DNA of 64,000 nucleotides from Mariluticola halotolerans (GTDB lineage: Bacteria > Pseudomonadota > Alphaproteobacteria > Rhizobiales > Devosiaceae): positions 1,116,001-1,180,000 of the forward strand of contig NZ_CP090960.1 in the NCBI RefSeq assembly GCF_021611515.1, read 5' to 3'. The position numbers and the translations under genes are program-made. Positions 1 through 64,000 of this stretch are shown in pieces. A model generated the notes under the pieces. That model saw nothing but the letters and a program-made list of their open reading frames with translations. It was not told the DNA's origin and did no database searches. Each line of letters starts with the position of its first letter. Positions within the stretch are counted from its first letter, which is position 1.

Positions 1-1
1 C

Positions 2-604
2 AGGAATGTGCTGGAACTGGAATCGGTTAGCGGCGGATATGACAGTGACGCGCCAATCCTGTCAGGGCTATCGCTGAAGATCACCGGGCCGGAGCGGATT
101 GCGCTTGTCGGGCCCAACGGTAGCGGCAAGACCACATTATTGCGGCTGATGACCGGGGATATGGCACCGCTGGCCGGCACCGTGCGGCGGCCGAGCACGC
201 AAGCGCTGCTCGATCAGCATGTGGGCATGCTGGACCGGCAGGCGAGCATTCGCGACAATTTCCGCCGGTTAAACCCGAAAGACGATAAAACCGCCTGCCG
301 CGCCGCCCTCGCCCGGTTTTTGTTCCGGGCTGACGCGGCGCTGCAAACCGTGGGGGCATTGAGTGGCGGGGAAATGCTGCGCGCCGGGCTGGCGTGTGTG
401 CTGGGCGGCGGTAAACCGCCGGAACTGCTTTTGCTGGATGAACCGACCAATCACCTTGATCTGCCCTCCATCGCTGCAATTGAAGCGGGGCTGAAGGATT
501 ATGACGGGGCGCTTGTGGTTTCGAGCCATGATGCGGATTTTCTGGCAGCGATTGGCATTGCCCGGGAAATCCGCCTGCCCGTTGCCCACACGCCAATGAT
601 TTAA
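2..604 (+). CDS. ABC-F family ATPase, C-terminal half (5' end outside window)
   Basis: This is the second nucleotide-binding domain of an ABC-F type ATPase, soluble proteins that mostly act on ribosomes. The frame is open from the first base, and the opening residues (RNVLELESVSGGY) look like the start of the second ABC domain in these proteins, so the gene very probably begins upstream of the window. Visible motifs are Walker A (GPNGSGKTT), the signature LSGGE and Walker B with LLLDEPTNHLD, followed by the switch histidine in SSHD. No membrane segment is seen. Because the N-terminal half is missing, the subfamily (Uup, EttA, resistance type) cannot be decided. Ends at a strong bidirectional terminator. 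Confidence 0.85.
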   Translation, partial: RNVLELESVSGGYDSDAPILSGLSLKITGPERIALVGPNGSGKTTLLRLMTGDMAPLAGTVRRPSTQALLDQHVGMLDRQASIRDNFRRLNPKDDKTACRAALARFLFRADAALQTVGALSGGEMLRAGLACVLGGGKPPELLLLDEPTNHLDLPSIAAIEAGLKDYDGALVVSSHDADFLAAIGIAREIRLPVAHTPMI

Positions 605-610
605 GGGATC

Positions 611-643
611 AAAAAAAGCCCGCCGGGCTGCCGGCGGGCTTTT
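611..643. terminator. Bidirectional intrinsic terminator between ABC-F gene and dksA
   Basis: Perfect 10-bp stem AGCCCGCCGG / CCGGCGGGCT (617-626 and 631-640) with a GCTG loop. Seven A residues precede it and TTT follows, so it can terminate the convergent genes on both strands. Confidence 0.9.
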
Positions 644-664
644 GCATTCAGGAACGACGTAATT

Positions 665-1084
665 TTAGTCGTCGCGATAAACCTTCTCGTGACGCTCATG
701 CATTTCCTGAGCCTCAAGAGAAAGCGTCGCAATGGGCCGTGCATCGAGCCGGGCCAGGCCAATGGGCTCGCCGGTCTCTTCGCAATAGCCATAGGTGCCA
801 TCATCGATCCGTTTCAACGCGGCATCGATCTTGGAGATCAGTTTGCGTTGACGGTCGCGTGTGCGCAGTTCCAACGCGCGGTCACTTTCGGAAGAAGCCC
901 GGTCCGCCATATCGGGGTGGTTCTGGCTTTCTTCCTGGAGATTTTCCAGCGTTTCGCGGCTTGCGCGAAGAATGTCATTTTTCCATGCGTCCAGTTTGCG
1001 CTTAAAATACTCGCGCTGACGTGGGTTCATGAATGGTTCGTCGTCAGTCGGACGATAGTCGCTTAAATCTAGTTCAGCACTCAT
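665..1084 (-). CDS. dksA: RNA polymerase-binding transcription factor DksA (zinc-finger-less)
   Basis: DksA binds the secondary channel of RNA polymerase and works with ppGpp in the stringent response. The 139-residue product has the coiled-coil region followed by the C-terminal globular region (YGYCEETGEPIGLARLDARP). In enteric DksA four cysteines bind zinc here; this protein keeps only one Cys, the others being Thr or Ser, as in many alphaproteobacterial DksA proteins. ATG at 1084 is chosen over an in-frame GTG at 1096: GGAG lies about 11 nt before the ATG, while the GTG directly abuts it. A promoter of alphaproteobacterial type lies upstream at 1120-1148. Confidence 0.93.
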   Translation of the reverse strand: MSAELDLSDYRPTDDEPFMNPRQREYFKRKLDAWKNDILRASRETLENLQEESQNHPDMADRASSESDRALELRTRDRQRKLISKIDAALKRIDDGTYGYCEETGEPIGLARLDARPIATLSLEAQEMHERHEKVYRDD

Positions 1085-1119
1085 ACCAGGACTCACTCCC
1101 TCAGGCCGAAGATGGCCCT

Positions 1120-1148
1120 ATATAGTTTCGCAAGTCCCTCGGGGCAAG
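1120..1148 (-). promoter_or_regulatory. Candidate housekeeping promoter of dksA
   Basis: Read on the minus strand: -35 CTTGCC (1148-1143), exactly 17 bp, -10 CTATAT (1125-1120). This is close to the alphaproteobacterial sigma-70 consensus CTTGAC-N17-CTATAT and lies about 35 bp before the dksA start. Confidence 0.6.
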
Positions 1149-1201
1149 CGCGTATCGATGTCTTTGGCTAACATGTGGATTGTCACAATGATGCGACAGT
1201 C

Positions 1202-1624
1202 CTAAATCGCAGGGAAACGCCCCAGCTTTGCCAGCTCGACGAGCGCCCGCAATTCAATATCCTCAATCAAAGCATCGAGTTGCGGGTCGGCATGGATTTT
1301 GGCCTGCTTCAACAAAGCCATCAGCCGGTTCAGCTTTCCCTCGTTAATACGGCCTGTGAGCAGGTCCGCTTTCATCTCTTCAAGGGCATCAAGGATGGAT
1401 TCGCCGCGCTTGGCAGACTTGCGGCGGGCATAGAGCGGGTCCTCGACAGCCTGTAGCGCCAGAATCGCATCCATGCCGGTTACAGGACCGCTTGGCGCAC
1501 TGGCATTTGCCCGCGCAGCCGCCTCGCCATCCCCCAAGGTGAATGCAGGCCCGCTGCCGCCGGCGCGGCGCGCGTCTCCGCGTTGATTGACTTTGCCGGA
1601 ACGGCCCGGACCATCAATGCGCAT
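1202..1624 (-). CDS. fliX: Flagellar assembly regulator FliX
   Basis: FliX is the alphaproteobacterial trans-acting factor that couples basal-body assembly to activity of the sigma-54 activator FlbD. The 140-residue product starts MRIDGPGRSGKV, typical of the family, has a disordered Ala/Gly-rich stretch (about 20-48), then the conserved C-terminal region (MDAILALQAVEDPLYARRKSAKRGESILDALEEMK). Divergent placement from flgI matches Caulobacter. A perfect TTAA-N7-TTAA box lies about 60 bp upstream of the start, and a 15-bp palindrome shared with the flgE upstream region lies between that box and the start. Confidence 0.9.
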   Translation of the reverse strand: MRIDGPGRSGKVNQRGDARRAGGSGPAFTLGDGEAAARANASAPSGPVTGMDAILALQAVEDPLYARRKSAKRGESILDALEEMKADLLTGRINEGKLNRLMALLKQAKIHADPQLDALIEDIELRALVELAKLGRFPAI

Positions 1625-1659
1625 GCATCCACCCCTTCAAGCGTTAACAAAACCTTGCC

Positions 1660-1674
1660 CGGCAAAATCTGCCG
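1660..1674. promoter_or_regulatory. 15-bp palindrome, candidate FlbD (ftr-like) enhancer, copy 1
   Basis: CGGCA-AAATC-TGCCG, perfect 5-bp arms. An almost identical element (one spacer base differs) occurs at 13493-13507 upstream of the flgE sigma-54 promoter. Here it lies about 155-180 bp upstream of the flgI sigma-54 promoter and also between the CtrA-type box and the fliX start, where it could affect both genes. FlbD as the ligand is inference. Confidence 0.5.
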
Positions 1675-1681
1675 ACAGTCG

Positions 1682-1696
1682 TTAAAAAGGTCTTAA
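1682..1696. promoter_or_regulatory. CtrA-type box upstream of fliX
   Basis: Exact TTAA-N7-TTAA (TTAA 1682-1685, spacer AAAGGTC, TTAA 1693-1696), the full CtrA recognition motif. It is centred about 65 bp before the fliX start codon, where CtrA would sit over the -35 region of a fliX promoter. Confidence 0.6.
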
Positions 1697-1825
1697 TGCA
1701 CCCGGCAAGAATTGCACAGCCCGAAGGTGCGCACGGCCAACCAAATATGCACCTGCGCCCGCTTGCAGCAAAATAAAACATGAAAATCAGCGCCTTACCT
1801 ATTCAAATTTTGGCCGGGCGCGAGG

Positions 1826-1842
1826 TTGGCACGCTTTTCGCT
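1826..1842 (+). promoter_or_regulatory. Sigma-54 promoter of the flgI operon
   Basis: TTGGCACG-N4-TCGCT: the -24 GG (1828-1829) and -12 GC (1840-1841) are separated by the required 10 bp, with one mismatch from TTGGCACG-N4-TTGCT. Transcription would start near 1853, which rules out the in-frame upstream start codon at 1845 for flgI. Confidence 0.8.
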
Positions 1843-1904
1843 ACTTGTTGGGCAGATTGCTAAACGCCCATGGGGATGGGCCAGCAGAATACGGGGAATG
1901 CATA

Positions 1905-3044
1905 ATGGATGGCGCTTTTACAATGCGGCGAGTCGTCAGGCAGATATTACCTGCCCTGATCGCTTTGATCCTGACACTGACCTTAGGCACACAGGCCTTT
2001 GCGGCGGCGGCGCGGATCAAGGACATCGTCAATATCGAGGGCGTTCGCGACAATCAGCTGGTTGGTTATGGCCTTGTTGTGGGCCTCAATGGCACAGGCG
2101 ACAGCCTCAATAACTCACCGTTCACCAAGCAAAGCCTTCAGGCCATGCTGGAACGGCTGGGTGTCAACACACGTGGCGAGACCGTACGGACGGCCAATGT
2201 GGCCGCGGTGATGGTGACCGCCAACCTGCCCGCCTTTGCCACCCAGGGCAGCCGCATGGATGTGTCCGTATCGGCACTCGGCGATGCCGACAGCCTTCAG
2301 GGCGGCACCCTCTTGGTCACGCCCCTGCTCGGCGCGGATGGTGAAGTCTACGCAATCGCGCAGGGTTCGGTGCTGATCAACGGGTTCAGCGTCAGCGGCG
2401 AAGCGGCGACCATCATTTCAGGTGTACCGACGACCGGCCGCATTTCCTCAGGCGCCTTGATTGAGCGAGAAATCGACTTCAAGCTGGGCGCGCAACGCAG
2501 CCTGCGCCTGGCCTTGCGCAACCCGGACCTGACAACAGCCCGGCGCATTGCGCTTGGAATCAATGATTTCATTGGCACAGCGACCGCCGTGCCTGAAGAT
2601 CCGGCAACCGTGCGCGTGACCCTGCCGCGGAACTTCAATGGCAATATTGTCGATCTTCTGACCGATATCGAGCAATTGGTGGTGCAAACGGACCTGCCGG
2701 CCAAAATTGTTATCGACGAGAATTCCGGCATTATCGTCATGGGCAAGGATGTGCGGGTGGCAACTGTTGCCGTGGCGCAATCGAACTTGACCGTGACCAT
2801 TGCCGAAACGCCGGAAGCGGTGCAGCCGGAACCCCTGTCTCTGGGTGAAACGGTGATATTGCCGCGTACGGACCTGAATGTGGAAAGTGCCGGCAGCAAC
2901 CTCGCGCTGGTGCCTGAATCGGTGACGCTGCAGGAACTGGTGGATGGGCTCAATGCCCTCGGCATCGCGCCGCGTGACCTGATTGCCATATTGCAGGCGA
3001 TCAAATCCGCCGGTGCGCTGCAAGCCGAAATCGAGGTGCTGTGA
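1905..3044 (+). CDS. flgI: Flagellar P-ring protein FlgI
   Basis: FlgI forms the P ring around the flagellar rod in the peptidoglycan layer. The 379-residue product begins with a Sec signal peptide (hydrophobic run QILPALIALILTLTLGTQAFA) followed by the hallmark mature N-terminus ARIKDIVNIEGVRDNQLVGYGLVVGLNGTGD. The C-terminus keeps LQELVDGLNALGIAPRDLIAILQAIKSAGAL. The start at 1905 is preceded by GGGGA at good spacing; ATG 1923 is the alternative and gives 373 residues, nearer the usual family length. It is driven by the sigma-54 promoter at 1826-1842. The stop codon overlaps the next start by one base (TGATG), so translation is probably coupled. Confidence 0.95.
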   Translation: MDGAFTMRRVVRQILPALIALILTLTLGTQAFAAAARIKDIVNIEGVRDNQLVGYGLVVGLNGTGDSLNNSPFTKQSLQAMLERLGVNTRGETVRTANVAAVMVTANLPAFATQGSRMDVSVSALGDADSLQGGTLLVTPLLGADGEVYAIAQGSVLINGFSVSGEAATIISGVPTTGRISSGALIEREIDFKLGAQRSLRLALRNPDLTTARRIALGINDFIGTATAVPEDPATVRVTLPRNFNGNIVDLLTDIEQLVVQTDLPAKIVIDENSGIIVMGKDVRVATVAVAQSNLTVTIAETPEAVQPEPLSLGETVILPRTDLNVESAGSNLALVPESVTLQELVDGLNALGIAPRDLIAILQAIKSAGALQAEIEVL

Positions 3045-3397
3045 TGGACGGCATGCTGCAAACGGCCAATCTCAACCTGCGCACCGAAGGCCGGCTGATC
3101 AACCCGGCGCGGTCGGACGAAACCAACCCGCTGCGTGCGAAGGCGGAAGAACTTGAAGGTGTGTTTCTCAACACCCTGGTTTCGCAGATGTTTTCCTCGC
3201 TCGACAGCCGCAACATGTTTGGCGGCGGGTTTGCCGAGGAAACCTGGCGCGGCATGCAGGCTGAACAATTCTCTTCGATGATGGCCCAGAATGGTGGCGT
3301 CGGGCTTGCCGACCAGATCATGGCTGACCTCATCGCCACACAGGAGGCGGCACAAAGCCGGCCCCAAGTTACACAACTGGTTCAGGGAGCTTACTGA
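3044..3397 (+). CDS. flgJ: Rod-binding protein FlgJ (CheL type, no muramidase domain)
   Basis: This 117-residue protein matches the N-terminal rod-binding domain of FlgJ; in alphaproteobacteria the stand-alone domain is often named CheL. The conserved core reads AEELEGVFLNTLVSQMFSSLD followed by GGGFAEETWRGMQAEQFSSMMAQNGGVGLADQIMADL. The peptidoglycan hydrolase domain of enterobacterial FlgJ is absent, so rod passage through the cell wall must use a separate enzyme. Start ATG 3044 follows GAGGTG; the GTG at 3041 is less likely. Second gene of the flgI operon. Confidence 0.88.
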   Translation: MDGMLQTANLNLRTEGRLINPARSDETNPLRAKAEELEGVFLNTLVSQMFSSLDSRNMFGGGFAEETWRGMQAEQFSSMMAQNGGVGLADQIMADLIATQEAAQSRPQVTQLVQGAY

Positions 3398-3399
3398 AA

Positions 3400-3870
3400 A
3401 TGACCACTGCCGCAGACCGTCTCGCACAGCTTGACCAGCTTCCTGCCGATGAATTGTGCGCCCGCGCCAATGCCACGCTGACGGCGCTGGTGGATGTGAT
3501 GAACCAGGAAACGGTTCTGCTGCGCACCGGCCACACGCGGGAAGCCAGCGAGCTGAGCGCGGACAAGGGGCAACTGGCCCAGGATTATGTGGTGCTGGCT
3601 CGCGCCGTGCAGCGCCAGAGCCCGCGCCTTAACAATGAAGCGCCGGAACTGTTGACGCAATTGCGGGCGCATCACGAGAGCTTTGCCACGCAAATGGCTG
3701 AAAATCTGCGTGTTCTGGCCACCGCCAAGTCCCTGACTGAAACGCTGCTGACCGATGTGGCCAAGACGGTGGGCCAGACGGACAAGCCGCGCACCTATGG
3801 CGCGAATGGCGCGCTGCCGACGAGCCAGCCAATGGCGGCACGCGGCCTGTCTGTAAATAGAGCCTTGTAA
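3400..3870 (+). CDS. flbY: FlgN-like flagellar protein, probable FlbY
   Basis: A 156-residue, largely helical protein directly after flgI-flgJ, two bases from the preceding stop and with GGGAG before its start. Its position and its alpha-helical FlgN-like character (ALVDVMNQETVLLRTGHTREASELSADKGQLAQDY) match FlbY of the Caulobacter flgI-cheL-flbY order. FlgN proteins act as secretion chaperones for the hook-filament junction proteins FlgK and FlgL, both encoded in this window. That specific role is inferred from family and context; no catalytic motif exists. Confidence 0.7.
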   Translation: MTTAADRLAQLDQLPADELCARANATLTALVDVMNQETVLLRTGHTREASELSADKGQLAQDYVVLARAVQRQSPRLNNEAPELLTQLRAHHESFATQMAENLRVLATAKSLTETLLTDVAKTVGQTDKPRTYGANGALPTSQPMAARGLSVNRAL

Positions 3871-3878
3871 AAATCGAA

Positions 3879-3900
3879 CGAGGGAGCAACAACCCCCTCG
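3879..3900 (+). terminator. Weak hairpin after flbY
   Basis: CGAGGG (3879-3884) pairs with CCCTCG (3895-3900) across a 10-nt loop. There is no proper T-run, so termination here would be weak or factor-dependent. Confidence 0.4.
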
Positions 3901-3989
3901 CCCATTTCGATATTTAGAACTTTCTACTTATCTTGCATTTTAATCTAAATGCCCCACCCATTCTAACATCGACAGTATAGAGTGTGTGT

Positions 3990-4020
3990 AATCCTTCATC
4001 GATTATTCCGATAAAGGATT
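3990..4020 (+). promoter_or_regulatory. Hairpin that includes the ribosome binding site of the 4028 gene
   Basis: Two 12-base arms, AATCCTTCATCG (3990-4001) and CGATAAAGGATT (4009-4020), pair with a single mismatch around a 7-nt loop. The 3' arm contains AAGGA (4014-4018), about 10 nt before the ATG at 4028, so the fold could hide one of the two possible Shine-Dalgarno sequences. As DNA it could equally be an operator. Confidence 0.5.
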
Positions 4021-4027
4021 TAAGGTC

Positions 4028-4462
4028 ATGAGTGCAAGAATTGCGCCGGAACCGATTAGCATAGGCATTACGATGGGCGCAGAATTCTCGCCCCGCGCAA
4101 GCCGTACCACACGCCCGATAGAGGCAATCGCCGCCAGCACGCCCGATCCGCAGCAAAGCCGCTCGGGCACACGAACGCTCGCTGATGGCGACAAGGCCCG
4201 TTCCGGCGAACGTCCGCCGGGCAAGGACCCCTCCATTCCGCCGCAAACCTTGTTTGATGCAGCGTTGATTGCGTCCGAGTTCAAGGCCAACACCAAGGTT
4301 GAGCTGCCCGATCCGGCCGACATAGAGGCCAGCGACACCGGGGCAACCGCGCGCGCAGACAGCTCTGACGTGGAATCGCGGGCTGCCGAGAGCAGAGAAT
4401 CCGCGGAAGCCCGCGACACAGATTCAAGGGCGCAGGAAAGCGACTCGCCGGCAGCGGCCTGA
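4028..4462 (+). CDS. Hypothetical protein, disordered, in flagellar cluster
   Basis: I do not recognise this 144-residue protein. It is polar and probably disordered, with no signal peptide or membrane segment. A short central stretch (IPPQTLFDAALIASEFKANTK, about 67-87) could form a helix, and the tail is a run of E/S/R/A/D residues. Support for a real gene: AAGG just before the ATG, codon use like its neighbours, a strong hairpin before it and a good terminator after it. It lies alone between the flgI operon and flagellin, so a flagellar role is a guess from position. Overlapping minus-strand frames have no such signals. Confidence 0.55.
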   Translation: MSARIAPEPISIGITMGAEFSPRASRTTRPIEAIAASTPDPQQSRSGTRTLADGDKARSGERPPGKDPSIPPQTLFDAALIASEFKANTKVELPDPADIEASDTGATARADSSDVESRAAESRESAEARDTDSRAQESDSPAAA

Positions 4463-4506
4463 GCTTTACCTCACCCCTTTCCGCGACCCTTTCTGTTTTG
4501 TTAACC

Positions 4507-4534
4507 AAGCCGGCGCGCGCTTCGCGCCGGCTTT
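4507..4534 (+). terminator. Intrinsic terminator after the 4028 gene
   Basis: 11-bp perfect stem AAGCCGGCGCG (4507-4517) / CGCGCCGGCTT (4523-4533) with a 5-nt loop, ending in TTT. It separates the small gene from flagellin. Confidence 0.8.
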
Positions 4535-4682
4535 GCCATGGAATCCCGGATTTTCGGCGTTTATTGCCTGAATATACAAGCAAAATCTGTTTGGAATTTC
4601 ACTGCCCTATTAACTTTTCCTCAAAGACTGTCGGTCATATTTCGGCATCGCCTCAGGAAGAGGTGTTTTTATATTTGGACCC

Positions 4683-4696
4683 AGAATAGGAATTCT
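4683..4696 (+). promoter_or_regulatory. Flagellin ribosome binding site in a hairpin loop
   Basis: AGAAT-AGGA-ATTCT: a perfect 5-bp stem whose tetraloop is the Shine-Dalgarno AGGA, ending 3 nt before the flagellin ATG. FlbT and FlaF, which act post-transcriptionally on flagellin in related bacteria, are encoded just downstream, so this is a natural candidate target region. Confidence 0.45.
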
Positions 4697-4699
4697 AAG

Positions 4700-6637
4700 A
4701 TGGCCGATATTACCCTTTCGAAAGCAGTGCGTTCAAACCTGCTTAATCTTCAGAGCACAGCTGATCTGCTCGGTACCACGCAGGAGCGTTTGGCGACCGG
4801 TAAAAAAGTCAACTCGGCTCTCGACAATCCGACCAACTTTTTCACCGCTTCATCCCTGAACAGCCGCGCCAGCGACATGGGCTCTTTGCTCGATTCGATG
4901 GCCAATGGTATCCAGACGCTTGAAGCTGCTGATAACGGCCTGACCGCTATCACGAAGAACCTTGAATCCATGCAGTCCACGCTGACCCAGGCACGTCAGG
5001 ACAAGTCGTTCCAGACCAAGTCCTTCATGCTTGATGCTGCTGCAAGCGGCAATCTTTCGTTTAGCGGCGGTGCCGTTGGCGAAACAGCCGTTGATATTGC
5101 ACTGGATGGTGGTGCTGCTGCCAAAGCTGGTTCGCAAACCACAGGCGCATTCGAATCGTTCGCGATTGATGCTGGCGGTGCTGCGGGTACAGCCGGTACG
5201 GCATCGATCACCTATGCCGGTAGCGCGATCGCTTATGGCGCGGCTGATACCTCGACCTTCGCCATTGATGTCGATGGCAATGGTGCCCCCCAGACGATCA
5301 CGATCAATCAGGCTGGCGTTCAGGCCGTTGGTAACGGTGACTCGACGATCGACAGCATTGATGAGCTGCAGGAAATCCTTGAGAATGCCTTCACTGCCGC
5401 TGGCGGTGCTGCTGCCAACCTCACTGTGGCGAATGACGGCACGACGATCACCATCACCTCGGGCACAACCGGCACAGACTCGATCGTTGCCATCAGCGCC
5501 TTTAATGGTGACGCTGACGGTGGCGCGGCGACCAACACGGGTTCTGGTATCGCGAATACCGCTGGTACAGCTGGTACCGATGACACGCGTGACTTGCTGA
5601 CCTTCGACATTGCTGTTGACGGTGGTGCGGCTTCGTCAGTGACTATCGATGCGGCGCTTGTTGCCGGTGTTGGCAATAACGACCAGGTCATCGATGATAT
5701 CGACGAGTACCAGGCCGTCGTTCAGGCAGCTCTCGATGCTGCTGGTGTCACCGGTGTAACGGTCTCGAATGATGGCACAGGCCTGAAATTCACGTCCGAT
5801 ACCAAAGGTGCAACGTCCGCTGTGGCAATCACCAACGTGAACGCAAATGATGGTGCCGCTGGTACCGCGTTTACGGCTGCTGATGCCGGTCTTGATGCCC
5901 TGACAACTGATGCTGGCGGTGCAACAGGTGGCGCACGTACAGTTGACGAACTGGTTGCGGCGATCAACGACAGCGCCAGCCTTGATGGCAAGATCCGTGC
6001 TTCCAACGATAACGGCAAGCTCCGCGTCGAAAACCTTTCGACCCAGACCCTGACTGTTACCGGCTACAATTCCACCAACTCCAAGCTGGACGGTGGCGCT
6101 GGTACAACGGAAATCGGTGGCAACACCCGTCGCGCCGATCTGGCAGCACAGTTCAACGAACTGCGCGATCAGCTCGACAAACTGGCGGATGACGCGTCGT
6201 TCAACGGTGTGAACCTTCTGCGTGGTGACAACCTGCAGCTGACCTTCAACGAAACCGGTACGTCTGAAATCAATATCCAGACCAAAGAAGGCAAGGCAAT
6301 CAACTCTGCCAATCTCGGTGTCAGCACCACGCTGACCGCTGAAGAGCTTGACAGTGATGCGACGATCGACGGCTTCCTGGCTGATATCAAGGGCGCCCTG
6401 GGTTCGGTTCGTTCGCAGTCGTCTTCGTTCGGTTCCAACCTGTCGGTCGTTCAGAACCGTCAGGATTTCACCAAGAACATGATCAACACCCTCGAAACCG
6501 GTGCGTCGAACCTCACTCTCGCCGACACCAACGAGGAAGCAGCCAACCTTCTGGCTCTGCAGACACGTCAGCAGCTGTCCTCGACAGCCCTGTCGCTGGC
6601 TTCGCAGGCCGACCAGAACGTGCTGCGTCTGTTCTAA
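4700..6637 (+). CDS. Flagellin, large, with duplicated hypervariable domain
   Basis: Filament subunit exported by the flagellar secretion system. Of 645 residues, the N-terminal D0/D1 region (MADITLSKAVRSNLLNLQ, then ERLATGKKVNSALDNPTNFFTA) and the C-terminal D1/D0 region (ENF-type helix, ending LALQTRQQLSSTALSLASQADQ) are classical. Between them lies a long Ala/Gly/Asp/Thr-rich surface region with two similar units of about 115 residues each (about 184-299 and 300-415), each opening TF-I-VDG. Start ATG 4700 has AGGA at good spacing; an in-frame ATG at 4538 lies inside the upstream terminator and is rejected. A strong terminator follows. No sigma-54 consensus was found upstream. Confidence 0.95.
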   Translation: MADITLSKAVRSNLLNLQSTADLLGTTQERLATGKKVNSALDNPTNFFTASSLNSRASDMGSLLDSMANGIQTLEAADNGLTAITKNLESMQSTLTQARQDKSFQTKSFMLDAAASGNLSFSGGAVGETAVDIALDGGAAAKAGSQTTGAFESFAIDAGGAAGTAGTASITYAGSAIAYGAADTSTFAIDVDGNGAPQTITINQAGVQAVGNGDSTIDSIDELQEILENAFTAAGGAAANLTVANDGTTITITSGTTGTDSIVAISAFNGDADGGAATNTGSGIANTAGTAGTDDTRDLLTFDIAVDGGAASSVTIDAALVAGVGNNDQVIDDIDEYQAVVQAALDAAGVTGVTVSNDGTGLKFTSDTKGATSAVAITNVNANDGAAGTAFTAADAGLDALTTDAGGATGGARTVDELVAAINDSASLDGKIRASNDNGKLRVENLSTQTLTVTGYNSTNSKLDGGAGTTEIGGNTRRADLAAQFNELRDQLDKLADDASFNGVNLLRGDNLQLTFNETGTSEINIQTKEGKAINSANLGVSTTLTAEELDSDATIDGFLADIKGALGSVRSQSSSFGSNLSVVQNRQDFTKNMINTLETGASNLTLADTNEEAANLLALQTRQQLSSTALSLASQADQNVLRLF

Positions 6638-6661
6638 TCGAACGCATAAGCAGTTTTATGG

Positions 6662-6690
6662 GAGGCGGGCTTCGGCCCGCCTCTTTTTTT
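6662..6690 (+). terminator. Flagellin intrinsic terminator
   Basis: Perfect 9-bp stem GAGGCGGGC / GCCCGCCTC closed by a UUCG tetraloop, followed by seven T residues. Confidence 0.95.
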
Positions 6691-6804
6691 ATCCGGATAC
6701 AAGATCGGACCGACAACCCCCTTCCCTGCAACAGCGGACTATCGCAAAGTAGGCGCAGAGGATTCGGAGACGGGCGCAGAAGCGCCAGAAACAGGACGAA
6801 GAAC

Positions 6805-7224
6805 ATGTCTTTAAAAGTCGAACTCAAACCCGGTGAACGCCTCGTCATAGGCGATTGCATCGTAACCAATTCCGATCAGCGCACACGCCTGTTTATCGAT
6901 GGCAAGGCACCCATTTTGCGCGAAAAAGACATCCTGACAAAGGAGACCGCGAACTCCCCGGCAAAGCGGATATATTTTGCAGTACAGCTGATGTATCTGG
7001 ATGCGGACATTGGGGCGGTTCAGAAAGATTATTTCAATCTAGTCAATGACTTAGTTAAAGCGGCACCCTCGACAATTGGCTTTATAGACCGAATTAATAA
7101 CGAGATATTAACTGGATCCCTGTACAAAGCTTTGAGAGTAGCAAAAGAACTCATTCAGTACGAACAGGACCTTTTTGCAAATGCAGCATCAGGCAGCACA
7201 AGCCTACCAACAAGTAGCGCGTAA
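6805..7224 (+). CDS. flbT: Flagellar biosynthesis repressor FlbT
   Basis: FlbT acts post-transcriptionally on flagellin in alphaproteobacteria; in Caulobacter it binds the 5' untranslated region of flagellin mRNA and promotes its decay when assembly is incomplete. The 139-residue product begins MSLKVELKPGERLVIGDCIVTN and contains the family region (RLFIDGKAPILREKDILT, RIYFAVQLMYLD). ATG 6805 is chosen because the family motif starts there; longer in-frame reading toward 6658 overlaps the flagellin terminator. The last 44 bases overlap flaF, consistent with coupled translation. Confidence 0.93.
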   Translation: MSLKVELKPGERLVIGDCIVTNSDQRTRLFIDGKAPILREKDILTKETANSPAKRIYFAVQLMYLDADIGAVQKDYFNLVNDLVKAAPSTIGFIDRINNEILTGSLYKALRVAKELIQYEQDLFANAASGSTSLPTSSA

Positions 7225-7558
7225 CACAGTTAGCCCACGGGATCTGGAAGCAAATCTTCTGTCGAAGTCGGCAGCCAGCCTGCAGCGTATTCGTGACAAT
7301 TGGGATGAGGAGCGCGGCGGATTGGGCGACGCGCTTTTGTACAATCGCAAGTTGTGGACCCTGTTCGTTGAATCCGTGACCAAGGACGACAATCCCCTCC
7401 CGGAAGCTATCCGCCAGAACGTCGCCAATCTCGGGCTGTTTGTGTTGAAGCAGACAGTTGAGACGCAGCTGGAGCCGGATGCGCAAAAACTGAATTCCCT
7501 GATCAATATCAACCGTGAAGTGGCCGCCGGCCTGCGCGGCAATAGTGGCGCTGAATAG
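7181..7558 (+). CDS. flaF: Flagellar biosynthesis regulator FlaF
   Basis: FlaF is the positive partner of FlbT, needed for flagellin synthesis and secretion. The 125-residue product begins MQHQAAQAYQQVARNTVSPRDLEA and carries the family features LWTLFVESVTKDDNPLPEAIRQNVANLGLFVLKQT. ATG 7181 fits the family N-terminus; TTG 7175, closer to the upstream AGGA, is the alternative. It overlaps the end of flbT by 44 nt in another frame. Confidence 0.9.
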   Translation: MQHQAAQAYQQVARNTVSPRDLEANLLSKSAASLQRIRDNWDEERGGLGDALLYNRKLWTLFVESVTKDDNPLPEAIRQNVANLGLFVLKQTVETQLEPDAQKLNSLININREVAAGLRGNSGAE

Positions 7559-7587
7559 CGCGACGCTTTTCAAGATAATCTGCCATT

Positions 7588-7620
7588 AAAAAAGGCCGTC
7601 ACCTTGGTGACGGCCTTTTT
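7588..7620. terminator. Bidirectional terminator after flaF
   Basis: 10-bp perfect stem GGCCGTCACC (7594-7603) / GGTGACGGCC (7606-7615) flanked by A6 on one side and T5 on the other. The two-base loop implies the inner pairs open. Confidence 0.9.
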
Positions 7621-7663
7621 GTTTGTGGCGATGACCAGATCAGGTTTTGATGGAAATACCTTT

Positions 7664-7761
7664 CGTCATCGCGAAGCGCTTAGCGCCGTGGCGATCCAGA
7701 GCCACGAGCGCTGGTGTCGTCCGCTCTGGTTTGCCGCGCGCCTTTGGCGCCCGCAATGACG
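7664..7761. repeat. 98-bp intergenic inverted repeat (long palindromic element)
   Basis: Lies between the flaF terminator and the end of flgL. The left arm begins CGTCATCGCGAAGCGC and runs to a CCAGAGC block. The reverse complement of the right arm begins CGTCATTGCGGGCGCC and runs to the same CCAGAGC block; the arms are largely complementary around a centre near 7712. The design (GTCATTGCG ends, CCAGAGC inner blocks) resembles the dispersed intergenic palindromes known from Bradyrhizobium and relatives. No second copy was noticed in the window, and no coding frame is apparent. Confidence 0.6.
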
Positions 7762-7792
7762 GCAGCGCGATTCCGGGAAGGCCGGAAACGCG

Positions 7793-9643
7793 CTAGATGT
7801 AATTTACCAGACTGAGTTTGGAGATAATCGATGTGGTCTGGTAACTCGCCTCAAGACGGGTCTGCAGATTGAGCAGCTGCATGGCCACTTCTTCAATCGG
7901 CGCCTGTTCGATATCGGCCAGCATATTGTCGAGTTGCCCCGAATGCGTTGTGTGCCGGGCCTTGGCCTGACCGATCGTGCTTTCGGCAATGCCAAGATCG
8001 AGGCTGATCACAGCGATCGAGCCGGGCTGGTTGTTATTGCCTTCGGACAATTGCTTGACCTGGCGGCTGCGCATGGCCTCGTAGCGTTCCGGCGCGGCTT
8101 CATCACCTGCCGGATAGCTCTCGACTGACATCACCGCGAGCGAGCGCACCAGATTGACAATGCCGGTCTCATTCGCCTGAACGCCATAGCTGACCACGGT
8201 GCCATCATCGACGCTGGTCTGCACGGTCTGGCGCGCATTGCCGGCGCTGTCCTCGCCGCTATACCAGATCACTGTATCCGCGTCGGTTGCCGCAATCTGG
8301 GCGGTTGCCGTTTCGAAGGGCGGCCCATCAATCCGCATTGCGGTTCCGCCCTGGCCGGGGAAGAAATCATTGGCGGCGGCATAGACGGAGGCGGCTTCCA
8401 GTTCGGTCTTGCCGAAGCGTTCCAGCTCAGTATTCAGCGCCGCTTCAAAATTGGCGGCGGTTTCTTCCGGTGTCGCCCCGATCTGGAACTGACGATCAGC
8501 TGCGGGTGCGTTGGTTTTGGCCTCAAAGGTCAAGGTACGTTCCGAGCCATCGGGCAAGGTGACGCCGATCTTGACCACTTCACCTTCCACAGGCAGGCCG
8601 GTAAAGCGCATGCTCAGTGATGCGGGCGGGCCGCCGGCAGGTGGTGTGGCAACAATGGCATCGCTATCGGTCGACAGGGTGCTGAGCTTGAGACCAAACG
8701 GATGTGCGCCATCTTCGGCCAGGGTGACCGAGTTGGCGACCATGTTGCCATCAAGTGCGGCGCGGAAATTATCGGCCGTTGCGTCGGGCGTGCCGCCGAT
8801 CTGGAATTCATTGGGGTTTGCGGGCACACCGGCGACAGCGGTGAAGACACGTGGTTCAACGGTGCCGTCGGGCTGGGTGACGTCAATGGTCACCGTGTCG
8901 CCATCGGCCACGCCTGCGCCAAACTGCACAGTGACTTCGACAGGCGCGCCTGCGGGGCCCACGATGGTGATCTCGGCGGCGTTGCTGGTGGCGGCGCCCG
9001 TAATCTGCTGACGGTTGGGGCTGAGCAGTGCATCCTCTTCCGTCAGGCTGACGGTATCGACGGCCGGCGCACCGGACGTGAGGCCGGCACGCGCTGTGAC
9101 AACGCGGCCATGACCGTCAAGGCCCGCATCGGCCAGCTTGCGCTCGCTGGTGACCGTACGGAAGCCATCGCGACCGCCCACACCGTCCAGCAGCGCACTT
9201 GCCTGTTCAACAGGCGGGCTATCCGTATTGGTGCCGCCAAACAGGAAACGCCCATTCAAATCGGTGCGCAGAATGGTCATGACTTCGTCAAGCCGCGCAT
9301 TGGCCAGGGACTGGGCGGTGACGATACCGGTACCGCCCTCGCCCGAACCGCCGGTCATTGCGGTTGAACGCGCATCGGCTTCGATTTCATCGAGGCGCGA
9401 GACGACATTGTTGAGAAAGTCGAGACGCAGGTCCACGGTCTGGATATTGGACTGATAGGCCTCCAGCTTGCCCTGACGGGCGCGGATGGTCATATCGTAG
9501 ATGCGCTCAGAGCCCAGTTCGGACAGGCGTGAATAGCGCTCGCCGGTGGCCAGCTGCTGCTGGAGGTTATCCATGCGGCTCTGCATGTTGGCAATGGTGG
9601 CAAAGCCGCGGCTGACGGGAAAGAGTGCTTTCGAAACGTTCAT
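7793..9643 (-). CDS. flgL: Flagellar hook-associated protein 3 FlgL
   Basis: FlgL is the second hook-filament junction protein. The N-terminus (MNVSKALFPVSRGFATIANM, then LQQQLATGERYSRLSELGSE) and the C-terminus (VAMQLLNLQTRLEASYQTTSIISKLSLVNYI) are flagellin-like coiled-coil ends. At 616 residues it is about twice the enterobacterial length. The excess is a surface insertion containing two related units (about 225-330 and 338-440), each with a VTVQF/LSMRF strand, a ...VxIxVTxPDG.. segment and a FQIG-TP--TA-NF-AAL block. It starts 10 nt after flgK stops, with AGGAG at ideal spacing. Confidence 0.93.
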   Translation of the reverse strand: MNVSKALFPVSRGFATIANMQSRMDNLQQQLATGERYSRLSELGSERIYDMTIRARQGKLEAYQSNIQTVDLRLDFLNNVVSRLDEIEADARSTAMTGGSGEGGTGIVTAQSLANARLDEVMTILRTDLNGRFLFGGTNTDSPPVEQASALLDGVGGRDGFRTVTSERKLADAGLDGHGRVVTARAGLTSGAPAVDTVSLTEEDALLSPNRQQITGAATSNAAEITIVGPAGAPVEVTVQFGAGVADGDTVTIDVTQPDGTVEPRVFTAVAGVPANPNEFQIGGTPDATADNFRAALDGNMVANSVTLAEDGAHPFGLKLSTLSTDSDAIVATPPAGGPPASLSMRFTGLPVEGEVVKIGVTLPDGSERTLTFEAKTNAPAADRQFQIGATPEETAANFEAALNTELERFGKTELEAASVYAAANDFFPGQGGTAMRIDGPPFETATAQIAATDADTVIWYSGEDSAGNARQTVQTSVDDGTVVSYGVQANETGIVNLVRSLAVMSVESYPAGDEAAPERYEAMRSRQVKQLSEGNNNQPGSIAVISLDLGIAESTIGQAKARHTTHSGQLDNMLADIEQAPIEEVAMQLLNLQTRLEASYQTTSIISKLSLVNYI

Positions 9644-9653
9644 CTCATCACTC

Positions 9654-11501
9654 CTAGATATTCATCAGATTGTCGATGAGTTCCTGCACCACCGACACGA
9701 TGCGGGCGCTGGCGGCATAGGAATTCTGCAATTCCAGCAGGCGGGCCATTTCTTCATCGACATTGACGCCGTATTCGGCGTCGGTGCGGATGGTCACCGC
9801 CTCCAGCGCCAGGGCTGCGGCATTCTCGTTGCTGTTTGCCGAGGTGATGGAATTGCCCTGATAATTCATCATCTGGGAAATCATGTTCTGCACACCGCCG
9901 GCCAGACGGAAATTGCCGCGGTCCGCCGCAGTGGCATTGGTTGCGGTAAAGGTGGATTTCTGCAAACCATCCAGCAGGTGCTGGGCGCGGGCGGGATCCC
10001 CAAGTGACGTCCCGCTATCGTATTTCACCAGCAGGCTGTTGTCGTTGACAATGGCGGTGTTGATATTGATGCGGCCAGCAAAGCCCAGCTTCTGCGTATC
10101 GCCATCGAGACTGTTGGTGAAGCCGGCATTGTTGGCATCCGTGAACAGGGAGATGGCCAGCGTACCGTTCTGATTGCCGGTGGCGGTGGTGCGGCTGCTC
10201 AACCCGGTGATGTCAGATGTGTTGCCCAGACCGTCGTCAACAATTTCCAGAGTGGTGCCGCCGGGGCTGGATACGTTGATCGCTGGCCCAAGGGCTGCAT
10301 CGAGTGCGGTGGCGACAGCACCGATGCCGCCGCTGAAATCCAGACCAAGGACACGCTCGCCATTCGGACCGGTGGTATCCATGGGCAGTTTCGAGGGATC
10401 ATCGACCCGCACCACGCGAACGGTCTGTGCCGTGCCGTTGACGGTGTAGGAGACGGTGAAGTCATTGCCCTTTTGTACATTTGCCAGATCGAGACTAAAG
10501 CCGTCTGGCGGGCCTGCAATCGCCGTGCCTTCGGTGGTCACAGTCGAAAGCGACTGCGCCAGGCCCGAGGCGATCTCGTCGAGCTGACCCTGCATTTCGA
10601 CAAGCAGGTCATCCCGCAGATCAAGAAGCCCGCCCAGACGGCCGGACTGGATGATCCCCTGCTCCACCAGATCAAGGCGCAGGCCAGAGGGGGTTGTGGC
10701 GTAGAGATTGCCGACGCCATTCTTGGTGTCATCAATATTGGAGAGCGAACCGGCATTGATGCCGCCGACGCCCTGGAATTCAAATACTGTCGCGCCATTG
10801 TCCAGCAGGCCAAGACCGGTGCTGGTCATGATGGCAACGGTGTCATCGGGGCGGTAGACAACATTGGTGTCGATCAGTTCGGAGATCGAGGCAACCAGTC
10901 GGTCACGCTCATCCAGAAGCGCGGCGCGCGACGTGGCGTCACCTGTCTGATCGGACAGGGAATTATTGATCTTGGCCAGCGACTGCAATGAGCGGTTCAA
11001 CTCGGTCACATGGGTTGATATCTGGTTTTCAGCTTCCTGCCGCAGGCCCTGCACCGACGCTGTGAGACTGTTCAGCTTGGAGGCGAGCAATTGCGCGCTG
11101 GAGACGACTTCGCTGCGCGCGGTATAATCGTCGGGGCTGGTCACCATGGCCTGCATGGCGTTTTCAAAATTCTGGTAAAGGCTGTTCAGCGATGTATCGT
11201 CGCCGGGCTTGCCCAGCTGTGTCTCGATCCGCGACAGGAAATCGGCCTTCACGTTGGCATTGCCGATATTGGACAATTCCTGGTTGTAGAGCCGCTGCAA
11301 GGATTCCGTGAAGGCCCGGTCAACACTGGCAAGGCGGGCATAGGCGCTTGAGCCATTGCCCATTTCCTCGGCGATATTGACCGACTGCCGGTGATAGCCC
11401 GGCGTGCCGGCATTGGCGACATTGCGCGAGAGGACTTCAAGACCCTTTTGGGTCGTGTGCATACCCGAAAGCGCATTTGACAGTGATACACTAAGACCCA
11501 T
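9654..11501 (-). CDS. flgK: Flagellar hook-associated protein 1 FlgK
   Basis: FlgK is the first hook-filament junction protein, assembled at the hook tip. The 615-residue product starts MGLSVSLSNALSGMHTTQKG with the rod/hook motif LEVLSRNVANAGTPGYHRQ, and ends NVDEEMARLLELQNSYAASARIVSVVQELIDNLMNI, the usual FlgK tail. A helical region with DERDRLVASISELID is also typical. Middle gene of flgE-flgK-flgL; a hairpin lies between flgE and flgK, so the two may differ in expression level. Confidence 0.95.
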   Translation of the reverse strand: MGLSVSLSNALSGMHTTQKGLEVLSRNVANAGTPGYHRQSVNIAEEMGNGSSAYARLASVDRAFTESLQRLYNQELSNIGNANVKADFLSRIETQLGKPGDDTSLNSLYQNFENAMQAMVTSPDDYTARSEVVSSAQLLASKLNSLTASVQGLRQEAENQISTHVTELNRSLQSLAKINNSLSDQTGDATSRAALLDERDRLVASISELIDTNVVYRPDDTVAIMTSTGLGLLDNGATVFEFQGVGGINAGSLSNIDDTKNGVGNLYATTPSGLRLDLVEQGIIQSGRLGGLLDLRDDLLVEMQGQLDEIASGLAQSLSTVTTEGTAIAGPPDGFSLDLANVQKGNDFTVSYTVNGTAQTVRVVRVDDPSKLPMDTTGPNGERVLGLDFSGGIGAVATALDAALGPAINVSSPGGTTLEIVDDGLGNTSDITGLSSRTTATGNQNGTLAISLFTDANNAGFTNSLDGDTQKLGFAGRININTAIVNDNSLLVKYDSGTSLGDPARAQHLLDGLQKSTFTATNATAADRGNFRLAGGVQNMISQMMNYQGNSITSANSNENAAALALEAVTIRTDAEYGVNVDEEMARLLELQNSYAASARIVSVVQELIDNLMNI

Positions 11502-11524
11502 TATGCGGGCTCCTTACCGGGAAC

Positions 11525-11549
11525 AGCCGGGCACACAATGCGCCCGGCT
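11525..11549 (-). other. Intercistronic hairpin between flgE and flgK
   Basis: AGCCGGGC / GCCCGGCT perfect 8-bp stem with a 9-nt loop and no T-run. More likely an mRNA processing or 3'-end stabilising element, or a partial attenuator, than a full terminator. Confidence 0.5.
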
Positions 11550-11565
11550 TAATCTTGCGCGCCAA

Positions 11566-13338
11566 CTAGCGAACCATGTTCAGGGCTTCTTGCAGCATGT
11601 CGTTGGAGGTCGACACGATGCGTGTGCCAGCGGCATAAGCCTGCTGGGTCACGATGAGCTTGGTGAATTCCTCGGAAATATCGGTATTCGAGGATTCAAG
11701 CGAACCGCCGATAATGCCGCTGCCATTGTCGAGAATGGCTTCCCCGGATTCAGAGGTCGCCGCGAACAGACCGCCATCCATGCGCTTGAGCGAATTGGGC
11801 GAGTTGAAATTCGCCACAACCACCGCTGCAAGCTCGATCTGCTGCCCGTTGGTATAGGAGGCCACGACGCGTCCAGCATCATTGATGGTGACAGAGATGA
11901 ACTCACCCGCGGCGTAACCGTTCTGGCTGAGCTGGGTCACCTTGGCGGTGCCATTGGCATTGGCGAACTGGGTTACACCGCCGGTATTGTGCTGGATGGT
12001 CACTTCGCCGATATCAATACCATTCACCTGAAGGTTGGGAATGGTGATGCTGGGGATGTTCGGATCGAGCGAACCTGCGGCATTGAACTCGTAATCCGTG
12101 CCGGCATTGCGCCACATCGGATCCGTGCCGGATGCGTTGCCGTCTTCCAGATAGAACAGGTTCCAGCGGTCAACACCGCCATTGACCTCGCTGGCCACCT
12201 TGGCCCAACGCAACTGCACGTTTACCGGTGAGCCGTTTTCAGCAAATACGGTGATCGCGCCGCCGGCGATGGAGTTGGAGAGGAAATCATCACTGTCATC
12301 CGCGTTGATCGCCGCAACCTGATTAAGGTAGGATTGATCAATGGGATTGAAAGGCCCGGCGGCAAAGCCCGCCGAGGCCGGACCACCGGTGCCGCCAATC
12401 GTCAATGAATCGGTGGTGTTGGCACCCAGTGTGACTTCCATTGCGCCGCCGTTAAGACCAACTGTTGCCGAAGCGAAATCACCGCCGAGCGCTTGCAAAT
12501 CAGCCTCGATGGACGCCAGCAGCCCGGTCAGTGTGTCATTGGGCGCCAGATCAGTGTCGAAGGTCACATCGGCACCCGCAACCGCTGCACCGGTATCGTC
12601 GAAGCCATAAGTGCGCGTGACACCGCCGACGGTGAAGCTGAGCGTCTGACCATTGGCGAAAATGGTGTTGGGCACGTCAGCACCAGCGAAGGTGTTTATG
12701 CCGCCTGTGGCTGTTGCCGGCACGTCAGCTGGCAAAGCCATGTAATCAGCGGGATCGAGCAGTTCACTGCCCGGCAGCGCTGAATCATAGCCTGCGTTCT
12801 TTGGCAGCTGCGGCAGGTTGAGCTGATAATCGAGGCGATTGGTGGGCTGCGCGGGCAGAAACGCGTTGGACAGCTTGATCACCTGTGGCACGGAACCGGA
12901 AATATTGCCGGTCGCGGCATCAATGGGCAGACCCTTGAGGTAATAGCCAGCGCCGTTGACCAGATAACCTTCCTTGTCGACATCGAAGTCACCGCGGCGA
13001 GTGTAGTAGCTGGCGCCACCGAAAACGGCTGTACCGTCGTTCTGGCCCACTTTTTCCTCAACAACGAAAAAGCCCGAACCGTTCAGCGCCATATAGGTGT
13101 CGACGGAGGACGAAATAACATCGCCCTTGTCGTTATTGGTACTGCGCGATTGCGCGATCACCGCGCCGGGCACCTGGGATTTCACCGGCGCATCCGGAAT
13201 GAGATCGACAAAGGTCGTCTCGATCCGCTTGTAGCCCGTTGTTTGCGAATTCGCGATGTTGCCCGAGATGTTCTCGAGCGCGAAAGACTGAGCGCGAAGC
13301 CCACTTACTGCCGTGGCAAGAGCACCATAAATACCCAT
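11566..13338 (-). CDS. flgE: Flagellar hook protein FlgE
   Basis: Hook subunit, 590 residues. The N-terminus MGIYGALATAVSGLRAQSFA with LENISGNIANSQTTGYKRIETTF is the flagellar rod/hook signature; the body contains the hook-type YTRRGDFDVDKEGYLVNGAGYYLKG segment; the C-terminus SLESSNTDISEEFTKLIVTQQAYAAGTRIVSTSNDMLQEALNM is the conserved coiled coil. The length is similar to the Caulobacter hook protein. GGAGAG precedes the start. First gene of the hook operon, 53 bp downstream of a near-perfect sigma-54 promoter. Confidence 0.95.
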   Translation of the reverse strand: MGIYGALATAVSGLRAQSFALENISGNIANSQTTGYKRIETTFVDLIPDAPVKSQVPGAVIAQSRSTNNDKGDVISSSVDTYMALNGSGFFVVEEKVGQNDGTAVFGGASYYTRRGDFDVDKEGYLVNGAGYYLKGLPIDAATGNISGSVPQVIKLSNAFLPAQPTNRLDYQLNLPQLPKNAGYDSALPGSELLDPADYMALPADVPATATGGINTFAGADVPNTIFANGQTLSFTVGGVTRTYGFDDTGAAVAGADVTFDTDLAPNDTLTGLLASIEADLQALGGDFASATVGLNGGAMEVTLGANTTDSLTIGGTGGPASAGFAAGPFNPIDQSYLNQVAAINADDSDDFLSNSIAGGAITVFAENGSPVNVQLRWAKVASEVNGGVDRWNLFYLEDGNASGTDPMWRNAGTDYEFNAAGSLDPNIPSITIPNLQVNGIDIGEVTIQHNTGGVTQFANANGTAKVTQLSQNGYAAGEFISVTINDAGRVVASYTNGQQIELAAVVVANFNSPNSLKRMDGGLFAATSESGEAILDNGSGIIGGSLESSNTDISEEFTKLIVTQQAYAAGTRIVSTSNDMLQEALNMVR

Positions 13339-13390
13339 TCAACTCTCCATTTGCCCCAAGCGCTTTTCACGCCATTTTCGACAAACAGAT

Positions 13391-13407
13391 CGCAAGGACC
13401 GTGCCAA
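13391..13407 (-). promoter_or_regulatory. Sigma-54 promoter of the flgE-flgK-flgL operon
   Basis: Read on the minus strand, TTGGCACG-GTCC-TTGCG: exact match to the -24/-12 consensus core TTGGCACG-N4-TTGC. Transcription would begin near 13380, giving a leader of about 42 nt. Confidence 0.9.
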
Positions 13408-13492
13408 ACTTGTAACTTGCTGAAAAACAAGGATATTAAGTCTGAATTAACGATCTGGACCTGGGTAAAAGCGGAATCTATTACCCGCAAAG

Positions 13493-13507
13493 CGGCAAAT
13501 TCTGCCG
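13493..13507. promoter_or_regulatory. 15-bp palindrome, candidate FlbD (ftr-like) enhancer, copy 2
   Basis: CGGCA-AATTC-TGCCG. It lies about 120 bp upstream of the expected flgE transcription start, the usual place for a sigma-54 enhancer, and matches the copy at 1660-1674 in 14 of 15 bases. Confidence 0.55.
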
Positions 13508-13598
13508 CCCGGGCGCTGCTTGCTTGTGCGCGCGGGGGACATAAGTTAAACGCAAAGCGTGCGGGAGCAGGCCCGCTGACATGAAAAAGTGACGCGAT

Positions 13599-14468
13599 AT
13601 GCTTTTTGACGACGCAAACCAGTTTGTTGAACGCCCCGGACACGCCATCACCGTGTTCGGCATGGCCGGTGTGGGCAAAACCCGGCTGTCGGCGCTGTTG
13701 CGCGCGCATAAATGGTTTCACTTCTCGGTCGATTATCGCATCGGCACGCGGCATATGGGCGAATTCATTGTCGACAATTTCAAGCGCGAGGCGATGAAGG
13801 TGCCGTTTTTGCGGGACCTGTTGATTTCGGACTCCATCTATCTGTCCTCCAATATCACCTTTGATAATCTGGAGCCGCTCTCGACCTATCTCGGCACACC
13901 GGGCAATCCGGCGCTGGGGGGCTTGCCGCTGGCTGAATATCAGCACCGGCAGGAACAGCACCGGGTGGCGGAAATTCATGCGCTGAACGATGTGCCCTAT
14001 TTTATTGAACGGGCGCAGGCGCTTTATGGCTATTCCGATTTCATCGCCGATACGGGTGGTTCGCTGATTGAAGTGATTGACCCGGACAATCCCGATGACG
14101 AAGTGATCCGCACGCTCGCTGCAAACACGGCCCTGTTGTATATTCGCGGCACGGAAGACGACGCGGACAAACTGATCCAGCGCTTCAAGAAGGCACCGAA
14201 GCCGATGTATTATCAGCCTGCATTTCTGGTCAGGAAATGGGCTGAGTACAAGCAGGCGCATGGTATCACCAAGGATGACGATGTTGATCCGGCGGGTTTT
14301 GCCGTCTGGGGGTTTGAAGCGCTCCTGCATGACCGGCTGCCGCGTTATCAAGCGCTGGCGGACCGTTATGGCTACACAGTTGATGCGGCCGATATTGCCA
14401 GCGTGCGCGACGGGGCTGACTTTATGGACCTGATGCGCAAGGCGATTTCGGCCCGCAAGGGCATGTGA
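13599..14468 (+). CDS. Conserved P-loop ATPase of unknown function
   Basis: A 289-residue protein with a clear Walker A (GMAGVGKTR, residues 21-29) near the N-terminus. Conserved-looking blocks follow: HFSVDYRIGTRHMGEFIVDNF, SDSIYLSSNITFDNLEPLSTYLG and KPMYYQPAFL. I recall close relatives annotated only as ATPase across many alphaproteobacteria, with the same blocks; no function is known to me. The kinase-like layout (P-loop then a D-x-R region) might suggest a small-molecule or protein kinase, but this is speculation. No membrane segment. There is no good ribosome binding site before ATG 13599, so the start is tentative. It is followed by a large hairpin, then metA. Confidence 0.75.
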   Translation: MLFDDANQFVERPGHAITVFGMAGVGKTRLSALLRAHKWFHFSVDYRIGTRHMGEFIVDNFKREAMKVPFLRDLLISDSIYLSSNITFDNLEPLSTYLGTPGNPALGGLPLAEYQHRQEQHRVAEIHALNDVPYFIERAQALYGYSDFIADTGGSLIEVIDPDNPDDEVIRTLAANTALLYIRGTEDDADKLIQRFKKAPKPMYYQPAFLVRKWAEYKQAHGITKDDDVDPAGFAVWGFEALLHDRLPRYQALADRYGYTVDAADIASVRDGADFMDLMRKAISARKGM

Positions 14469-14470
14469 TG

Positions 14471-14519
14471 CCCTCATGGGCGCCTGGATGCATTTCGGAT
14501 GCATCAGGCTCCATGAGGG
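14471..14519 (+). other. Long hairpin between the ATPase gene and metA
   Basis: Outer arms CCCTCATGG (14471-14479) and CCATGAGGG (14511-14519); inner arms CCTGGATGCAT (14483-14493) and ATGCATCAGG (14499-14508) with one bulged base; loop TTCGG. Only TTT follows, so it is a moderate terminator candidate for the ATPase gene or the first element of a structured metA leader. Confidence 0.55.
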
Positions 14520-14627
14520 TTTGGAACATGATTTCATGCGTTCATGCCGCCACGCGCTGCGCCTTCTGGCCCCTTTCATGGGCCGGCGCACCACCAGGGC
14601 GGCGCAAAACCGGAAAGATCCAGCACT

Positions 14628-15554
14628 ATGCCTATTCGTATTCCAAATGACCTGCCTGCCCGCGCTATTCTTGAGAAAGAAGGCGTGGCCGTTATGGATT
14701 CCACCCGTGCCGAGCGGCAGGATATTCGCCCGCTTCAGGTAGGCCTGCTCAACCTGATGCCCAACAAGCAAAGTACGGAAACCCAGTTTGCCCGACTGAT
14801 TGCCTCGACGCCCCTGCAGATCGATCTGACGCTGATCCGGATTTCCGACCATCAATCGAAAAATACGTCCGAGGATTATCTCAACTCGTTCTATTCGCGC
14901 TGGGAAGATGTGCGGGAGCGCAAGTTTGACGGGTTCATCGTGACCGGCGCGCCGATTGCACATTTGCCGTTTGAAGAAGTGCGGTATTGGCCTGAAATGC
15001 TCGACATCATGAACTGGACGCGCACCAATGTGCATTCGCCCATGTTCATCTGCTGGGGTGTGCAGGCGGCACTCTATCACTTCTACGGGGTCAAGCGGCA
15101 GCGGCGCGACGACAAGGCCGTAGGCGTTTACCGGCACCAGAACAAGGCACCACACTCGCCCTATCTGCGCGGGTTCTCGGATGATTTTGCCATTCCGGTG
15201 AGCCGCTATAATGATATCGACCGCGAAACGCTGCCCAGGGATGGGTCGCTCGATATTCTGATTGATAGCGATGAGGTGGGGATTTGCATGCTGGAGGACA
15301 AGCGCCACCGCACGATCTTCATGCTCAACCATTTTGAGTATGACGCGACCTCACTGGGGGATGAATACAAGCGGGACGCAAAAGCGGGACTGAACCCGGC
15401 TTTGCCCGCCCATTATTTTCCCGATGACGATCCTAACAAAAAGCCGCTCAATACGTGGCGCGCCTCGGCGCATCTGTTTTTCCAGAACTGGATCAACGAG
15501 ATGTACCAGACAACGCCGTTCGATATTGATGCGATCGGCACTGCCGGGGAATAG
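14628..15554 (+). CDS. metA: Homoserine O-acyltransferase MetA
   Basis: MetA acylates homoserine as the first committed step of methionine synthesis. The 308-residue product has the family start MPIRIPNDLPA, the catalytic Cys142 in FICWGVQAA and the His235/Glu237 pair in LNHFEYD. Residue 111, which separates succinyl-CoA users (Gly) from acetyl-CoA users (Glu), is Ala here (TGAPIAHLPF), so acyl donor choice cannot be read from the known rule. ATG 14628 matches the family N-terminus; an upstream in-frame start at 14544 is rejected. The 160-bp leader contains hairpins but no SAM-II riboswitch signature that I could recognise. Confidence 0.93.
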   Translation: MPIRIPNDLPARAILEKEGVAVMDSTRAERQDIRPLQVGLLNLMPNKQSTETQFARLIASTPLQIDLTLIRISDHQSKNTSEDYLNSFYSRWEDVRERKFDGFIVTGAPIAHLPFEEVRYWPEMLDIMNWTRTNVHSPMFICWGVQAALYHFYGVKRQRRDDKAVGVYRHQNKAPHSPYLRGFSDDFAIPVSRYNDIDRETLPRDGSLDILIDSDEVGICMLEDKRHRTIFMLNHFEYDATSLGDEYKRDAKAGLNPALPAHYFPDDDPNKKPLNTWRASAHLFFQNWINEMYQTTPFDIDAIGTAGE

Positions 15555-15560
15555 AACCCG

Positions 15561-15593
15561 CCGGGCGGACCGATGTGCAGGCGGTCCGCCCGG
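15561..15593 (+). terminator. Hairpin after metA
   Basis: Perfect 12-bp arms CCGGGCGGACCG (15561-15572) and CGGTCCGCCCGG (15582-15593), loop of 9. No T-run follows, so it may terminate only partially or mark an mRNA 3' end. Confidence 0.55.
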
Positions 15594-15665
15594 GCTACCC
15601 TGCCGGTATGGCTTGCAATTTCGCCCCTGATCCCTACCTTCAGTTAAGTTCAGACAGGGATTTTC

Positions 15666-17123
15666 ATGGCGCAGCCCCCAGCCAATATTGTTGATGAGGT
15701 CGGCATTGCGCTCGGCAATCTGGGTGATGCCGCCACCGGCATGTTCACCCCGACGCTGCGCCTCGGCGTTACCGGGCTTTCACGCGCCGGCAAGACGATT
15801 TTCATCACTGCGCTGATCCACAATCTTTTGACCAATAGCCGCATGCCCGGTTTCGGCCCGCTGGCGGATGGGCGGTTGATCGGGGCGCAATTGACGGAAC
15901 ATCCCGACCGGGGCATGCCGCGCTTTGCCTATGAACAGCATCTGGCGGCATTGACCGGGAAAGAACCGCACTGGCCTGAAAGCACAAGGCGGATTTCGCA
16001 AATCCGGGTGACGCTGAAATTTCAAAGCGGCAACTGGCTGACCGGCATGCTAGGGACAAGCCAGCTCAATCTCGATATTGTCGATTATCCGGGCGAATGG
16101 CTGCTCGATCTGCCGCTCCTCTCGCTGAGTTTTGCTGAATGGTCGGAACAGGCGCTGGCCCGTGCCCGCAGGGCTGGTTCGGCGGAGGATGCCAAGCCGT
16201 TTCTTGAGGCGCTGGCTTCAATCGACAGTGCCAAACCGGCGCTCGACACGGATGCGGAGCTGCTGGCGAGCACCTTTACCCAATATCTGCGCGCCAGCCG
16301 CCATGATGGGCGCGCCCTTTCCACCCTGCCGCCGGGGCGGTTTTTGCTGCCCGGCGATATGGAGGGGTCGCCCGCCCTCACCTTTGCGCCGCTGCCGACG
16401 CCGGATCAGGCGCAAAAGCACAATAGTCTCTATGCCATGCTGGAACGGCGCTATGAGGCCTATAAGAGCCTTCTGGTGCGGCCTTTCTTTCGGGACCACT
16501 TTGCCCGGCTGGACCGGCAAATCGTCTTGGTGGACGCTCTGAGGGCCCTGAATGCCGGCCCTGAGGCCGTGGCTGACCTCGAAACGGCGCTGACCGACGT
16601 GCTGGCATGTTTCCGGGCCGGGTCGCCCAATCCGTTTATCCAGCTCATTGCAAGACGGATCGACCGGATCCTGTTTGCCGCGACCAAGGCCGATCATTTG
16701 CATCACGCCTCCCATGACCGGCTGGAAGCGGTGCTGAACCGGCTGGTAGCCAATGCGGCGCGGCGGGCGAAATTTGTCGGCGCTGAAACACGCTCGCTGG
16801 CGCTGGCCTCGATCCGGGCCACGTCCGAGGATGTGATCGAAGAGAATGGCGAAAAGCTTGATGTCATTGTCGGCACGCCGGAAAAGGGTGAACGGCTGGG
16901 TGATGAAGTTTACGATGGCAAAACGGAAATTGCCCTTTTCCCCGGCGACTTGCCGGAAAAGGCCGAAACAGTGCTGCAGCCAGACGGCGAACCGGTTGAC
17001 CTGAACTTCATGCGCTTCATGCCGCCGCAAAAGCTGGCCAGAACTGAACATGGCGACCCCATTCTGCCCTATATCCGGCTCGACCGCGCCCTCGATTTTC
17101 TGCTTGGAGACTGGCTGAAATGA
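15666..17123 (+). CDS. ycjX: YcjX family GTP-binding protein (DUF463)
   Basis: A 485-residue protein of the YcjX family, predicted P-loop NTPases with a Ras-like fold linked by expression studies in other bacteria to envelope or phage-shock stress. Walker A is GLSRAGKT (37-44). Further family blocks are LNLDIVDYPGEWLLDLPLL (DxxG-like switch II) and RILFAATKADHLHH, whose TKAD replaces NKxD. It ends ILPYIRLDRALDFLLGDWLK, as is usual. The stop overlaps the next start by four bases (ATGA), so it is translationally coupled to ycjF. Biochemical role unknown. Confidence 0.9.
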   Translation: MAQPPANIVDEVGIALGNLGDAATGMFTPTLRLGVTGLSRAGKTIFITALIHNLLTNSRMPGFGPLADGRLIGAQLTEHPDRGMPRFAYEQHLAALTGKEPHWPESTRRISQIRVTLKFQSGNWLTGMLGTSQLNLDIVDYPGEWLLDLPLLSLSFAEWSEQALARARRAGSAEDAKPFLEALASIDSAKPALDTDAELLASTFTQYLRASRHDGRALSTLPPGRFLLPGDMEGSPALTFAPLPTPDQAQKHNSLYAMLERRYEAYKSLLVRPFFRDHFARLDRQIVLVDALRALNAGPEAVADLETALTDVLACFRAGSPNPFIQLIARRIDRILFAATKADHLHHASHDRLEAVLNRLVANAARRAKFVGAETRSLALASIRATSEDVIEENGEKLDVIVGTPEKGERLGDEVYDGKTEIALFPGDLPEKAETVLQPDGEPVDLNFMRFMPPQKLARTEHGDPILPYIRLDRALDFLLGDWLK

Positions 17124-18136
17124 AAAAGCCCATGGCCCGCCCGACCCAGGCAAAAACATCGACCAGCGAGACCGTGCGCACGCCGCGCGTTTTCACGCCC
17201 AAGCCGAACACGGAAATCATCGAGACCTTCAGCGAAGAAGATGCGGTTGATTTGACCCCGACGCCGCAGCGCAAGCGGGGCCGCTGGTTGCGACGGATCC
17301 TGTTCACCACGGCCGGTATTCTGGTGTCGCTGGGGCTGGGGCTCGCGGCCGAACAGCTGATCCGCGATCTGTTTGCCCGCTATGAATGGCTGGGTTGGGC
17401 CGGCATGGTCGCGCTGGTGCTGTTTGTTCTGGCAGTGATCGCCCTGATTGTGCGCGAGATCACCGCCTTGTTGCGCTTGCGCAGCCTCAACGCCATGCGG
17501 GCGGAAGCTGCGGCGGTATTGATCAGTGACAAGGGTGATGATGGGCGCAAACTGATCGGCGAACTTGAAATGCTTTATGCGACGCGAGCTGATCTGGCGC
17601 GGCCACGGGCGGCGCTGGATGCTGATGCAAAGGCGCTGCTGGACGGAAGCGATATGGTGCACATGGCCGAACGGGCATTGATGGGGCCGCTTGACGCCCG
17701 CGCCAAAGCCCTCACCGCAGCCTCTGCCCGGCGCGTTGCCATTGTCACGGCGATTTCACCGCGTGCTCTCGTCGATATTGCCTTTGTCGGCTATGAGAGC
17801 TTCAAGCTGGCGCGCGGCATTGCCGAACTTTATGGGGCGCGGCCGGGCCTGTTTGGTGCCTGGCGGCTGGCGGGGGCCATTCTGGGCCATCTGGCGGTGA
17901 CCGGTGGGGTGGCGCTGGGTGACAGCGTGGTGCAGCAGCTGGTGGGGCATGGACTTGCGGCCAAGGTATCTGCCCGGCTGGGCGAAGGACTGGTCAACGG
18001 GTTGATGACCGTCCGGGTTGGTATCGCGGCGATGCGCGTGACCCGCCCCCTGCCCTTTTCGGCGCTCAAGCAACCGGTTGTGATGGATTTTATGACCGAT
18101 CTGGCAAATATCGCCAGCAAGGGCGGCAAGACCTAG
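17120..18136 (+). CDS. ycjF: YcjF family membrane protein (TIGR01620/DUF697)
   Basis: A 338-residue inner-membrane partner of YcjX. A charged N-terminal region (1-58) precedes two transmembrane helices (about 61-83 and 90-112), a cytoplasmic helical stretch, and the C-terminal DUF697-type hydrophobic domain (ARRVAIVTAISPRALVDIAFVGYESFKLARGIAELYG). The ycjX-ycjF pairing is widely conserved. It ends convergently with the LysE gene; the two stop codons share two bases and there is no room for a terminator. Confidence 0.85.
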   Translation: MKKPMARPTQAKTSTSETVRTPRVFTPKPNTEIIETFSEEDAVDLTPTPQRKRGRWLRRILFTTAGILVSLGLGLAAEQLIRDLFARYEWLGWAGMVALVLFVLAVIALIVREITALLRLRSLNAMRAEAAAVLISDKGDDGRKLIGELEMLYATRADLARPRAALDADAKALLDGSDMVHMAERALMGPLDARAKALTAASARRVAIVTAISPRALVDIAFVGYESFKLARGIAELYGARPGLFGAWRLAGAILGHLAVTGGVALGDSVVQQLVGHGLAAKVSARLGEGLVNGLMTVRVGIAAMRVTRPLPFSALKQPVVMDFMTDLANIASKGGKT

Positions 18137-18750
18137 CCTTCGCGGATAACGATGAAAGCGGCAGCGCTTGCCATGGCCGTGGCAGCGCCCCGGTTAAGCA
18201 GCCGCAAGGCGCGCGGATTGCGCAGGAATGCGCGGGCGCGGCTGGCCAGCGCGATATAAGGGATGACCACAAGATAGAGGACGATCACCGTCAATACCGC
18301 CAATATCAGATAGCTTTGCAGGGTGACGGTGGTCAGATCGATGACGCTGGGCAGCAGGGCCATATAAAAAATAATGGTTTTGGGATTGCCCATGGTCACG
18401 GAAAATCCGGCGGTGAAGGAAGACAAGAACCCCGCGCCCTGCCCTGCGTGCATTTTTTCCGGATCGATGCCCGCACGCCAGAAATTCCAGGCCAGCCAGA
18501 GCAGATAGGCGGCACCGGCGAATTTCACCACGACAAAAAAGCCGGAGAACAGTGCGGCGATGGCCGAGAGCCCGAGGACGGCAAAGGTGAGATAGGTCAG
18601 ATCACCCAGCACCAGCCCGTTCATGAAATAGAAGGCCGGCCGGAACCCGGAGCCGAGCGCCTTGCCGACACTGGCCGCAATGCCGGGACCGGGAATGGCC
18701 GCGGCAATTCCAAGGGCAATTACATAGGGCAAAAATTCAATCAGGCTCAT
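18133..18750 (-). CDS. LysE family amino-acid/metabolite exporter
   Basis: A 205-residue protein with about six hydrophobic helices and the family N-terminal motif AIPGPGIAASVGKALGSGFRPA (PGP followed by a small-residue helix), then the first amphipathic loop and FYMALLPSVI. LysE/RhtB proteins export amino acids or related metabolites; the substrate is unknown. It overlaps the ycjF stop tail-to-tail. A second, only distantly similar LysE protein is encoded at 37592-38185. Confidence 0.85.
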   Translation of the reverse strand: MSLIEFLPYVIALGIAAAIPGPGIAASVGKALGSGFRPAFYFMNGLVLGDLTYLTFAVLGLSAIAALFSGFFVVVKFAGAAYLLWLAWNFWRAGIDPEKMHAGQGAGFLSSFTAGFSVTMGNPKTIIFYMALLPSVIDLTTVTLQSYLILAVLTVIVLYLVVIPYIALASRARAFLRNPRALRLLNRGAATAMASAAAFIVIREG

Positions 18751-18837
18751 GGCGAAGCATCCCGTTTGCCGGGAAGATGATCCTGAGTTCCGCCTAAATC
18801 AAGAGGGATTTTTACCCCCTGTTTCGGCTTCTGCTTT

Positions 18838-20226
18838 TCATGCTGCCGACCGGTTTGCGTTATCAGCTGAAGCGGCAAGCTGATCGAGGAAGTCGCGGGC
18901 CCAATTGTCCACCGAGCGCTTTTGCACGGTTTGCATCAGCGCCGTCCAGCGCTCGCGCCGTTCGGCGAGGGACATGCACAAGGCTGCATGCATGGCTTGC
19001 GCTGTTTCTTCAACGTCATGCGGGTTGACCTGCAAGGCCTCGGGAAACAATTCTGCGGCGCCGGCAAAGCGTGACAAGACGACCACGCCGGGGTCCTCTG
19101 GGTCCTGACAGGCGATATATTCGTGGGCAACGAGATTCATGCCATCGCGTAACGGGGTGACCAGGGCCACGCGCGCCACCCGGTAGAGGCCGGCAAGTGT
19201 CGATTGCGGATAGGCGCGTTTGACATAGTTGAGCGGGCTCCAGTCCGGCTCGGCATAATTTCCCATCAACCGGCCACAGGCGATATCCAGCTGATCGCTG
19301 ATATTCTGGTATTCGGCGATGCTGTCGCGCGAGACCGGCGCGATCTGGAGCATGTGCACACGCCGCCGCCAATCCGGGAAGGTTTCGAGCAGATATTCAT
19401 AAGCGGCAATCCGCTCGGGCAGGCCCTTTGTATAGTCGAGCCGGTCGACGCCGAGAATGATATCGCGCCCGGCGGTGGCTTTCGTCACCAGCCGGCCGGT
19501 GCGTTCTGCATCGACCTCTTCCACCAGCGCGCCAAACGCCTCGGGATCTGTGCCGATGGGGAAAGCCTGGATGGTGTGCAAATCCTTGGAGGGACGCGGG
19601 TTATTGAGATCCGAGACCGATGGCAGGCTGGAGCAGGAAAGCAGCTCGTGCAGCTTTTCCACGTCGCGCTCGGCCTGCAGGCCAACCAGATCATAATCGG
19701 CGAGACAGGCCAGCAATTCGCCATGATGGGGGATGGCCGAAAAAATTTCAGGTCCGGGCATGGGGATGTGCAGGAAAAAGCCGATCTTGTTTTTGACGCC
19801 AAGGCGACGCAATTCCTGCCCCAAGGGGATCAGGTGATAATCGTGCACCCAGATGACATGATCTTCAGTGATTTCGGCGGCCAGCGCCTCGGCGAAAGCC
19901 CGGTTGACGCCTAAATAGGCCTCAAACTGGCCCGGCTCGATGGTGACCAAATCCAGCCGATGATGGAAAGCGGGCCAGAGCACTGAATTGGAATAGCCCT
20001 CGTAATAGCCATGATGGGCTTCACGCGAGAGCGGAATGGTGCCAACGGACAAGCCGTCAATATCTTCAAAACTGGCAGCGGCGGGGGGTGTTTCGGAAAA
20101 TTCTCCGGACCAACCGAACCAGAAGCCGTCCTGCGCGCTCAGGACCTTTTTCAGGGCGACCGCCAAACCTCCCGCTGCGGCTTCTTTGCCGGGGGTACGA
20201 TTGGAGACGACGACAAGCGGTTTCAT
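18838..20226 (-). CDS. otsA: Trehalose-6-phosphate synthase OtsA
   Basis: A GT20 glucosyltransferase that joins UDP-glucose and glucose-6-phosphate to trehalose-6-phosphate, giving the osmo- and desiccation protectant trehalose. Of 462 residues, visible motifs are the N-terminal SNRTPGKEAAAGGLAVAL, VWVHDYHL-like VIWVHDYHLIPL, HIPMPGPEIF, the UDP/phosphate-binding GVDRLDYTKGLPERI and RDGMNLVAHEYIA. Length is normal for the family. It lies 96 bp after otsB; the order is otsB then otsA. Confidence 0.95.
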   Translation of the reverse strand: MKPLVVVSNRTPGKEAAAGGLAVALKKVLSAQDGFWFGWSGEFSETPPAAASFEDIDGLSVGTIPLSREAHHGYYEGYSNSVLWPAFHHRLDLVTIEPGQFEAYLGVNRAFAEALAAEITEDHVIWVHDYHLIPLGQELRRLGVKNKIGFFLHIPMPGPEIFSAIPHHGELLACLADYDLVGLQAERDVEKLHELLSCSSLPSVSDLNNPRPSKDLHTIQAFPIGTDPEAFGALVEEVDAERTGRLVTKATAGRDIILGVDRLDYTKGLPERIAAYEYLLETFPDWRRRVHMLQIAPVSRDSIAEYQNISDQLDIACGRLMGNYAEPDWSPLNYVKRAYPQSTLAGLYRVARVALVTPLRDGMNLVAHEYIACQDPEDPGVVVLSRFAGAAELFPEALQVNPHDVEETAQAMHAALCMSLAERRERWTALMQTVQKRSVDNWARDFLDQLAASADNANRSAA

Positions 20227-20322
20227 GTTGGTTTGGCCTTTCGGTTTCCTCCCGAACCCCTCCCAGCGAACATTGTCGGCACGTTATCTCGCCGCCAAGT
20301 GTCGCCTTAAGGGATCGTTATG

Positions 20323-21048
20323 TCAAACGCGAGAAGCGGCCAGATAGTTCCACACATCCTGCGGATTAGTGAGGCGATAGCGGGCAATGCTGCTCCCCTC
20401 GCCTATTTTAATGCCGTAACCGCCATGTTTTTCAGCGGCCTGCATGCCATCCTCGTCGGTGCGGTCATCGCCGATAAAGACCGGCACCCGCCCCTTGAAG
20501 GGCGCTTCCTGCATGAAGGCATCAACGGCACTGGCTTTTGAAAATCCGGCGAATCTGGCTTCAACAATCATCTTGCCGATGATGACTTCCCAGCCGGGAT
20601 AAACGGCCACCACGCGCTGCATGACGGCAATGCACTCAGCCTCAAGCGCTGGCGCGCCCCGATAATGCAGCGCGGCGGACCAGGGCTTGTCCTCGAACAG
20701 CAAACCGGGCTGCGTGCCGATTTCCGCTGCGACGCCGGCGATGATTTCCGCCGCTACCCGGCCGATTTCGGGGTCGGGTGCTGCGATGGAGCCATCGGCC
20801 CGCCGCCGCTCGACGCCGTGGCTGCCCGAGCCCGGCGCCACAAGCGGATGCAGATATCTGGTGACGTCATCCAGCGTGCGGCCCGAGACAATAGCCAGCG
20901 CCCCGCCAAGCGCATCAGCTGTTTCCGCCAGTATGCCGGGCAGGTGATCCGGCACAACAACCGAATCCGGCGTTGGCGCAATCTCGACCAGCGTCCCGTC
21001 GAAATCGAGGAACAGCGCCAGATCGGACGTGAGCCTTGGGGGTATCAA
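20323..21048 (-). CDS. otsB: Trehalose-6-phosphate phosphatase OtsB
   Basis: A HAD-superfamily phosphatase that releases trehalose from its 6-phosphate. Motif I is FLDFDGTL (nucleophile Asp15, acid/base Asp17), motif II VSGRT, and the C-terminal motif is FIGDDRTDEDGM. 241 residues is typical. The only plausible start is TTG at 21048, two bases after the ferredoxin stop and without a clear Shine-Dalgarno, so translation probably depends on coupling. Linked to otsA downstream and, unusually, to the ferredoxin and cys genes upstream. Confidence 0.92.
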   Translation of the reverse strand: MIPPRLTSDLALFLDFDGTLVEIAPTPDSVVVPDHLPGILAETADALGGALAIVSGRTLDDVTRYLHPLVAPGSGSHGVERRRADGSIAAPDPEIGRVAAEIIAGVAAEIGTQPGLLFEDKPWSAALHYRGAPALEAECIAVMQRVVAVYPGWEVIIGKMIVEARFAGFSKASAVDAFMQEAPFKGRVPVFIGDDRTDEDGMQAAEKHGGYGIKIGEGSSIARYRLTNPQDVWNYLAASRV

Positions 21049-21049
21049 A

Positions 21050-21382
21050 TCAGGCGGCCTGCTCGTCCTTGGCCGCAGAGGCGGCGAGTGTGATCTTCAG
21101 GCCATCGAGATCATCGGACATCAGGATCTGGCAGGACAGGCGGGAATTGTCTTCCACATCGCCCACCGTATCGAGCATGTCCTCTTCCTCGTCGGTGGCG
21201 GGCGCGAGCTTTTGCAACCAGTCGGGATCAACATAGACATGGCAGGTGGCGCAGGCGCATGAGCCGCCGCATTCAGCCTTGATATTCAAATCCCAGTCAC
21301 GAATGACTTCCATCACCCGCCAGCCTTCGAGCGCTTCCAGCTCGTGCTGTTTGCCGTCTTGGTCGGTTACATGGATCTTCAT
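21050..21382 (-). CDS. [2Fe-2S] ferredoxin, adrenodoxin type
   Basis: A 110-residue electron carrier with the cluster pattern [15 protein letters not shown] (three cysteines with C-x5-C-x2-C spacing) and the fourth cysteine in SRLSCQI. ATG 21382 (MKIHVTDQDGKQHELEALEG) matches the domain start; the longer frame to 21436 overlaps the reductase gene and is rejected. Directly downstream of a ferredoxin-NADP reductase and the sulfite reductase genes, so a role in passing electrons from NADPH to CysI or the APS reductase is a reasonable inference. Confidence 0.92.
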   Translation of the reverse strand: MKIHVTDQDGKQHELEALEGWRVMEVIRDWDLNIKAECGGSCACATCHVYVDPDWLQKLAPATDEEEDMLDTVGDVEDNSRLSCQILMSDDLDGLKITLAASAAKDEQAA

Positions 21383-21435
21383 GGGCCTGCTCTTTGCGGT
21401 TAATGTGCCGGGCCCGAAGGCCCGGCGGATTAGCA

Positions 21436-22467
<1,032 letters not shown>

Positions 22468-22495
22468 CTACTCTGAATTGTTTCTTTAAAGGGCG

Positions 22496-23779
22496 TTAGG
22501 CCGGTTCGGGAACAGGGCGGCGCAGGAAAGGCCGCGTGCCGGCTGGCACCTCGACCGATGCGCCCACGGGCTGCATGAAAAGGGTTACTGCAGCAATGCG
22601 GTTTTCTTCAAGGGCCTTCCGTGTCGCAGCGTGGCTGACAACAAGGGCCGTGAAACCACACCGCCACATATGCGGGATCTGGTCATGCAGGACATCGCCG
22701 ACAGCGCGCAATTCGCCCTTGAAGCCAAAACGCTCAACCAGCAAACGGGCCGAGGAATAGCCCCGCCCGTCAGTGAAGGCGGGAAAAGCGACCGCGATGG
22801 AGGCAAAACGCGCAACATCCTCGGCCACGTCTTCCACCTTGTCGCCGGGATTGATCAGGAGACCCAGGGGATGCGGGTTGGCGAGGAATGCCTGGCGGTT
22901 TTCAAGAAAGACCGGCAGGGGCACATGCGTATACCGCACGTTTGCAGGCTGGTCATCCTCGGCCCAGGCGCGCCACGGGTCGGCGATGAATTTGCCATCC
23001 TTGAAAAGCGTCAACTGGGTTTCAACCATGGGTTTCGCAATCTTGCCGTTGAAATCGAAGTGAATGCCGCACTCGGTCTTGTTGAGACCGCGCCAACGGC
23101 CCGAACGCGGATCCTCGCCTTCGGCAACCACTGACGTGCACGGTGCACAGCCGATGGATTTGTACCCCGCATTATAGAGCGGGTGCTCTGGAAGGTTGTG
23201 CGCCTTCTTGTAGACTTCGATGTCGTCATTCGTCCAGTAGGCCAGTGGATTGACCTTGATGCGGTCGTCGCTGGTCAGTTCGAAATGCGGCAGCACACCG
23301 CGATCCGAGGTCTGGAAGCGCTTGCGCCCGGTAATCCAGCCTCCATAGCCCTCAAGCACGACATTGAGCGGTTCGGTCTTGCGGATATGGCAGCAGCTGT
23401 CGGGATCGGTTTCCCACAATTGCCCCGTGGGGTCGAAACGCGCCAGATCGGCAGAATCGGGCGTGATGGCCCGCACATTGGTCAGGCCAAAGCGGGTTTT
23501 CAGGGTTTCGACATATTCAAGCGTTTCGGGGAAATGCTTGCCGGTTTCCAGAAACAATACCGGCGCATCTGGGGCCACCTGCCCCAGCATGTGCAGCAGC
23601 ACAGCCGAATCCGCGCCGAAAGACGACACAACGGCCATATCCTTGGGCGAAATCTCGAATGCCTGGCGAATAACGGACAACGAATCCTGTTCGTCGAACA
23701 TACCGTTGAGCGAGAGAATACCCAGTTCCCTCAGCCGGTCCGGCTTGTGGGTGGAATGCATCACATCAGCTTGCACCAT
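22496..23779 (-). CDS. cysH: APS reductase CysH fused to DUF934 domain
   Basis: The 427-residue product joins two proteins normally encoded separately. Residues about 1-255 are assimilatory sulfate-nucleotide reductase: P-loop SSFGADSAVLLHM, the paired cysteines CC (129-130) and CAPC (211-214) that bind a [4Fe-4S] cluster, marking an adenylyl-sulfate (APS) rather than PAPS reductase, and the catalytic ECGIH (Cys237). Residues about 258-411 are DUF934 (HPLGLLINPGDKVEDVAEDV, FPAFTDGRGYSSARLL, VGDVLHDQIPHMWRCGF), a family tied to cys operons. ATG 23779 has AAGGAGG eight bases before it; the open frame runs further upstream only as a shadow of cysI. Overlaps cysI by 14 nt. Confidence 0.93.
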   Translation of the reverse strand: MVQADVMHSTHKPDRLRELGILSLNGMFDEQDSLSVIRQAFEISPKDMAVVSSFGADSAVLLHMLGQVAPDAPVLFLETGKHFPETLEYVETLKTRFGLTNVRAITPDSADLARFDPTGQLWETDPDSCCHIRKTEPLNVVLEGYGGWITGRKRFQTSDRGVLPHFELTSDDRIKVNPLAYWTNDDIEVYKKAHNLPEHPLYNAGYKSIGCAPCTSVVAEGEDPRSGRWRGLNKTECGIHFDFNGKIAKPMVETQLTLFKDGKFIADPWRAWAEDDQPANVRYTHVPLPVFLENRQAFLANPHPLGLLINPGDKVEDVAEDVARFASIAVAFPAFTDGRGYSSARLLVERFGFKGELRAVGDVLHDQIPHMWRCGFTALVVSHAATRKALEENRIAAVTLFMQPVGASVEVPAGTRPFLRRPVPEPA

Positions 23780-25424
23780 AAAGTGCCTCCTTGAACGGCG
23801 CGTCACCCAGCCGGCGAACAGCTGCAATGAAGCTTTCATCCCGGCTGGTACGGGCGGCCAGATAGGTATCGACCAGTTTTTCAATGGCGCCGGGCACTTC
23901 TTCAGCAACAAAGCCGCGTCCCAGAATATTGCCAACTGCCGCATCTTCCGTGGCGTCGCCGCCCAGCGTGATCTGATAGAGTTCGGTGCCCTTCTTCTCC
24001 ACGCCGAGAATGCCGATATGGCCGACATGGTGATGGCCACAGGCGTTGATGCAGCCCGAAATCTTGATCTTGAGCTCGCCGATTTCCTTTTGCCGTTCCG
24101 GCGCGCTGAACTTGCGCGAAATTTCCTGGGCAATCGGGATGGAGCGGGCATTGGCCAGAGCGCAGAAATCCAGCCCCGGGCAGGTAATCATGTCCGAAAT
24201 CTCGCCGATATTGCCATCGGCCAGATTTGCCCTCACCAGCGCGTCATAGACCAGGCGCAGCTCGCCAATGGCGACATGCGGCAGAACAAGGTTCTGCTCG
24301 TGAGTTACGCGCAGTTCGTCGGCGCTGTAGCGCTCGGCGATATCGGCGATGGCGTCCATTTGCGCATCGCTGGCATCACCCGGCGCCCCGCCAATCGGCT
24401 TAAGTGACACGGTGACACTGGTATAGCCGATCTGCTTGTGCGGATGGGTGTTGTTCTCGATGAAGCGGGCGAAAGACGGGTCCGTCAAACGGATTGCTTC
24501 GAGATCAAACGCTGTCGGGCCGGAATTGGCGAACTGGGGCGGCGCGAAATAGGTGGTGATCCGGTCCAGCTCTTCCTGCGGCAAGGTGAGGACGCCGCCA
24601 CGAATTTCGGCAAACTCCTGCTCAACCTGCCCCTTGATGACCTCAAGTCCCTCTTCGTGCACCAATATCTTGATGCGGGCCTTGAACTTGTTGTCGCGGC
24701 GGCCATAGCGGTTATAGACGCGCAGAATGCTTTCCAGATAGGCCAGCAAATGCTCATGCGGCACAAAGCCGTTGATCAGCTTGGCGACCATGGGCGTGCG
24801 GCCAAGGCCACCGCCGACATAGACAGCCCAGCCGATATCGCCATTGGGATTGGTTTGCGCCATAAGCCCGATATCATGGAACTTGATCGCCGCCCGGTCG
24901 TTCGGCGAACCGGTAATGGCGATCTTGAACTTGCGCGGCAGATAAGTGAATTCGGGATGGATCGAGGACCATTGCCGGATGATTTCGGCAACCGGGCGCG
25001 GATCGAGAATTTCATCAGCGGCGGCACCGGCAAACTGGTCGGTGGTCACGTTGCGAATGCAATTGCCCGAGGTCTGCAATGAATGCATTTCCACCGAGGC
25101 CAGTTCGTCAAGAATGAGCGGCACGTCCTTGAGACGCGGCCAGTTGAACTGGATATTCTGCCGGGTGGTGAAATGGCCATAGCCGCGATCATAGGTGCGG
25201 GCAATATGGGCCAGCTTGCGCATCTGCTTTGAACTGAGCGTGCCATAAGGCACAGCGATCCGCAGCATATAGGCGTGCAATTGCAGATAAAGCCCGTTCA
25301 TCAGCCGCAAGGGGCGGAACTGGTCTTCATTGAGTTCGCCGTTCAGCCGGCGGACCACCTGATCCCGGAACTGCTCGACCCGGCCCGCGACAAAAGCCGC
25401 GTCGAATTCATCATAACGATACAT
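23766..25424 (-). CDS. cysI: Assimilatory sulfite reductase hemoprotein (nitrite/sulfite reductase family) CysI
   Basis: Catalyses six-electron reduction of sulfite to sulfide with siroheme and a [4Fe-4S] cluster. The 552-residue product has the two cluster motifs TCPGLDFC and GCINACGHHHVGHIGI, plus the substrate-binding TTRQNIQFNWP and SGNCIRNVTTDQ. A CysJ flavoprotein gene is absent; the downstream FNR and ferredoxin suggest a ferredoxin-dependent enzyme. ATG 25424 (MYRYDEFDAAFV) has GAGG upstream and is preferred over the longer frame to 25550. It overlaps DUF2849 by 14 nt and cysH by 14 nt, indicating tight coupling. Confidence 0.93.
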   Translation of the reverse strand: MYRYDEFDAAFVAGRVEQFRDQVVRRLNGELNEDQFRPLRLMNGLYLQLHAYMLRIAVPYGTLSSKQMRKLAHIARTYDRGYGHFTTRQNIQFNWPRLKDVPLILDELASVEMHSLQTSGNCIRNVTTDQFAGAAADEILDPRPVAEIIRQWSSIHPEFTYLPRKFKIAITGSPNDRAAIKFHDIGLMAQTNPNGDIGWAVYVGGGLGRTPMVAKLINGFVPHEHLLAYLESILRVYNRYGRRDNKFKARIKILVHEEGLEVIKGQVEQEFAEIRGGVLTLPQEELDRITTYFAPPQFANSGPTAFDLEAIRLTDPSFARFIENNTHPHKQIGYTSVTVSLKPIGGAPGDASDAQMDAIADIAERYSADELRVTHEQNLVLPHVAIGELRLVYDALVRANLADGNIGEISDMITCPGLDFCALANARSIPIAQEISRKFSAPERQKEIGELKIKISGCINACGHHHVGHIGILGVEKKGTELYQITLGGDATEDAAVGNILGRGFVAEEVPGAIEKLVDTYLAARTSRDESFIAAVRRLGDAPFKEALYGAS

Positions 25425-25722
25425 GACCGTCCTCTCCAAGTTCCTGGCGTTCGGGACCATAAGGGGCCGTTGGGCCTTCAGCGCGAATACGCTCGCGCAA
25501 GCGGTTGGGCACGATCTTGCCGTCCACGATCTCGATTTTCTCGATTTCAATGCTGACCAGCCGGCCCGTCGCCTTGGCAGCTTCGATCACCGCGTCGCGT
25601 GCCGCATCATCGGAGAATAACCGCGCCTTTTGCAGATCCATCTGCCAACGCCCTGCCCCGTCCACATAGACGGCGGCACCGCTGACCACTTCATTTGCTG
25701 TGAGAATTTCCATTGGCCTCAT
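25411..25722 (-). CDS. DUF2849 protein of the sulfite reductase operon
   Basis: A 103-residue protein of a family found almost only between siroheme synthase and sulfite reductase genes of alphaproteobacteria. Visible: ILTANEVVSGAAVYVDGAGRWQMDLQKARLF, then a helix and a C-terminal PNRLRERIRAEGPTAPYG segment. No cofactor motif. Its start overlaps the cysG stop as ATGA and its end overlaps the cysI start. The function is unknown; a role in siroheme insertion or CysI assembly would fit the context but is a guess. Confidence 0.85.
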   Translation of the reverse strand: MRPMEILTANEVVSGAAVYVDGAGRWQMDLQKARLFSDDAARDAVIEAAKATGRLVSIEIEKIEIVDGKIVPNRLRERIRAEGPTAPYGPERQELGEDGHVSL

Positions 25723-27119
25723 GCAACCCTAACCTGTTGTTCAACGAGCGGCACCGCATCTGCCCAGTCGCCGCGCGACACGGCCTCGCCAATCAGAATA
25801 ATCGCCGGTCCCTCGACCAGCTCGAATGTGTCCAGCCGCAAATCTTCCAGCGAACCGGCATATAACTGTTTGTCGGCCCGGCCAGCATTGACCACAACGC
25901 CGACCGGCGTATTGGCCTCAAGGCCTGCCTTGATCAGCTTGCCGGCAATGTCAGCGGCAATCGACTTGCCCATATAAAGACCAAGGGTGATCCCCTGCCG
26001 CGCCAGCGTGACCCAGTGCTGCAGTTCCGCATTATCGGCCCCGTGCGCCGTTGCCACCACAAAGCCGCTGGCGACCTTGCGCAATGTGACCGGGGTGGCG
26101 CTGTCGGCAGCAGCGGCGAGCGCTGAGGTGATGCCCGGCACAATGGCATAGGCAATGTCTGCCTTGCGCAGCGCGGCGATTTCCTCGCCAGCACGGCCAA
26201 AGATCATGGGATCACCGGATTTCAGCCGGGCGACCTTCTTGCCCTCGCGCGCCAGACGCACCAGCAATGCGTTGATTTGCGCCTGGGTGAAAGAATGATG
26301 TCCCTTGGCCTTGCCCACCTTGACCCGTTCCGCATCCCGCCGGCCCATTTCGACCACCGCATCGGGCACCAACTGGTCATGCACGATCACATCGGCCTGT
26401 TGCAGAAGGCGCTGGGCGCGCAGGGTCAGCAGATCTTCAGCCCCCGGCCCCGCCCCGATCAGCCAGACAATGCCCGCTTCGTCATCAGCTGCGGCATGGC
26501 GGTCAAGCAGGCCAACGGCCTCGCGCCAGGCGTCGGACACGCCCAGATCAAGCGCGCTTTCAACGGCGGGCGAGGTCACCAGTTCCTCATAATAGCGCCG
26601 CCGCCGGGGTCCTTCGGGCAATATGGCCGAGACGCGCTCGCGCAAGCTGCCGGCCAGTTTTGCAAGTGGGCCGAGGTTGGGGCTCAACAAGGCTTCGATT
26701 TTGGCGCGCACAAGGCGCGCCAGCACCGGGGCATCGCCCTCGGATGAAATGGCAATGGACAGCGGGGCGCGGTCGATAATGGCAGGGGTGAAGAAATCGC
26801 ACTCATGCGGCACGTCGACCACATTGAGCGGCACACCGGCCTGACGGGCGGCAATCTTGGCGGCGGCGCCATCGGGACCGTGATCGGCCACAAAGACCAT
26901 CGCCGCCCCCTCAAGATCGAGCACGTCGAATGCGCGGGCAATAAGTGTGACCGGCAAACCGCTGAAATCCACCTCAACCGCACGGGTGACGATGACCACA
27001 TCGGCGGAGGTTTTGACCGCAAGCCGTGCCTTGTTCAGCGCTTCATCGCCGCCGCCAACAATGACGATGCGCCGATTTTGTACCTTCAAAGACACCGGAA
27101 ATGTATTGAGAGCGCCCAT
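25719..27119 (-). CDS. cysG: Siroheme synthase CysG
   Basis: Trifunctional enzyme that makes siroheme from uroporphyrinogen III. The N-terminal half (residues 1-about 210) is the precorrin-2 dehydrogenase/ferrochelatase: RRIVIVGGGDEALNKARL is the NAD motif and APLSIAISSEGDAPVLARLVRAKIEALL follows. The C-terminal half is the SAM-dependent uroporphyrinogen methyltransferase: VWLIGAGPGAEDLLTLRA, VHDQLV, RLKSGDPMIFGRAGEE, VPGITSA. 466 residues from ATG 27119, which follows AAGG at 7 nt; a TTG at 27146 is less likely. First gene of the cys gene train. Confidence 0.93.
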   Translation of the reverse strand: MGALNTFPVSLKVQNRRIVIVGGGDEALNKARLAVKTSADVVIVTRAVEVDFSGLPVTLIARAFDVLDLEGAAMVFVADHGPDGAAAKIAARQAGVPLNVVDVPHECDFFTPAIIDRAPLSIAISSEGDAPVLARLVRAKIEALLSPNLGPLAKLAGSLRERVSAILPEGPRRRRYYEELVTSPAVESALDLGVSDAWREAVGLLDRHAAADDEAGIVWLIGAGPGAEDLLTLRAQRLLQQADVIVHDQLVPDAVVEMGRRDAERVKVGKAKGHHSFTQAQINALLVRLAREGKKVARLKSGDPMIFGRAGEEIAALRKADIAYAIVPGITSALAAAADSATPVTLRKVASGFVVATAHGADNAELQHWVTLARQGITLGLYMGKSIAADIAGKLIKAGLEANTPVGVVVNAGRADKQLYAGSLEDLRLDTFELVEGPAIILIGEAVSRGDWADAVPLVEQQVRVA

Positions 27120-27320
27120 TGCACACCTTCCAATCAAGATGTGCAAAAATAAGCTAATGGCCTGCCATCAACAAGGCGTTGAAAATCAATCGCTTTTATA
27201 TTTCCCGTGCCGAGCGCGCCTTAGAAAGCGAACGGTGCACAACGGCATGTGCCAGCGAAATGATTGCGTGATTTGGCATCTGGTTGGAAATTTCACGCCG
27301 GTGTTCGCAGTGTCAGGTGC

Positions 27321-27659
<339 letters not shown>

Positions 27660-27693
27660 CTACACGATGGCATATAGCCATTCAGTCCGTGCG

Positions 27694-27716
27694 GGGCAAG
27701 GCGGCCGCCCCGCGAC
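27694..27716. other. Inverted repeat between the ferredoxin and Hpt genes
   Basis: GCGGGG near 27691-27696 pairs with CCCCGC near 27708-27713 around an 11-nt GC-rich loop. It lies downstream of the Hpt gene on the minus strand. No T-run; otherwise nothing recognisable in 27642-27789. Confidence 0.3.
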
Positions 27717-27789
27717 GCTGCCGCACACCCGCGAACAGCGGTGTTGAACCGCCCTTCCTGTCCGGCGGTCCGTTTGGCGGCCTTGACGA

Positions 27790-28191
27790 TCAGTCTTGCA
27801 GCAGTTCGGCGATGAACAGGTGCACTTCCTCAACGGCAAAGCCGATATCGGCCACCGTCTCGTCGGCGACTGCACCGGTATCGCGAAATTCAGCTTCAGC
27901 GGCCACGGCCAGCCCGGCGATGCCATTGGCACCAACACCGGCGGAAGCGCCCTTTAGCGAATGCAAAGCCAGCTTGATTTCATCAGGTGACTGGGCGTTG
28001 CGAAGACGCAGCAAATAGGTTTTTGCACCCTGATCAAAAATTCTGAGCACCTCATGCTCAAGGCCCCGATCCCCCAGCGTTTGCCGGGCCAGATGCACCA
28101 GATCGATTACCCGTTGCCCCGCCGGGCGCTCGATCTGCCCCTCGTGTGAAGGTGCTGAAGCTGTCCGTGCCACTCTCGTTCCCCTACTCAT
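27790..28191 (-). CDS. Hpt domain phosphotransfer protein
   Basis: A 133-residue protein whose C-terminal 100 residues form a histidine phosphotransfer domain: LALHSLKGASAGVGANGIAGLAVAAEAEFRD, with phosphorylatable His77 and the following KG. It would relay phosphate between a hybrid histidine kinase and a response regulator; no such partner is encoded in the window. It is not ChpT-like. It is divergent from the GPR-like giant gene, and the 323-bp space between them contains a perfect CtrA-type box. Confidence 0.85.
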   Translation of the reverse strand: MSRGTRVARTASAPSHEGQIERPAGQRVIDLVHLARQTLGDRGLEHEVLRIFDQGAKTYLLRLRNAQSPDEIKLALHSLKGASAGVGANGIAGLAVAAEAEFRDTGAVADETVADIGFAVEEVHLFIAELLQD

Positions 28192-28306
28192 TTACAAAGG
28201 ACCACTGGTCCTGTGGATAATTCTACGACCAGTTGGGTGAACACGGTCTTAAGCTTGCCAGGGGGTGATTTATCCCCTTCAATCAGCATTAACCGCCTTG
28301 CCAAAT

Positions 28307-28321
28307 TAACGGGTTTTTAAT
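28307..28321. promoter_or_regulatory. CtrA-type box between the Hpt and GPR-like genes
   Basis: Exact TTAA-N7-TTAA (TTAA 28307-28310, spacer CGGGTTT, TTAA 28318-28321), with additional TTAA at 28290-28293 and 28328-28331. The rest of 28192-28514 shows no ORF and no strong hairpin. The box lies 194 bp before the giant gene and 116 bp before the Hpt gene, so it could serve either. Confidence 0.55.
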
Positions 28322-28514
28322 AAAGATTAAGCCTGAGGCGGTGCTACTTGTAGAACTGTGAGTACCAGCGCACGGCGGCGCGGGTTGAGGGTCACTTTCG
28401 GGGGCAAATTGCAATTCCGGGGTGGCATGGTTGAGAGGCCATGTGGTTTATCGCCATAACTCTATCCTTGCTGCCATCAGGCCAAATTTAGCCTAGGCGA
28501 GAGTTGTAAAGAGT

Positions 28515-31500
28515 ATGGCGAATAAATCAGAATCCTCCGCTAATGATCCGGCTGCATTGGCATTCTCTGCGGTTGAAAATGCCTTGAGAGATTCAGTTTT
28601 CAGCATTGATGAGCCCGAGCGGGCACCCGGCAAAAGCAAGGCGCCACGCGCCGCTGCCCCTGCGGAACGCTCTCGCGCTGCAGAAAAAATCGCCAATCAG
28701 GCCAGCGCTCCGGCGAATGATGACCGGTTCCCCTCTTCCAAACTCATGCAGTCCATGCAGTCGCGCGCCTCGACCGCGCCGATCTGGATTGCACTGCTCG
28801 TCTCGGCGATCTGGGTTGCCGCTATCGGCTATATCGGCGCCTTGCGCTTTGGCGACCAGCTGGCACGGCCCAATCAGTGGGGCGTATTCGTTACCACCGC
28901 AGACTTTGCCGGCATGCTGGCCATTGCCGCCCTGCCCGTTCTCGGCTTTTTTGCCGTGGCGGTTCTTGCGCGCCGTGCGCAGGACCTGCGCATTGCCGCC
29001 GCTTCCATGACCCAGGCCGCTATCCGGCTGGCCGAGCCGGAAACCACAGCCGCCGACAAGGTTGCCTCGGTTGGCCAGGCCGTGCGCCGTGAAGTGAACG
29101 CGCTGGGCGACGGGCTGGAACGCGCGCTGTCGCGCGCCGGTGAGCTTGAAGTGATGGTGCACAATGAGGTGACCTCGCTGGAGCGCACCTATTCCGACAA
29201 TGAAATCCGCTTGCGCAGCCTTATTCAGGAACTTGCCGCACAGCGCGAATCCGTCATCACCAATTCCGACCGTGTGCGTGAGGCGATCATTGAAGCGCAT
29301 ACGCTGATGGTTGAGGATATCGACAAGGCCGGTGCAAAACTGTCCGGCACGATTGTCGACCGTGGCGAGGAAGTGCGGAACACCGTCAATTCCGCGACAG
29401 AAACCCTCAACATGGCCTTTGACAGCCGTTCCGAGAAATTTGTGTCGCTTGTGGACAACCGCACCACCGACCTGTTGAGCGCCATGGACACGAGCGCCGA
29501 ACGGCTCAACACCACATTCGACGACCGCGCGACAATGGTTGAAGACGCCTTTGACAAGCGCACCGGCGCTTTGGCCAATGTGCTTGAAGAGCGGATCAAC
29601 CTTTTGACCGAGGAACTGGACAGCCGTGCCATCTCCATGGCCCAGTCGATCGACCAGAAGACCTCGACCCTGGCCAATTCGCTGAAAGAAGGCGGCTCGA
29701 TCATCATTGGCGAGCTGGAAAGCCGTGGCTATGCCATGAACGGCGCGCTGGAAGCGGTTGGCTCGCGCATTGTCAACGATATCGGCAGCCGTGCGGATTC
29801 TGCGGAAACCGCTTTGAGCAGCATTGCCGATCGTCTCGACGAGAACATGTCGATCAAGCTCAACGCGCTCGACAGCCGCCTGCAGACGACGCTGCTGGAA
29901 ATCGGCGGCGCGATGGACGAGACCACCGAGAAGGCCAGCGCCACGCTGACCCAGGCTGGCGTGCAGACCCTGCAGCAGCTTGGTGCCCGTATCGAGGAAG
30001 TTTCACTGGTCATCGATTCCCGCCTGCAGGAAGTCGACGGTGTTGTGGGCGACAAGGGCGAACGCATTATCGAAGCGCTCAACAATCACACCAGCCGTTT
30101 CTCCTCGAGCGCCAATGTGCTTGAGAACGCGCTGGACGAGAAAACCGCCAAGCTGGAAACCACCCTTACCGACAAGACCGAACGTTTGGGCACGGTGCTG
30201 GGCGAGCAGACCGAGCGGATGGGCAATCTGCTGGACCAGAATGCTGAAGCGCTGGAAAACCGGCTGGTTGCACGCACCGAGGGCATGGAAGCAGCCTTCA
30301 CCGCCAGCACCGGCAAGCTGGAAGAGGTCATCAAGACCCAGTCCACCGAAATCAATGGCGAGATTGCCGCGCGGACAAAAGAATTCGCCGAAAAGCTGGG
30401 CACACGCAGCCAGCAGCTTTCCGAGGCGATGAGCACCCGCACCCGCGAATTCGGCGATGTGCTGAGCGATCGCACGCAGAAGCTTTCGGATGTTCTGGAA
30501 ACCCGGACCAACGAATTTGGCACAACCCTGTCGAGCCGTACCGAAAGCATGGCTGAAGCGCTGGCCAGCGAAACCCAGAAAATGGCGGCACAGATCGAGC
30601 AGAGCTCGGGCGCGCTCAGCGAAAATATCAGCAGCCATACCCAGGATATCGCCCAGATCATTGATGCCCAGGGCCAGACGGTTCAGTCCCGTGTCGACGA
30701 CGCCATGCGCTCGGTTACCGAGACCATGGACAGCCGCGCCAGCCACGTGTCGGCCATCATCACCTCGAAGATTGCCGAGGTGAACGAGAGCATCGGCAAC
30801 GAGGTCGACAGTGCCGTCAACCGCCTGTCGGACGCAGAATCCGGCGTGACCGCCCGGATCGATTCCGCTGCCGGCAATATTGCCGAGAGCGCAGAACAGG
30901 CTGCCGGCCTGATCGAGACCGGTGTCGACAAGGCCCGTCAGTCGATCAAGGATATGGTCGACGAGCGTCTGGGCACCCTGCCCGAGGCCATCACGGCACG
31001 CGCCGACATTACGGCAGATCGTCTGTCTGCCCTCAACGAGAGCATTCACTCGACATTGCAGCAGTCAATGTCCGAACTGGAGGCCAGTGCCGACCAGATC
31101 GAGGAAACCATTGGATCACGCATTGCCAGCGCATCGCTGACCATTTCCACCGATGTGGAACAGACAGCAGCGCGCATGGATGTGGCCGTGCGCTCCGCCC
31201 TTGGCCAGATTCGCGAAGCGTCCAAGCATATCGAAGACCTGGTGGAAGTGCGGGCGCTGGAGACTGCCAACAAGCTCGGCGAAAAGGTCGAGGACATGAA
31301 CCGGACGCTCAGCGAGCACACGGACAACTTCTCCTCGCTGATCACAACACGGTCCAGCGAGCTGGAAAACGCCCTGCGCAGCCATGGCAATATCCTGCGC
31401 GAAGCCTTGACCGAGAATGCCCGCGAATCCGAAGAGATCATGGCGGCTTCCTCGTCGCGCATCCTCACGGACGTCAATGGTGCCCTCAAAAACCTCAACG

Positions 31501-33008
31501 AAGGCAACCTGCTGCTGCAGCGGGTGCTGGAAACATCAACCAGCAATCTGGCCACGCTGGAAAGCTCGGTTTCGGGCCACACCACGGCCTATGCCGAAAC
31601 CGTTCGCGATGCCGTCGCCTCGACCGAACAGGCCGGCCAGCTGGTTTCGCGCCATGTCGGCGCCTTGCAGACGACCATCGAGAGCATGGTCAGCGAGTTC
31701 GGCAGCATTCTGGGCAATCTCGACACCGAGACAGCCAATATCAACAATGCGGCCGACGCTTTGACCAATGCGGGCAATTTCACCATCGACACGCTGGAAA
31801 ACCGGCGCGATGCCATGGAAGCCTTGGTGCAGAGCTTTACCGGACGTGCCGACGAAGTGGACGAGCGCATGCGCTCCTTCGCCCAGTCGATCTCGGATAC
31901 GGTCAACGAAACCGAACGTCGCCTGATCGTGGCGCGCCGGGCCATGGAAGAGGCGCTCAATTCGACCGCCGACACCGTCACCGGGCGGCTTGACGATATC
32001 ACCCACACCGCCAGCGCACAGGGCCAGCGGGCGGGGGAAGAGGTTCGTCAGATCCAGCAGGCATTGCTGGCTGAAATGCAGAGCGCATTTGAAGCGGCGA
32101 CCTCACGCTTCACCGAAACCGCTGAAGCCATGCGCCTCACTGCCGGTCAGGTTGGGCATGAACTGGAAGCGACCCGCTCCGAACTGCAGCGCGGTGTGAT
32201 GGAACTGCCCGAGGAAACCCGGGCCAGCGCCGCCGCCATGCGCCGCGTGGTTGCCGAACAGATCGAGGCGCTCAACGAGCTCAATTCCATCGTTCGTTCG
32301 CAGCCGGGCACACATGATGTGAGCAGCCGCCGCCGTCCGCAGCAACAGCAAGCTGCACAGCCGCAGCGTTCCCAGCCGCGTTATGAGCAGCCGCAGGCAG
32401 AGCCTGTGCGCCACGAAGAACCGCAGCAGCGGGCGCCCGAACCCCGGCAGGAGCAGGCACGCCGTCCGGCCCCTGCCCGGCAGGTTGCCCCTGAAGTTGA
32501 GGACCGTTCAACTGCCGTTGCCGCGCTGATGCGCCCGCAACAGGCTGAACCGGCCCAGCAGCAGCGGGCCCCCGGCACGATGCGTGACGAGGCACCGAAT
32601 GGCAGCTGGTTGCGTGACGTCCTGCGCAATGCCTCGGCCAAGCAACAGGCGGGTGCGTCCACCCAGCGCAGCTTCAGCCTCAGCAATCTGACGGAAGAAG
32701 TTGCCCGGGCCATGGACGAGAATTCGCTTCTGGAAGCCTGGCAGCGCTATCGTTCCGGCGAGTCCAATGTGTTCTCACGCCGCATCTACACGCTGACCGG
32801 CCAGGGCACCTATGACGAAGTGCGCAAGAAACTGCAGCGCGATGCCGATTTTGCTGAGACCGCTGCGGCCTATATGGATGAGTTCGAGCAGTTGCTGACC
32901 AATGCCGCGGCGGACCCGCGGGCAGCGGTGACGGTACAGGATCACCTGACATCGGATCGCGGCAAGGTTTACACCATGCTCGCCCATGCCAGCGGCCGGT
33001 TGAACTAG
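28515..33008 (+). CDS. Giant coiled-coil membrane protein, probable growth-pole-ring protein (GPR/RgsE-like)
   Basis: A 1497-residue protein. Residues 1-85 are cytoplasmic and charged; two transmembrane helices follow (about 88-109 and 129-151), giving an inner-membrane hairpin. About 1100 residues of near-continuous amphipathic, apolipoprotein/kinesin-like repeats come next (units such as ...ERLNTTFDDRATMVEDAFDKRTGAL..), then a Q/P-rich linker (about 1265-1370) and a compact C-terminal domain (about 1390-1497, EEVARAMDENSLLEAWQRYRSGE). This order, and annotation of relatives as apolipoprotein A1/A4/E-like, fit GPR of Agrobacterium and RgsE of Sinorhizobium, which form a ring at the growing pole. 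The identification is inference; only two cysteine-free features, the TM pair and repeats, are directly visible. Confidence 0.75.
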   Translation: MANKSESSANDPAALAFSAVENALRDSVFSIDEPERAPGKSKAPRAAAPAERSRAAEKIANQASAPANDDRFPSSKLMQSMQSRASTAPIWIALLVSAIWVAAIGYIGALRFGDQLARPNQWGVFVTTADFAGMLAIAALPVLGFFAVAVLARRAQDLRIAAASMTQAAIRLAEPETTAADKVASVGQAVRREVNALGDGLERALSRAGELEVMVHNEVTSLERTYSDNEIRLRSLIQELAAQRESVITNSDRVREAIIEAHTLMVEDIDKAGAKLSGTIVDRGEEVRNTVNSATETLNMAFDSRSEKFVSLVDNRTTDLLSAMDTSAERLNTTFDDRATMVEDAFDKRTGALANVLEERINLLTEELDSRAISMAQSIDQKTSTLANSLKEGGSIIIGELESRGYAMNGALEAVGSRIVNDIGSRADSAETALSSIADRLDENMSIKLNALDSRLQTTLLEIGGAMDETTEKASATLTQAGVQTLQQLGARIEEVSLVIDSRLQEVDGVVGDKGERIIEALNNHTSRFSSSANVLENALDEKTAKLETTLTDKTERLGTVLGEQTERMGNLLDQNAEALENRLVARTEGMEAAFTASTGKLEEVIKTQSTEINGEIAARTKEFAEKLGTRSQQLSEAMSTRTREFGDVLSDRTQKLSDVLETRTNEFGTTLSSRTESMAEALASETQKMAAQIEQSSGALSENISSHTQDIAQIIDAQGQTVQSRVDDAMRSVTETMDSRASHVSAIITSKIAEVNESIGNEVDSAVNRLSDAESGVTARIDSAAGNIAESAEQAAGLIETGVDKARQSIKDMVDERLGTLPEAITARADITADRLSALNESIHSTLQQSMSELEASADQIEETIGSRIASASLTISTDVEQTAARMDVAVRSALGQIREASKHIEDLVEVRALETANKLGEKVEDMNRTLSEHTDNFSSLITTRSSELENALRSHGNILREALTENARESEEIMAASSSRILTDVNGALKNLNEGNLLLQRVLETSTSNLATLESSVSGHTTAYAETVRDAVASTEQAGQLVSRHVGALQTTIESMVSEFGSILGNLDTETANINNAADALTNAGNFTIDTLENRRDAMEALVQSFTGRADEVDERMRSFAQSISDTVNETERRLIVARRAMEEALNSTADTVTGRLDDITHTASAQGQRAGEEVRQIQQALLAEMQSAFEAATSRFTETAEAMRLTAGQVGHELEATRSELQRGVMELPEETRASAAAMRRVVAEQIEALNELNSIVRSQPGTHDVSSRRRPQQQQAAQPQRSQPRYEQPQAEPVRHEEPQQRAPEPRQEQARRPAPARQVAPEVEDRSTAVAALMRPQQAEPAQQQRAPGTMRDEAPNGSWLRDVLRNASAKQQAGASTQRSFSLSNLTEEVARAMDENSLLEAWQRYRSGESNVFSRRIYTLTGQGTYDEVRKKLQRDADFAETAAAYMDEFEQLLTNAAADPRAAVTVQDHLTSDRGKVYTMLAHASGRLN

Positions 33009-33015
33009 GCACAAC

Positions 33016-33037
33016 GCCGGGGCACCCTCCCCGGCGC
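33016..33037 (+). terminator. Hairpin after the GPR-like gene
   Basis: CGCCGGGG (33016-33023) / CCCCGGCG (33030-33037), 6-nt loop, no T-run; a weak terminator followed by a second hairpin. Confidence 0.5.
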
Positions 33038-33084
33038 ACTGGAATTTAGTACGGGCCGTGGCCCACCTCCAAAGTAGTAGACCG

Positions 33085-33118
33085 GTGGCCCCGCATGCTT
33101 AATCTGCGGGGCCACTTT
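33085..33118 (+). terminator. Second hairpin after the GPR-like gene, overlapping the MFS stop codon
   Basis: 11-bp perfect stem GTGGCCCCGCA (33085-33095) / TGCGGGGCCAC (33105-33115) with TTT after it. The loop includes the stop codon of the convergent MFS gene. Confidence 0.6.
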
Positions 33119-34298
33119 CCGTTTCAGCGCTGATTGCCCGGATACGCAATGACTGCCAGACGCAGATGGCCGCCAGCACACACACAGCGGCAGCCACCAG
33201 AAATGCCTGAGCGTCCATTATCTGCAGCAAATAGCCAAAGCCAATAACGGCGATGACCGACATGGCCTGCTGCACGACCACAGCCATGCTTTGGACTTCG
33301 GCCGCCATGTCTTCGCTGGTCCAGTTGGCGATGAAATTGACCATGCCCAGATACCCAAAGCCGAAAGACACACCATGGGTGAGCTGGAGCAGCGCCAATA
33401 TCCACAAGGGTGGATTAAACGCCATGATGGCCCAGCGCGCCGCACTCACCACAGCGGAAATCAGGATCAAATGACGGGCCGAGAACCGTTTGCCCAGTTT
33501 CACAAAGGCAAACATCATCACCGCTTCAGCCAATGCACCAAGCGCCAATAGCGGGCCGATAATGGCTTCGGAATGGCCGGCATTTTTCCACACCAGCGCG
33601 GCGAATGTGTTGAACAGCAGAAGTGTGCCCATCACCATGGCAAAGGCAAAAACCGGGAGGGTGAACCAGAGCGTGAAGACCTGACTGACCTTTTTGGCGA
33701 CCGCCACAACCGGCTGCGGGGTCAGGTGTTCCGGCGCGCGGAAACGGGGCAGCAGCAGGGAGGCGGCGGCACGCAACACGCAGACAAAAACCAGAAACGG
33801 CACATAGGCCCCCGGCCCCCAGAACGCGACGACATAGCCTGTGGCCCCCAAAGCCACCATGAAGCCCAGTGTGCCCCAGGCCCGGATACGGGCGAAATCG
33901 CTGCCGTTGCGCCGTGTCATGCGCACGGTGGCTGCATCGATAACCGGCGCGATTGCCGCCATGGGCACAACGGCCAGGGTCCAGACAAGCAGAATGCCCC
34001 AGAAATCATCGACAAAGAACAGGCCGACAGGCATGAGCCCTGCGAGGAGCGCACCGACGATGATGACGGTACGCCAATCGTCGGCCCGATCCGCCAACCG
34101 CCCCACAACCAGGTTGATGGCCAGCATGAGAAAGACCGGCAATGATGAAATGATGCCGATATCGCCGGATGAAATGCCCTTGCCCGACAGCCAGATGGCG
34201 AAATAGGCGCCAACCGCCCCGCCACTCATGAAAAAGGTCGCATAGAAGATACCGGCGCGCGTTTCAGGCGACAGCCGCGTGTCAACATTCACATGCAT
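33099..34298 (-). CDS. MFS transporter (MFS_1-like), paralogue A
   Basis: A 399-residue, 12-helix major facilitator protein. Family features are the cytoplasmic loop 2-3 motif NLVVGRLADRADDWRTVI, the acidic/aromatic LFFVDDFWGILLVW, and in the C-half KRFSARHLILIS and YLGMVNFIANWTSEDMAAEVQS. It belongs to the LacY/NupG-like MFS_1 group, for which substrates are often sugars or nucleosides; none can be assigned. ATG 34298 has GGAG at 9 nt; a TTG at 34319 is rejected. It lies 41 bp after a paralogue with the same motif set. Confidence 0.85.
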   Translation of the reverse strand: MHVNVDTRLSPETRAGIFYATFFMSGGAVGAYFAIWLSGKGISSGDIGIISSLPVFLMLAINLVVGRLADRADDWRTVIIVGALLAGLMPVGLFFVDDFWGILLVWTLAVVPMAAIAPVIDAATVRMTRRNGSDFARIRAWGTLGFMVALGATGYVVAFWGPGAYVPFLVFVCVLRAAASLLLPRFRAPEHLTPQPVVAVAKKVSQVFTLWFTLPVFAFAMVMGTLLLFNTFAALVWKNAGHSEAIIGPLLALGALAEAVMMFAFVKLGKRFSARHLILISAVVSAARWAIMAFNPPLWILALLQLTHGVSFGFGYLGMVNFIANWTSEDMAAEVQSMAVVVQQAMSVIAVIGFGYLLQIMDAQAFLVAAAVCVLAAICVWQSLRIRAISAETESGPAD

Positions 34299-34339
34299 GA
34301 AACACACTCCGGAAAACAACAGGCCTCAGGGCCGCGGAT

Positions 34340-35587
34340 TTATGATTTTGACAAGACCTGTTCGCGCATCTCGCGTTTGGGGCTCATCAACATCAGGGAG
34401 ATCAGCACCAGCGCGCCCCCCAGCGCTGCCACAAAGGCTGCAACATAGAACGCCTGATTACCGATTGTGGCAACCAGAAAGCCGGACCCGGCCATGGCAA
34501 TCACCGTTGCCACCTGCCTGATCACCACAAACGCGCTTTGGGCCTGAGCCGAGATATTCTCGCTCGTCCAGTTGGCGATGAAATTGACAATGCCCATGTA
34601 AGCGAGGGCAAAGCTGCCCAAGTGCAGCAATTGCAGCAGCACATAACCCCAGATGGGCGGTGCCATGGCAAAGCCCAGCCAGCGGACCACGGCGAAAACC
34701 GTGGCCAGAAAGATCAGGTGGCGGGCTGAAAAGCGGGTTGCGATGCGGTTGAAATAGAGCATGACGAGTATTTCGCCAGCGGGTGCCACTGCCCAGAGCG
34801 GGCCGATAATTGCCGCTGATATCCCCTGTTCGCGCCATAGCAAGGCACCGAAGGTCATTTGCAGCATGTGGCTGCCATGCAGCAAAGAGGCACCAAGCAA
34901 AGGCAGGAAAAACCATGGCCGCCATATTTCCTTGAGGCGGGTGGCGACAAGCGGGCTGACGGGCTGAAACTCGGAGAGCGGTTCCAGCTTGGTGCCCGGT
35001 TCCGACTGCACCCCTTCATGCGCGCGAAAATAGGGTAATTGCAGGGAGATCAGGCCCCGGAACAGGCTGACAGCCAGAATTATCGTCACGAAAATGGACA
35101 CCCCGAACTGGTCCAGCAGAACACCCGCTGTCAGCGTCATGCACATAAAGCCGATTGTGCCCCATAACCGGATCGCGCCAAAATTCGCGCCAGTGCGGCG
35201 CGCCAGGCGGATGGTGGCGGCATCAGCCACAGGCGCGATGGCCTGAAAGGGCACGATAATCAGCGCCCAGACAATCAAAATGCTCCAAAAGCCCTGCACG
35301 AAAAACAGACCAACAGGAATAATGCCGGCGAACAGGGCGCCGAATATGATGACCTGACGCCAGTCACTGGCCTTGTCTGCAATACGCCCGACAACCAGGT
35401 TGAGCAAAATCATGACAAAGATCGGCACGGCGTTGATGGTGCCGATCTCAGTCTCCGAAATCCCCTGATCTGCCAGCCAGAGCGGCAAATAGGGATTGGC
35501 GACAGCGGGCAGCATATATAGCGAAAAATAGAACAAGGACGTGCGGTGGACGGGTGTCCCCAGCCGCGCCGCGATTGGCAGATTCAT
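34340..35587 (-). CDS. MFS transporter (MFS_1-like), paralogue B
   Basis: A 415-residue, 12-helix transporter, clearly paralogous to the downstream gene: shared NLVVGRIADKASDWRQVI, VPFQAIAPVADAATIRLARRTGANFGAIRLWG, RFSARHLIFL and YMGIVNFIANWTSENISAQAQS. The two may be a tandem duplication or subunits of a heterodimer. The longer central loop (GVQSEPGTKLEPLSEFQPVS) is unique to this copy. Substrate unknown. Confidence 0.85.
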   Translation of the reverse strand: MNLPIAARLGTPVHRTSLFYFSLYMLPAVANPYLPLWLADQGISETEIGTINAVPIFVMILLNLVVGRIADKASDWRQVIIFGALFAGIIPVGLFFVQGFWSILIVWALIIVPFQAIAPVADAATIRLARRTGANFGAIRLWGTIGFMCMTLTAGVLLDQFGVSIFVTIILAVSLFRGLISLQLPYFRAHEGVQSEPGTKLEPLSEFQPVSPLVATRLKEIWRPWFFLPLLGASLLHGSHMLQMTFGALLWREQGISAAIIGPLWAVAPAGEILVMLYFNRIATRFSARHLIFLATVFAVVRWLGFAMAPPIWGYVLLQLLHLGSFALAYMGIVNFIANWTSENISAQAQSAFVVIRQVATVIAMAGSGFLVATIGNQAFYVAAFVAALGGALVLISLMLMSPKREMREQVLSKS

Positions 35588-35670
35588 TGATTAACGTCCC
35601 GGAATTATTCGTATTTCCCGACCAGCATGCGCCTTGACCGACGGTTTTGCAAGGCAGCGCGTATTATCGA

Positions 35671-36708
35671 TCACGCGGCGTGGTGGTGCCGGGCTAACGC
35701 GGGCACCAGGGCCGTCTGAAACTGATCGGTGCAATGGGCCCATGTAAAGCGCGCCGCATGGGCGCTGGCAGCGTCACGCGATAGGGCAAGCGCCTTGGCG
35801 GTGGCGATGTGCAAATCTTCGTCCATCGCCCCGCAAGCGGGATCGGTCAACACGTCGATGGGCCCGGTCACGGGATAGGCGGCGACAGGTACCCCGCAGG
35901 ACATGGCCTCGATCATCACATTGCCGAACGTGTCGGTTTTGCTTGGGAACACGAAAACATCGGCACTGCGATAGAGCTCTGTCAGCTCCGCCCCGGTTTT
36001 GCGGCCGAGGAAGTGCGCGTCAGGAAACCGTTGCTTCAGCTCCTCAAGCTGCGGACCGTCACCCACCACGATTTTGGACCCGGGGGTTTTGAGTTGCAGA
36101 AAAGCGGCAACGTTTTTCTCGACGGCGACACGCCCGACATAAAGCAGGTGCGGCCCCGGCAAATTGGTGAACCGGGTTTTTGGCCCAGGGGAAAACAGCG
36201 CCTTGTCCACGCCACGCGACCAGACAGTGAGGTTGTCGAAACCTTTCTGCTGCAACTCCGAGGCGACCGAACGGGTTGGCACCAGGGTGGTGGAAGCGCC
36301 TGAATGGAACCAGCGCAAATAGGCGTAGCTCACCTCGGTCGGCATTTCAGCGGGCACAGGGATACGGGCGGCGAGATATTCGGGGAAACGGGTGTGGTAG
36401 CTGGTGGTGAACGCCAGCTGCTCACCCTCGCAATGCATGCGGGCCTGAAAGCCGAGCGGGCCTTCGGTGGCGATGTGGATATGGTCGGGGCGGTGCCGGT
36501 TGATAAAGTCACCCACGGCACCAATCGGGGCCAGGGCCAGCTGGATTTCGGGATAAGTGGGCATTGGCAGCGTCCAGAACTTGTCTGGCGACAGGAACAC
36601 TACTTTGAAGCCGCGGCTGCGCAATTCTGAACTCACGGCTTCCAGGCAACGCACAACCCCGTTGGTTTGTGGTTTCCAGGCATCCGTGACGATCAGAACC
36701 TTATCCAC
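35671..36708 (-). CDS. GT4 glycosyltransferase, probable Agt glycolipid synthase
   Basis: A 345-residue GT-B fold glycosyltransferase: N-terminal DAWKPQTNGVVRCLEAV, sugar-nucleotide binding region HLLYVGRVAVEKNVAAFL, and the C-terminal E-x7-E motif in FPSKTDTFGNVMIEAMSCGVPVAAYPVTGP. It overlaps the upstream PlcP-like gene by 8 nt. In marine and rhizobial alphaproteobacteria this pairing (plcP with agt) replaces phospholipids by glycolipids: PlcP releases diacylglycerol and the transferase adds a sugar. That function is inferred from family and pairing; plain annotation would be alpha-mannosyltransferase-like. Confidence 0.8.
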   Translation of the reverse strand: MDKVLIVTDAWKPQTNGVVRCLEAVSSELRSRGFKVVFLSPDKFWTLPMPTYPEIQLALAPIGAVGDFINRHRPDHIHIATEGPLGFQARMHCEGEQLAFTTSYHTRFPEYLAARIPVPAEMPTEVSYAYLRWFHSGASTTLVPTRSVASELQQKGFDNLTVWSRGVDKALFSPGPKTRFTNLPGPHLLYVGRVAVEKNVAAFLQLKTPGSKIVVGDGPQLEELKQRFPDAHFLGRKTGAELTELYRSADVFVFPSKTDTFGNVMIEAMSCGVPVAAYPVTGPIDVLTDPACGAMDEDLHIATAKALALSRDAASAHAARFTWAHCTDQFQTALVPALARHHHAA

Positions 36709-37504
36709 CAGCCCTCGCCTTCCTCAAGCCTCGGCGCTTCGGCTTTTCCGGAACCGCTTCTGTCCAGCGGATCAACTCGAACGCGCCATCAAAAGTCTCG
36801 GCGACAGCGGTGCAACTTTCCACCCAATCGCCGGTGTTGATATAATGTATGCCTAGCCGATCATGCATGTCAGCATGATGAATGTGCCCACATATAACGC
36901 CGTCGACGCCAGTTTGTTGCGCCTCGAGTGACAAAGCTTCTTCAAAACGCCCGATCACGCTGACCGCGCCCTTGACCTTTTGCTTGGCCCAGGCGGACAG
37001 AGACCAATAGCTGAGGCCCAGCCGGCGGCGGATCCAGTTGATGACGATATTGACGCGGAGGGCAAAATTGTAGGCCCAGTCGCCCACATGAGCGAGCCAT
37101 TTGGCGTGGCGGACCACGACATCAAACTGATCGCCGTGGATGACCAGATAGGTCAGCCCTTGCGCGCTGGTGTGGATGGTGCGGTCGATGAATTCAATCT
37201 CGCCAAAATAGGTGCCGAGATATTCGCGCAGAAATTCGTCATGATTACCCGGCAGGTAGACCACCCGTGTGCCCTTACCCGCCTTGTCGAGCAGCGCCTG
37301 GGTGAGTTCATTATACTCAGCCGGCCAGCGCCATGATTTTTGCAAGCGCCATCCGTCAAGGATATCGCCGACCAGATAGATCATTTCCGCATCGTGATTG
37401 CGCAGAAAATCAAGCAATCTCTGAACCTGAATGGCGCGCATGCCCAGATGCACGTCCGATATGAACAGCGCCCTGACGCGCCTCACCTCGTTTTTATCTG
37501 CCAT
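36701..37504 (-). CDS. plcP: PlcP-type phospholipase C (calcineurin-like phosphoesterase)
   Basis: A 267-residue metallophosphoesterase with the metal-binding set: FISDVHLG, LVGDILDGW, PGNHDEFL, VIHGDQFD and CGHIHHAD. Automatic annotation usually says UDP-2,3-diacylglucosamine diphosphatase (LpxH-like), but most alphaproteobacteria use LpxI for that step, and this protein matches PlcP, the phospholipase C that degrades membrane phospholipids under phosphate limitation in Sinorhizobium. The overlapping glycosyltransferase supports this. ATG 37504 follows AAAGGA; TTG codons at 37507 and 37534 are alternatives. A Pho-box-like sequence lies about 60 bp upstream. Confidence 0.8.
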   Translation of the reverse strand: MADKNEVRRVRALFISDVHLGMRAIQVQRLLDFLRNHDAEMIYLVGDILDGWRLQKSWRWPAEYNELTQALLDKAGKGTRVVYLPGNHDEFLREYLGTYFGEIEFIDRTIHTSAQGLTYLVIHGDQFDVVVRHAKWLAHVGDWAYNFALRVNIVINWIRRRLGLSYWSLSAWAKQKVKGAVSVIGRFEEALSLEAQQTGVDGVICGHIHHADMHDRLGIHYINTGDWVESCTAVAETFDGAFELIRWTEAVPEKPKRRGLRKARAGG

Positions 37505-37558
37505 CAAACGAATCTGTCCTTTCGGTCCCGGCAACCGCGCGGAACATGAAGCCGTTCC

Positions 37559-37576
37559 ACAACGGTTTCGTGACAG
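37559..37576 (-). promoter_or_regulatory. Candidate Pho box upstream of plcP
   Basis: On the minus strand CTGTCAC-GAAA-CCGTTGT: the first repeat matches CTGTCAT in 6 of 7 positions, the second in 4 of 7, with the exact 4-bp spacer. It is in the short (88 bp) space between the LysE stop and plcP, about 55 bp before the start codon. Confidence 0.4.
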
Positions 37577-37591
37577 TTTACCGGGAACCCG

Positions 37592-38185
37592 TCAAAGAAG
37601 GAACAGCACAACCGCTGCAACCATCAGCAAGGCGAGAATTAGCCCCAGAAACCGTTCCGCACCCGCACGGCGCAGCAAGTTCTGCAACTGCTGGCCGAAA
37701 ACCATCCAGACCACAGAAGAGAGCGGAGCGATAGCAAGGCAGCCCAAGGTAAGCAATACAATAGAGGTTATTCTGCCGTCGCCGGGGATAACAAAGGCGG
37801 CGACGAAGCTGGCGGCCATGGCCCAAGCCTTTGGATTTACCCACTGAAACAGCGCTGCTTCCAGCGTGGTCATGGCGCGTTCGGTTGCGGTTGCCGCGCC
37901 GATCTTGAGGCCGAGAAGATGCCAGGCCATCCACAGAAAATAGGCGGCGGCGAGATATTTGAGGATGGTTTTGAGGGCTGGAAACCAGGTGAATACCTCC
38001 CCCAGCCCCAGGCCAACTGCAAATACCATAAAGGGAAATCCGAAAATGATGCCCAAAGCATGCGGCACTGTGCGGCGCACGCCGAACTTGGCCGATGAGG
38101 TCAACAGCATCAGATTATTCGGCCCGGGCGTGAAATATGAAGGTATTGCTAAAAGCAGAAAACCAAGAATCAACGTCGTGTCCAT
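37592..38185 (-). CDS. LysE family exporter (second)
   Basis: A 197-residue membrane protein with about six helices and the LysE/RhtB motif FTPGPNNLMLLTSSAKFGVRRTVPHALGI; later QWVNPKAWAMAASFVAAFV is the family NPK-AW block. It is probably an amino-acid or metabolite exporter of unknown substrate. ATG 38185 follows GGGGTG at good spacing; the longer frame to 38221 has no ribosome binding site. It is only weakly similar to the LysE protein at 18133. Confidence 0.85.
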   Translation of the reverse strand: MDTTLILGFLLLAIPSYFTPGPNNLMLLTSSAKFGVRRTVPHALGIIFGFPFMVFAVGLGLGEVFTWFPALKTILKYLAAAYFLWMAWHLLGLKIGAATATERAMTTLEAALFQWVNPKAWAMAASFVAAFVIPGDGRITSIVLLTLGCLAIAPLSSVVWMVFGQQLQNLLRRAGAERFLGLILALLMVAAVVLFLL

Positions 38186-38258
38186 TTCGACACCCCATTT
38201 TAGGTCAGCATTGCTGACCATTTATCATTTGAAAATGAATCGAACAAGAAGATTTTTT

Positions 38259-39371
38259 CTATCCGCCAAGCTGTTGTTTTAGCTCTATAATCCGGTCGTA
38301 ACTCTCGACAATGCGTGCCTTGAAAGCGGCATCCCGTCCGGCCTCTTCGATCAAGATATTCCGCACCTCTTCAGCCAGTCCGATTCGATATTGAACAGTA
38401 TTGGAGAAAAGCAGGATATCTGTACCCGCTTTTACGGCCCGCACAATCGCTGCGCGAAAGCCGAAATGTTCGCGGATGGCCGACATTTCCAGATCATCGC
38501 TGATGACCACGCCGTCAAAACCGAGCTGGTTGCGCAAGACGCCGGTGATCCATGTGCGGGAAAGACTGGCGGGCGGCTGCGCCTCGGTATCGACAGCGAA
38601 TTTCTGGTGAAACAGGTGCCCCACCATGACCATGTCGGCAAGGCCGTTCCTGATCAGGGTCCGATAGGGTTCGAGTTCATCGGCCTGCCAGCTTTTGGTG
38701 ATATCGACGAAACCCGCATGGCTATCCTGACGCGATGAGCCGTGGCCGGGGAAATGTTTGAGGACGGTGAGCATCCGTTCGCGATGATGGGCTGCAACAA
38801 ACGCGCCCGCATAGGCTGCCACGCGCGTCGCATCGCGCCCATAGGCGCGGCCATAGCGCGCAATGATGGGGTTGTCCGGATTGACGTTGAGATCAACGAC
38901 GGGGCCGAAGTTCAGATTGAAACCCAGCGCTGAAAGCCCCTCGGCCATCGTCTGGTAGACCTCACCTGCGCCCTTGGGAGATTGTGCAGCGGCTATCCTG
39001 GCGGCCGAGGGAATTTCAGTAAAGCCAACATCGCCGGTCAGCCGCTCGATGCTGCCGCCTTCCTGATCAAGCGCGATAAAGGGTGGCAAATCCGGGGAAG
39101 CTGCGGTGAAAGCGGCGTTCATCGCCGTGACGGCGGCAAGGCTTTGCACATTGAACTTGAGATACATGACGCCGCCGACGCCGCCATTGGCGATGATATC
39201 GGTCAGCGCCCTCACAGAGGCGTCCGAGGCTGAATTGCCGCTAAAGCCAACCATGATCATCTGGCCGGCCATTTGTTCCAGCGTCGCCGCTTTCAGCGGC
39301 AGCACACTCAAGGCCAGCAATGCGGGAACCAGCCAGAAGCTAGCGCGCGACAACCGTTTTGGCGTTCGCAT
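38259..39371 (-). CDS. Secreted glycoside hydrolase family 3 protein (NagZ-like)
   Basis: A 370-residue GH3 enzyme, probably a beta-N-acetylhexosaminidase. Residues 1-28 form a Sec signal peptide (SFWLVPALLALSVLPLKA), unusual because NagZ itself is cytoplasmic. The catalytic loop KHFPGHGSSRQDSHAG (about 205-220) carries the conserved Asp/His acid-base pair, and the nucleophile lies in ISDDLEMSA (Asp292/293). Substrate binding is suggested by LDQEGGSIERL. ATG 39371 is chosen for the signal peptide; it overlaps the end of the upstream EAL gene by 32 nt. It may act on peptidoglycan fragments in the periplasm. Confidence 0.85.
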   Translation of the reverse strand: MRTPKRLSRASFWLVPALLALSVLPLKAATLEQMAGQMIMVGFSGNSASDASVRALTDIIANGGVGGVMYLKFNVQSLAAVTAMNAAFTAASPDLPPFIALDQEGGSIERLTGDVGFTEIPSAARIAAAQSPKGAGEVYQTMAEGLSALGFNLNFGPVVDLNVNPDNPIIARYGRAYGRDATRVAAYAGAFVAAHHRERMLTVLKHFPGHGSSRQDSHAGFVDITKSWQADELEPYRTLIRNGLADMVMVGHLFHQKFAVDTEAQPPASLSRTWITGVLRNQLGFDGVVISDDLEMSAIREHFGFRAAIVRAVKAGTDILLFSNTVQYRIGLAEEVRNILIEEAGRDAAFKARIVESYDRIIELKQQLGG

Positions 39372-42171
39372 CACGGTGCTGCATGCGCGCGACAATGTCG
39401 CTACCAGCCATTGGCTTGCCGAAATAATACCCCTGCCCGATATGACATCCCGCCAATTTGAGCATCCATGCCTGATCTGCATCCTCAATCCCCTCTGCAA
39501 CCACTTTCTTGCCAAGAGACTCGGACAAAGTCATGACCGCACGCACGATTGCTGCCGCGTGCTGATCTTCAGGCAAGCCACGGACGAAAGCCTGATCGAT
39601 CTTGATCTTGTCGATCGGCAATTGTCCCAGATAGCTGAGCGACGAAAAGCCGGTCCCGAAATCGTCCAGTGCGACGCCGACGCCCAAAGCCTTGATTTCT
39701 TCGAGCTTGCGGGTAACCCGTTCCGGATTGGCAATGAACAGGCCTTCGGTGATTTCCACATCGAGCTGGGCCGGTGACAGGCCGGACAGCTCGAGCGCGT
39801 TCTTTATATCCTCGACGACGTCCCCGAACTCGAACTGCATGGGCGAGACATTGACCGCCAGCTTGACCTGCCGGGGCCATGAGGCGGCTTCCTTGCAGGC
39901 GGCGATCAGCACCCAACGTCCCAGATCAAGGATCAAGCCTGTTTCCTCGGCCACGGGAATAAACTTGGCCGGCGAGACCAGACCAAGTGTGGGGTGGTTC
40001 CAGCGCACCAGCGCCTCAACACCGACCATTGACTGGTCTTCGAGCAGCACCTGCGGCTGATAGAGAACGAAAAACTGGTCCTCGGCAATCGCTTGACGCA
40101 GCGCGCTTTCCATTTCGCGCAGTTCATTGAGCCGCGCATCCATCTCCCGGCTATAAACAGCATAACCATTGACCGGCGAGGCCTTGGCGGCCGACAGCGC
40201 CATATCGGCGTGGGAAATCAACATATCGGGATCATAGCCGGAATCGTCGGTGGTGGTGACGCCGATCTGGGCCCCGATCATCGCCTTGCGGTCTCCGAGG
40301 CGATAATCAGCCGACACAGAATGCAGAACCTGGTTACAGAACCTATCCAGTTCAGGGCCATCGAGAATGCCGGCGCGGGCGGCGGCAAAGCTGTCGCCGC
40401 CAAGCCGGGCCACACAGTCCACATCGCAGCCCTTGAAGCGCTCCACCACCTGGCGCAGCAATTCGTCACCGCTGGCATGCCCCATTGTGTCGTTGATGAT
40501 CTTGAAGCGCGACAGGTCCAGCATGATCACCGTCATGCCGACCAATTGCCCATCCTCGGATTGCATGGCGCTGTTGATCAGTTCGGAGAATTTCGTGCGT
40601 GAGAGCGCACCGGTCAGCGGGTCATGCGCTGCCAGGTAAGTCAGCCGCGTCTCGGTTGCGCGCCGGTCGGTGATATCGCGGAACGTGAGGCAGGCGACGG
40701 CATTGCCCTGCTCCTGCGCGTCCCGGCCCTGCTCCGCGTCCACGCGCGACAGGGTGATGACATATTCGACAACTCTTTTTGCGCCCGTGCGGTCGACAAT
40801 TGTGGCTTCATGCGGCTCGGGTGCCTGAACGACATCGTCCTGCAATTGCAGGGCGACCTTGACCTCGGTGGCGAGTACCGGCGGCAGAATTTTCGTCATA
40901 TCTGCCCCGATGGTGGTTTGCCCATCGGTCAGACCGAGTATTTCATCGGCGAACCGGCTTGCCGTCAGCACGGTGCCATCGCCAGCAATCACCAATACAC
41001 CGTCGAAATTATCGGCAATCACCCGATTGAGAATACGCTGGGTCACATCGCGCTCGCGGCGGGTTTTGCCCAGCAGAAAACGGCGCAGGTTGAGCTCGCG
41101 GGAAAGACCGGCCAAAGCGAGGGCCGCAAAGACAATATGGCCGGCTGTTGTGTCGATGGTGATGGCAGAACCCGCCTGCAGGATGACCGCAATCAGTTCG
41201 GACCCCACCCCCAGCAACGCCACCACACCAACGGCCGCCGCCAGACCGAATTTCCACCGGCAGAGCAGGAAGCCGATCGCGATAAACAGGGCAAGCGTTG
41301 CCCCATTAAGGGCGCTGCCACTGATCAGGGCACGGTTTTGTTTTAGCGTTTCCGCCGCGAGGACCTGGAGCATGGCACCGGGCAAAATGCCGTAGCGCGG
41401 GACCGTGAAATTATCGCGCAGTTCGAGCGCGCTGGCACCGACAACCACCTGTTTGCCAGCTATCGCTGCAGCGGGAACACGCTCTTCAAGAATATCGACA
41501 ACCGAGATCACGTTGACCGTTTCCGGATCGATGCCGAAATCGATTGCGAATTCCCCGTCTGCGGCGGGGGTATCGCTCAACATCCCGGCCAGCGAGGGAT
41601 AAAGCGTGTCGCCGACCCGAATACCATAGGGATAGCGGCGGAGCACGCCATCGGCACTGGTGCGCACATTGACCGCAACGACACCCGCTTCGGCGGCGAA
41701 GCGGGGCAAAGGCTCGGTAAATTCAAGTTCGTCTGATCTGGCTGATTTTTGCTGCGCAAACCCTGCAAGGCTGACAAAGCCGCCCGCATTGACCAGGGCT
41801 GCTTCCATCAGCGCATCATCGCGCTCGTTCGAGGCGGCACTGAAATCGACATCGAAAACAATATCCGAGACATCTAGATCAAGGAGTTTATCGATCAGCT
41901 CGGCATGCACGTGGCGTGGCCACGGCCACACACCAACGGACGCCAGACTTTTCGGATCGATCGCCACGAATACAATATTGCCGGTTGCCGGGCGTGTCGC
42001 CACGCCGAAGCGAAAGCTTTTCAGCGCGTTGTCCAAAGGTTCAAACGCGCCGGATATGCTGCAAAGAAGAACCAGCAGCACGATAAACAGATCGAGAAAT
42101 TGGCGTTTGATATTTTGCAAGCGTCTATCCGAAACGAGCGGCCCAGGAACCCGATCAATAGCAATCACCAT
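39340..42171 (-). CDS. CHASE2-PAS-GGDEF(degenerate)-EAL cyclic-di-GMP protein
   Basis: A 943-residue sensor. An N-terminal TM helix (about 25-42) leads into a periplasmic CHASE2 domain (about 45-285; DPKSLASVGVWPWPRHVHAELI), three C-terminal TM helices (about 285-360), a PAS-like region (about 375-500), GGDEF and EAL domains. The GGDEF signature is altered to GGDSF (591-595), so diguanylate cyclase activity is probably lost. The EAL domain keeps EALVRW (719-721 EAL), DDFGTGFSSLSYL and EGIED, so it is likely an active cyclic-di-GMP phosphodiesterase. CHASE2 proteins often pair with a FecR-domain protein; one is encoded just upstream. Confidence 0.92.
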   Translation of the reverse strand: MVIAIDRVPGPLVSDRRLQNIKRQFLDLFIVLLVLLCSISGAFEPLDNALKSFRFGVATRPATGNIVFVAIDPKSLASVGVWPWPRHVHAELIDKLLDLDVSDIVFDVDFSAASNERDDALMEAALVNAGGFVSLAGFAQQKSARSDELEFTEPLPRFAAEAGVVAVNVRTSADGVLRRYPYGIRVGDTLYPSLAGMLSDTPAADGEFAIDFGIDPETVNVISVVDILEERVPAAAIAGKQVVVGASALELRDNFTVPRYGILPGAMLQVLAAETLKQNRALISGSALNGATLALFIAIGFLLCRWKFGLAAAVGVVALLGVGSELIAVILQAGSAITIDTTAGHIVFAALALAGLSRELNLRRFLLGKTRRERDVTQRILNRVIADNFDGVLVIAGDGTVLTASRFADEILGLTDGQTTIGADMTKILPPVLATEVKVALQLQDDVVQAPEPHEATIVDRTGAKRVVEYVITLSRVDAEQGRDAQEQGNAVACLTFRDITDRRATETRLTYLAAHDPLTGALSRTKFSELINSAMQSEDGQLVGMTVIMLDLSRFKIINDTMGHASGDELLRQVVERFKGCDVDCVARLGGDSFAAARAGILDGPELDRFCNQVLHSVSADYRLGDRKAMIGAQIGVTTTDDSGYDPDMLISHADMALSAAKASPVNGYAVYSREMDARLNELREMESALRQAIAEDQFFVLYQPQVLLEDQSMVGVEALVRWNHPTLGLVSPAKFIPVAEETGLILDLGRWVLIAACKEAASWPRQVKLAVNVSPMQFEFGDVVEDIKNALELSGLSPAQLDVEITEGLFIANPERVTRKLEEIKALGVGVALDDFGTGFSSLSYLGQLPIDKIKIDQAFVRGLPEDQHAAAIVRAVMTLSESLGKKVVAEGIEDADQAWMLKLAGCHIGQGYYFGKPMAGSDIVARMQHRDANAKTVVAR

Positions 42172-42274
42172 ATCCGCATGGATCGCGTGATACGGTGATT
42201 GCCGCCTTAATTCAGCAGTGCGCCCAATTCTAGGTGAGCGAGGTTACCAAAAACGGAATTTGCGCCTGACCGGG

Positions 42275-43210
42275 CTACAAAAGGCCGCCAAGGGCACCGC
42301 CCACGCCACTTACCACTTCGGAAACGGCGCTACCTGCGCTATCGACTGTCTCCGTTACGGTTTCTGTGACCGTTTCGACTGCGCTCGACGCGGCGCCCGT
42401 TGCACCGGAAACGGCACTGCGACCGGCGCTGGCAACACTGCCACCACCCCTTGCAACACTGCCAACAGCGCTTGAGGCACCGCCAACCACGTTTGATGCC
42501 GTGCTGCCAACGCGGGACACCGTTGAGCCGACAACACCGCCGGCCCCGCCAGCTCTATTGGCAGATTGACCCGATACGCTGCCAGAGTGACCGGGGCTCT
42601 CGACAGTCGGAACGACCGCAGGCTTGCCATCAAGTGTCACAATGGTATCGAGCTGGCCGGAACCTGAAATCTCCAGCGGCGTATCGCCCGCCGATGCGGA
42701 TTGACCGGGCACGACATTGACCTTCAAACCGCGCTCAAGATCCTCGACCTCAACACGGCCACGGCTGACCTCAACCTTGGCCTTGCCATCACGGACGCGG
42801 ACCGAGAACTTCGTGCCCTTGACCACCGCCGCCAGGTAAGGCGTTTTCACGGCGAAATGCTGGACGTTTTCAACCTCGGCTTCAATTGTCACGAGGCCAT
42901 AATGCTCATCAACAGTGGTGAAGCGGCGACCGGACTTGTCGCGAATGCTGATCTGGGTACCGCCCCCCATTTCGATGGTCTCGCCATCGCGTGTGAAGGC
43001 AACACGGCCACTGAGCAGAGTGCGGATAACCCGATTGTCGGAAATCACTGTACCGCGTTCGACCTTGACCCAACCGGCCCCATCAAACGCGAAAACACCG
43101 CCGCGCAGCTTTGTGGCCACCCAATCATCGGCCATGGCAACACTCGTCAGCAGTGTCGAAAAAATAATGACAATAACCGGTAACAACCGATTTTTATTGG
43201 TCCCAAACAT
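42275..43210 (-). CDS. Periplasmic FecR-domain protein
   Basis: A 311-residue protein with a Sec signal peptide (RLLPVIVIIFSTLLTSVAMA, cleavage near 27), a FecR-type beta-rich domain (about 40-160; RTLLSGRVAFTRDGETIEMGGGTQISI and AVVKGTKFSVRVRDGKAKVEVSRGRVEV), and a 95-residue low-complexity Gly/Ser/Val/Ala tail (about 215-311) with repeats such as ETVTETVTETV. It lacks the anti-sigma N-terminal domain. It lies 103 bp upstream of the CHASE2-EAL gene on the same strand; such pairs probably signal together across the membrane, which is inference here. Confidence 0.88.
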   Translation of the reverse strand: MFGTNKNRLLPVIVIIFSTLLTSVAMADDWVATKLRGGVFAFDGAGWVKVERGTVISDNRVIRTLLSGRVAFTRDGETIEMGGGTQISIRDKSGRRFTTVDEHYGLVTIEAEVENVQHFAVKTPYLAAVVKGTKFSVRVRDGKAKVEVSRGRVEVEDLERGLKVNVVPGQSASAGDTPLEISGSGQLDTIVTLDGKPAVVPTVESPGHSGSVSGQSANRAGGAGGVVGSTVSRVGSTASNVVGGASSAVGSVARGGGSVASAGRSAVSGATGAASSAVETVTETVTETVDSAGSAVSEVVSGVGGALGGLL

Positions 43211-43496
43211 AGCGTAAACGTCCCTGCATGCGTCCTGTTAATTGCGGGGATTATCTTCGCCAAAGTCATTATAATTATTAACAAGGGCTAATAGCTGCGC
43301 GTTTGCTAACCAAAACCCTAATCCCCTCATCGCAATTTTCAACGACCCTTGTTTGTACTTGAAATCACCACCCGTCATTTCGGGACATCGGCGCGGGCTG
43401 CAACAGGTGAGCCGGTGACAGGCAAACTTCACCTTGGCGTAACTTCCGTTTGCTAGCGTTGGGCAAAATAAGCCGGTTCAGGCGGGAGACCACAAA

Positions 43497-44090
43497 TTGA
43501 GCGAAACTGAAACCAGAGCCCAGAAAGCGCCTCCCATCCGCCCGGCACGTCCGAATGAACTTGTGCAGGCGCATCGCTGGCTGCAAGAGGCCATCGAGAC
43601 CTCACCCTATTACAACGACATGTTCAAGGCGCATGAGAAGCAGCAACTGGGCCTGCCCTATCTGCAGCGGCTTTTTGATGTGGACCCCGCGCATGTGATG
43701 ATGATCGTCAAAGACGATGTGCCCAAAGGCATCATGATCAACAGCCCGCAATATGGCACGCTGTGGCTGCAATGGTCTTATATGCCGCCGGAGAACCGGC
43801 ATGCAGGCCACGCGCTGGCAGCCACCCGCGCCTTCAGCGATTATTGGGACAATGGGCGCTTTCACAAGATCGCCACCTATACCAAGGCGGATAATGCAAC
43901 GGCGAACGCCCTGCTGAACCGCTTTGGCTATGTGCATGTGGCGACACTGGATAAGCAGATGTTTGGTGAAGACTATATGCTGTTCGAGCACCCGCTGACC
44001 AAGGTTACCGAAGGCTATGACCACGGCGTACCCAGTGAAGGCCGGCTGGGGCGGTTCAAGCGTCGGATGAAACGGCTGCTTGGGCTTTAG
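43497..44090 (+). CDS. GNAT-type N-acetyltransferase-like protein
   Basis: A 197-residue protein with a GNAT-like layout: VDPAHVMMIVKDDVPKGIMIN (beta strands), LWLQWSYMPPENRHAGHALAATRAFSDYW (CoA-loop region, though the classic Q/R-x-x-G-x-G/A is changed to RHAGHALA) and the C-terminal ATANALLNRFGYVHVAT. A basic tail (GRFKRRMKRLLGL) may touch the membrane. The start is TTG 43497 with GGGAG at 8 nt; no ATG is near. Its last 35 bases overlap the convergent flippase gene. Substrate unknown; neighbours suggest surface-polysaccharide modification. Confidence 0.7.
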   Translation: MSETETRAQKAPPIRPARPNELVQAHRWLQEAIETSPYYNDMFKAHEKQQLGLPYLQRLFDVDPAHVMMIVKDDVPKGIMINSPQYGTLWLQWSYMPPENRHAGHALAATRAFSDYWDNGRFHKIATYTKADNATANALLNRFGYVHVATLDKQMFGEDYMLFEHPLTKVTEGYDHGVPSEGRLGRFKRRMKRLLGL

Positions 44091-45396
44091 CCTGATGCAG
44101 GACCCGCAGCCTGGCGACAATCGACACATCGACACCGGCCAGCCGCCAGGCCGTCAGCCACAACCCTGCAGACCAGATGACAATAGCCAGCAGCGCGGCA
44201 AACGACGCGCCCATCAAGCCAAATGACGGCACGAGCAGATAGTTCAGCCCAATGAGGCTGAGGAGCCCGGCCCCAACGGCCGGCAGGCTGGCATAGGGCT
44301 GATCGTAAATCGACAGGACCATTGTCGCGGGGCCAAACACAGCCCGCACGACGAGCCCCAGACTGAGAATGCCCAATGGCCAGGCACCGGCCGCAAACTC
44401 GGGACCGAATATTGAGAGCACCAGTGGCCCGCCGATGAAAACGCCGGCAGACAATATGATGGCAATCAGGCTGGCGACCAGATTGGCCTCGCCGATGCGG
44501 TGGTGGAAACCGCTGCGATCATTGCGCGCTTCGGCCTCAAAAATATCGGGAATGGTGACGGCATAGACCGAGGCAACACCGAACGAGATCAGCGCGAATA
44601 TGCGCGCGCAAATGCCGAAAATGGCCAGGTCTTCACGGCTGAGATGCATGGAGAGCACCAGCAGATCGATATCGAAAAAGAACTCTGTGGCCAGCGAAAT
44701 CAGCACCCAGGGCGCCGCAAAACGCCACCAGCGGGCGCTGTCGGGAGCACGGACGGGGATGGTGTCGGTGATTTGCCTTGTGGCCCTGAGAACCAGCCAG
44801 AACTGCACCAGCGCAATGGCCAGATAGGCCACAGCGAACAGCCATAGAAAAACGGCCAGCCGTGTGCCTTCGGTGAAAAAGGCGGCGGCGATGATGAACG
44901 CGCCGATGATCAGCAAGGGCCTGAAGACGATTTCAGCAAAGAACCCGGCAAAGGGCCGGCGCAGGCCGACAAGAAAAGCTGTGTTGTTGAAGATCACCGC
45001 CGTTGCAACGGCCATCAGCGCTGCGGGCATGGCCAGCGCGGCAATCTGGTGACCAGCAACGCCAAAAAGCCCGGCAACAGGCGCGGCGAGGATAATGAGG
45101 GGCACGCCGACAAGCAGAATATGGCCATAGCTGCGCCGCAGGAAGGCCTCGAGCATGCGGCGGTCATTCCGGGCGCTGTATTCGGCGGCAAAATAGGTAC
45201 CGATCGTATGGAAGCCGAGAGGCAGGACAACCGCCACCAGATTGGAGGCGGCGATGATCAGCAGATATTCGCCCAGAATCTCGGCGCCCCACAGGCGGGC
45301 AATGGCCGCCTGGGCGAGAAAGATCAGCCCCGCACCAAGGATGCGGGCGGCAAAAATCACCGCGGACTGGGACAGAAGCCGCCGACCGAGTTTCAT
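44056..45396 (-). CDS. Oligosaccharide flippase (MOP superfamily)
   Basis: A 446-residue protein with 12-14 hydrophobic helices, starting LGRRLLSQSAVIFAARILGAGLIFLAQAAIARLWGAEILGEYLLI, the polysaccharide-exporter/Wzx-like N-terminus. It likely moves a lipid-linked oligosaccharide across the inner membrane. It is adjacent to the upstream GNAT/FemAB-like gene without any spacer, and its tail overlaps the convergent GNAT gene. No polymerase or glycosyltransferase lies close, so the polysaccharide is unknown. Confidence 0.85.
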   Translation of the reverse strand: MKLGRRLLSQSAVIFAARILGAGLIFLAQAAIARLWGAEILGEYLLIIAASNLVAVVLPLGFHTIGTYFAAEYSARNDRRMLEAFLRRSYGHILLVGVPLIILAAPVAGLFGVAGHQIAALAMPAALMAVATAVIFNNTAFLVGLRRPFAGFFAEIVFRPLLIIGAFIIAAAFFTEGTRLAVFLWLFAVAYLAIALVQFWLVLRATRQITDTIPVRAPDSARWWRFAAPWVLISLATEFFFDIDLLVLSMHLSREDLAIFGICARIFALISFGVASVYAVTIPDIFEAEARNDRSGFHHRIGEANLVASLIAIILSAGVFIGGPLVLSIFGPEFAAGAWPLGILSLGLVVRAVFGPATMVLSIYDQPYASLPAVGAGLLSLIGLNYLLVPSFGLMGASFAALLAIVIWSAGLWLTAWRLAGVDVSIVARLRVLHQAKAQAAVSSDA

Positions 45397-46560
45397 CTAG
45401 CGCTCCTGATCGGGGCGCGCCGCATCGGGACGGAGTTTTTCAATCCGGTGCCGGATTTCGGCTATAATATCGCGGGCGGCAAAGGCCAGCGTGCCGGTGA
45501 GAAATGGCAGGAAACGGCTGGCATAATTGAGCACCGGGGGTACGGGTGAAATCACGCCTTCGTCGCCAACCATGCCTTTTTTGAACTGGTGCAGGCCCTG
45601 AAAGCCGTCGGTGCCGCCCAGATCATACCAGGTAGCTTTGGTATTATCGCGCAGCCAGCGGATGATGTGCCAATGCATGAAATAGCCGGCGCGCAAGGGC
45701 AGCGCCTCAGCATTGGTGGCCCCATAGAGATAGACCGCCGTATCGCCCGCCTTGAAGATGACGGCGCCGGCGACGATTTCGCCCTTGTGGCGGACAAAGA
45801 ACAGTTCGGGGCGCAGCGTGTCGTTTTCCATCTCCATCAGGGGGTGGATGGTGTCGTCATAGGCGGAATGGTCGGCGAATTTCTTGCGGTCGGTCATCGC
45901 CTCGTAAAGCGCGTTGAACTCGCCGATACGCTCGGGCCCGGCATATTCGAATTCCAGCTCCGCCTTCATCGACTTGTTGAGATGGTAGCGCCATTTCTGG
46001 GCAAAGCTTTTGCGCTGGGCTTCGTCATCGAGCCGCAAATTGACCACGTAGCGGTCGGGAAATTTCAATTGCGCGCCGCGGCGGAAACCGCGCGCCTGCA
46101 GATAATCAAATTCGATATTGGTGTCGGCCCAGGCGGCACGGGGCAGAACGGAGATCATCATGCCGCGCCTGTCGTGATATTCCTCGATCAGCGCCTCGAT
46201 GGCGGCGGCGTAAACGGATTCAAAATCTGCCCGTTTGCCATCCTTGAAGATCGGGCCCCATTTCGACACGGCAATGGCACCAACCTTAAGCGGCAAATGC
46301 TGGACCATGGTCAGCACACCACCGACCACCTCCCCGTCCTCAACGAACAGAACCGGTTCGCAGGTGACGCCGGGCCAGCGGTTTTTGGCAAAGGTGTAGA
46401 GCTGTTCCTGACATACCCCGTCAAAGGTCGCGATCGTCTCGTCCCAGACTTCACCCGAAACATGTTCGATATTTACGGCATGACCGGCGACAGCACCGGC
46501 GCTACGCAGGGCCTGCGGTGCTTTGTGGCTTCCGGCAAGAGTATCAGCACTTAACGACAT
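45397..46560 (-). CDS. FemAB/GNAT-like acyltransferase
   Basis: A 387-residue protein of the double-GNAT FemAB-like group. The C-terminal half carries KWRYHLNKSMKAELEFEYAG, LFFVRHKGEIVAGAVIFKAGDTAVYLYGATNAEALPLRAGYFMHWHIIRWLRD and the typical YDLGGTDGFQGLHQFKKGM block. Such enzymes transfer amino-acid or acyl groups in cell-wall, exopolysaccharide or lipid pathways. ATG 46560 is chosen; GTG 46593 is a weak alternative. The stop is directly followed by the flippase start, suggesting one operon and a shared envelope-polysaccharide role. Confidence 0.82.
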   Translation of the reverse strand: MSLSADTLAGSHKAPQALRSAGAVAGHAVNIEHVSGEVWDETIATFDGVCQEQLYTFAKNRWPGVTCEPVLFVEDGEVVGGVLTMVQHLPLKVGAIAVSKWGPIFKDGKRADFESVYAAAIEALIEEYHDRRGMMISVLPRAAWADTNIEFDYLQARGFRRGAQLKFPDRYVVNLRLDDEAQRKSFAQKWRYHLNKSMKAELEFEYAGPERIGEFNALYEAMTDRKKFADHSAYDDTIHPLMEMENDTLRPELFFVRHKGEIVAGAVIFKAGDTAVYLYGATNAEALPLRAGYFMHWHIIRWLRDNTKATWYDLGGTDGFQGLHQFKKGMVGDEGVISPVPPVLNYASRFLPFLTGTLAFAARDIIAEIRHRIEKLRPDAARPDQER

Positions 46561-46696
46561 AATGGAGCTTTTGGTTATGGCAATTGCCAACACCCTAAAA
46601 GCGTGAACCTAGCAAATTCCTAGCAAGCCCCGCATTGTGGCGGGAAATGCTTGCTATGGTTACGAATTTACTGCCATGGCGCGCTTTATACCCGCT

Positions 46697-47344
46697 CTAG
46701 AACTGGTGCAGGATTTCCTCGCCGCCATGCCAGATCATCCGCAGGGCGACAATCAGTACGATGCCCAGACCCAGATAGGCCAGCCAGTGATAACGGTTGA
46801 GCAGTTTGGCGATGAAGGCCGCGGCAAAACCCATCAGGACAATGGACAGGCCCAGCCCGAAAATCAGGGCTTCGGTATGATCCCGCGCGGCACCGGCAAC
46901 GGCGAGCACATTGTCGAGAGACATTGAAACGTCGGCGACAACGATCTGGGTGATGGCGTGCTTGAAGGACTTGGTTTTAACCGGCGCGCCGACCCTGCCA
47001 TCGGCATTGAGGTCCGTGTCTTCCAGCGCTTCCTGCGCCATGATTTCATGGGCTCTCTGATCCCTTATCTCGACCCACATCTTCCAGCAGACCCAGAGCA
47101 GCAAAAGGCCCCCTGCCAGCAGCAAACCAACAATGGCGAGCAGCTGCACCGCCACCACGGCCAGCCCGATGCGCAGGACAGTTGCCGCAAGAATGCCGAA
47201 AAGCACCGCCTTGCGGCGCATCTCTGCCGGCAGGCCGGCGGCGGCAAGGCCAATGACCACCGCATTGTCGCCCGCCAGAACCAGATCGATCATAACGACG
47301 GAGAAAAATGCCCCAAGCGCACCCGGATCAGAGAAGAATTCCAT
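46697..47344 (-). CDS. TerC family integral membrane protein (YjbE type)
   Basis: A 215-residue protein with about six helices and the TerC acidic membrane motifs VVMIDLVLAGDNAVVIGLA and VADVSMSLDNVLAVAGAA, the paired Asp-Asn sites thought to handle divalent metal ions. Relatives export manganese or assist metal loading of exported proteins. The upstream 86 bp were checked for a yybP-ykoY manganese riboswitch and none was recognised. Confidence 0.88.
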   Translation of the reverse strand: MEFFSDPGALGAFFSVVMIDLVLAGDNAVVIGLAAAGLPAEMRRKAVLFGILAATVLRIGLAVVAVQLLAIVGLLLAGGLLLLWVCWKMWVEIRDQRAHEIMAQEALEDTDLNADGRVGAPVKTKSFKHAITQIVVADVSMSLDNVLAVAGAARDHTEALIFGLGLSIVLMGFAAAFIAKLLNRYHWLAYLGLGIVLIVALRMIWHGGEEILHQF

Positions 47345-47430
47345 TTGAAGGCTTTCCGGCTTGCGCCGCTAGAAGAGTTATTCGCGACCGGCGGGACCGG
47401 TCGTTGTTATGTATGTCAGCAAAGACTGAT

Positions 47431-48408
47431 CTAAAAGGTGACCGGCGGGTACTCTGACAAATAATCCTGCACAATTTCGGTCGCGTCGGCGTCTGCGGCG
47501 ATGCCCAGCGCCTCAGCGCGGGTGGCCACAACGTCAACGGGCCAGCTTTTGACCATGGCGTGAATGCCCGCGTCCTCGTCAAACGTCACCAGTTGCCGGG
47601 CTTTGGGGCCCAGTTCCGCCTCTAGCGCGTCGAGCATTTGCCGGACACTGACTTTGACGGCGGGCAATAGCAGCGCGCGCGGCCAGCCCAGCGCCGTTGC
47701 ATCCAGATCATGGACCTTGATGATGGCAGCGATCAGCCGGCCCGGCGACATCAGCGAAATCTCGGTGTCTTCAGGCACCGGGCAAATGGTTGCGCGGCCC
47801 GCAGCCGGTTCGCGCACAATGTTGGAAATGAAGGATGAATTGGCAAGGTTCGCCTTGCCGGGGCGCACCGCAATGGTGGGAAAGCGCATGGCGCGGCCAT
47901 CCACCAGTCCCCGGCGCCCATAATCGCCAATCAAAAGCTCACAGCAGAGCTTTTGCACGCCGTACGAACTTTTCGGGTGTGTCGGGGTGAGATCGGTAAC
48001 CGGCTCTGCCCCTACGCCATAGACCGCGCCGGAGCTGGCAAACACAAGCCGCGGCTTGCGCCCCTCGTCGGCCAGAATGTCGAGCAGCATGCGGGTGCCG
48101 TCGAGATTGACCGAAAGGCCAAGCTGCAAATCGGCCTCAGCCCCACCGCTGACAACGGATGCGAAGTGGAAAACGCTATCGGCACCGGCAAGCACTTTTT
48201 GCAAGGTGGCCCTGTCATCGGCCTGACCGACCACAATCTCCAGCCGGTTGTCTTTTGGCAGATGCTCCGGGGCGACCTGATCAAAGATCACCAGCGAATC
48301 TATTCTGGTTTGCGCGCCGGCCTGATTGGCCAATGTGCCCTGTTCCAGCAAGGTGCGCGCCAGGCGCGACCCGATAAATCCGGCACCACCGGTAATAACT
48401 ACTCTCAC
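47431..48408 (-). CDS. denD: NAD-dependent epimerase/dehydrogenase, D-erythronate dehydrogenase-like
   Basis: A 325-residue extended short-chain dehydrogenase. It has TGGAGFIGSRLARTLL (NAD motif), FHFASVVSGGAEADLQLGLSVNLDGT, the catalytic FASSGAVYG and SSYGVQKLCCELLIGDYGRRGLVDGRAMRFPTI. The length and the GVQK active site agree with DenD, which oxidises D-erythronate to 2-oxo-D-erythronate. No other tetronate catabolism genes are nearby, so the substrate assignment rests on sequence resemblance alone. It lies 63 bp after pcaB and may be co-transcribed with the pca operon. Confidence 0.75.
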   Translation of the reverse strand: MRVVITGGAGFIGSRLARTLLEQGTLANQAGAQTRIDSLVIFDQVAPEHLPKDNRLEIVVGQADDRATLQKVLAGADSVFHFASVVSGGAEADLQLGLSVNLDGTRMLLDILADEGRKPRLVFASSGAVYGVGAEPVTDLTPTHPKSSYGVQKLCCELLIGDYGRRGLVDGRAMRFPTIAVRPGKANLANSSFISNIVREPAAGRATICPVPEDTEISLMSPGRLIAAIIKVHDLDATALGWPRALLLPAVKVSVRQMLDALEAELGPKARQLVTFDEDAGIHAMVKSWPVDVVATRAEALGIAADADATEIVQDYLSEYPPVTF

Positions 48409-48471
48409 AAAACTCCCCCATTCCCTGCAACCGGCATACTCCCTGCGTCCGGTTGAGGCAAGGTACCCGCT

Positions 48472-49530
48472 CTAGTTGCCGATCGTATCAACCGCGGCGA
48501 GCAGCGCATTGGCGGTGCGCAAGGCACCGGCGGTCGCGTTGATCATTTGTGGCAATACCAGCCATTCCAGCGTCCAGGCTGCACCCGAGCGTTCATTCTC
48601 GTGCACCATGGCCTGATGCATGGCCGAGACCTGAACCGCATTGAAACGGGCCAGCGCCACCAGCACTTCCGCCCCCACAGGGTTTTGTTTGTGCGGCATG
48701 GCGGAGGACTTGCCACCACCCGCCAGCCGAATTTCTGCAACCGGGTTTTGCGCCATCAGGGCGATATCCTGCCCCATTTTGCCAAGGCTGCCGGTGACCA
48801 GCGACAACCATGACGCCAGTTCGACCAGACCATCGCGCTCGCAGTGCCACACATCGGGCGCAACGCCGAGACCAAGTCTTTCTGCCAGCCTTTTGGTGAC
48901 CTGAGGCCCCTTGTTACCCAGCTTCTCCAGCGTGCCCACGGCACCACCGAACTGGGTGATGAAGACTTTCGGTTTGATCGTGCGCAGGGTTTCGCGCTCA
49001 CGCATCAGCGGCGCGCGCCAGCTGTTGATCCGGTCAGCGACGGTAATGGGCAAGGCATCCTGCATGCGTGTGCGCCCGGTCAGCTGCTTGTCGCCATGCA
49101 GCCCCACCAGCTGCACCATGGTCCGGGTCATCGTGTCCAGACTTTTGCCAAACCGGGGCAATATCTGATGCAGACGCAGCACGAGACTTGTGTCGATCAC
49201 ATCCTGACTGGTGGCACCAAAATGCACATAAGCTGCATGATCCTCGCCGACGGCCACACGCAACTGGCGCACCAGTTCGGGTGCAACAACACCATCGCGG
49301 GCCGTCGCCTTAGCCAGTTCATCCATATCGGGCGAGAAGGTTTCGCAGCAGGCGGCGATGGCGTCAGCCGATGCGCGGGGAATGACCCCCTCATCGGCCT
49401 CGGCCAAGGCCAGGGCGGCCTCAAATTTGAGCATGGCCGCCAAATCGGCTTCAGCCGAAAAAAACTCTGCGATGCTGGCGTCGCCGGTCAGACCGGAAAG
49501 AAAGGGATGATCGAACGGCGACACCGGCAT
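48472..49530 (-). CDS. pcaB: 3-carboxy-cis,cis-muconate cycloisomerase PcaB
   Basis: A 352-residue fumarase/aspartase-superfamily enzyme that cyclises beta-carboxymuconate to gamma-carboxymuconolactone. It has the superfamily signature GGGKSSAMPHKQNPVGAEVL (SxMPxKxNP) and YVHFGATSQDVIDTSLVLRL. It is shorter than the 450-residue Pseudomonas PcaB, as is common in alphaproteobacteria. Last gene of the pca operon, 3 bp after pcaF. Confidence 0.92.
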   Translation of the reverse strand: MPVSPFDHPFLSGLTGDASIAEFFSAEADLAAMLKFEAALALAEADEGVIPRASADAIAACCETFSPDMDELAKATARDGVVAPELVRQLRVAVGEDHAAYVHFGATSQDVIDTSLVLRLHQILPRFGKSLDTMTRTMVQLVGLHGDKQLTGRTRMQDALPITVADRINSWRAPLMRERETLRTIKPKVFITQFGGAVGTLEKLGNKGPQVTKRLAERLGLGVAPDVWHCERDGLVELASWLSLVTGSLGKMGQDIALMAQNPVAEIRLAGGGKSSAMPHKQNPVGAEVLVALARFNAVQVSAMHQAMVHENERSGAAWTLEWLVLPQMINATAGALRTANALLAAVDTIGN

Positions 49531-49533
49531 AAG

Positions 49534-50736
49534 CTAAACGCGCTCCAACGCTATGGCGATCCCCTGTCCCACACCAATACACATGGTCGCCAAAGCCAGC
49601 TTGCCACCTGTCAGCGACAATTCCAAGGCCGCAGAACCAGTTATACGCGCCCCGGACATGCCGAGCGGATGGCCGAGCGCAATGGCACCGCCATTTTTAT
49701 TGACCCGCTCGTCGTCTGCCGCAACGCCCAGTTCACGCAGAACCGCAATGCCCTGGCTGGCAAAAGCCTCGTTCAGTTCGATCACGTCGAACTGGTCCAT
49801 TTTCAGCCCCTCGCGGGCGCAAAGCTTTTGGGTTGCCGGTGACGGGCCCATGCCCATGATGCGCGGCGGCACGCCAGCTGTGGCCCCGCCAACAATGCGG
49901 GCAATCGGGGTCAGGCCATGGCGTTTGGCCGCTTCAGCCGAGGCAATGATCAGGGCTGCTGCCCCGTCATTGACGCCGGAGGAATTGCCGGCGGTGACGC
50001 TGCCGCCTTCACGGAAGGGCGTTGGCAACTTGGCGAGCACCTCCACCGTGGTACCGGCACGGGGGTGTTCGTCCTTGTCGACGACAATGGGATCTTTCTT
50101 GCGCTGGGGAATGGTCACCGGGGTGATTTCCCGGGCCAGACGCCCGTTCTCCTGCGCGGCGGCGGCTTTGGCCTGGCTTCTCGCGGCAAACGCGTCCTGA
50201 TCTTGTCGGCTGATCTTGTAGTCGGCGGCGACGTTCTCACCGGTTTCCGGCATGGAATCGACGCCGTACTGCTTTTTCATCAACGGGTTTACAAAACGCC
50301 AGCCAATGGTGGTGTCATAGATTTCGGCATTGCGCGAATAGGCGCTTGATGCCTTGGGCATGACAAACGGCGCGCGGCTCATGCTTTCGACACCGCCGGC
50401 AATGGCAAAGTCGATTTCGCCGGATTTGACGGCGCGGGCGGCGGTGATGATCGCATCCATGCCCGACCCGCAGAGCCGGTTCATGGTGGTGCCCGGCACA
50501 GTTTCGGGCAAGCCTGCCAGAAGCGCGCTCATGCGCGCGACATTGCGATTGTCCTCGCCGGCCTGATTGGCGCAGCCAAAAATCACTTCATCAACATCGG
50601 ACCAGTCGATGTCATGCGCTGCCATCAGGGCCTTGATGGGGATCGCCCCCAGATCATCGGCCCTCACAGGCGCCAGTGCGCCCCCGAAACGGCCAATGGG
50701 AGTGCGGATATAAGCGCAAATATATGCGTCGGTCAT
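49534..50736 (-). CDS. pcaF: Beta-ketoadipyl-CoA thiolase PcaF
   Basis: A 400-residue thiolase that splits beta-ketoadipyl-CoA with CoA to succinyl-CoA and acetyl-CoA, the last step of the pathway. Catalytic residues are Cys89 (TMNRLCGSGMDA), the GGAIALGHPLGMSGAR histidine and the C-terminal Cys in LATMCIGVGQGIA. NAEIYDTTIGWRFVNPLMKKQYG is characteristic of the ketoadipyl-CoA subgroup. Its start overlaps the pcaJ stop by one base (TAATG). Confidence 0.94.
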   Translation of the reverse strand: MTDAYICAYIRTPIGRFGGALAPVRADDLGAIPIKALMAAHDIDWSDVDEVIFGCANQAGEDNRNVARMSALLAGLPETVPGTTMNRLCGSGMDAIITAARAVKSGEIDFAIAGGVESMSRAPFVMPKASSAYSRNAEIYDTTIGWRFVNPLMKKQYGVDSMPETGENVAADYKISRQDQDAFAARSQAKAAAAQENGRLAREITPVTIPQRKKDPIVVDKDEHPRAGTTVEVLAKLPTPFREGGSVTAGNSSGVNDGAAALIIASAEAAKRHGLTPIARIVGGATAGVPPRIMGMGPSPATQKLCAREGLKMDQFDVIELNEAFASQGIAVLRELGVAADDERVNKNGGAIALGHPLGMSGARITGSAALELSLTGGKLALATMCIGVGQGIAIALERV

Positions 50737-51524
50737 TAAGCAGCCTTTCCAGTGCCTTCGTGTGCGGCCTTCGTACGGGCCTTTAAATCACGCAAGGTTT
50801 TAAGTTCGTCCGGTGTCGGCGCAGGTGTTGTCTCCAGATGGTCGGCATATTTGACCGTCCAGCCGCAGGTTTCCTGCACCTGTTCACGGGTTACCCCGGG
50901 ATGGAGCGAAACGACAGTGAATTCCTTGGTCTCGGGGTCGGGTTTCCACACCGCAAGATCGGTAACCAAAAGAGTTGGCCCCTTGGTGGTGATGCCAAGC
51001 TTTTCGCGGGCATTGCCGCCATCGCCATGGCCAAAGGAGGTGAAGAAGTCGATCTTTTCGACCATGCCGCGCAGGCTCTGCTTCATGGTGATGTAGATTT
51101 CGCCGCAGGACGAGGCGATTTCAGGGGCCCCGCCCCCGCCCGGCAGCCGGGTTTTTGGATTGTCGTAATCGCCAATGACCGTGGTGTTGATATTGCCGAA
51201 CCTGTCGAGCTGGGCGGCGCCCAGAAAGCCGATGGTAATGCGCCCGCCCTGCAGCCAGTAGCGGAACATTTCCGGCACGGCGACGGTGGCAACGGCGGTC
51301 TCGCAGAGTTCGCCATCACCGATGGAAAGCGGCAATACGTCCGGCGCTGTGCCGATGGTGCCGCTTTCATAGATCAGGGTGATATCGGGGGCATGGGTCA
51401 GCCGGGCGACATTACAGGCGGCGGAAGGCGCGCCAATGCCTACAAAGCAGACATCGCGGGAGGCCAGTGCGCGCGAGGCGGCAATGGTCATCATTTCGTC
51501 AGCGGTGAAATCAAGATCGCTCAT
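50736..51524 (-). CDS. pcaJ: 3-oxoadipate CoA-transferase subunit B (CatJ type)
   Basis: A 262-residue class I CoA-transferase beta subunit. Visible are CFVGIGAPSAACNVARLTHAPDITLIYESGTIG (catalytic Glu in YESG) and RLPGGGGAPEIASSCGEIYI. With its partner it moves CoA from succinyl-CoA to 3-oxoadipate. Both subunits are of the longer CatI/CatJ form rather than the short 213-231-residue PcaI/PcaJ of Pseudomonas. Overlaps the A subunit stop by 4 nt. Confidence 0.88.
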   Translation of the reverse strand: MSDLDFTADEMMTIAASRALASRDVCFVGIGAPSAACNVARLTHAPDITLIYESGTIGTAPDVLPLSIGDGELCETAVATVAVPEMFRYWLQGGRITIGFLGAAQLDRFGNINTTVIGDYDNPKTRLPGGGGAPEIASSCGEIYITMKQSLRGMVEKIDFFTSFGHGDGGNAREKLGITTKGPTLLVTDLAVWKPDPETKEFTVVSLHPGVTREQVQETCGWTVKYADHLETTPAPTPDELKTLRDLKARTKAAHEGTGKAA

Positions 51525-52378
51525 GATGCATCCCTCAGATTGGCGACGCGGCCGGCAAAGTCTTCCGGGGTCGCTTCAAGCACGTTTTCAGTCATCCATT
51601 TGGTAAACAGGTCGCGGTCGGCCGCGATCTTGTCCCATTCGAGATAGGCGGCATTGTCGCGAATATAATAGCCGTGGGCATAGCTTGGGTGCGCGCCGCC
51701 TGGCACTTCGACAATCGAGGTGATGGCCCATTGCGGCAGGATGCAGCAATTGGTGTGGACGTCGTCGAAATTGTCGACCACTTCCTCAACCGTCACCACG
51801 GAACGCCTGGCAGCCAGCACCGCTTCCTTCTGGATGCCGATAATGCCCTCGACCAGCACATTGCCCTTTTTGTCGGCTTTTTGCGCGTGGATGAAGCTCA
51901 CATCCGGGCGAATGGCGGGAATGGCGGCCAGCTCTTCGCCGGTAAAGGGGCAAGTGATTGATTTGATGTTCGGGTTGACCTCGGCCAGCCCGGCCCCCTT
52001 ATAGCCCCGGAACACGGCCAGCGGCAGGCCGGCAGCGCCTGCCTCATAAGCATTGGCCATGCCGGCGTGGCTGTGTTCTTCAAGTTCGACCGTGCGGGGA
52101 TAGCCGTTTTCAACGCTGTCGCGACAGCGGCGCAACAGGCCGACGCCGGGATTGCCGAGATAGGAAAAGATCAGTTTCTTCGCCATGCCCATACCCACCA
52201 TCTGGTCGTAGACCACATCGGGGGTCATGCGCACCAGTGTCAGGTCTTTAAAGCCCTGACGGATGGCTTCATGCGCCGCCGCGTGTGGAATGAGATGGGT
52301 AAATCCCTCAAAGGCTGCCACGTCGCCGTCATTGAGATTTTCGGCAACTGCATCGCGCAGAGATTGAAACTTTGCCAT
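51521..52378 (-). CDS. pcaI: 3-oxoadipate CoA-transferase subunit A (CatI type)
   Basis: A 285-residue class I CoA-transferase alpha subunit, with AFEGFTHLIPHAAAHEAIRQGFKDLTLVRMTPD near the N-terminus, the oxyanion/CoA loop region LIFSYLGNPGVGLLRRCRD, and FIHAQKADKKGNVLVEGIIGIQKEAVLAARRSVVTVEEVVDNF. It pairs with the downstream subunit by a 4-nt ATGA overlap. Located 12 bp after pcaG within the pca operon. Confidence 0.88.
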   Translation of the reverse strand: MAKFQSLRDAVAENLNDGDVAAFEGFTHLIPHAAAHEAIRQGFKDLTLVRMTPDVVYDQMVGMGMAKKLIFSYLGNPGVGLLRRCRDSVENGYPRTVELEEHSHAGMANAYEAGAAGLPLAVFRGYKGAGLAEVNPNIKSITCPFTGEELAAIPAIRPDVSFIHAQKADKKGNVLVEGIIGIQKEAVLAARRSVVTVEEVVDNFDDVHTNCCILPQWAITSIVEVPGGAHPSYAHGYYIRDNAAYLEWDKIAADRDLFTKWMTENVLEATPEDFAGRVANLRDAS

Positions 52379-52390
52379 TATCTTCCTGTC

Positions 52391-53005
52391 CTAGATGTCG
52401 AAAAACACCGTCTCGCCTTCGCCCTGGAGACGGATATCGAATGTGTAACTATTGCCGTCACGCTTGCCGATCAGGGTCGGCACGCGCATTTTGTGCTCAA
52501 TGCGTGCAAGGATCGGGTCCTCGGCATTGGCTTTTTCCTCATCAGAGAAATACATGCGGGTCTGCAGCCCGAGATTAATGCCGCGCGCCACGATCCAGAA
52601 CGTGATGTGCGGGGCTTGCAGTCGCCCGTCGATAAAAGGCACCCGGCCCGGCTTGATGGTTTCAAAGACGAATTCGCCGGTATCCATATCGGCCGGGCAA
52701 CGCCCCCAGCCGGTGAAATTGGGATCGGCCGCGCCGCGCATTTCAGAGGGGGAATTATAAAGCCCCTCGGCATCGGCCTGCCAGATCTCCACCAGCGCAT
52801 CGCGCAGCAGCGTTCCGGTGCCGTCCAGCACGCGGCTCTTGATGGTGATGCGTTCGCCCTTGGTCTTGTCGTTGACCATGCGCGTGCCAAGATCCTCGGC
52901 GTAAACGCCGTTGATATCGCAGAAATTGGGCGTCAGGCCGATATGCACGTAAGGCCCGGCGGTCTGGGAGGCTGTCTCTTTGAGATAGTTGAGCGGTTGT
53001 ACCAT
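52391..53005 (-). CDS. pcaG: Protocatechuate 3,4-dioxygenase alpha subunit PcaG
   Basis: A 204-residue intradiol dioxygenase alpha subunit, starting LNYLKETASQTAGPYVHIGL, with LVEIWQADAEGLYNSP and QAPHITFWIVARGIN. In this subunit the iron ligands of the beta subunit are not conserved, so it is structural. ATG 53005 follows GGAGGG at 9 nt and sits just after the pcaH stop (TGATATG); the open frame further upstream is a shadow of pcaH. Confidence 0.93.
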   Translation of the reverse strand: MVQPLNYLKETASQTAGPYVHIGLTPNFCDINGVYAEDLGTRMVNDKTKGERITIKSRVLDGTGTLLRDALVEIWQADAEGLYNSPSEMRGAADPNFTGWGRCPADMDTGEFVFETIKPGRVPFIDGRLQAPHITFWIVARGINLGLQTRMYFSDEEKANAEDPILARIEHKMRVPTLIGKRDGNSYTFDIRLQGEGETVFFDI

Positions 53006-53006
53006 A

Positions 53007-53803
<797 letters not shown>

Positions 53804-53858
53804 TAGTCCATATTCCAATGCGTTTCCCGGTGCGGAACGCGCCTGCTGCCAGTTCTGG

Positions 53859-54263
53859 CTATTCCGCCTGTTCAGCGTCGATTTTGGCGTAAACTTCCTT
53901 GGCTATCTTGAAGGCGCGATTGGCCGCGGGCACGCCAGCATAGACCGCCACATGCATTAATGCCTCGCACACATCGTCGCGGGTTGCGCCGGTATTGGCC
54001 GTGGCACGCACATGCATGGCCACTTCCTCATCATGCCCCAGAGCGGCCAGCAAAGCGATGGTGACAATCGATCGTTCCCGCTTGGAAAATTGCGGGCGCG
54101 CCCAGACGTTGCCCCACGCTGTTTCCGTGATCAGTTCCTGAAACGGTGCATCAAAGCCTGATTTACTGGCTTCGGTCTTGTCCACATGCACATCGCCCAG
54201 AACCGAGCGGCGCACTTTCATGCCCTGTTCGAAACGCCCCGCGGGAACCTGTGTATCATTCAT
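53859..54263 (-). CDS. pcaC: 4-carboxymuconolactone decarboxylase PcaC
   Basis: A 134-residue AhpD/CMD-family protein that decarboxylates gamma-carboxymuconolactone to beta-ketoadipate enol-lactone. Visible: FQELITETAWGNVWARPQFSKRERSIVTIALLAALGHDEEVAMHVRA, and VCEALMHVAVYAGVPAANRAF. ATG 54263 (MNDTQVPAGRFEQGM) directly follows the pcaD stop; longer reading upstream is a pcaD shadow. Confidence 0.93.
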   Translation of the reverse strand: MNDTQVPAGRFEQGMKVRRSVLGDVHVDKTEASKSGFDAPFQELITETAWGNVWARPQFSKRERSIVTIALLAALGHDEEVAMHVRATANTGATRDDVCEALMHVAVYAGVPAANRAFKIAKEVYAKIDAEQAE

Positions 54264-54264
54264 G

Positions 54265-55071
54265 CTAGATTTCCTCTTGCGCGGCCGCAGCCAAAAACTG
54301 TTTGACCAGACCGGCCAAAATCTCGGGTTGTTCGATACTCGGCAAATGCCCGGCATCGCTGATAATCTCGAATTTTGACCCCGGGATCAGGTCTGCCATG
54401 GACTTGACCAGATCCGGTGGTGTCGAGCCGTCCTGATCGCCCACAAGACAAAGGGCCGGCACCGCGAGTTTCAGCGCTGCCGCTGTCAGATCGGCATCGC
54501 GCAGGGCGGCACAGGTGCCGGTGTAACCGGCCAGGGGCTGACGCTCGAGCATGTGGCGATAGCCGGCGAAATCGGCATTATCGGGCGCGCGGAATGAAGG
54601 GGTGAACCAGCGCTCCAGAATGGAAGCTGCCATGCCCCCTATCCCCTCGGCCTCGATACGGGCGATCCGCTCGTTCCAGAAATCGGGGGTGCCGATTTTG
54701 TGGGCGGTGTCGCACAGCACCAGCTTTGACACCAGATCCGGGCGGCTATCCGCCAGACCGAGCGCGATCATGCCGCCCACGGATACGCCACAGATGACAG
54801 CATTTTGAATTTGCAGATGATCAAGCAGCCCGGCCAGATCGGCGATATGATCGCTCATGGCATAGGGTGCATTACCGATGCCCGAGAGGCCGTGGCCACG
54901 CTTGTCATAGGTTATAATGCGCGCTTCACCGGCAAGGCGCACCACCACATCGCGCCAGATGCGGAAATCCGTGCCCAAAGAGTTGACAAATACCAGTGTC
55001 GGGCGCCCATCCGGGGCTCCAATCTCCTGATAATGCATGGTTATTTCATTCACATGGACGAACTGCAACAC
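54265..55071 (-). CDS. pcaD: 3-oxoadipate enol-lactonase PcaD
   Basis: A 268-residue alpha/beta hydrolase that opens the enol-lactone to beta-ketoadipate. The nucleophile elbow is CGVSVGGMIALGLA (G-x-S-x-G), the oxyanion region VFVNSLGTDFRIWRDV, and the catalytic His lies in SDAGHLPSIEQPE. The start is GTG 55071 with AGGAG at 5 nt. First gene of pcaDCHGIJFB; an extended inverted repeat at 55097-55136 lies just upstream. Confidence 0.93.
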   Translation of the reverse strand: MLQFVHVNEITMHYQEIGAPDGRPTLVFVNSLGTDFRIWRDVVVRLAGEARIITYDKRGHGLSGIGNAPYAMSDHIADLAGLLDHLQIQNAVICGVSVGGMIALGLADSRPDLVSKLVLCDTAHKIGTPDFWNERIARIEAEGIGGMAASILERWFTPSFRAPDNADFAGYRHMLERQPLAGYTGTCAALRDADLTAAALKLAVPALCLVGDQDGSTPPDLVKSMADLIPGSKFEIISDAGHLPSIEQPEILAGLVKQFLAAAAQEEI

Positions 55072-55096
55072 CCGCTCTCCTCAACATTAGAATGAG

Positions 55097-55136
55097 GATG
55101 AAATATCGTATTAGTTAAGTAAAATGATATTTCGTC
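55097..55136. promoter_or_regulatory. Inverted repeat upstream of the pca operon, candidate operator
   Basis: GATGAAATATC (55097-55107) and GATATTTCGTC (55126-55136): 11-bp arms with one mismatch, separated by an A/T-rich 18 bp. It is 26-65 bp upstream of the pcaD start and about 160 bp from rirA. The binding protein is unknown; no pcaQ, pcaR or pcaU gene adjoins the operon. Confidence 0.5.
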
Positions 55137-55260
55137 GGCTTATCATAGTTGAACAGTTATGGAATAATTCGCGGCAAATTGCATTTTCCGCCCGATTCCT
55201 ACCAGGGTCCATGCTGGTTTTCTCTCCAGGCGAACGCGCCCTTGTATCGCGTGGGCAAGC

Positions 55261-55277
55261 CCCCTATCCTTTAGGGG
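55261..55277 (+). promoter_or_regulatory. Short hairpin in the rirA leader
   Basis: CCCCTA-TCCTT-TAGGGG, perfect 6-bp arms, ending 20 nt before the rirA start. It could be an operator or a leader hairpin. Confidence 0.3.
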
Positions 55278-55297
55278 ATCAGGCACAGGAACCGCTT

Positions 55298-55750
55298 ATG
55301 CAACTTACCAAGCAGGCAAATTACGCGCTCCGCACGCTGGTCTATTGCGCCGTTAACGCGCCGCAGCAAAGCCGGATCAGCGCCATTGCGCATGCCTATG
55401 ATATTTCCGAGTTGTCCCTGTTCAAGTTTATCAAGCCGCTGGTCGATAATGGCCTGTTGCAGACGGTGCGTGGCCGCAATGGGGGTGTCCGCCTCGGCCG
55501 CGCCGCCAGTGACATCACCATGCGTGAGGTGATTGAGCTGACCGAGGACGGTTTTGCGCTGGCAGAATGTTTTGAGGATGGCACCACAAACTGCCCGCTG
55601 GTGGGCAGTTGCGAGGTGAACACCGCACTTGCCGAGGCGTTGCGCGCGTTTCTGGCCGTGCTGGAGAAATATACGATCGAAGATCTGGCCCGGCGGGACC
55701 GGACCCTGCGCGATCTATTGGGTATCGAGATACTCACCCCGGCCGGATAA
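55298..55750 (+). CDS. rirA: Rrf2-family iron-responsive regulator RirA
   Basis: A 150-residue Fe-S transcription factor that represses iron uptake in iron-replete rhizobia and relatives. The N-terminal winged helix begins MQLTKQANYALRTLVYCAVN, with the wing VRGRNGGVRLGR. The three cluster cysteines Cys91, Cys99 and Cys105 (CFEDGTTNCPLVGSC) have the RirA spacing, and ELTEDGFALAECFED is a RirA-type stretch. ATG 55298 has AGGA at 9 nt; the open frame from 55124 is not coding. It is encoded tail-to-tail with a ferric-siderophore-type transporter, a likely target. Confidence 0.92.
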   Translation: MQLTKQANYALRTLVYCAVNAPQQSRISAIAHAYDISELSLFKFIKPLVDNGLLQTVRGRNGGVRLGRAASDITMREVIELTEDGFALAECFEDGTTNCPLVGSCEVNTALAEALRAFLAVLEKYTIEDLARRDRTLRDLLGIEILTPAG

Positions 55751-55755
55751 ACCGG

Positions 55756-56562
55756 TCAGGCGGTTTCGCGCGGATAAGGAATGCACAGCGGCTTGCCGTG
55801 TACCGGATCGGAAATCACCCGGCAGCCAATGGCAAAGACGTCGCTGATCACCTCTTCACGCATCACCTGTTCGGGCGTGCCTTGCGCCACCACTTTGCCC
55901 TGATTGAACATGACCATGCTGTCGGCATAGCGGGCGGCAAGATTGAGATCGTGGAGCACCAGCACGACCGTGCGCCCCTCCTCCGCATTCATTTTGCGGA
56001 TCAGCTCGAGGGTTTCGATCTGGTGGGTGATATCGAGATGATTGGTGGGTTCATCGAGCAGGATCACCGGCGCGTCCTGCGCCAGGATCGTTGCCAGCCA
56101 GGCACGCTGCAACTGGCCGCCCGAGAGTGTGCCAAGGCTTTGTTTTGCGAGTTCCTGCAGATTGCAGGCCGTCATGGCGAAATCGACCATTTCGCGGTCT
56201 TTGGCCGTCAACCCGGCAAAGCGCCCCTGATGCGCATAGCGCCCCATGCCAACAAGTTGCTCGACCAGCAGGTCCTCAGGCGCTGAGGGCGCTTGCGTCA
56301 ACATCGCCATTTCGCGCGCCAACCGCTTGTTACTCAAAAACGAAATCGCCTCACCGCTGAGGAAGATATCGCCATATTTTGCCTTCATCAGGCGGCGCAG
56401 CGCCTTGAGTGCTGTCGACTTGCCGCAGCCATTGGGGCCGCAGAACATTGTCACTTCACCGGCATTCAGCGTCAGGTCGAGCGCGTCAAACACCATTTTG
56501 GTGCCATAGCCCAAACCGACCGCGTCGAAACGGGCCATTGCGGGTTTGCGCATGTCATGCAT
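55756..56562 (-). CDS. Iron-siderophore ABC transporter ATP-binding protein (FepC/FhuC type)
   Basis: A 268-residue ATPase powering siderophore import: Walker A CGPNGCGKST, Q-loop LTQAPSAPEDLLV, signature LSGGQLQRAWLA, Walker B VILLDEPTNHLD and switch VLHDLNLAARYAD. The gene order is permease 1, permease 2, ATPase, with 4-8-nt overlaps. The start at 56562 has GGAG at 8 nt and overlaps the permease stop. It ends 5 bp from the rirA stop with no terminator visible between them. Confidence 0.93.
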   Translation of the reverse strand: MHDMRKPAMARFDAVGLGYGTKMVFDALDLTLNAGEVTMFCGPNGCGKSTALKALRRLMKAKYGDIFLSGEAISFLSNKRLAREMAMLTQAPSAPEDLLVEQLVGMGRYAHQGRFAGLTAKDREMVDFAMTACNLQELAKQSLGTLSGGQLQRAWLATILAQDAPVILLDEPTNHLDITHQIETLELIRKMNAEEGRTVVLVLHDLNLAARYADSMVMFNQGKVVAQGTPEQVMREEVISDVFAIGCRVISDPVHGKPLCIPYPRETA

Positions 56563-57610
56563 GGGATCTGCTCCGTCTGATCAATAGCCACAGGAAATAA
56601 GGCGCGCCGATTATTGCGGTAATGGCACCGGTTGGCACTTCGATGGGGACAAAGGCAACCCGCCCCAGAAGGTCGGCTGCGACAACAATCGTCGCGCCGA
56701 TCAGGGCGCTGGCGACAATCAACGGAATTGCCTTGTGCCCCACCATCAGGCGGGCCGCATGAGGTGCCAGAAGACCAACAAAGGCGACACCGCCAACAAA
56801 GGAAACCGCCGTTGCGGTGAGCACAACCGAGAGCGTTACAAGCGCAATAAAGGCAGGTGTGACCGCAAGCCCGGAGGCGCGCGCCGACTGGTCGTCCATC
56901 GACAATTGCTCCATGTCCCTTGGCAAGAGCAGAAGGAAGGGCACGGCAAGCGCCAATATGCCGCCAACGATCATCACGTCATTCCAGTGCGCTGCATAGA
57001 CCGAGCCTGCCAGCCATGTCAGGGCCTGGGTCGCCCGGTAGACGGGGCCGACAATGATCATGATGGTCACCATGGCGCTGGCCAGTGCCGCCATGGCGAT
57101 GCCGTAAAGGATCATGCGCGACATGCCGCGCCTGTCGAGCCAGGTCAGCCCACCCACCACAAGGGCAAAACACAAAGCGCCCAAAGCAGCGGCGACCGGT
57201 TGCCAGTTGACGCTGACGACCAGCGCGTTGGACTCGTTGGAGAACAGGAACAAGAACACCACAACGCCCAGCGCCGCTCCATCGACAATGCCCAGAATAG
57301 AGGGGGATGCCAGCGGATTGCGGGTGGCGGTTTGCAGCAAAAGGCCCGCGAGCGCCAGACAGGCCCCCGCCTCCATCGCCAGCAGCGCGCGGGGCATGCG
57401 CAGTTTGAGGATGATGACCTGCTCGGTGCGACTGCCCAGCCCAAGAACCGCGCTAATCACCCGGTCGGGCGTTATCGGTGTGCTGCCAAAGCCGATTGAG
57501 AACACCATGACCAGCGCAAAAACAGCCAGAATTGCCAGCAGAATGGCGGGCACCAGCCAGGGCGTGCTGGCACGGCGGCTGGCAAAATCACGGACCATGA
57601 TATCGGTCAT
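56555..57610 (-). CDS. Iron-siderophore ABC transporter permease (FecCD family), second
   Basis: A 351-residue FecCD/BtuC-fold permease with about ten helices: LRMPRALLAMEAGACLALAGLLLQTATRNPLASPSILGIVDGAALGVV, and the EAA-like cytoplasmic loop around FVGGVAFVGLLAPHAARLMVGHKAIPLI. It partners the preceding permease as a heterodimeric channel. Start 57610 overlaps the previous stop by 4 nt (ATGA). Confidence 0.93.
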   Translation of the reverse strand: MTDIMVRDFASRRASTPWLVPAILLAILAVFALVMVFSIGFGSTPITPDRVISAVLGLGSRTEQVIILKLRMPRALLAMEAGACLALAGLLLQTATRNPLASPSILGIVDGAALGVVVFLFLFSNESNALVVSVNWQPVAAALGALCFALVVGGLTWLDRRGMSRMILYGIAMAALASAMVTIMIIVGPVYRATQALTWLAGSVYAAHWNDVMIVGGILALAVPFLLLLPRDMEQLSMDDQSARASGLAVTPAFIALVTLSVVLTATAVSFVGGVAFVGLLAPHAARLMVGHKAIPLIVASALIGATIVVAADLLGRVAFVPIEVPTGAITAIIGAPYFLWLLIRRSRSHA

Positions 57611-58605
57611 GCGGCCAGCCCCTCGCGTTTACGCGACAACAACAGGAAAACGAGAACCGGCACACCGACAAAGGCCAGCACAGCCCCCACCGGCGCTTCG
57701 GAGGGATAGATCACGAAACGGGCCGCTATATCTGCGACCAGCGCCAGCATGGCCCCGACAAGGCCAACCATGGGCACCAGCACCCGATGCGACAACCCGC
57801 CGAGACGCCGGGCCATGTGTGGGGCGACCAGGCCGATAAACGCCACCGGCCCTGCCGTTGTCACCGCCGCCCCGGCGAGCATTGCGGCCAGCCCCAAAGC
57901 GACCAGACGCAATTGCATGACCGGCACGCCCAATGCCGCGGCACTGGCATCATCCGCCAGCAGCAAATCAAGTGGCCGGCTGATGGCAACCGCCAGCCCT
58001 GCGCTCAGGGCAATCACAGGGGCGGCGACGGTTAGCAGAGACAAGTCGCGATCGGCGAAGCCGCCGGAGAGCCAGAAAATCAGCTGTTCCATGGTCGACT
58101 CGTCGGTGATGAGCACGATCTGGACGCCGGAATTGAGCAAGGCGGCGAGCGTGACACCTGCCAACAGCGTATTGAGCGGTGACGCGGCACCGCCGGCAGC
58201 CGCTGACAGGGCAAAGACCAGCGCCGTGGTGCACAGCGCACCGCAGGCGGCGATCATGGCCAGGGGCCAGATTGCGGAAACACCGAAAAGGGAAACAGCA
58301 ATAACCACGGCAAACGCCGCCCCGGCATTGACCCCCAGCAAGGCTGGCGAGGCCAGCGGGTTACGGGTTGTGGTTTGCAGCAGCAGGCCGGCAATGCCGA
58401 GCGCGGCCCCCACAACCGGCGCCATGAGCATGCGCGGCAGACGGAGGGTTTTGATGACCAGCGCCGTGCTGTCCACCGCTTCGGTGGTCAGGGCCGACCA
58501 CACTTCCACAGGCGAATAGAGCCGAAGGCCCAGATGCAGGCTAGCCAGCATGCATAGGAGAACCGCAACAAAAAGTCCTGTAAATATAAAGGCTTGCCGC
58601 CCCAT
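57607..58605 (-). CDS. Iron-siderophore ABC transporter permease (FecCD family), first
   Basis: A 332-residue FecCD-type permease: LRLPRMLMAPVVGAALGIAGLLLQTTTRNPLASPALLGVNAGAAFAVV and GPVAFIGLVAPHMARRLGGLSHRVLVPMVG are family blocks. ATG 58605 (MGRQAFIFTGLFVAVLLC) is taken because the first helix begins there; the longer frame to 58899 crosses the IRO-type operator and the divergent gene. First gene of a three-gene operon facing away from its binding protein. Confidence 0.92.
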   Translation of the reverse strand: MGRQAFIFTGLFVAVLLCMLASLHLGLRLYSPVEVWSALTTEAVDSTALVIKTLRLPRMLMAPVVGAALGIAGLLLQTTTRNPLASPALLGVNAGAAFAVVIAVSLFGVSAIWPLAMIAACGALCTTALVFALSAAAGGAASPLNTLLAGVTLAALLNSGVQIVLITDESTMEQLIFWLSGGFADRDLSLLTVAAPVIALSAGLAVAISRPLDLLLADDASAAALGVPVMQLRLVALGLAAMLAGAAVTTAGPVAFIGLVAPHMARRLGGLSHRVLVPMVGLVGAMLALVADIAARFVIYPSEAPVGAVLAFVGVPVLVFLLLSRKREGLAA

Positions 58606-58647
58606 AACGTCGTTTCCGATGGCCTGTAGTTTAGAATGATTCCAAAT

Positions 58648-58670
58648 AATATGAATTGACATTTCATATT
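58648..58670. promoter_or_regulatory. IRO-type palindrome in the divergent iron transporter promoter
   Basis: AATATGAA-N7-TTCATATT, perfect 8-bp arms, containing TGA-N9-TCA (58652-58666), the RirA-associated IRO box pattern. It lies 43 bp from the permease start and 78 bp from the binding-protein start, so one site could govern both directions. Confidence 0.65.
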
Positions 58671-58747
58671 TATATCGCGATATGCCACGGCCAACGGCGG
58701 GGCGCAACCCGCGGTTGCAAACAAACCAAACTGAAAGGCTGGAAACG

Positions 58748-59656
58748 ATGTCCTTGAAACATTTGCTTCCCATATTCGTGGGCGTATTTGCCCTTGTTGC
58801 CCCCCTCACCGCCTCGGCGCGTGATGTGACCCATGCGATGGGCACGACCAGCGTGCCCGATGCGCCACAACGCGTGGTGATCCTGACCAATGAAGGCACC
58901 GAGGCGCTGCTGTCGATGGGTGTAACCCCGGTCGGCGCGGCCCAGTCATGGCTCGGCGATCCCTGGTATGATCACATTGCGGAACAGATGCAGGGCGTTG
59001 AAAGCCTCGGCAAGGAAAGCGCGATCAACCTGGAAATGATCGCGGCGCTCGAGCCGGACCTTATTCTCGGCAACAAGGCGCGGCACGAAGAAATTTATGC
59101 GCAATTGTCCGATATTGCTCCCACCGTTCTGTCCGAGCGTCTGCGCGGCGACTGGCAGGTGAATTACCGCCTTTATGCCGAAGCGCTGGGTAAAACCGAA
59201 GAAGGCAACAAGGTGCTGGCGGATTACGAAGCCCGGATCAAGGATCTCTCGGCCAAGCTTGGTGACAATCTGAAAGAGAAGGTCTCGGTTATCCGCTTTC
59301 TGGCCAGCCAGACCCGCATTTATCAGCTGGATTCCTTTTCGGGCCTGACCCTGAAAAAGCTGGGCTTTGACCGGCCGGCCAACCAGAATGTCGAGGAATT
59401 CGCCTTGCGCGTCGGCAAGGAAAGCATTCCGGACATGGATGGCGACCGCATCGTCTATTTCACCTATGACGATGGTGATGGCGCAGCCCTTCAGGCAGAA
59501 GCCGATTATCTGGCCGATCCGATCTGGTTGCAGCTGGAAGCGGTCAAGGCCGGCAAGGTCAACAAGGTTGATGATGTTGTCTGGAACACGGCTGGCGGCG
59601 TCATCGCAGCCAATCTGCTGCTGGACGATATCGCCCGGATTTACGGCGTCGAATAA
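58748..59656 (+). CDS. Iron-siderophore ABC transporter substrate-binding protein
   Basis: A 302-residue periplasmic FecB/FhuD-class binding protein. A Sec signal peptide (MSLKHLLPIFVGVFALVAPLTASA) is followed by ...VPDAPQRVVILTNEGTEALLSMGVTPVGA and GKESAINLEMIAALEPDLILGN, both classic for the class. No lipobox cysteine is seen, so it is soluble. ATG 58748 has GGAAACG before it. It is transcribed divergently from its permeases and ends at a strong terminator. Confidence 0.93.
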   Translation: MSLKHLLPIFVGVFALVAPLTASARDVTHAMGTTSVPDAPQRVVILTNEGTEALLSMGVTPVGAAQSWLGDPWYDHIAEQMQGVESLGKESAINLEMIAALEPDLILGNKARHEEIYAQLSDIAPTVLSERLRGDWQVNYRLYAEALGKTEEGNKVLADYEARIKDLSAKLGDNLKEKVSVIRFLASQTRIYQLDSFSGLTLKKLGFDRPANQNVEEFALRVGKESIPDMDGDRIVYFTYDDGDGAALQAEADYLADPIWLQLEAVKAGKVNKVDDVVWNTAGGVIAANLLLDDIARIYGVE

Positions 59657-59670
59657 TTTCGCTGTCCCGG

Positions 59671-59713
59671 AAAAAAGCCGCACATCCGGGACCCCGGGTG
59701 TGCGGCTTTTTTT
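59671..59713. terminator. Bidirectional terminator after the iron-binding protein gene
   Basis: GCCGCACATCCGGG (59677-59690) pairs with the stretch to 59706 (…TGTGCGGC) with one wobble; A6 before and T7 after. It serves both this gene and the convergent LysR gene. Confidence 0.9.
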
Positions 59714-59733
59714 ATGATCAATCCCGGTGGCGC

Positions 59734-60651
59734 CTAGGGCCTGAATTCAGGATCAGCCTGTTCGCTAGCGGTGGCGATGAAATGGCGTAAGGCCGGTGTG
59801 TCATTGGTGCGATGCCAGGCCAGCCCGGTTTCGATCAGCGGCGGCATTTCCGCGAGGGGCAGATAGGTCACCCCTGCCCGCGCCAGATTGCGCATTGAGG
59901 CGGGCACGAGGGCAATGCCGAGCCCGGCAGAGACCAGCCCGATAATCGTTTGCATCTGCACCGCCTGCTGCCCTAAAGCCGGCACGGCATTGTGGGCGGT
60001 ATAATAGCCGGCAATCAGATCATAAAGGGCGGGCGCGCTTTGCCGGGGGAACAGGATCAGTGGTTCGCCGGCAATAGCGGAAAAGCCGAGCGCATCGGCT
60101 TCCGGCACGATGCGGCCACTTTGGATGAAGGCGTCGGGAATGGCGGCGACGAGATTTTCGCGGTGCAGCGGCAAATAGCTGATTTGCGGCGGCATGGCTT
60201 GCGCCGGAGCGATGAGCAAGCCTGCATCAATTGTGTTGTCGAGCAGCGCGTCGATCTGCACATCGCTGGTCGCCTCGCGCAGAATTACCTCGACCGCCGG
60301 GAATTGCGCCTTGTAATGGCTCAGGACCAGCGGCAGCATGCCATAGGTGGCGGTGCTGACAAAGGCCAGCCGCAGGCTGCCGATTTCGCCGCGCGACAGG
60401 CGTTGCGCCACCACGGGCAGATCCGCGGCTGATGCCAGCAAGGCCCGCGCATGCGGCAGCCATTGTGCCCCGACCGGGGTGAGCGCCACATGGCGCTTGG
60501 AGCGTTCAAACAGGGCCATGCCCAGTTCCGCCTCCAGCGCACGAATGCTCTGGCTGAGGGGGGGCTGGGTCATGTTGAGTTTTTCGGCGGCGCGGCCGAA
60601 GTGCAATTCCTCGGCAACGGTGACGAAATGGCGGAGGTGGCGCAGATCCAT
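59734..60651 (-). CDS. LysR-family transcriptional regulator
   Basis: A 305-residue LysR-type regulator: N-terminal winged HTH MDLRHLRHFVTVAEELHFGRAAEKLNMTQPPLSQSIRALE, then the co-inducer domain (RGEIGSLRLAFVSTATYGMLPLVL). It is divergent from ilvD with a 123-bp A/T-rich space that has no clear T-N11-A palindrome I could single out. LysR proteins commonly act on the divergent gene, so control of ilvD is plausible. It could also be the missing regulator of the pca operon; nothing in the sequence favours this. Confidence 0.9.
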   Translation of the reverse strand: MDLRHLRHFVTVAEELHFGRAAEKLNMTQPPLSQSIRALEAELGMALFERSKRHVALTPVGAQWLPHARALLASAADLPVVAQRLSRGEIGSLRLAFVSTATYGMLPLVLSHYKAQFPAVEVILREATSDVQIDALLDNTIDAGLLIAPAQAMPPQISYLPLHRENLVAAIPDAFIQSGRIVPEADALGFSAIAGEPLILFPRQSAPALYDLIAGYYTAHNAVPALGQQAVQMQTIIGLVSAGLGIALVPASMRNLARAGVTYLPLAEMPPLIETGLAWHRTNDTPALRHFIATASEQADPEFRP

Positions 60652-60774
60652 CGGGTTCTCTGATATATTTTTCGACCTAATAACCTATAGAATAGATATT
60701 TCCACGTCTTTTATAAACCCTCTAAACTGGACGCCAATATCAAGCCAGTTTGCCGTCAGGCGAGGAGAGTTTTC

Positions 60775-62445
60775 ATGGCCGGTAATGATCGTTCAAAAAA
60801 TATCACCCAGGGTGTCGCCCGCTCCCCCAACCGGGCCATGTATTACGGCCTTGGGTATGAGAAGGAAGATTTTGACAAGCCGATGATCGGCATTGCCAAT
60901 GGGCATTCCACCATCACCCCGTGCAATGCCGGGCTGCAGCCTTTGGCCGATGCGGCGGTGATTGCCGTCAAGGAAGCCGGTGCCAACCCGCAGACCTTTG
61001 GCACGCCGACAATTTCGGACGGCATGTCGATGGGCACCGAGGGCATGAAATATTCGCTGATCTCGCGCGAAGTGATTGCCGACAGCATTGAAACCTGCGT
61101 GCAGGGCCAGTGGATGGATGGCGTTCTGGTGATCGGCGGCTGCGACAAGAACATGCCGGGCGGCATGATCGGCATTGCACGCTGCAATGTGCCGGGCATC
61201 TATGTTTATGGCGGCACCATCAAACCGGGCCGCTGGAAGGGCCAGGACCTTTCCATCGTTTCTGCGTTTGAAGCTGTTGGCTCCTATATGGCCGGCAAGA
61301 TGAGCGACGAGGATTTTGAGGGTATCGAGCGCAATGCCTGCCCCACAACCGGTTCGTGCGGCGGCATGTATACCGCCAATACGATGAGTTCCTCGTTCGA
61401 GGCGCTGGGCATGTCGCTGATGTTCTCCTCGAACATGGCGAACCCGGATTCCGAGAAAGTGGATTCCACGGCTGAATCGGCCCGCGTGCTGGTTGAAGCG
61501 GTGAAGAAGAACATCAAGCCGCGTGACATCATCACCCGCAAGTCCATTGAAAACGCTGTGGCTTTGATCATGGCCATGGGCGGCTCAACCAATGCGGTGC
61601 TGCACTTCCTCGCCATTGCCGATGCGGCAGAGGTTGAGTGGACGCTCGATGATTTCGAGCGCGTACGCCGCAAGGTGCCGGTGATCTGCAACCTGAAGCC
61701 TTCCGGGCAATATATGGCCGTCGACCTGCATCAGGCGGGCGGCGTGCCGCAGGTGTTGAAGCTGTTGCTCAATGCCGGCCTGATCCATGGCGACTGCCTG
61801 ACCATTACCGGCAAGACCATGGCCGAAGAGCTGGCCGATGTGCCGGACGTGCCGCGTGCCGATCAGGACGTTATCCGCACCCTCGACAAGGCGCTTTACA
61901 AGGAAGGCCATCTGGCCATTCTCAAGGGCAATCTGGCCGAAGGCGGTTCTGTTGCCAAGATCACCGGCCTCAAAAGCCCGATCATCACCGGCCCGGCCCG
62001 TGTGTTCGACGACGAGCAATCGGCGATGGACGCCATCCTTTCGGACAAGATCAAGGCTGGCGACGTGCTGGTTCTGCGTTATCTTGGCCCCAAGGGTGGC
62101 CCGGGCATGCCCGAAATGCTGGCCCCGACCTCGGCCATTATCGGCCGCGGGCTTGGTGACAGCGTCGGCTTTATCACCGATGGGCGCTTCTCTGGCGGCA
62201 CCTGGGGCATGGTCGTTGGCCATGTCACCCCGGAAGCCTATGAGGGCGGCACGATTGCGCTGGTCAATGAGGGTGACAGCATCACCATCGATGCGCACAA
62301 GCAGCTGTTGCAGCTCAATGTGCCCGATGAAGAGATCGCGGCGCGGCGCGCCAAATGGAAACAGCCCGAACCCCGCTACAAGCGCGGTGTGTTGTCGAAA
62401 TTCGCCAAGCTGGCCAAATCCGCCAGCGAAGGCGCTGCGACCTAA
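60775..62445 (+). CDS. ilvD: Dihydroxy-acid dehydratase IlvD
   Basis: An Fe-S dehydratase of branched-chain amino acid synthesis, converting 2,3-dihydroxy-isovalerate and its homologue to the 2-oxo acids. The 556-residue product has the three cluster cysteines Cys50 (TPCNAGL), Cys123 ([10 protein letters not shown]) and Cys195 ([16 protein letters not shown]), and the C-terminal SDGRFSGGT-like [21 protein letters not shown]. The length suits IlvD rather than the 600-residue Edd. Divergent from a LysR gene; strong terminator downstream. Confidence 0.94.
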
Positions 62446-62468
62446 ATCACCTGTTCCCGAAAATGACG

Positions 62469-62500
62469 AAAGGGGGCTGACATTGTCGGCCCCCTTTTTT
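62469..62500. terminator. Terminator after ilvD
   Basis: AAAGGGGGC / GCCCCCTTT stem (62469-62477, 62489-62497) extended inward by TGAC/GTCG, with T6 at the end. Convergent with the rnk-like gene. Confidence 0.85.
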
Positions 62501-62538
62501 AATTGCCCTGCCCGGCTTTAAAATCCGTGCGGGCGCTC

Positions 62539-62973
62539 TCAGGCTGATACGAGTGGCGACCCGGCGACAATGCGCGCGCCGCCGGAGGCCTCGGGCTGGA
62601 ACACGAGTTTGAGCACATTGAGGCTTTCAATCTGCCCCTCAAGATCAACCTCCACCCGCGCCCCTTCCCTGAGACCAAGCAGCTCCACCCCTTCGAGACT
62701 GCCCAAAGAGAGATTGAGCCCGTTGGCCTTGTAGCGCAGGGCGCTGACCAGCACGCGCTCATCCACCGGATTGCCGCTTATCTGAAAGCTGACGCGGGAC
62801 CCGATGGTCACCACATCGGCGGGCAGATCCTGGGCAAAGACCACCGTCGCCGTATTCAACTTGCGGCGGATGGCGCTGACCAGACGTTCATTCTTGCCCA
62901 CGAAATCTTCGAGCATATGCTCGAGAATGGCATAGTCCTTCGGGGTCAGAAAAATTTCGTTATGTGTGTTCAT
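62539..62973 (-). CDS. rnk: Rnk-like regulator (GreA/GreB C-terminal domain)
   Basis: A 144-residue protein like Rnk, the nucleoside-diphosphate-kinase regulator related to GreA/GreB. An N-terminal helical hairpin (LTPKDYAILEHMLEDF, LVSAIRRKLNTATVVFAQDLPADVVTIGSRVSFQ) leads into the FKBP-like Gre domain (SLGSLEGVELLGLREGARVEVDLEGQIESLNVLKLVFQPEA). In enteric bacteria Rnk binds RNA polymerase near the secondary channel. The symbol is used for the family; the function here is not proven. A tail (SGGARIVAGSPLVSA) extends past the E. coli end. Confidence 0.83.
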   Translation of the reverse strand: MNTHNEIFLTPKDYAILEHMLEDFVGKNERLVSAIRRKLNTATVVFAQDLPADVVTIGSRVSFQISGNPVDERVLVSALRYKANGLNLSLGSLEGVELLGLREGARVEVDLEGQIESLNVLKLVFQPEASGGARIVAGSPLVSA

Positions 62974-63602
62974 GTCACTGTCCTGTGCGTTTGTTTTTTG
63001 CGGTAACGGGACATGGCCAGGCAGGTGTCACCCCACCTGGCCGACACGGCAAAATTTGGCACAACGTGGCGCGACGGCCTTGTGGTTCAAGTCACGCACA
63101 GGATCAGGCCGTTTGGCGCTGACAATGGTCATTGAGTGCAGCATGATGATCTCGCCCAAAACCGGCCGGGCGTTGATGACCCGGCGAAAACAATTGCAAT
63201 GGTGAAGGATGCGCGCGTTGTGCCGTCCGCATGGATGGCAACACCTCCCGAAGTTCGAAAGGCGCAATGCCGAACTTCGGGCTACAGTCCCGTGACGGGA
63301 CGGCCTCGATGTATTTTTAGCACGGTCGAATGCGTTTTGATCATCATGGTGATGAGGCTAGCCCATCTGCTTTTAAAGTCAAGCTGGGGGGCAGCTGCGT
63401 GCGACGAAGGCGCGGCACGCTATTCCAGGCTGTGTAATCGTAACGGGGCCTGTGCAACGTAACGACATTGCACAGGCCCCAGGCAATCGGCCAACTACGT
63501 CAAAAAGACCGGCCCGGGCGTTGCTGGTGCCAGCACCGATCCGGAGACGGACCGGCATTGTTCCAGCCTCGCGCGGGCCTAAATGCGCCAGCCGCGCTTA
63601 CT
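62974..63602. other. 629-bp gap without a convincing gene, rich in inverted repeats
   Basis: Open frames here (for example 63136-63462 plus) have no ribosome binding site and no recognisable domain. Four perfect inverted repeats are present: GGCCAGG/CCTGGCC (63015-63042), CCCGAAGTTCG/CGAACTTCGGG (63247-63257, 63271-63281), GTCCCGT-G-ACGGGAC (63287-63301) and a 13-bp stem GGGGCCTGTGCAA/TTGCACAGGCCCC (63445-63457, 63468-63480). The last may end transcripts from the sugar transporter gene, but none has a T-run. A small RNA or decayed sequence is possible. Confidence 0.6.
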
Positions 63603-64000
63603 TCAGTCAACGTTCTCGAGGTCGCTTTCGAGTTCGCTCATCTGTTCGCCGCCAGCCATGAGATTGAGAACGTCCTCACGGGACTTGTCACCGCGCTTGA
63701 ATTCAGCCGCGACCTGCCCCTGGATCAGCACAGTGAAATCATCCCCAACAGCCATCGCATGACGGGCATTGTGGGTGATAAAGACGATGCCCACGCCGTC
63801 GGCGCGCGCCTGTTTCATCAATTTCAGAACAATAGCGGCTTCCTTGACGCCAAGCGCTGACGTCGGCTCATCGAGAATGAGGACGCGCGCGCCAAAATAC
63901 ATTGCCCGTCCAATGGCAAGAACCTGGCGTTCGCCGCCGGACATGGTGCCGACCAGTTGATCGCCATTTTTGACCCGGGTGATGCCGAATCTGTGCATCT
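63603..64000 (-). CDS. Sugar ABC transporter ATP-binding protein, C-terminal part (5' end outside window)
   Basis: The last 132 or so residues of an ABC ATPase: signature MSGGERQVLAIGRAMYF, Walker B VLILDEPTSALGVKEA, switch FITHNARHAMAVGDDFTVLIQGQV, and a tail with LNLMAGGEQMSELESDLENV. The GVKEAAIVLKLMKQ region and the MAGG tail match single-domain carbohydrate importers such as FrcA. The frame is still open at the window edge and Walker A lies beyond it. Substrate unknown. Confidence 0.85.
   Translation of the reverse strand, partial: MHRFGITRVKNGDQLVGTMSGGERQVLAIGRAMYFGARVLILDEPTSALGVKEAAIVLKLMKQARADGVGIVFITHNARHAMAVGDDFTVLIQGQVAAEFKRGDKSREDVLNLMAGGEQMSELESDLENVD

Follow-up and report, generated by a model that had tools for sequence, protein, structure and literature searches.

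Within the 64-kb window, which is the whole stretch of DNA that was analysed, a forward-strand open reading frame (ORF) runs from an ATG to a stop codon and encodes a protein of 1497 amino acids. It is related to the polar growth proteins GPR of Agrobacterium tumefaciens and RgsE of Sinorhizobium meliloti, and we refer to it here as GPR. The gene, its parts and its neighbors are as follows.

15666–18136, forward strand: YcjX-YcjF pair, upstream of GPR (PF04317, TIGR01620, synteny scan).
27321–27641, reverse strand: 2Fe-2S ferredoxin-type protein, Fer2 (PF00111), placed as in S. meliloti.
27790–28191, reverse strand: Hpt-domain protein of 133 aa, divergent from GPR (PF01627, E 2.1e-7, above the cut-off).
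28306–28320, forward strand: perfect CtrA-type full site, TTAACGGGTTTTTAA, in the common Hpt/GPR intergenic region.
28515–33008, forward strand: GPR/RgsE orthologue, whole gene, 1497 aa (ORF; the one ORF of the genome matched by RgsE, E 2.7e-85).
28767–28979, forward strand: transmembrane (TM) hairpin of two predicted segments, residues ~85–113 and ~124–155 (hydropathy, RgsE alignment, helices of the N-terminal model).
28980–29300, forward strand: juxtamembrane helical block, residues 156–262 (per-block conservation, alignment A3).
29301–32114, forward strand: apolipoprotein A1/A4/E-like helical repeats, residues 263–1200 (PF01442, E 6.9e-42).
32115–32339, forward strand: conserved helical block with an LPEE motif before the linker, residues 1201–1275 (conservation 0.73 over 1201–1250).
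32340–32630, forward strand: Q/P-rich linker ending in WLRDVLRNAS (sequence).
32631–33005, forward strand: family-defining C-terminal domain of six predicted helices, residues 1373–1497 (alignments A1 and A2, model).

The layout that the earlier note had read from the letters (1497 residues, two N-terminal TM helices, apolipoprotein-like repeats, a Q/P linker and a compact C-terminal domain) was recovered in full, with the repeats covering ~940 residues rather than more than 1000. Two segments were detected in the hydropathy scan and align with the TM pair of RgsE; the N-terminal model (pTM 0.40) was used for helices alone. The juxtamembrane block is the best-conserved part of the protein, with per-block conservation of 0.76–0.83 across residues 151–250. 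PF01442 matched in seven stretches and scored 143.7 bits (cut-off 90), and in the repeat region conservation dips, the alignments contain gaps and length differs among species. The LPEE block has a counterpart in the RgsE alignment, and the WLRDVLRNAS motif at the end of the linker, which is itself visible in the sequence, is common to near relatives. AlphaFold2 predicted six helices for the C-terminal domain (mean pLDDT 86.5, pTM 0.78); a fold search with this domain gave no match at E ≤ 0.001 in the PDB or BFVD, and a profile search of PDB sequences returned nothing convincing. The protein is indeed shorter than its Agrobacterium counterpart, as had been noted, yet it falls inside the family spread of about 900–2900 aa, in which the variation is chiefly in the repeats.

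RgsE (SMc00190) of S. meliloti was represented by a 2089-aa gene on CP090106.1, an S. meliloti chromosome filed among plasmids. The neighbors of this gene, with cytochrome bc1 genes downstream, fit the SMc00187–190 region. CP090106.1 (loci L075 and L100 in our set) is titled S. meliloti Ak57 'plasmid pSymB', spans 3.7 Mb and carries chromosomal genes, and is apparently a mislabeled chromosome; RgsE is annotated on it as a kinesin. The published length of RgsE, 2,089 aa, is the same (PMC7327166).

RgsE matched this ORF alone in the whole genome, and no better GPR orthologue was found elsewhere in it. Identity to RgsE was 46% over residues 44–258 (E 7e-58) and 49% over the C-terminal domain (E 1e-36); the similarity therefore sits in the TM/juxtamembrane and C-terminal regions, outside the repeats, and extends beyond coiled-coil composition. 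The whole-protein score was 320 bits, whereas window-shuffled queries reached no more than 41 bits and reversed queries no more than 52, and because these controls score so far below the match, composition was ruled out as its cause. RgsE likewise has two TM segments, PF01442 repeats (7.6e-77, compared with the weaker value given above for GPR), an LPEE block, a P-rich linker and the C-terminal domain, and the gap between its 2089 aa and the 1497 aa here is chiefly in the repeats. By profile, the C-terminal domain occurs once in this genome and in 292 of 297 Hyphomicrobiales genomes, almost always as a single copy and mostly in very long ORFs. A further 33 loci in genome_contigs code for relatives, mostly matched over nearly the full length, the closest being from an Alphaproteobacteria MAG, Pelagibacterium, Maritalea and Cucumibacter; with this many relatives, the ORF is not a chance product.

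Gene order points the same way. YcjX (15666–17123) and YcjF (17120–18136) lie upstream of GPR, and annotation places the same pair upstream of rgsE on the same strand in S. meliloti, where the order YcjX, YcjF, further genes, Fer2 (reverse), Hpt (reverse) and RgsE (forward) agrees with that of the window. In near relatives, the synteny scan found TrxR-CysH-NirA-CysG genes upstream of GPR and, on its downstream side, a block with a metallophosphatase, NagZ and CHASE2-EAL. Elsewhere in the window, two flagellin-domain proteins of unusual size (4538–6637, forward, 699 aa; 7793–9643, reverse, 616 aa) are encoded near FlgI and FlbT. With the sole strong RgsE match, the non-repeat similarity and the common gene order, the assignment to the GPR/RgsE family proposed in the earlier note was confirmed: the protein is the single orthologue in a Hyphomicrobiales bacterium near Pelagibacterium, Maritalea and Cucumibacter. 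The identification is an ordinary one that adds one member to a known family, and RgsE homologues have previously been reported across all Rhizobiales families.

The direct comparison was made with RgsE, which is 42% identical to A. tumefaciens GPR (PMC7327166), and the tie to the latter runs through RgsE. A. tumefaciens GPR (Atu1348; 2,115 aa compared with 1497 here) was compared by its published layout, which is alike: two N-terminal TM segments, a helix of ~1,700 aa with PF01442 domains, a P-rich region and an essential C terminus. In RgsE, the LPEE block lies ~264 residues before the C terminus; if the Agrobacterium protein resembles RgsE in this, the block falls between the cuts of the Delta332 and Delta221 deletions, the shorter of which had the worse phenotype (PMC8262873), and its position might explain that difference.

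The gene set for rod growth in this genome was also examined. The only matches to the MreB model (PF06723) belong to DnaK-, FtsA- and Hsp70-like ORFs, none of which passes 1e-60, and they were rejected as MreB. MreC was looked for in the genome and is absent, and there is one SEDS protein here compared with two in each of four MreB-positive relatives examined, the missing one being RodA. An RgsP orthologue is encoded elsewhere in the genome, with 47% identity over ~860 aa to the S. meliloti RgsP candidate, and is flanked by YqgE and GNAT-like ORFs as in S. meliloti. The S. meliloti candidate has a 7TMR-DISM domain and adjoins a GNAT gene, in agreement with the described rgsP-rimJ arrangement (PMC6107284). 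The window itself encodes a CHASE2-GGDEF-EAL protein of 943 aa (39340–42171, reverse), which many near relatives also have as a conserved neighbor on the downstream side of GPR; it was rejected as RgsP because it has CHASE2, not 7TMR-DISM, and the orthologue lies elsewhere. Since MreB, MreC and RodA are lacking and RgsP is present, unipolar growth is likely in this organism, judging from its gene content. The earlier note had drawn unipolar budding growth from GPR; the growth mode holds as likely on this wider gene set, but GPR alone is insufficient grounds for it, since the protein also occurs together with MreB.

MreB is present in 35 of the 297 Hyphomicrobiales genomes, and all 35 carry the GPR C-terminal domain, with no MreB-positive genome among the five that lack the domain. 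Four of the domain-less genomes (G058, G113, G173 and G256, one genus in family f19) are without a recognizable GPR C-terminal domain and without true MreB. Six MreB-positive genomes were examined (G001, G009, G021, G026, G033 and G166; loci L102–L105, L107 and L108), and in these the N-terminal block (34–45% identity) and the C-terminal domain are found in ORFs of ~910–1490 aa, with two hydrophobic segments in five and one in the sixth by a simple scan. MreC is present in five of the six, and most of the checked MreB-positive Hyphomicrobiales with GPR architecture hold both MreC and two SEDS proteins. This co-occurrence conflicts with the report that Rgs proteins and MreB are mutually exclusive, the filters of which (length ±50%, E-value 1e-40) may have overlooked shorter GPR homologues (PMC7327166). 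In a class-wide sample of 290 genomes, 120 had the C-terminal domain, and it was found in ~115 genomes of orders other than Hyphomicrobiales; distant RgsE homologues are also on record in Emcibacterales and Rhodospirillales (PMC7327166). Because homologues co-occur with MreB and spread beyond the order, GPR presence alone is no proof of polar growth, and the ancestral role of the family need not be polar growth.

We consider it highly probable that the protein is a GPR/RgsE orthologue that would be anchored in the inner membrane and would form a ring-like scaffold confining envelope synthesis to the growing new pole. The N-terminal hairpin would probably provide the anchor, the long amphipathic repeat region would probably lie in the cytoplasm, and the repeats together with the C-terminal domain would assemble GPR into the ring, which would do part of the job that MreB does in other rods. 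The two-TM topology, polar localization and loss-of-function phenotypes of GPR/RgsE are published (PMC8262873, PMC7327166). We counted against this explanation the homologues in MreB-positive genomes, the ~600 residues by which the protein falls short of RgsE and the indirect link to A. tumefaciens GPR.

A possible but less favored explanation is that the family is a general alphaproteobacterial polarity landmark resembling TipN, one that would label the new pole and bring in cell-cycle or envelope proteins without being specifically a growth organizer; the MreB-less Hyphomicrobiales would have adopted it for polar growth and made it longer. The ~115 genomes of other orders, the complete coverage of MreB-positive Hyphomicrobiales in our sample and the extension of the Hpt linkage to further families (below) are consistent with this, as are the TM/juxtamembrane block shared by several of the 20 non-Hyphomicrobiales members examined and their commonly shorter ORFs (~700–1200 aa). 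TipN of Caulobacter crescentus, a polar landmark of 882 aa from an organism that, unlike this one, has MreB, has been described as an analogue of GPR (PMC13170164), and GPR is stated to resemble it (PMC8546619). Against this explanation, loss of the protein in the tested MreB-less species gives defective polar growth (PMC8262873, PMC7327166). It is very improbable that the ORF encodes an unrelated protein of long coiled-coil or apolipoprotein-like type, such as a lipid-droplet, SMC-like or ZorA-like one, with a likeness to GPR in composition alone: the ZorA, SpiroCoCo and ApoLp-III models were rejected as its family as weak matches under cut-off, the best of the ZorA/SpiroCoCo matches in the helical region reaching 26.5 of 190 bits, and the resemblance to RgsE at both termini, the shuffle controls and synteny refute it.

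The gene for the proposed ring scaffold has a conserved partner. The Hpt protein in the window retains the phosphoacceptor His (HSLKG), which is present in 28 of 30 aligned Hpt proteins. Of the 33 related loci, 32 have the divergent Hpt gene upstream of GPR, and so do 9 of 11 further Hyphomicrobiales genomes examined, MreB-positive genomes among them. Outside Hyphomicrobiales, strong Hpt matches were found in four families (f46, f51, f134 and f135) and weak versions lacking the His in family f53 and in a Sphingomonas record that carries an Hpt annotation; in most other families examined there was no Hpt beside the GPR-family gene. The divergent pair (window, L002–L034, L075, L102–L109, L126, L127, L131, L148 and L149) thus spans Hyphomicrobiales and some further alphaproteobacterial families.

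The intergenic region shared by the two genes holds TTAACGGGTTTTTAA, the sole TTAAC-N6-TTAA of the whole window, where 0.03 would be expected. Of 31 related intergenic regions, 23 contain TTAA-N7-TTAA (expected 0.76), a count that overstates the significance because the loci are not independent; this motif usually lies ~190–260 bp upstream of the assumed start. It is absent from the S. meliloti, Cohaesibacter and Siculibacillus intergenic regions; S. meliloti has one-mismatch CtrA-type sites upstream of rgsE and no perfect site, in contrast to the window. The motif suggests that the genes beside this putative site may be controlled, and timed, by CtrA. Two papers on GPR/RgsE were searched for Hpt and CtrA, and neither term was found in them.

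The gene linkage is consistent with a working link between the Hpt protein and GPR. We tentatively propose a conserved Hpt-GPR polarity module older than MreB loss, in which a polar kinase and a response regulator might exchange phosphate through Hpt at the GPR scaffold, so that construction of the pole would be coupled to the cell cycle; in the Devosia-type lineage CtrA might fire both genes together. The common Hpt/GPR promoter region and the presence of the GPR family alongside the MreB machinery are new leads. The conserved partner and the CtrA-type site offer a testable link from the cell-cycle phosphorelay to pole construction, and the finding that the GPR family does not depend on MreB having been lost is relevant to the origin of polar growth.
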